The position numbers and the translations under genes are program-made. The notes below the pieces were generated by a model. The model was not told where the DNA came from. It searched no databases and saw nothing but the letters and a program-made list of their open reading frames with translations. From assembly GCA_001873285.1 (NCBI GenBank), contig MNYV01000040.1, forward strand, positions 1 to 12,953: 12,953 nucleotides of DNA. Reading direction: 5' to 3'. Positions 1 to 12,953 of this stretch are shown piece after piece (positions within the stretch are counted from its first letter, which is position 1; each line of letters starts with the position of its first letter). The stretch comes from Nitrospirae bacterium CG2_30_53_67 (lineage in GTDB: Bacteria; CG2-30-53-67).

Positions 1-57
1 TTAACTCCCCCTTCCCCCTCTTAAGATAAGAGGGGGCGCCGAAGGCGGGGGCGTTAT
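1..57. repeat. Palindromic interspersed repeat at the left edge, inside the ndvB frame
   Basis: Two hairpins follow each other: CCCCCTCTTA (14-23) pairs perfectly with TAAGAGGGGG (27-36), and CGCC (37-40) pairs with GGCG (44-47). The composition (C-tract, hairpin, G-tract) resembles short interspersed repeats I know from deltaproteobacterial and Nitrospirota-like genomes; the family assignment is from memory. On the minus strand it continues the ndvB reading frame without a stop, but the encoded residues (mostly Ala, Pro, Gly, Lys) do not look like the family sequence expected at this point. The left boundary of the element lies outside the window. Confidence 0.65.
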
Positions 58-1924
58 TCGTCCTGCAGCGCAATAAGGCATTCAGATCCGCAAGCTTCCC
101 TCTCTTGCGCTCATAACCCATCCAGATCCGGTCCCGGGCATTCCATCGTCGAGGGCGGTGAAAAAGGAAGAACGTATCGCCTTTTGCATTCCTGTACTTT
201 TCATTCAGTTCTTCAATTCTCTGCCGGGCCAGCAGCAACAGCGGTTCGTCCTCCGGCAGTGTTTCCTCTGCCGCGTCCTGAAAATCAGTCAGCAGGCCGA
301 AGTGCAGGTTCTCGTCCCTATTTGCCAGAAACCGGACTTCCAGCGCCTCTATCAGGTCCTCGATATTTTGAGCGCTTATGAGCATGGTCGGGATCACGGC
401 CAGGGTGCGCGATTCCGGCGGGATCCCTTTGGAGTAGTCCATTCTCGGCAGCGGCTGCGGAATGACCAGCAATGTCGCAAGCCAGTTCACCACTGCAACC
501 GCGAGCTGACTTGCACACAGCAATGAGAGGATACCGGTCATTACGAGCAGCCCATTGTGTAAGCCATCACTATGCGCCTTCGTCAGTAACCCCCCGGTGA
601 AAATCGCCGTCATGAGCGTGATCGTGCCCAGATAGAGGAGCAAAGGGAACCGGGAACCCGCTTTCCGAATGGCGCCGGAGAAAGAGAATCGCACATGTGC
701 CAGCTCTTCAAGCTGCGGAGATCCCTTGTCGATCAGGTAATAGCCCACATGAGCCTCGCGATCATCTCTGCCGCGAGCGCCGTCTTTATTGGCCGTGCTC
801 TCATGAGCGAGCCGGACCGCTTCGGCTGCCACTTCGCCTTCCGATAACCGGCTGCTCTTCGCTATCTTCTCCACGACGTGACGGTAGTGATCACGGGTGG
901 CAAAATCCATCTTGCCATAGACTCCGGCGGGGTCCTCACGCAACACCTGTTCGACCGAGCTCATCCTCTCTACGAACTCGATCCAATTCATCGCCCCCAG
1001 AAAACGGAGGCTGCCGATGCTGTTGCTTATGGAAACCTGGTCAGCGGCCTGTTGCCGGTTCTCCGAATGCACCGACTGCTCTATCGTCAGGCCGAATTCG
1101 GAGAGCCTCTGCTCAATCCAGGTGAGCGGCAATGCCAGAGCAGGGCTCTGTCCCTGCAGCCGGCGGGTAAATTCCGCAACAAACGAACTCACCATGGGCG
1201 GGTCCGACCGCACCATGTCCGCAATGACCAGGATCAGGCTATTCGGGTCCTTCTCCGCGACCTCCGTCATCTGTTCCGCCCATTGGGCGGCGCGGTTTCG
1301 TTCGATCATGTTGGCAGCGATCCGGGCCCCGACGCGCCGGAGATTCTCAATCAGCGCCAGGCGCAGCATGATGGGGATCGCCCACAATTCTCCCAGCTTC
1401 AGGACGCTCACCGTCTGGTAGGCTGCAACGAAACTGCTCAGATTTTCCGGGTCCACCCTGCCATCTCCATGAGAGATCGTCTCCAGCGCAATGTCATAGA
1501 CGCGTGGAATCCCCTCCGAGGGGCCGTTCAGCAAGCGCGGCAATTCCCGGCTGTAACCCTTCGGCAAGTGCCTCCTGGCCGTGCGGATCTGTTCTTCGAT
1601 CAGATAGAAGTTGTCGAGCAGCCACTCGCCTGCCGGCGTAATCCGGAGGTCTGCCTTGACAGCATCGGCCAGCAGGTTGCGGGCAGAGACCAGGACGCCT
1701 TCATTCTCAGAAAGCCGCGATAGAAGCTGGTCGGGCGCATGCCCCGGAGTCAACTTGTGCGAGGCCGCCAGGATCTTGCCATGCTGTTCCATCTGGTCTC
1801 TGCTGAACAATTCCGATCGCAGTGGCGGCTTGTCGCCGGCGTACTTCTGTGCCAGGTCTGTTCCGCCGAAGATCGAACGCAAATGCGGCAGGCTTCCGAG
1901 TAGGGTCTTGTTGCTCACCTTCAA
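1..1924 (-). CDS. ndvB: Cyclic beta-1,2-glucan synthase (NdvB/ChvB-type), N-terminal part, cut by the left edge
   Basis: The minus frame is open from a TTG at 1924 (alternative GTG at 1918) to base 2, giving about 641 codons of a very large protein. AAGGAG lies 9 bases before the TTG, which favours that start. The N-terminal region has family-like stretches such as LLDNFYLIEEQIRTARRHLP and an SRELPRL segment. Two membrane segments follow at about residues 423-442 and 458-485, then an ESRTLAVIPTML stretch that leads into the glycosyltransferase (GT84) domain, and FLFHRPRRWN...GYERKRGKLADLNALLR near residues 586-619. Members of this family polymerise UDP-glucose into cyclic periplasmic glucans at the inner membrane and carry C-terminal GH94 domains, which are not visible here. 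After LLR (base 68) the sequence stops resembling the family and runs into a palindromic repeat, so the gene may be interrupted or carry an in-frame insertion. Recognition is by pattern memory, but over a long stretch. Confidence 0.88.
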   Translation of the reverse strand, partial: MKVSNKTLLGSLPHLRSIFGGTDLAQKYAGDKPPLRSELFSRDQMEQHGKILAASHKLTPGHAPDQLLSRLSENEGVLVSARNLLADAVKADLRITPAGEWLLDNFYLIEEQIRTARRHLPKGYSRELPRLLNGPSEGIPRVYDIALETISHGDGRVDPENLSSFVAAYQTVSVLKLGELWAIPIMLRLALIENLRRVGARIAANMIERNRAAQWAEQMTEVAEKDPNSLILVIADMVRSDPPMVSSFVAEFTRRLQGQSPALALPLTWIEQRLSEFGLTIEQSVHSENRQQAADQVSISNSIGSLRFLGAMNWIEFVERMSSVEQVLREDPAGVYGKMDFATRDHYRHVVEKIAKSSRLSEGEVAAEAVRLAHESTANKDGARGRDDREAHVGYYLIDKGSPQLEELAHVRFSFSGAIRKAGSRFPLLLYLGTITLMTAIFTGGLLTKAHSDGLHNGLLVMTGILSLLCASQLAVAVVNWLATLLVIPQPLPRMDYSKGIPPESRTLAVIPTMLISAQNIEDLIEALEVRFLANRDENLHFGLLTDFQDAAEETLPEDEPLLLLARQRIEELNEKYRNAKGDTFFLFHRPRRWNARDRIWMGYERKRGKLADLNALLRCRTNNAPAFGAPSYLKRGKGEL

Positions 1925-2145
1925 CTTCGTGGTCTCCTTCTTTCTGAAAACAAAAGGGTTCTCGCTTTTTCCATCATCGCGTGAAGATCGGCGCCTAACC
2001 TCTCTACGCCGTCGGCCATAAACATGCCGGGTAAGATATCAATATACCACCACGGAAGCATACCCGCTATCGTTTTGACAAAATGGGTCTTGTCCGGCGC
2101 CGGGAGGTCCGAAGAAAATGAAGGTCTTCGGAGGGATGATGCCAT
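1921..2145 (-). CDS. Doubtful 74-codon ORF just upstream of ndvB
   Basis: I do not recognise this protein. It starts at ATG 2145 without a visible Shine-Dalgarno sequence. An internal Met (MFMADGVERL...) could be an alternative start. It has no signal peptide or membrane segment. The only positive sign is its end: its TGA (1921-1923) overlaps the TTG start candidate of ndvB as TTGA, and the AAGGAG that would serve ndvB lies within its last codons. That arrangement is typical of translational coupling. It may be a small gene, a remnant or chance. Confidence 0.28.
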   Translation of the reverse strand: MASSLRRPSFSSDLPAPDKTHFVKTIAGMLPWWYIDILPGMFMADGVERLGADLHAMMEKARTLLFSERRRPRS

Positions 2146-2220
2146 GTTTTATTGAAAGCTCACGCTCTGTCAGAAAGAGTTGTCAAGGTGGAAGATTCCG
2201 CCCTCAACGTTCTACGGTGT

Positions 2221-2745
2221 TTACTCAATGATCCAGAGGGAGCAGCTTTTGGGCATGTGCAGGAGTTTGTTGGTCGTGCTTCCGAAGAGGAACTCCTCCT
2301 GCCTTGAGATCCTGTGTCTTGCAACCACCACGGTGCAGGAACCCAACCGGTGCTGTTCCTCAATAATGACTTCGGCGATGGAGAGGCACTCCCGCGCCAC
2401 AATCCGGACTTCCACCTTTTCCTCAGGGAATCCGGCCTGGATCAGCATGCGTCGGTAGGTATCGAGTATGGCCTTTACATGATCCCGGCGCTGGGCTATC
2501 CATTTTTCCCGTTCTTCATCCGAGCGGAACTCATCCATCTCCGGGATGGAGATGAGATGGAGGATGGTCGCCCGGAATCCGGGAGAGTCGCCGAGAAAGT
2601 CGGCCACATAAAGCCCCGCGCGTTTTGAACTTTCGGATTCGTCCACGGCGATGAGGATATGCCTGTCCTTGACCGGATTCAGGGGATCATTCTTCTCGGT
2701 TTCAGAAGAATAGAGGGTTCCTGTGTTTTGATCAGTGTAGTTCAT
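2221..2745 (-). CDS. Universal stress protein family, degenerate nucleotide-binding motif
   Basis: A 174-residue single-domain UspA-type protein. After about 25 polar N-terminal residues comes the first strand, HILIAVDESESSKRA (29-42), with the conserved Asp35. The C-terminal half ends in the family pattern TVVVARHRISRQEEFLFGS (138-156) followed by a hydrophobic last strand. ATP-binding members have G-2X-G-9X-G-S here. This protein keeps the final GS (155-156) but has Ala142 and Arg145 where the first two glycines should be, so it may not bind ATP. ATG 2745 is preceded by GGAGGTGAAAA, a strong ribosome binding site located inside the 3' end of the kinase-like gene, whose coding region it overlaps by 14 bases. 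The two genes are therefore almost certainly co-transcribed and coupled. Usp proteins are cytoplasmic and respond to stress or starvation; the specific role here is unknown. Confidence 0.88.
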   Translation of the reverse strand: MNYTDQNTGTLYSSETEKNDPLNPVKDRHILIAVDESESSKRAGLYVADFLGDSPGFRATILHLISIPEMDEFRSDEEREKWIAQRRDHVKAILDTYRRMLIQAGFPEEKVEVRIVARECLSIAEVIIEEQHRLGSCTVVVARHRISRQEEFLFGSTTNKLLHMPKSCSLWIIE

Positions 2746-3718
2746 TTTTCACCTCCATCAGATCCGATAACAGCTCAGAAGCGCTTTCGTAGAACACATG
2801 GGCGCCCTGGGAAAAATGGAGCAGGATCAGATTCAGGGAGTCGGGTATATAGGGATAGACCTTCTGCAGATTGGAAACCCGATTGCGAAAGATGACATTC
2901 AGGTCGTTCTGCGTCAAATGCCTTAACGCCGGCGAGTCGTTTTCCACCAGATTCTGTAATGTCAGATACTTCTGCGCGGTAATGTAAGTCAGCAGATTGC
3001 CCAAGCCGAAAAGGTCATAGCCTGCGAAACTCTCCCTGTGAAAATAATTGAAATCGAAGTCGATCCATCGATAATTCCCTGTCTGATTATCCAGAATCAG
3101 ATGATCGCCCCGGATGTCTCCGTGTTTTTCACCCCGGTTATGAAGAAACCCGATGGCTTTCACCATCTCGATATAGACATTCAGCACGGACGGGAAATGA
3201 TGGAAGAAATAATCCTCGTGGCTGGGACTCATTCCGTGGATCTTGTCGGACAGCTTGGCTCCGTGGATATAGTCCAGTATCCGTATGATATTGCCGGCAG
3301 CATCCTTCACGGCAAACCCCTGCATGAAATGGGGATGACCTTCCACGATGCCGAGGATGCGGGCCTCCTTGAGGGGGCTCCGGATGCAGTCGAACGTGAT
3401 CTTCCCCACGCGGATCTTGAACTTTTCATGGAATACCATTTTAATAACCTTGATCTCTCCGCTGAGAAGGTCAACGGCATGCCGGACCCAGTACTTGGGT
3501 TCATCGTTCAGACCGAATCGGCCTTCCTTTTCATTGTTCCGCATCAGATAAGGCCTGTCATTCAGAATCAGCGCATCATCATAATCCACATGAAAAAAAT
3601 CCGAGGTATCCGTGATGATCCTGATCCTTGAAGGGACATGTTCTGCGCCCTGCCATCGGCAGATCATCTCCTTTAATTCGTTCTGGCCGTAGACCCGTTC
3701 ATATACGGATTTTCTCAT
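2732..3718 (-). CDS. Protein-kinase-like protein (HGDIRGDH / DFD type)
   Basis: A 328-residue soluble protein with signs of a kinase fold. VIKMVF (91-96) may hold the strand-3 Lys93. LDYIHG (148-153) looks like the hinge. FLHNRGEKHGDIRGDHL (191-207) is the catalytic loop with Asp201 as likely base, and WIDFDF (218-223) replaces the DFG metal-binding motif by DFD. Arg203 stands where kinases usually have Lys, and His206 where they have Asn, so this is an atypical subfamily whose activity cannot be assumed. I chose ATG 3718 because the frame further upstream (to 3823) runs through an inverted-repeat element; ATG 3742, preceded by AGGCGG, is the alternative. No membrane segment is evident. The overlap with the stress-protein gene suggests a kinase/Usp module, perhaps with the Usp as partner or substrate (inference). 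Confidence 0.72.
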   Translation of the reverse strand: MRKSVYERVYGQNELKEMICRWQGAEHVPSRIRIITDTSDFFHVDYDDALILNDRPYLMRNNEKEGRFGLNDEPKYWVRHAVDLLSGEIKVIKMVFHEKFKIRVGKITFDCIRSPLKEARILGIVEGHPHFMQGFAVKDAAGNIIRILDYIHGAKLSDKIHGMSPSHEDYFFHHFPSVLNVYIEMVKAIGFLHNRGEKHGDIRGDHLILDNQTGNYRWIDFDFNYFHRESFAGYDLFGLGNLLTYITAQKYLTLQNLVENDSPALRHLTQNDLNVIFRNRVSNLQKVYPYIPDSLNLILLHFSQGAHVFYESASELLSDLMEVKNELH

Positions 3719-3768
3719 TGTTATTATTATAACATAGAACATGAAACCGCCTGTAGGATTTTTTGGAC

Positions 3769-3852
3769 TTTGGGGACGGGAACGTTGTTGATTACGTTGA
3801 CTTATTTCTACAGAAAACAACATTCCTTCATGGGGTCAAGAATGTCCCCAAG
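3769..3852. repeat. Small inverted-repeat (REP/RAYT-like) element in the divergent intergenic region
   Basis: The ends carry TTGGGGAC (3770-3777) and its complement GTCCCCAA (3844-3851). The interior holds GTTGTTGATT and GGGGTCAAGAATG. Ends of this kind resemble sequences associated with REP-associated tyrosine transposases (from memory). It lies directly upstream of the kinase-like gene and would be translated if the longest upstream frame were used, which argues against that start. Confidence 0.4.
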
Positions 3853-3974
3853 ATTTTTTTTATACAATTCTTAGATACTATCTATAAATATTTGATGTTA
3901 AATCCCTGGTGACATTATTAATAGTTTCGAAATACGATGTCGTTTCTATGATGAGAACCTCAATAATAGAGAGG

Positions 3975-4003
3975 TTGACTCTCTCCTCTGAATCGTTTAG
4001 AAT
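3975..4003 (+). promoter_or_regulatory. Sigma70-type promoter for the 4036 gene
   Basis: TTGACT (3975-3980) and TAGAAT (3998-4003) are separated by exactly 17 bases, each one base from consensus. Transcription would start near 4010, leaving a leader of about 26 bases with AAAGGGG before the GTG start. The -35 box overlaps a small inverted repeat, GAGAG (3969-3973) / CTCTC (3979-3983), which might be an operator. Confidence 0.6.
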
Positions 4004-4035
4004 GTGAAAAACAATGGGAAATAAAGGGGTTATCC

Positions 4036-5820
4036 GTGTATTGCCCAGAATGTGCCAATAAGATTGAACCGGAGACGGTACTTTGCCCCGTCTGCGGGAT
4101 GAAAGGGGATTTACCAGCTTCCACCGACCAGGTCTGCGACATCTTCCTCATGGGTTTTTCGGACCCCTTATCATACGATAAGGTCATTGATTTCCTGTTG
4201 CAGCATTCATTTCTTAAATCGCGGGAAGACCTTCTATCCCGCCTGTCAAGCCTTCCCGTTCCGCTGACCAAAGGGATGGTATCGGCCCGCGCCCATCAGT
4301 TAAGAGAGGATCTGGAGAGCCGAGGAGGGATCGTTGAACTTCGGAACAGGCAGATGAAGGACCGGGGTATCGCCCGGAAAATCATCAAGGAGGAAGAAGA
4401 GCCCGCAGCCCACGCCCCGGCAGGGACCTCCGCACGGGCAAGCAGGGTCTATCTGTTCCTGTTTCTCCTCTCTCTGACCGCAGCGGTTTACCTGGCCTAT
4501 TTTCACGACTTCAGCCGTGAGCGGAAGACGGTCCAGAGGGCGGTGCAGAAGATCGCCTCTCGGCTGACCCCGCCTGTTCCGGGAAAGGAGGCTGTGACGC
4601 CCCAGGTCAGCGCCCCGGAGAAGATCTCTGCATCCGAGAATCTGGACCAGGAAGGGGTCCGGTTGAACAATGAGGGGGTCTCCCTGATGGACCAGGGGGC
4701 CTACGAGGAGGCGGTCCAGTCCTTTGAATCGGCCAGGAAGCTGATTCCCGGCGATGCGACCATCCTTCAGAACCTCTACCGTGCCTGGCTCATGCAGGGT
4801 TACAGACACCTGCAGGGCAAGGCCTATGAACAGTCGATCCAGTCTTTCAAAGAGGCCCTGAAGGTTTCGGACCAGTCCCCTGAACTCTACAAGCTCATGG
4901 GGATGTCGGCATTGAGCCTGCAGGATGAGAGCAGAGCCGCCGGGTATTTCAAGACCTACATCAAACGGGCGCCGGATGATCTCGAAGTGGACCGTATCCT
5001 GGGGGAGATCCTCTACAAACAGAACAAGCTGGAAGAAGGGCTCAAGTTTTTGAAGATCTATCTTGCCGGAAACCCGGACGATTCCCGCATACGGGATATG
5101 GTGAACAAGGCGGGCCGGGAGGCGACCGTGGAGCAGGGGTTCGACACACGGGAAGGGGAGCATTTTGATGTCCGTTTCGACGGCTCGCAAAACATGGAGG
5201 CCGGATACCTGGTGGTGGAGCTTTTGGAGGGCGCCTATCGTAAAATCGGAGCGGAGCTGAATTACTACCCTTCGGAACACGTGGTGACCATCCTCTACTC
5301 GGATGAGGAATTCCGGAACGTCACGCAGACGCCGGGTTGGGCAAAGGGCCTGTACGACGGGAAAATCCGCATCCCCATCGGCGGGCTCACAGAGAAGAGC
5401 CGGACCCTGGAACGGGTCGTGACGCACGAGTACACCCATGCGGTCATCCACCAGATGACGGGCGCCCGCTGTCCGACCTGGCTGAACGAAGGGCTGGCCC
5501 AATACTTCGAAGGGGAACCGGAGGATGGAATCGCAGGCAATGCCGGTCTGATTCTTAAGACCAGGGATTTCATTCCTTTAAAAAAACTTGAAGGGTCATT
5601 TCTGAATTTGGATGCAAAAGCGGCGGCCATGGCCTATACTGAGAGCTACACGGTGGTCGATCACATCATCAAGGCGCACGGAATCTATGCCGTCCAGAAG
5701 CTTCTTTCGGATCTGTCGGGCGGGGCAGACGTCGAGTCCGCCCTGCGGTCTGCCGTAGGGTCGGATTATAACGGCCTTGAGGAAGACTGGTTGAAATACC
5801 TGGCCCAGAACTACTCCTGA
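4036..5820 (+). CDS. Membrane-anchored zinc-ribbon, TPR and gluzincin peptidase (peptidase_MA-like)
   Basis: A 594-residue protein of four parts. Residues 3-20 form a zinc ribbon (C3-x2-C6 ... C17-x2-C20). Residues about 35-105 make a small helical domain ending in a KGMVSARAHQLREDLESRGG stretch that recalls the L7/L12 C-terminal fold (inference). One membrane segment follows at about 138-157 and TPR-like repeats at about 203-360. The C-terminal domain has the metallopeptidase motif H464-E465-Y466-T467-H468 and a downstream third zinc ligand, Glu485 in WLNEGLAQYFEG, as in gluzincins. The likely topology is ribbon in the cytoplasm, TPR and peptidase in the periplasm. GTG 4036 is the start because the ribbon begins at residue 3 and GGGG lies 5-9 bases upstream. 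It is the first gene of a probable operon with the ABC1 and PASTA genes. The substrate is unknown; the zinc site looks intact. Confidence 0.85.
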   Translation: MYCPECANKIEPETVLCPVCGMKGDLPASTDQVCDIFLMGFSDPLSYDKVIDFLLQHSFLKSREDLLSRLSSLPVPLTKGMVSARAHQLREDLESRGGIVELRNRQMKDRGIARKIIKEEEEPAAHAPAGTSARASRVYLFLFLLSLTAAVYLAYFHDFSRERKTVQRAVQKIASRLTPPVPGKEAVTPQVSAPEKISASENLDQEGVRLNNEGVSLMDQGAYEEAVQSFESARKLIPGDATILQNLYRAWLMQGYRHLQGKAYEQSIQSFKEALKVSDQSPELYKLMGMSALSLQDESRAAGYFKTYIKRAPDDLEVDRILGEILYKQNKLEEGLKFLKIYLAGNPDDSRIRDMVNKAGREATVEQGFDTREGEHFDVRFDGSQNMEAGYLVVELLEGAYRKIGAELNYYPSEHVVTILYSDEEFRNVTQTPGWAKGLYDGKIRIPIGGLTEKSRTLERVVTHEYTHAVIHQMTGARCPTWLNEGLAQYFEGEPEDGIAGNAGLILKTRDFIPLKKLEGSFLNLDAKAAAMAYTESYTVVDHIIKAHGIYAVQKLLSDLSGGADVESALRSAVGSDYNGLEEDWLKYLAQNYS

Positions 5821-5896
5821 GCCTTTCCCGTGCACGGGTCGGTTACATCATCGGATTTTATTTCCATCCGCCTGCACTGGAGAAAGAATATTACGG

Positions 5897-7573
5897 ATGA
5901 TACGGCGTAACCTGACCATCTTTTTTGCGGCCTTTCCTTTTATCGTCTCGTTCCTATTGGACTTCCGGCGGTTTCTCTTTTTCGGGCCTCGAAGAAAGGC
6001 CGGTCTTGAATTCCACCATGAACGCGCTCGGAAGCTGACCGCGAAGATCGCCTCCCTCGGGCCTTCCTTCATCAAGCTGACGCAGGTCCTCTCCACACGG
6101 TCGGACATCCTCCCGCCCATCTACCTCCGGGAACTCTCCAAGCTCCACGACGAGGTCCCGCCGATCTCCCTGGCCAAGGTCAAGAAGGTCATCGAGACCG
6201 AGTATCAACAGCCCTTCGACAAGGTCTTTGAGGAATTTGATCCCGAGCCCCTGGCCGCGGCCTCACTCGGCCAGGTGCATGTAGCGAAGTACCGGGGAAA
6301 GGAGGTCGCGGTCAAGGTGCAGAGGCCCGGCATCCATGAGATGGTGACCATGGACCTCAAGATCATCCAGTGGATCCTCGGCGTCCTGAACCAACTGATT
6401 CAGTCCAACCAGCTCCGTGCGCTCCAGGTCACGGTGGACGAATTTTCCAGGACCATCTATGAAGAAATGGACTTTGAGCAGGAGTCCATGAACATCAGGC
6501 GGTTCCAGGAACTGATGAAGGACCGTCCGGACATCATCATTCCCGAGTTCTTTCCGGAACTCACCACCCACCGCATCCTGGTCATGCATTTTTACCATGG
6601 GATCAAGATCACCGAGTTTGAAAAACTAAAGAAGGCGGGGATCCACGTGGACCGGGTCCTCTCCAAACTGATCCGGATCTACACGCAGCAGATCCTGATC
6701 GACGGGGTCATCCATGCCGACCCCCATCCCGGAAATATCCTGGTGACGAATGACGAAAGGATCGTGCTGCTCGATTACGGCCTGGTGGTGGAACTGGATG
6801 CCAAGACCCGGAAGGAGCTGATCGACACCACCATGGCCGGCGCCCGGAGGGATTTCGACCGGCTGATTCAGGGGTATTACAACCTCGGAATCGCCAACCG
6901 GGAGCTCAGTCCCGCCATCCTCAGGGAGGCCGCTGAGACCATGTTTGACATCCTGACCCAGGAGGGGATCAGCCAGAAGCGGGTCCAGGAGATCGCCTTT
7001 GAGGTGATCGAGAGTTTTTACGCCTTCCCCTTTGAACTGCCGGGCAATCTGGTCTACATCTTTAAGACCGCGGCCCTTGTGGAGGGGATCGGGACCCAGT
7101 ACCGGTATGATTTCAATGCCGTGAAAGACATCGTCCCCGTGGTCAAGCAGATGCTCAAGGAGGAGAAGGACCTCTCCGTCTGCGAGCAGGCCAAGAAGGA
7201 GTTCAACACCCTGAAGGAGATCTACAGGGACGCGCCCGAACTGATGCGCACCATGCGCCGTGAGGAGCTTCGTGTCCGGATCCATCCGGTGAGCATTACC
7301 CAGACCGAAGAGTATGTGGCCAGGGTCTTCCGAAGGGCCATGATCGGCATCTTTGCCGTGGGCATCGCCCTGACCACGTCCATCCTCTACGTTGCCCATC
7401 ACAGATTCACCCTCCTGATCGGCGGCCTGGCCCTTTCCGTGCTGGTCATGATTGGGGTGATCTTCATCCCCATACACACCACCTACGGGTTCCATTTGTG
7501 GATGGACATCGGGAGAAAGAAAAAAAAGCGCACCGTTCCGGCAGGCCGGGACAAGAGGGAACATGAGAGATAG
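5897..7573 (+). CDS. ABC1/AarF/UbiB family atypical kinase
   Basis: A 558-residue protein with the hallmarks of the UbiB/ADCK family. [16 protein letters not shown] (58-73) is the family N-terminal motif, normally KxGQ, here K60-L-T-Q63 with Thr in place of Gly. The Ala-rich nucleotide loop is [11 protein letters not shown] (120-130), with ATP-binding Lys140 in VAVKVQRPG. The catalytic segment is HADPHPGN (273-280), and the metal-binding motif is DYG (293-295) instead of DFG. Two hydrophobic segments near the C terminus (about residues 485-535) anchor it in the membrane, followed by a lysine-rich tail. In the family, UbiB supports ubiquinone biosynthesis, but many bacterial members have unassigned roles and nothing here is a ubiquinone gene, so I give no symbol. 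GGAGAAAG lies upstream of ATG 5897. It follows the peptidase gene by 76 bases and precedes the PASTA gene by 33. Confidence 0.93.
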
Positions 7574-7606
7574 GCTGCCCGAGAACACTGTGAGAAAGGG
7601 AGAATC

Positions 7607-8554
7607 ATGCGGCGGTATCTGAAATTCATGGTGAAATTCATCGGCCTCCTCATCGTCTTCTATATTGCTGCGAGGATCACCATCTGGCTGGCCACCTCCG
7701 GGCATACCGTCACGGCGCCCGATCTTCAGGGCAAGAACGTGGTGGACGCCCTCAAGGAAGTGGGGAAGATCGGCCTCGACCTCCGAGTGGTCCGGGAGGA
7801 GTACGACTCCGCTGTCCCTCGGAACGGGATCCTGGGTCAGGACCCCAAGCCCGGCGTCGAGCTGAAGGTGGACCGAAACATCGAGGTGGTCGTGAGCCTC
7901 GGCGCCCGTGACATTGCCATCCCTGACGTGAGGGGGACTACACTCCGCAAGGCAGAGCTCATCCTGAAACAGAACGGCCTCTCCGCCGGCCTGACCACAC
8001 GCGTCCATGCGCATGAAGAAGAAGGCACCATCCTTTCGCAGAACCCCATGCCCTTGACCGTGGATGTCAGAGAGAACGCTGTGGACCTGCTGGCGAGCGC
8101 CGGGCCCCGTCTCTCCGTTTATAGTATGCCCGACCTCATCGGCATGGATTTCAACCAGGCCGTGGCCCTTCTCGAGTCCGCAAGGCTCCCGATAGGGAAC
8201 GTCCGGTACGAGGTATATACTGAAGGCGTGGTGGAGAACCGGGTCCTCAACCAGTCTCCCGCCTTCGGCTATCCCGTGAGCCAAGAGACCCCCGTCAGCC
8301 TTGTGGTCCATCGGGAATCGTCCGCCCAGACCGGCGTCACCGTCACCCGGATCCCCTTTTCCTACCGTATTCCTTTCGGGCTCATGCCCGTGGATGCCGA
8401 TCTGTTTGTGGAAGACCGGCAGGGGAGGCGGCGTGTCTTTTCGGAACGCAAGCTTCCCGGGAGCCTTATCGAGCTCCCCCTTGAGATTTCAGGAAAGGCC
8501 GTGGTCGAGGTCTATCTCAACGGAAAGATGGTCCAGTCCCTGGATTACCGGTAG
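7607..8554 (+). CDS. Membrane-anchored PASTA-domain protein (three PASTA repeats)
   Basis: A 315-residue protein with a short cytoplasmic N terminus, one membrane segment (about 10-29) and three PASTA domains. These lie at about 36-99 (APDLQGKNVVDALK...), 102-166 (IPDVRGTTLRKAELIL...) and 171-236 (MPDLIGMDFNQAVALL...), each with the (V/I/M)PD-x-x-G start and the Q-x-P turn (QDPKPG, QNPMPL, QSPAFG). A C-terminal beta-rich domain follows (about 247-315). PASTA domains bind muropeptides or mediate periplasmic contacts. They usually sit on Ser/Thr kinases or penicillin-binding proteins, but no such domain is present here. GGGAG lies 4 bases before the ATG. The gene is probably the last of the 4036-8554 transcription unit. 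The adjacent ABC1 kinase makes a split arrangement conceivable (speculative). Confidence 0.92.
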   Translation: MRRYLKFMVKFIGLLIVFYIAARITIWLATSGHTVTAPDLQGKNVVDALKEVGKIGLDLRVVREEYDSAVPRNGILGQDPKPGVELKVDRNIEVVVSLGARDIAIPDVRGTTLRKAELILKQNGLSAGLTTRVHAHEEEGTILSQNPMPLTVDVRENAVDLLASAGPRLSVYSMPDLIGMDFNQAVALLESARLPIGNVRYEVYTEGVVENRVLNQSPAFGYPVSQETPVSLVVHRESSAQTGVTVTRIPFSYRIPFGLMPVDADLFVEDRQGRRRVFSERKLPGSLIELPLEISGKAVVEVYLNGKMVQSLDYR

Positions 8555-8602
8555 GTCCGGCCTTGCGCCGTGAAATCACTGCTTGCAAACCGGCGCAGCA
8601 GG

Positions 8603-8623
8603 GTATATATTTAAAATATATAC
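8603..8623. promoter_or_regulatory. Palindromic operator candidate for vapBC
   Basis: A perfect inverted repeat: GTATATAT (8603-8610), a 5-base AT spacer and ATATATAC (8616-8623). It ends 15 bases before the vapB start and leaves room for GGGAGGG as ribosome binding site. VapBC pairs typically repress themselves through such sites, so this is the expected binding site of the VapB-VapC complex and probably overlaps the -10 region. Confidence 0.6.
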
Positions 8624-8638
8624 TTTGGGAGGGATGTT

Positions 8639-8866
8639 ATGAAAACCGCAAAACTCTTTCAAAACGGCCGGAGTCAGGCCGTCCGTCTGCCCAAGGAGTT
8701 CAGATTTGAAGACGACCACGTGTTCGTCAAAAAGTCCGGAAACGCCGTTGTGTTGATCCCGGCAAAGAACTCATGGGATTCTCTATTCAAAAGCCTCGGC
8801 AAGTTTTCCGATGAATTCATGGCTGAACGCAAACAGCCGGGCACACAGGTTCGGGAGGAGTTCTGA
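8639..8866 (+). CDS. vapB: VapB/VagC-type antitoxin (AbrB/SpoVT fold)
   Basis: A 75-residue protein that opens with the characteristic swapped-hairpin DNA-binding segment, KLFQNGRSQAVRLPKEFRF (5-23), followed by VFVKKSGNAVVLIPAK. The C-terminal part (about 45-75, SWDSLFKSLGKF...) is the usual toxin-neutralising tail. The length and sequence style match the VagC/VapB group. GGGAGGG lies upstream of ATG 8639, and a perfect palindrome lies just before that. The TGA overlaps the toxin ATG by one base (TGATG), so the two are translationally coupled. It should bind VapC directly and, with it, the operator. Confidence 0.93.
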   Translation: MKTAKLFQNGRSQAVRLPKEFRFEDDHVFVKKSGNAVVLIPAKNSWDSLFKSLGKFSDEFMAERKQPGTQVREEF

Positions 8867-9267
8867 TGAAGTTCATGCTCGATACAAATACGTGCATTTA
8901 CCTCATCAAACAGAAACCCCCAAAAGTCCTGAAGCATTTTAAATCGCATTCCATAGGAGACATCGGTATCTCCGTCATAACACTCGCTGAACTCCAGTAT
9001 GGTGCGGCAAAAAGTCAGCACGTCGAGAAAAACCGGGCAGCTCTGGAAGAATTTCTTCTTCCTCTTGAAGTTGCGGATTTTGATGAGAAAGCAGCGCAAG
9101 CATACGGCACGGTCAGAGCAGCGCTCGAAAAAGCCGGAACTCCGATTGGATCACTGGATACGCAGATCGGAGCGCACGCCCTGAGCCTCGGCATAACGCT
9201 CGTCACGAACAACACCAGGGAGTTCAGACGGATTAAAAGTTTGAAGGTCGTGGATTGGACCGTGTGA
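8866..9267 (+). CDS. vapC: VapC-type PIN-domain toxin ribonuclease
   Basis: A 133-residue PIN-domain protein. The acidic active-site residues are visible: Asp6 in FMLDTNTCIYL, Glu42 in LAELQYG and Asp98 in GSLDTQIGAHAL, followed by VTNNTREFRRI (113-123), which in the family supplies the last polar site residues. It resembles the MvpA/VapC group, members of which cleave initiator tRNA; the actual target is not shown by the sequence. The start is preceded by GGGAGGAG inside vapB and overlaps the vapB stop by one base. The set of residues looks complete, so the toxin is probably functional and held in check by VapB. Confidence 0.94.
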   Translation: MKFMLDTNTCIYLIKQKPPKVLKHFKSHSIGDIGISVITLAELQYGAAKSQHVEKNRAALEEFLLPLEVADFDEKAAQAYGTVRAALEKAGTPIGSLDTQIGAHALSLGITLVTNNTREFRRIKSLKVVDWTV

Positions 9268-9370
9268 GATTCTCATGCGGAGTCCGTGCGATTGAACGGA
9301 TCCCATATTTCTCTCGACTACCGAAAACTTCCCCTCCTCATAGGTTATTCCGCTGTGATCCGCCCGCCAC

Positions 9371-9527
9371 GGGTGTGTGACAAATTTATGGGTAAATATT
9401 TCTCTGAGAGCGTCATTCCCCGACTCGATCGGGGAATCCAGACATTAGAAACTGGATTGTCCGGTCAAGCCGGACAATGACAACCATATATAATCCTGAT
9501 GTGTACCCACATTTTTGTCGCACACCC
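9371..9527. mobile_element. 157-bp MITE-like element or IS remnant with 24-bp terminal inverted repeats
   Basis: The left end GGGTGTGTGACAAA... (9371-9394) and the complement of the right end GGGTGTGCGACAAA... (9504-9527) agree at 20 of 24 positions. The interior has no transposase gene and is largely filled by another palindromic repeat. The ends recall inverted repeats of IS4/IS1634-like elements (from memory). No clear target duplication is seen. Confidence 0.6.
9413..9480. repeat. Palindromic repeat of the TCATTCCCC type, nested in the MITE
   Basis: The ends TCATT (9413-9417) and AATGA (9476-9480) are complementary. Inside are three stems: ATTCCCCGA (9415-9423) / TCGGGGAAT (9429-9437), AATCCAG (9435-9441) / CTGGATT (9452-9458), and TTGTCCGG (9457-9464) / CCGGACAA (9470-9477). 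This matches the very widespread GTCATTCCCG...GGAATGAC type of interspersed repeat. It has no coding function. Confidence 0.7.
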
Positions 9528-9617
9528 GCCGGCCACAATTCCCTTTACAAATTCCGTAGAACTTGATAAATGAATACTTAACGATTATTTTCAGGTCCAC
9601 GACTCGTAGAGCGGTTC

Positions 9618-9681
9618 AGTCCAACACGTTTTATCCGAAATGCCTCTCGGCGCTACGGATAAAACGCCATACGTTATGTGC
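9618..9681 (+). other. Possible degenerate integron attC site
   Basis: GTCCAAC (9619-9625) fits the RYYYAAC left core. It is followed by a perfect 11-bp stem, CGTTTTATCCG / CGGATAAAACG, with an 18-base loop, and by GTTATGTGC (9673-9681). That right core differs at two positions from the GTTAGCTGC of the next attC, but it pairs poorly with its own left core and deviates from GTTRRRY. If real, it marks the start of the decayed cassette that ends at 10230. Confidence 0.38.
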
Positions 9682-9744
9682 ACGCGGAGGACGGAGGCGG
9701 CAGTCCTATGTCCCATGTCATAACGATCCTGTACACGGCCGGGT

Positions 9745-9782
9745 GGCAATAAATAGGGGCAAGGCAATGGCAATAAATAGGG
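9745..9782. repeat. 14-bp direct repeat at the edge of the MITE
   Basis: GGCAATAAATAGGG occurs at 9745-9758 and again at 9769-9782, a 24-base period. The second copy runs into the left end of the 116-bp element. It may be a partial duplication of the element end or a footprint of an earlier insertion. Confidence 0.55.
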
Positions 9783-9890
9783 ACAGCGCCCATTTATTTT
9801 TCTATCTTTAGGTTTCATATTGGAAGAATTTATGCAGAATGAATGTCTCATTACAAGTGCCCTAACAATAAATGGGTGCTGTCCCTATTT
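9775..9890. mobile_element. 116-bp MITE-like element, complete copy
   Basis: The termini AAATAGGGACAGC... (9775-9797) and ...GCTGTCCCTATTT (9868-9890) are 23-bp inverted repeats with one mismatch (position 9877). The interior is about 70 bp, AT-rich and non-coding. A second copy lies in opposite orientation at 12857-12953 and is identical over the shared 97 bases except at 9877. Ends with GGGACAGC are familiar beside REP-associated or IS200-like transposase genes (from memory). No transposase is present here. Confidence 0.75.
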
Positions 9891-9897
9891 TTAGTGA

Positions 9898-10146
9898 AAG
9901 GATCACCGCCATGATGGCCCTGGCCTCAAGCGCGGTGACCTTTTCGAGATCGTCCTGATTCAGACGAAAGGAGGTTCTGCCCCGCGACCCACGCTGGATG
10001 ACCTTGCCCGCTTAAAAGGGGTCGCCAAACATCACAAGGCAAAGCATGTCATTCTGGCGGAGTGGCGGCGTGCAGAGAAACTCGAACTGTTCAAGCTCAG
10101 CGGAACGCGCTGGCAATCGGTTTCACCGGATGAAGTCTTTGGTTGA
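9898..10146 (+). pseudogene. 5'-truncated remnant of a hypothetical gene
   Basis: The frame is open from 9898 (after a TGA at 9895-9897) to a TGA at 10144-10146 and has no plausible start codon. Its content looks like genuine protein: a strand-like DLFEIVLIQTKGGSAPRPT, a helix LDDLARLKGVAKHHKAKHV, then ILAEWRRAEKLELFKL and a final SVSPDEVFG. I recall conserved hypothetical proteins with this kind of C terminus but cannot name a family or function. The break lies within 10 bases of the 116-bp MITE, and I find no N-terminal half upstream of the MITE, so insertion together with deletion probably destroyed the gene. It ends 10 bases before an attC site, as a cassette gene would. Confidence 0.6.
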
Positions 10147-10155
10147 TGCCGGAAG

Positions 10156-10238
10156 GCAGCTAACAAACCGTTGCACCCGATCCTCGGGAGCGGCGCTTCG
10201 CGCCGTCCCTCGGCCGGGTGAACGGTGACGTTAGCTGC
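10156..10238 (+). other. Integron attC recombination site
   Basis: The outer arms GCAGCTAAC (10156-10164) and GTTAGCTGC (10230-10238) are perfectly complementary. The inner arms CCGTTGCACCC (10168-10178) and GGGTGAACGG (10216-10225) pair except for one extra base, G10173, on the left arm. That single unpaired base is the hallmark that sets strand choice in attC sites. Short unpaired spacers (AAA and TGAC) separate the arm pairs. The middle contains a GC hairpin, CGGCGC/GCGCCG. The expected crossover is between G10230 and T10231. The third base of the R box deviates from the GTTRRRY consensus. Confidence 0.83.
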
Positions 10239-10260
10239 TCAAAAAAAAGGAGGTAATAGA

Positions 10261-11346
10261 ATGAACAGTCATCGTTGTTGCACAAGGCAATTGCTGGTGT
10301 TGCTATTGATTATCAGCTCCATAGTTACGACGTTTGCATTGGCGGCTGATGATAGCGAAAAAGCAGGGGTATTGCAGTTTACGGCTCATCCAGACGGCAC
10401 TTTTAGCGTTATATCCCAGTCAGCCCCATTAGAGATGCTGCTATCAAGAATTCGTGAGACGACAAATGTTGATATTTATATTGATGGCGCATCAAAGAAG
10501 CGACCCGTCTCGATTAATGTGAAGAATATTTCGTTAATTCAGTTGTTGAGGCGTATTGCTGGAGCAAATTACGCAATGGTTTACGATGGGCTTACCGTAT
10601 CTGCGTTGCATGTATTACCAAAAGGCAAAACGCAGTCTGCCAATGGCGACATTGCCATTTCCGAGTTCTCTGGACAAGTAAAAATTACCAATCAGCGCGC
10701 CAGGATGTTTTTCACGCCGGCTAACAAATCCAAGAGCGCAATTGATAGCTACATCAATAAACGACACGAAGCACTATCAAAACTATCAGAAGAAAACCCT
10801 AACAAAGAGCTTCATGCGCAAATATCGTTCAAAGGATATTTGTCTGCTGATCAGGTTATTGCGCTTGTGAACGAAAACCAATTGGATCCAGTTACTCTTA
10901 ACATTGGATGGAAAGAGAACGGTGGCGGGTATGATTTAAAACAGGGGGAAGCGATTGAATTGGCTATCAAGTCAGCAGCGGCACATCACGAGCGATTCAT
11001 CGCAGAGCTACAGGAAGACGCAAATATGCAAGTTACCAATTTGCGCCAACAAGGCATAAGTGATGTACAAATGCAGTCAGAGCTGGCATTCCAACAAAAT
11101 GCAAATGACATGAACTCGGTTTTCCATAGCAAAGGAGTCCCGTTTTATGGCGTGCGTGTAGCCGCAACTGCAAAGCAATTACAAGCACTTACAAGCAATG
11201 ATAGGAAAATTAGGCTTGTTGACCCGTTATGGGGTGGCTCAGTGGAAGATGAAATTGCCAACGTATACCCAACGACAAAGATTGCAATTCCGCTTGTCCC
11301 AGATAATGAAACTTTCATTCCTGAAATCACGGAGGATAGAAAATGA
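10261..11346 (+). CDS. Exported protein with STN-like segment, first gene of the integron cassette
   Basis: A 361-residue protein starting at ATG 10261, 6 bases after a strong AAGGAGG. The frame extends upstream to 10225 without a better start. A signal peptide is evident (CCTRQLLVLLLIISSIVTTFALA, cleavage near residues 28-29). Residues about 47-118 (FSVISQSAPLEMLLSRIRE ... ISLIQLLRRIAGANYAMVYD) have the strand-helix pattern of STN/secretin N-terminal domains, which act in outer-membrane secretin or TonB systems. There is no secretin channel or TonB barrel. The rest, including a helical stretch rich in Gln and Ala (about 230-285), matches nothing I know. The base composition is clearly more AT-rich than the upstream operons. 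Its TGA overlaps the next ATG (ATGA), so the two products probably act together in the envelope. Confidence 0.8.
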   Translation: MNSHRCCTRQLLVLLLIISSIVTTFALAADDSEKAGVLQFTAHPDGTFSVISQSAPLEMLLSRIRETTNVDIYIDGASKKRPVSINVKNISLIQLLRRIAGANYAMVYDGLTVSALHVLPKGKTQSANGDIAISEFSGQVKITNQRARMFFTPANKSKSAIDSYINKRHEALSKLSEENPNKELHAQISFKGYLSADQVIALVNENQLDPVTLNIGWKENGGGYDLKQGEAIELAIKSAAAHHERFIAELQEDANMQVTNLRQQGISDVQMQSELAFQQNANDMNSVFHSKGVPFYGVRVAATAKQLQALTSNDRKIRLVDPLWGGSVEDEIANVYPTTKIAIPLVPDNETFIPEITEDRK

Positions 11347-11972
11347 AAAAGCTATTTTTTCTGTTTGTCGTGTTTTGTATGGCAGTTCCTGCATTTGCAG
11401 GCGAACCGTGGGCGCCTGTATCTGGATATAGCAGCGTCAATCAATCAAAAACCTACAATCGGTTTATATTCTCATCGCTCAGTGGACAGTATGGTGATGA
11501 CGAGACTTATGAACATGAGACCCAAGTCTACAATAATGCTTTTGCTGATTATGATGGTTATTGGTCAAGCAATCTACCAGCCAAGTATTATGATACGCCG
11601 TTTTCGGATGACATAGACACTTTTACTATTGGCTCCGCAAGAGCAGCCGATCTGCAAGATGGTGTGCAGTACTATACCTATATGGCGTTGACCAAAGGGA
11701 ACAATTCTGACTGCCAAGGCTGTTGCTCATCACATGGTGGCGTGGTTTGCAGTAATGGGATTACGCAATGTGCCGACGGCACACCGCTTTCCTCAACGTG
11801 TGTAGCCAAGGGATGCAACCAATGTTTAAACGAAGCAACTGTGCGTATCAAGGGGCAGCGAGGGCACAGCGTTATTCCCGGATGCACTTCAACGTGGTGC
11901 ATATTCGCTGATGCGACAACCGGAACAATGTGCCTTTTGAATGCCCCGCAGTATAAAAGCTGGACATATTGA
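11343..11972 (+). CDS. Small exported cysteine-rich protein, second gene of the integron cassette
   Basis: A 209-residue protein with a clean signal peptide (MKKLFFLFVVFCMAVPAFA, cleavage after residue 19). The mature part starts with a region rich in Tyr, Ser and Asp (about 28-110). A cysteine-rich segment of 11 Cys follows (124-197), including CQGCCSSHGGVVC (124-136) and CADGTPLSSTCVAKGCNQC (143-161). A C-C-S-x-HGG-x-C ... C-x-DGT-x-S-x-x-C pattern occurs in various small periplasmic bacterial proteins, without a function I can name. The cysteines suggest disulfide bonding or metal binding outside the cytoplasm. The start overlaps the previous stop as ATGA, with GGAGG a few bases upstream. 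An attC site begins 15 bases after the stop, the normal place for the end of a cassette. Confidence 0.8.
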   Translation: MKKLFFLFVVFCMAVPAFAGEPWAPVSGYSSVNQSKTYNRFIFSSLSGQYGDDETYEHETQVYNNAFADYDGYWSSNLPAKYYDTPFSDDIDTFTIGSARAADLQDGVQYYTYMALTKGNNSDCQGCCSSHGGVVCSNGITQCADGTPLSSTCVAKGCNQCLNEATVRIKGQRGHSVIPGCTSTWCIFADATTGTMCLLNAPQYKSWTY

Positions 11973-11987
11973 TGGTACTGCATATTT

Positions 11988-12071
11988 GCAGCTAACAACG
12001 CCATCAACTCGGGCGTGCAAAAGCGCCGCTTCTCTCTGCTTTTGCACGCCGGTTATGGCGAGCGTTGGAGC
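11988..12071 (+). other. Integron attC recombination site
   Basis: The left core is GCAGCTAAC (11988-11996), identical to that of the 10156 site, and the right core is GTTGGAG (12064-12070). The inner arms CGCCAT(C)AAC (11999-12008) and GTTATGGCG (12052-12060) pair except for the extra C12005 on the left arm. The apex is a perfect 13-bp stem, GGCGTGCAAAAGC (12012-12024) / GCTTTTGCACGCC (12038-12050). The left core is exactly complementary to GTTAGCTGC formed at the start of this cassette (10230-10238), as expected if the cassette was once a circle. The crossover would be after G12064. Confidence 0.83.
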
Positions 12072-12078
12072 AGTGATC

Positions 12079-12189
12079 ATGACTGAGCGATTCGTCAGTT
12101 TCGACAGGCAGCCTCGCGGCGGACGCAAGGCCGCGAGATGGTGGCTGTTCAGCATTTGTGAGATGGAGGAAGGCCCAAAAACAGGCTGA
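12079..12189 (+). CDS. Very small ORF at the start of the third cassette (doubtful)
   Basis: A 36-codon frame beginning 15 bases after the attC crossover point, the usual position for a cassette gene start. The product is basic and tryptophan-containing (QPRGGRKAARWWLFS) and unknown to me. No clear ribosome binding site is visible. It could equally be chance or a leftover from a longer cassette gene. Confidence 0.22.
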   Translation: MTERFVSFDRQPRGGRKAARWWLFSICEMEEGPKTG

Positions 12190-12257
12190 ATGATGTAGTT
12201 CGGGAATGCAGGAATAAGGTGAATGAAGAAAATGAAGCTATCTAAAAGTTGGATTGC

Positions 12258-12626
12258 ATGAAAATGAAATGTCCGATGCAAATTATCATGCCGGTTTTTG
12301 TCGTCTCTTTGTCTCTTGCCTGTGCCTCAACACGAACACTTGAGCAGAACTTTTCGTCCATACAAACCGGTATGTCCAGACAGAACATTAAAAGCATCAT
12401 GGGGAAGCCGGAAAGGGCCGATGCAGGCGTGGTTCCTCAATCGCCATTCTTCGGACCGCAGGAAGCTTTGCTAAGTGTGCTGAAGCCAGGCGCCTCCTTT
12501 GAGGAATGGCAATATATAGATGAGGGAAACATATATCTTATCTGGTTTGGCAGCATCAGCGGCGAGCCTCAGGAGAACTGGAGAGTTGTAACAAAATTCG
12601 GATACCCCAAAGGCGCCGTATTTTAA
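12258..12626 (+). CDS. Small BamE/SmpA-like putative lipoprotein
   Basis: About 122 residues from ATG 12258 (TTG 12249 and ATG 12264 are alternatives). The N terminus is a hydrophobic signal ending VVSLSLAC; Cys22 would be lipidated, though the lipobox is relaxed (Ser at -3). The mature part has the SmpA/OmlA/BamE-like pattern: LEQNFSSIQTGMSRQNIKSI followed by MGKPERAD, then EEWQYIDEGNIYLIWFG and a final WRVVTKFGYPKG. Such proteins sit on the outer membrane and often bind envelope partners. No clear Shine-Dalgarno sequence precedes ATG 12258. A 12-codon frame beginning at 12223 after AAGGTGA ends in TGA overlapping this ATG, which could couple translation. It lies downstream of an attC, but no attC follows within the window. 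Confidence 0.7.
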   Translation: MKMKCPMQIIMPVFVVSLSLACASTRTLEQNFSSIQTGMSRQNIKSIMGKPERADAGVVPQSPFFGPQEALLSVLKPGASFEEWQYIDEGNIYLIWFGSISGEPQENWRVVTKFGYPKGAVF

Positions 12627-12714
12627 GTGCAGCCGGTTCCTCGCGAGGTTATTCATGACATATGGCCTCATTCGAGCAGGCACTAAACAGCACCGATGAT
12701 TAAATAAGGGCAAA

Positions 12715-12733
12715 CCCCCGGCTCTGCCGGGGG
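12715..12733. repeat. GC-rich hairpin repeat (possible bidirectional terminator)
   Basis: CCCCCGGC (12715-12722) and GCCGGGGG (12726-12733) form a perfect 8-bp stem with a TCT loop. With the following ACTCTTAGAGTTTGACA it looks like a widespread interspersed repeat of this type of genome (from memory). No T-tract follows directly, so terminator activity is uncertain. Confidence 0.5.
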
Positions 12734-12783
12734 ACTCTTAGAGTTTGACAATTACTGGAGTATGCAGTTAACCGGAATGCTTT

Positions 12784-12850
12784 ACCCCTCACCCTTACCC
12801 TCTCCCACAAGGGGCGAGGGAACTGCCAGTGGGCCTCCCCTCCCTTGATG
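12784..12850. repeat. Interspersed repeat fragments of the CCCTCACCC...GGGGCGAGGG type
   Basis: ACCCCTCACCCTTACCCTCT followed by ACAAGGGGCGAGGG (to about 12822) is a common proteobacterial repeat. CTCCCCTCCCTTGATG (12835-12850) looks like one half of another hairpin repeat, cut off near the start of the MITE copy. There is no coding content. With the neighbouring elements this makes 12627-12953 a gene-free repeat cluster. Confidence 0.5.
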
Positions 12851-12856
12851 TAGATT

Positions 12857-12953
12857 AAATAGGGACAGCGCCCATTTATTGTTAGGGCACTTGTAATGAG
12901 ACATTCATTCTGCATAAATTCTTCCAATATGAAACCTAAAGATAGAAAAATAA
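12857..12953. mobile_element. Second copy of the 116-bp MITE-like element, inverted, cut by the right edge
   Basis: The 97 bases present are the reverse complement of 9794-9890 with one difference (at 9877). The terminal repeat AAATAGGGACAGCGCCC is intact here; the other 19 bases would lie beyond the window. Near-identity of the copies indicates recent spread or homogenisation. Confidence 0.75.

Follow-up and report, generated by a model that had tools for sequence, protein, structure and literature searches.

The window analysed here, the whole 12,953-nucleotide stretch of contig MNYV01000040.1 (C40 below), carries a small CALIN, an intact two-gene cassette preceded by another attC site and a gene remnant, and we put the probability of this reading at about 0.93. 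A CALIN is a cluster of attC sites lacking an integron-integrase, a class defined with IntegronFinder. Two attCs, 1.8 kb apart, lie on C40 without any intI, the view ending at position 12953, and the 5' side of the array has neither intI nor attI. A first, sequence-only reading of this DNA had proposed a cassette array with no integrase in view, and for two of its three claimed sites the analysis supports that proposal (Table 1).

Table 1. Features of the window (C40) and of other contigs of the genome and its sister.
Feature	Location	Strand	Basis or remark
PASTA-domain gene, common to five relatives	7607-8554	+	chromosomal flank, 5' side of array
MazE/PIN-domain toxin-antitoxin pair	8639-9267	+	immediately ahead of array
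Hairpin proposed as third attC	9619-9679	+	rejected: 12.4 bits, no extrahelical base
Short inverted-repeat element, 116 bp	9775-9890		arms 97 nt, 99% complementary
3' remnant of preceding cassette's gene, start lost	9898-10146	+	open frame, translation
attC site 1	10158-10236	+	R1 48.4 bits, E 7.5e-9; fold z -6.4
Complete gene cassette, 1834 bp, between G^TT cut points	10231-12064	+	9/9 core match
Cassette gene 1, 361 aa, probable signal peptide	10261-11346	+	translation, profile searches
Cassette gene 2, 209 aa, probably secreted, cysteine-rich	11343-11972	+	translation, profile searches
attC site 2	11990-12070	+	R1 37.3 bits, E 2.3e-6; fold z -4.7
BamE/OsmE-like gene	12258-12626	+	
IntI gene, intact	C20 2238-3212	-	TIGR02249 profile match
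EcoRV-type restriction-modification cassette beside IntI	C20 101-2126	-	
Decayed integron	C146 4752-5633	-	IntI C-terminus, attI-like stretch, cassette, attC
Single attC behind C5 methyltransferase with Vsr and HNH endonucleases	C20:22937		
Single attC behind ParE-type toxin gene	C58:1027		
Single attC behind type II methyltransferase	C3:11396		
Single attCs behind restriction-modification or toxin-antitoxin genes, this genome and sister	L102 3038-3097; L104 1027-1086; L106 4397-4462; L171 3008-3069		

An attC works as a hairpin of the bottom strand, which IntI reads via extrahelical bases and cuts beside the GTT of the right core. The two hairpins at 10158-10236 and 11990-12070 are genuine attC sites. 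Both sites, in their full extent of 10156-10238 and 11988-12071, open with the left core GCAGCTAAC, both have an inner and an outer stem with short unpaired spacers between them, seen in the fold and in the alignment to our covariance model R1, and each has one extrahelical base on the left arm of the inner stem, G10173 and C12005; the first reading had described all of this correctly. Site 1 consists of 1L AGCTAAC, 2L CCGTT-G-CACCCG, a variable hairpin, 2R CGGGTGAACGG and 1R GTTAGCT, and its perfect outer pairing extends as far as 10156 and 10238. Site 2 has 1L AGCTAAC and 1R GTTGGAG, and its outer stem is imperfect, the 1R being supplied in situ by the neighbour. Compared to RYYYAAC/GTTRRRY, every outer core of the two sites departs once, which is inside the spread of the control sites. 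The folding energies of the single-stranded bottom strands are -33.7 (site 1) and -25.3 kcal/mol (site 2), and 0 of 200 dinucleotide shuffles were equally stable.

A search of Rfam gave no attC match, and R1 was therefore built as an independent model, with the window and its own genome excluded. With the genome's own IntI, on contig C20, as query, 80 related intI loci were collected from named genomes, and a rule-based scan downstream of the intI genes supplied the hairpins for an alignment of 29 attCs, in which 90% of the cells are paired and the covariation is 0.457 as compared to 0.136 in shuffles. In the window R1 made only two significant matches, so the covariance scoring suggested for the two main sites accepts both; their E-values were computed over 45.6 kb and rest on a shortened calibration. 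Over the 80 intI loci there were 135 matches, of which 133 share the strand of intI and 129 lie downstream of it (a hand count from tables); some of these sites had trained the model, so that only the bias among the others is informative. At E 0.001 the model was silent in 23 of the 31 genomes searched. The attC of a class 1 integron on an E. coli plasmid scored 33.3 bits, below both window sites, and the one expected behind the dfrA25 cassette of another plasmid was missed, which shows that the sensitivity of R1 is uneven across attCs.

The weaker third site of the sequence-only reading, at 9618-9681, did not hold up. With the speed filters off its E-value is 0.08 within 4.4 kb, which is chance level at genome scale, and its fold is a simple 12-bp hairpin, in which the spacers are lopsided and a 1L/1R stem is missing. 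It thus fails on model significance, extrahelical base and outer stem alike.

Integron cassettes bear their own right core at the left end, and a right core is therefore expected to be complementary to the left core of the attC that follows. The core at the left boundary of the cassette, GTTAGCTGC (10230-10238), is the exact reverse complement of GCAGCTAAC at 11988-11996, matching in nine of nine positions. This fits the expectation for an excisable cassette, and sets its bounds at 10231 and 12064. Ten control arrays gave 60 pairs of adjacent attCs, and 43 of these match 7/7, where 5.9 would be expected for shuffled pairs and the maximum in 1000 shuffles was 14. Both hairpins are strong and GC-rich, as would also be the case if they were ordinary transcription terminators or REP-like elements resembling attC. 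We find this hardly credible, given the canonical extra base, cores near the consensus, the R1 scores and the silence of R1 in most genomes searched, together with a core match across 1.8 kb and a yield of about ten such matches in 2.36 Mb.

The left core of the cassette fits its own 1L, and two plus-strand genes precede the attC. They overlap by 4 bp, and both starts are signal-peptide-like. Neither protein has a match above cut-off in Pfam, NCBIfam, PHROG or PADLOC, or any match in plasmids and viral contigs, and gene 1 has none among PDB sequences. An N-terminal stretch of gene 1 is weakly DotD-like (E 0.03, below cut-off), and its only relative among 386 genomes is a weak match, at 29% identity, in the sister genome. 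Single-sequence structure models of the two proteins, with mean pLDDT of 39 and 40, were too poor for use. The first reading also had all genes pointing toward an attC of their own. This is true for the one complete cassette, but for the MazE/PIN pair and the BamE/OsmE-like gene, also on the plus strand, no attC is in view.

The preceding cassette is broken. Its remnant frame ends 12 bp ahead of site 1, and the start of the gene is replaced by the inverted-repeat element, which cuts the cassette at 9890; no left core for it was found within 4.5 kb upstream. The array therefore offers only two attCs, and an upstream cassette without a recognisable start. A second copy of the element, inverted, lies at 12857-12953, the very end of the contig. 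The terminal motif of the element, AAATAGGGACAGCGCCCATTT, has 19 exact copies in the genome, often close to contig ends.

To the left, the array is followed by the MazE/PIN pair and then by genes common to the sister genome. The DNA similarity to all five relatives ends by about 8570 (8556 in the sister), and the C40 flank is 86% identical to the sister genome over 1459 bp. The 5' side of the array thus runs into chromosomal genes of the relatives, which makes it a CALIN and not merely a split integron. Neither intI nor an IntI remnant was found on C40 by profile search or by tblastn at E<=1. On the right the array ends with the contig, and further cassettes or another element could follow; mapping the next genes of the sister genome onto this genome did not yield the right-hand flank. 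The assembly is a draft of 183 contigs, of which single ones might conceivably be misbinned, though C40 has a flank that matches the sister.

An integrase was sought on other contigs, as the first reading had suggested, and the genome has one full-length integron integrase, on C20 at 2238-3182 (TIGR02249, 485.7 bits, cut-off 265). The gene is followed by an attI-like stretch, AAACTATATATACAATAGTTATGT, and the restriction-modification cassette, all in one direction, so that intI is transcribed toward attI and array. The cassette encodes an EcoRV-type endonuclease (393 bits) and a Dam-family methyltransferase, and is closed by an attC like those of the window, which scores 52.7 bits and has cores that match 12/12. 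This integron is also present in the sister genome, with a shared flank, an 84% identical IntI and a different first cassette, the cores matching 13/13. Relatives of this IntI at 61-82% identity are found in MAGs that carry the labels of many different phyla, and almost all of them have same-strand cassettes downstream of intI. A decayed integron on C146 retains 27 C-terminal residues of IntI, an attI-like stretch AAACCATATAATCAATAGTTGGGC similar to that of C20, and one lipoprotein-like cassette with its attC.

Draft genomes often contain split integrons (PMC9024848), and one short repeat has copies at the ends of both C20 and C40, so the window could be thought of as the distal part of the C20 integron, separated by an assembly break at the repeat. 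This is very improbable. By the polarity of the array, attI and intI would have to lie left of 10158, where there are chromosomal genes and neither intI nor a remnant of it. The free end of C40 is the array-distal one and that of C20 the intI-distal one, which rules out a head-to-tail joining of the two, and polarity excludes a junction through the common repeat. A junction of C40 with C58 was also rejected: the core there, ATCCAAC, does not fit after the 1R GTTGGAG, and no left core was found.

The window is thus best taken as a CALIN. A cassette between two attCs would be excisable as a circle and could be reinserted at attI or at another attC, and the full-length IntI of C20 could act on the window cassette in trans. 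The cassette may well have recombined in this way, and the C20 enzyme is the presumed integrase acting on the array. The array would have become separated either by off-target insertion in trans or by loss of a former intI, both of which have been proposed as routes to CALINs (PMC8618304).

For the first route, insertion by the C20 IntI at an attG-like secondary site near the PASTA gene, the other attCs of the genome are relevant. R1 finds at least ten in 2.36 Mb, the two of the window and eight others; the count is a lower bound, since the genome-wide search scored 150 candidates out of 1354 and the 37-bit site of the window escaped it. The first reading had considered that the same hairpins might occur genome-wide outside any array. 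Matches elsewhere do exist, but those inspected lie mostly behind cassette-like genes and therefore look like attCs, not like generic hairpins. Several are single attCs behind restriction-modification or toxin genes, and in the sister genome one lies 22 bp behind a putative N6 methyltransferase (identified by eye). A second CALIN-like pair of attCs, at C125 4707-5537, surrounds genes without database matches. On C3, a 2431-bp attC-bearing insert is absent from the sister genome, which together with the isolated attCs speaks for off-target insertion. Against it, the insert ends about 100 bp past the attC, unlike a clean cassette insertion, and no empty site can be defined at the window. For the single attCs behind defence genes no matching left core was found, and with the overshoot of the C3 insert this makes clean off-target insertion only putative. 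We consider the route possible for the window, at somewhat less than even odds.

It is also conceivable, again short of an even chance, that the window once had its own intI beside the array, and that this was deleted, perhaps at the repeat element. The C146 locus shows how an integron of this genome has decayed to an attI-like sequence, one cassette and the end of IntI, and the repeat element does cut the upstream cassette at 9890; between 8556 and 10158, however, neither an intI remnant nor an attI-like stretch was found. For the window, the evidence favours neither of the two routes, off-target insertion or loss of intI, over the other.

Only the scattered defence genes with an attC behind them are somewhat out of the ordinary. 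One might speculate, and we regard it as rather doubtful, that in this lineage the resident IntI scatters single defence cassettes, of type II restriction-modification and toxin-antitoxin genes, over the chromosome, and that the attC-tailed loci and the window CALIN are a reservoir that it could recall in trans. Since two sister genomes have single attCs behind restriction-modification and toxin-antitoxin genes, they are well suited to studying how cassettes leave arrays and settle elsewhere in chromosomes. The window adds a CALIN that was tested independently, and for which an integrase likely to act in trans is identified, from a little-studied lineage with a reversed-integrase integron.

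Like other CALINs, the window has two tandem attCs in the same orientation and no adjoining intI, with an IntI elsewhere in the genome, but it is minimal, with two sites, an upstream cassette broken by a repeat and one end lost at the contig break. In the Treponema integron the intI is transcribed toward attI and the cassettes, a 'reversed integrase' (PMC3607928). The C20 locus resembles this Treponema denticola type of sedentary chromosomal integron, since its intI runs toward an attI-like core and cassettes; the likeness belongs to C20 and not to the window, and the closest named matches of the C20 IntI are the many-phyla MAGs, at no more than 82% identity. With the class 1 integrons of E. 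coli plasmids the window shares the attC architecture, and R1 recognises a class 1 attC, but the window has no resistance cassettes and no qacE/sul1 end, and IntI1 is 51% identical to the C20 IntI, with the opposite orientation of intI. The arrangement in the window is of a known kind: it is a small CALIN, and the genome also has a sedentary integron of its own.
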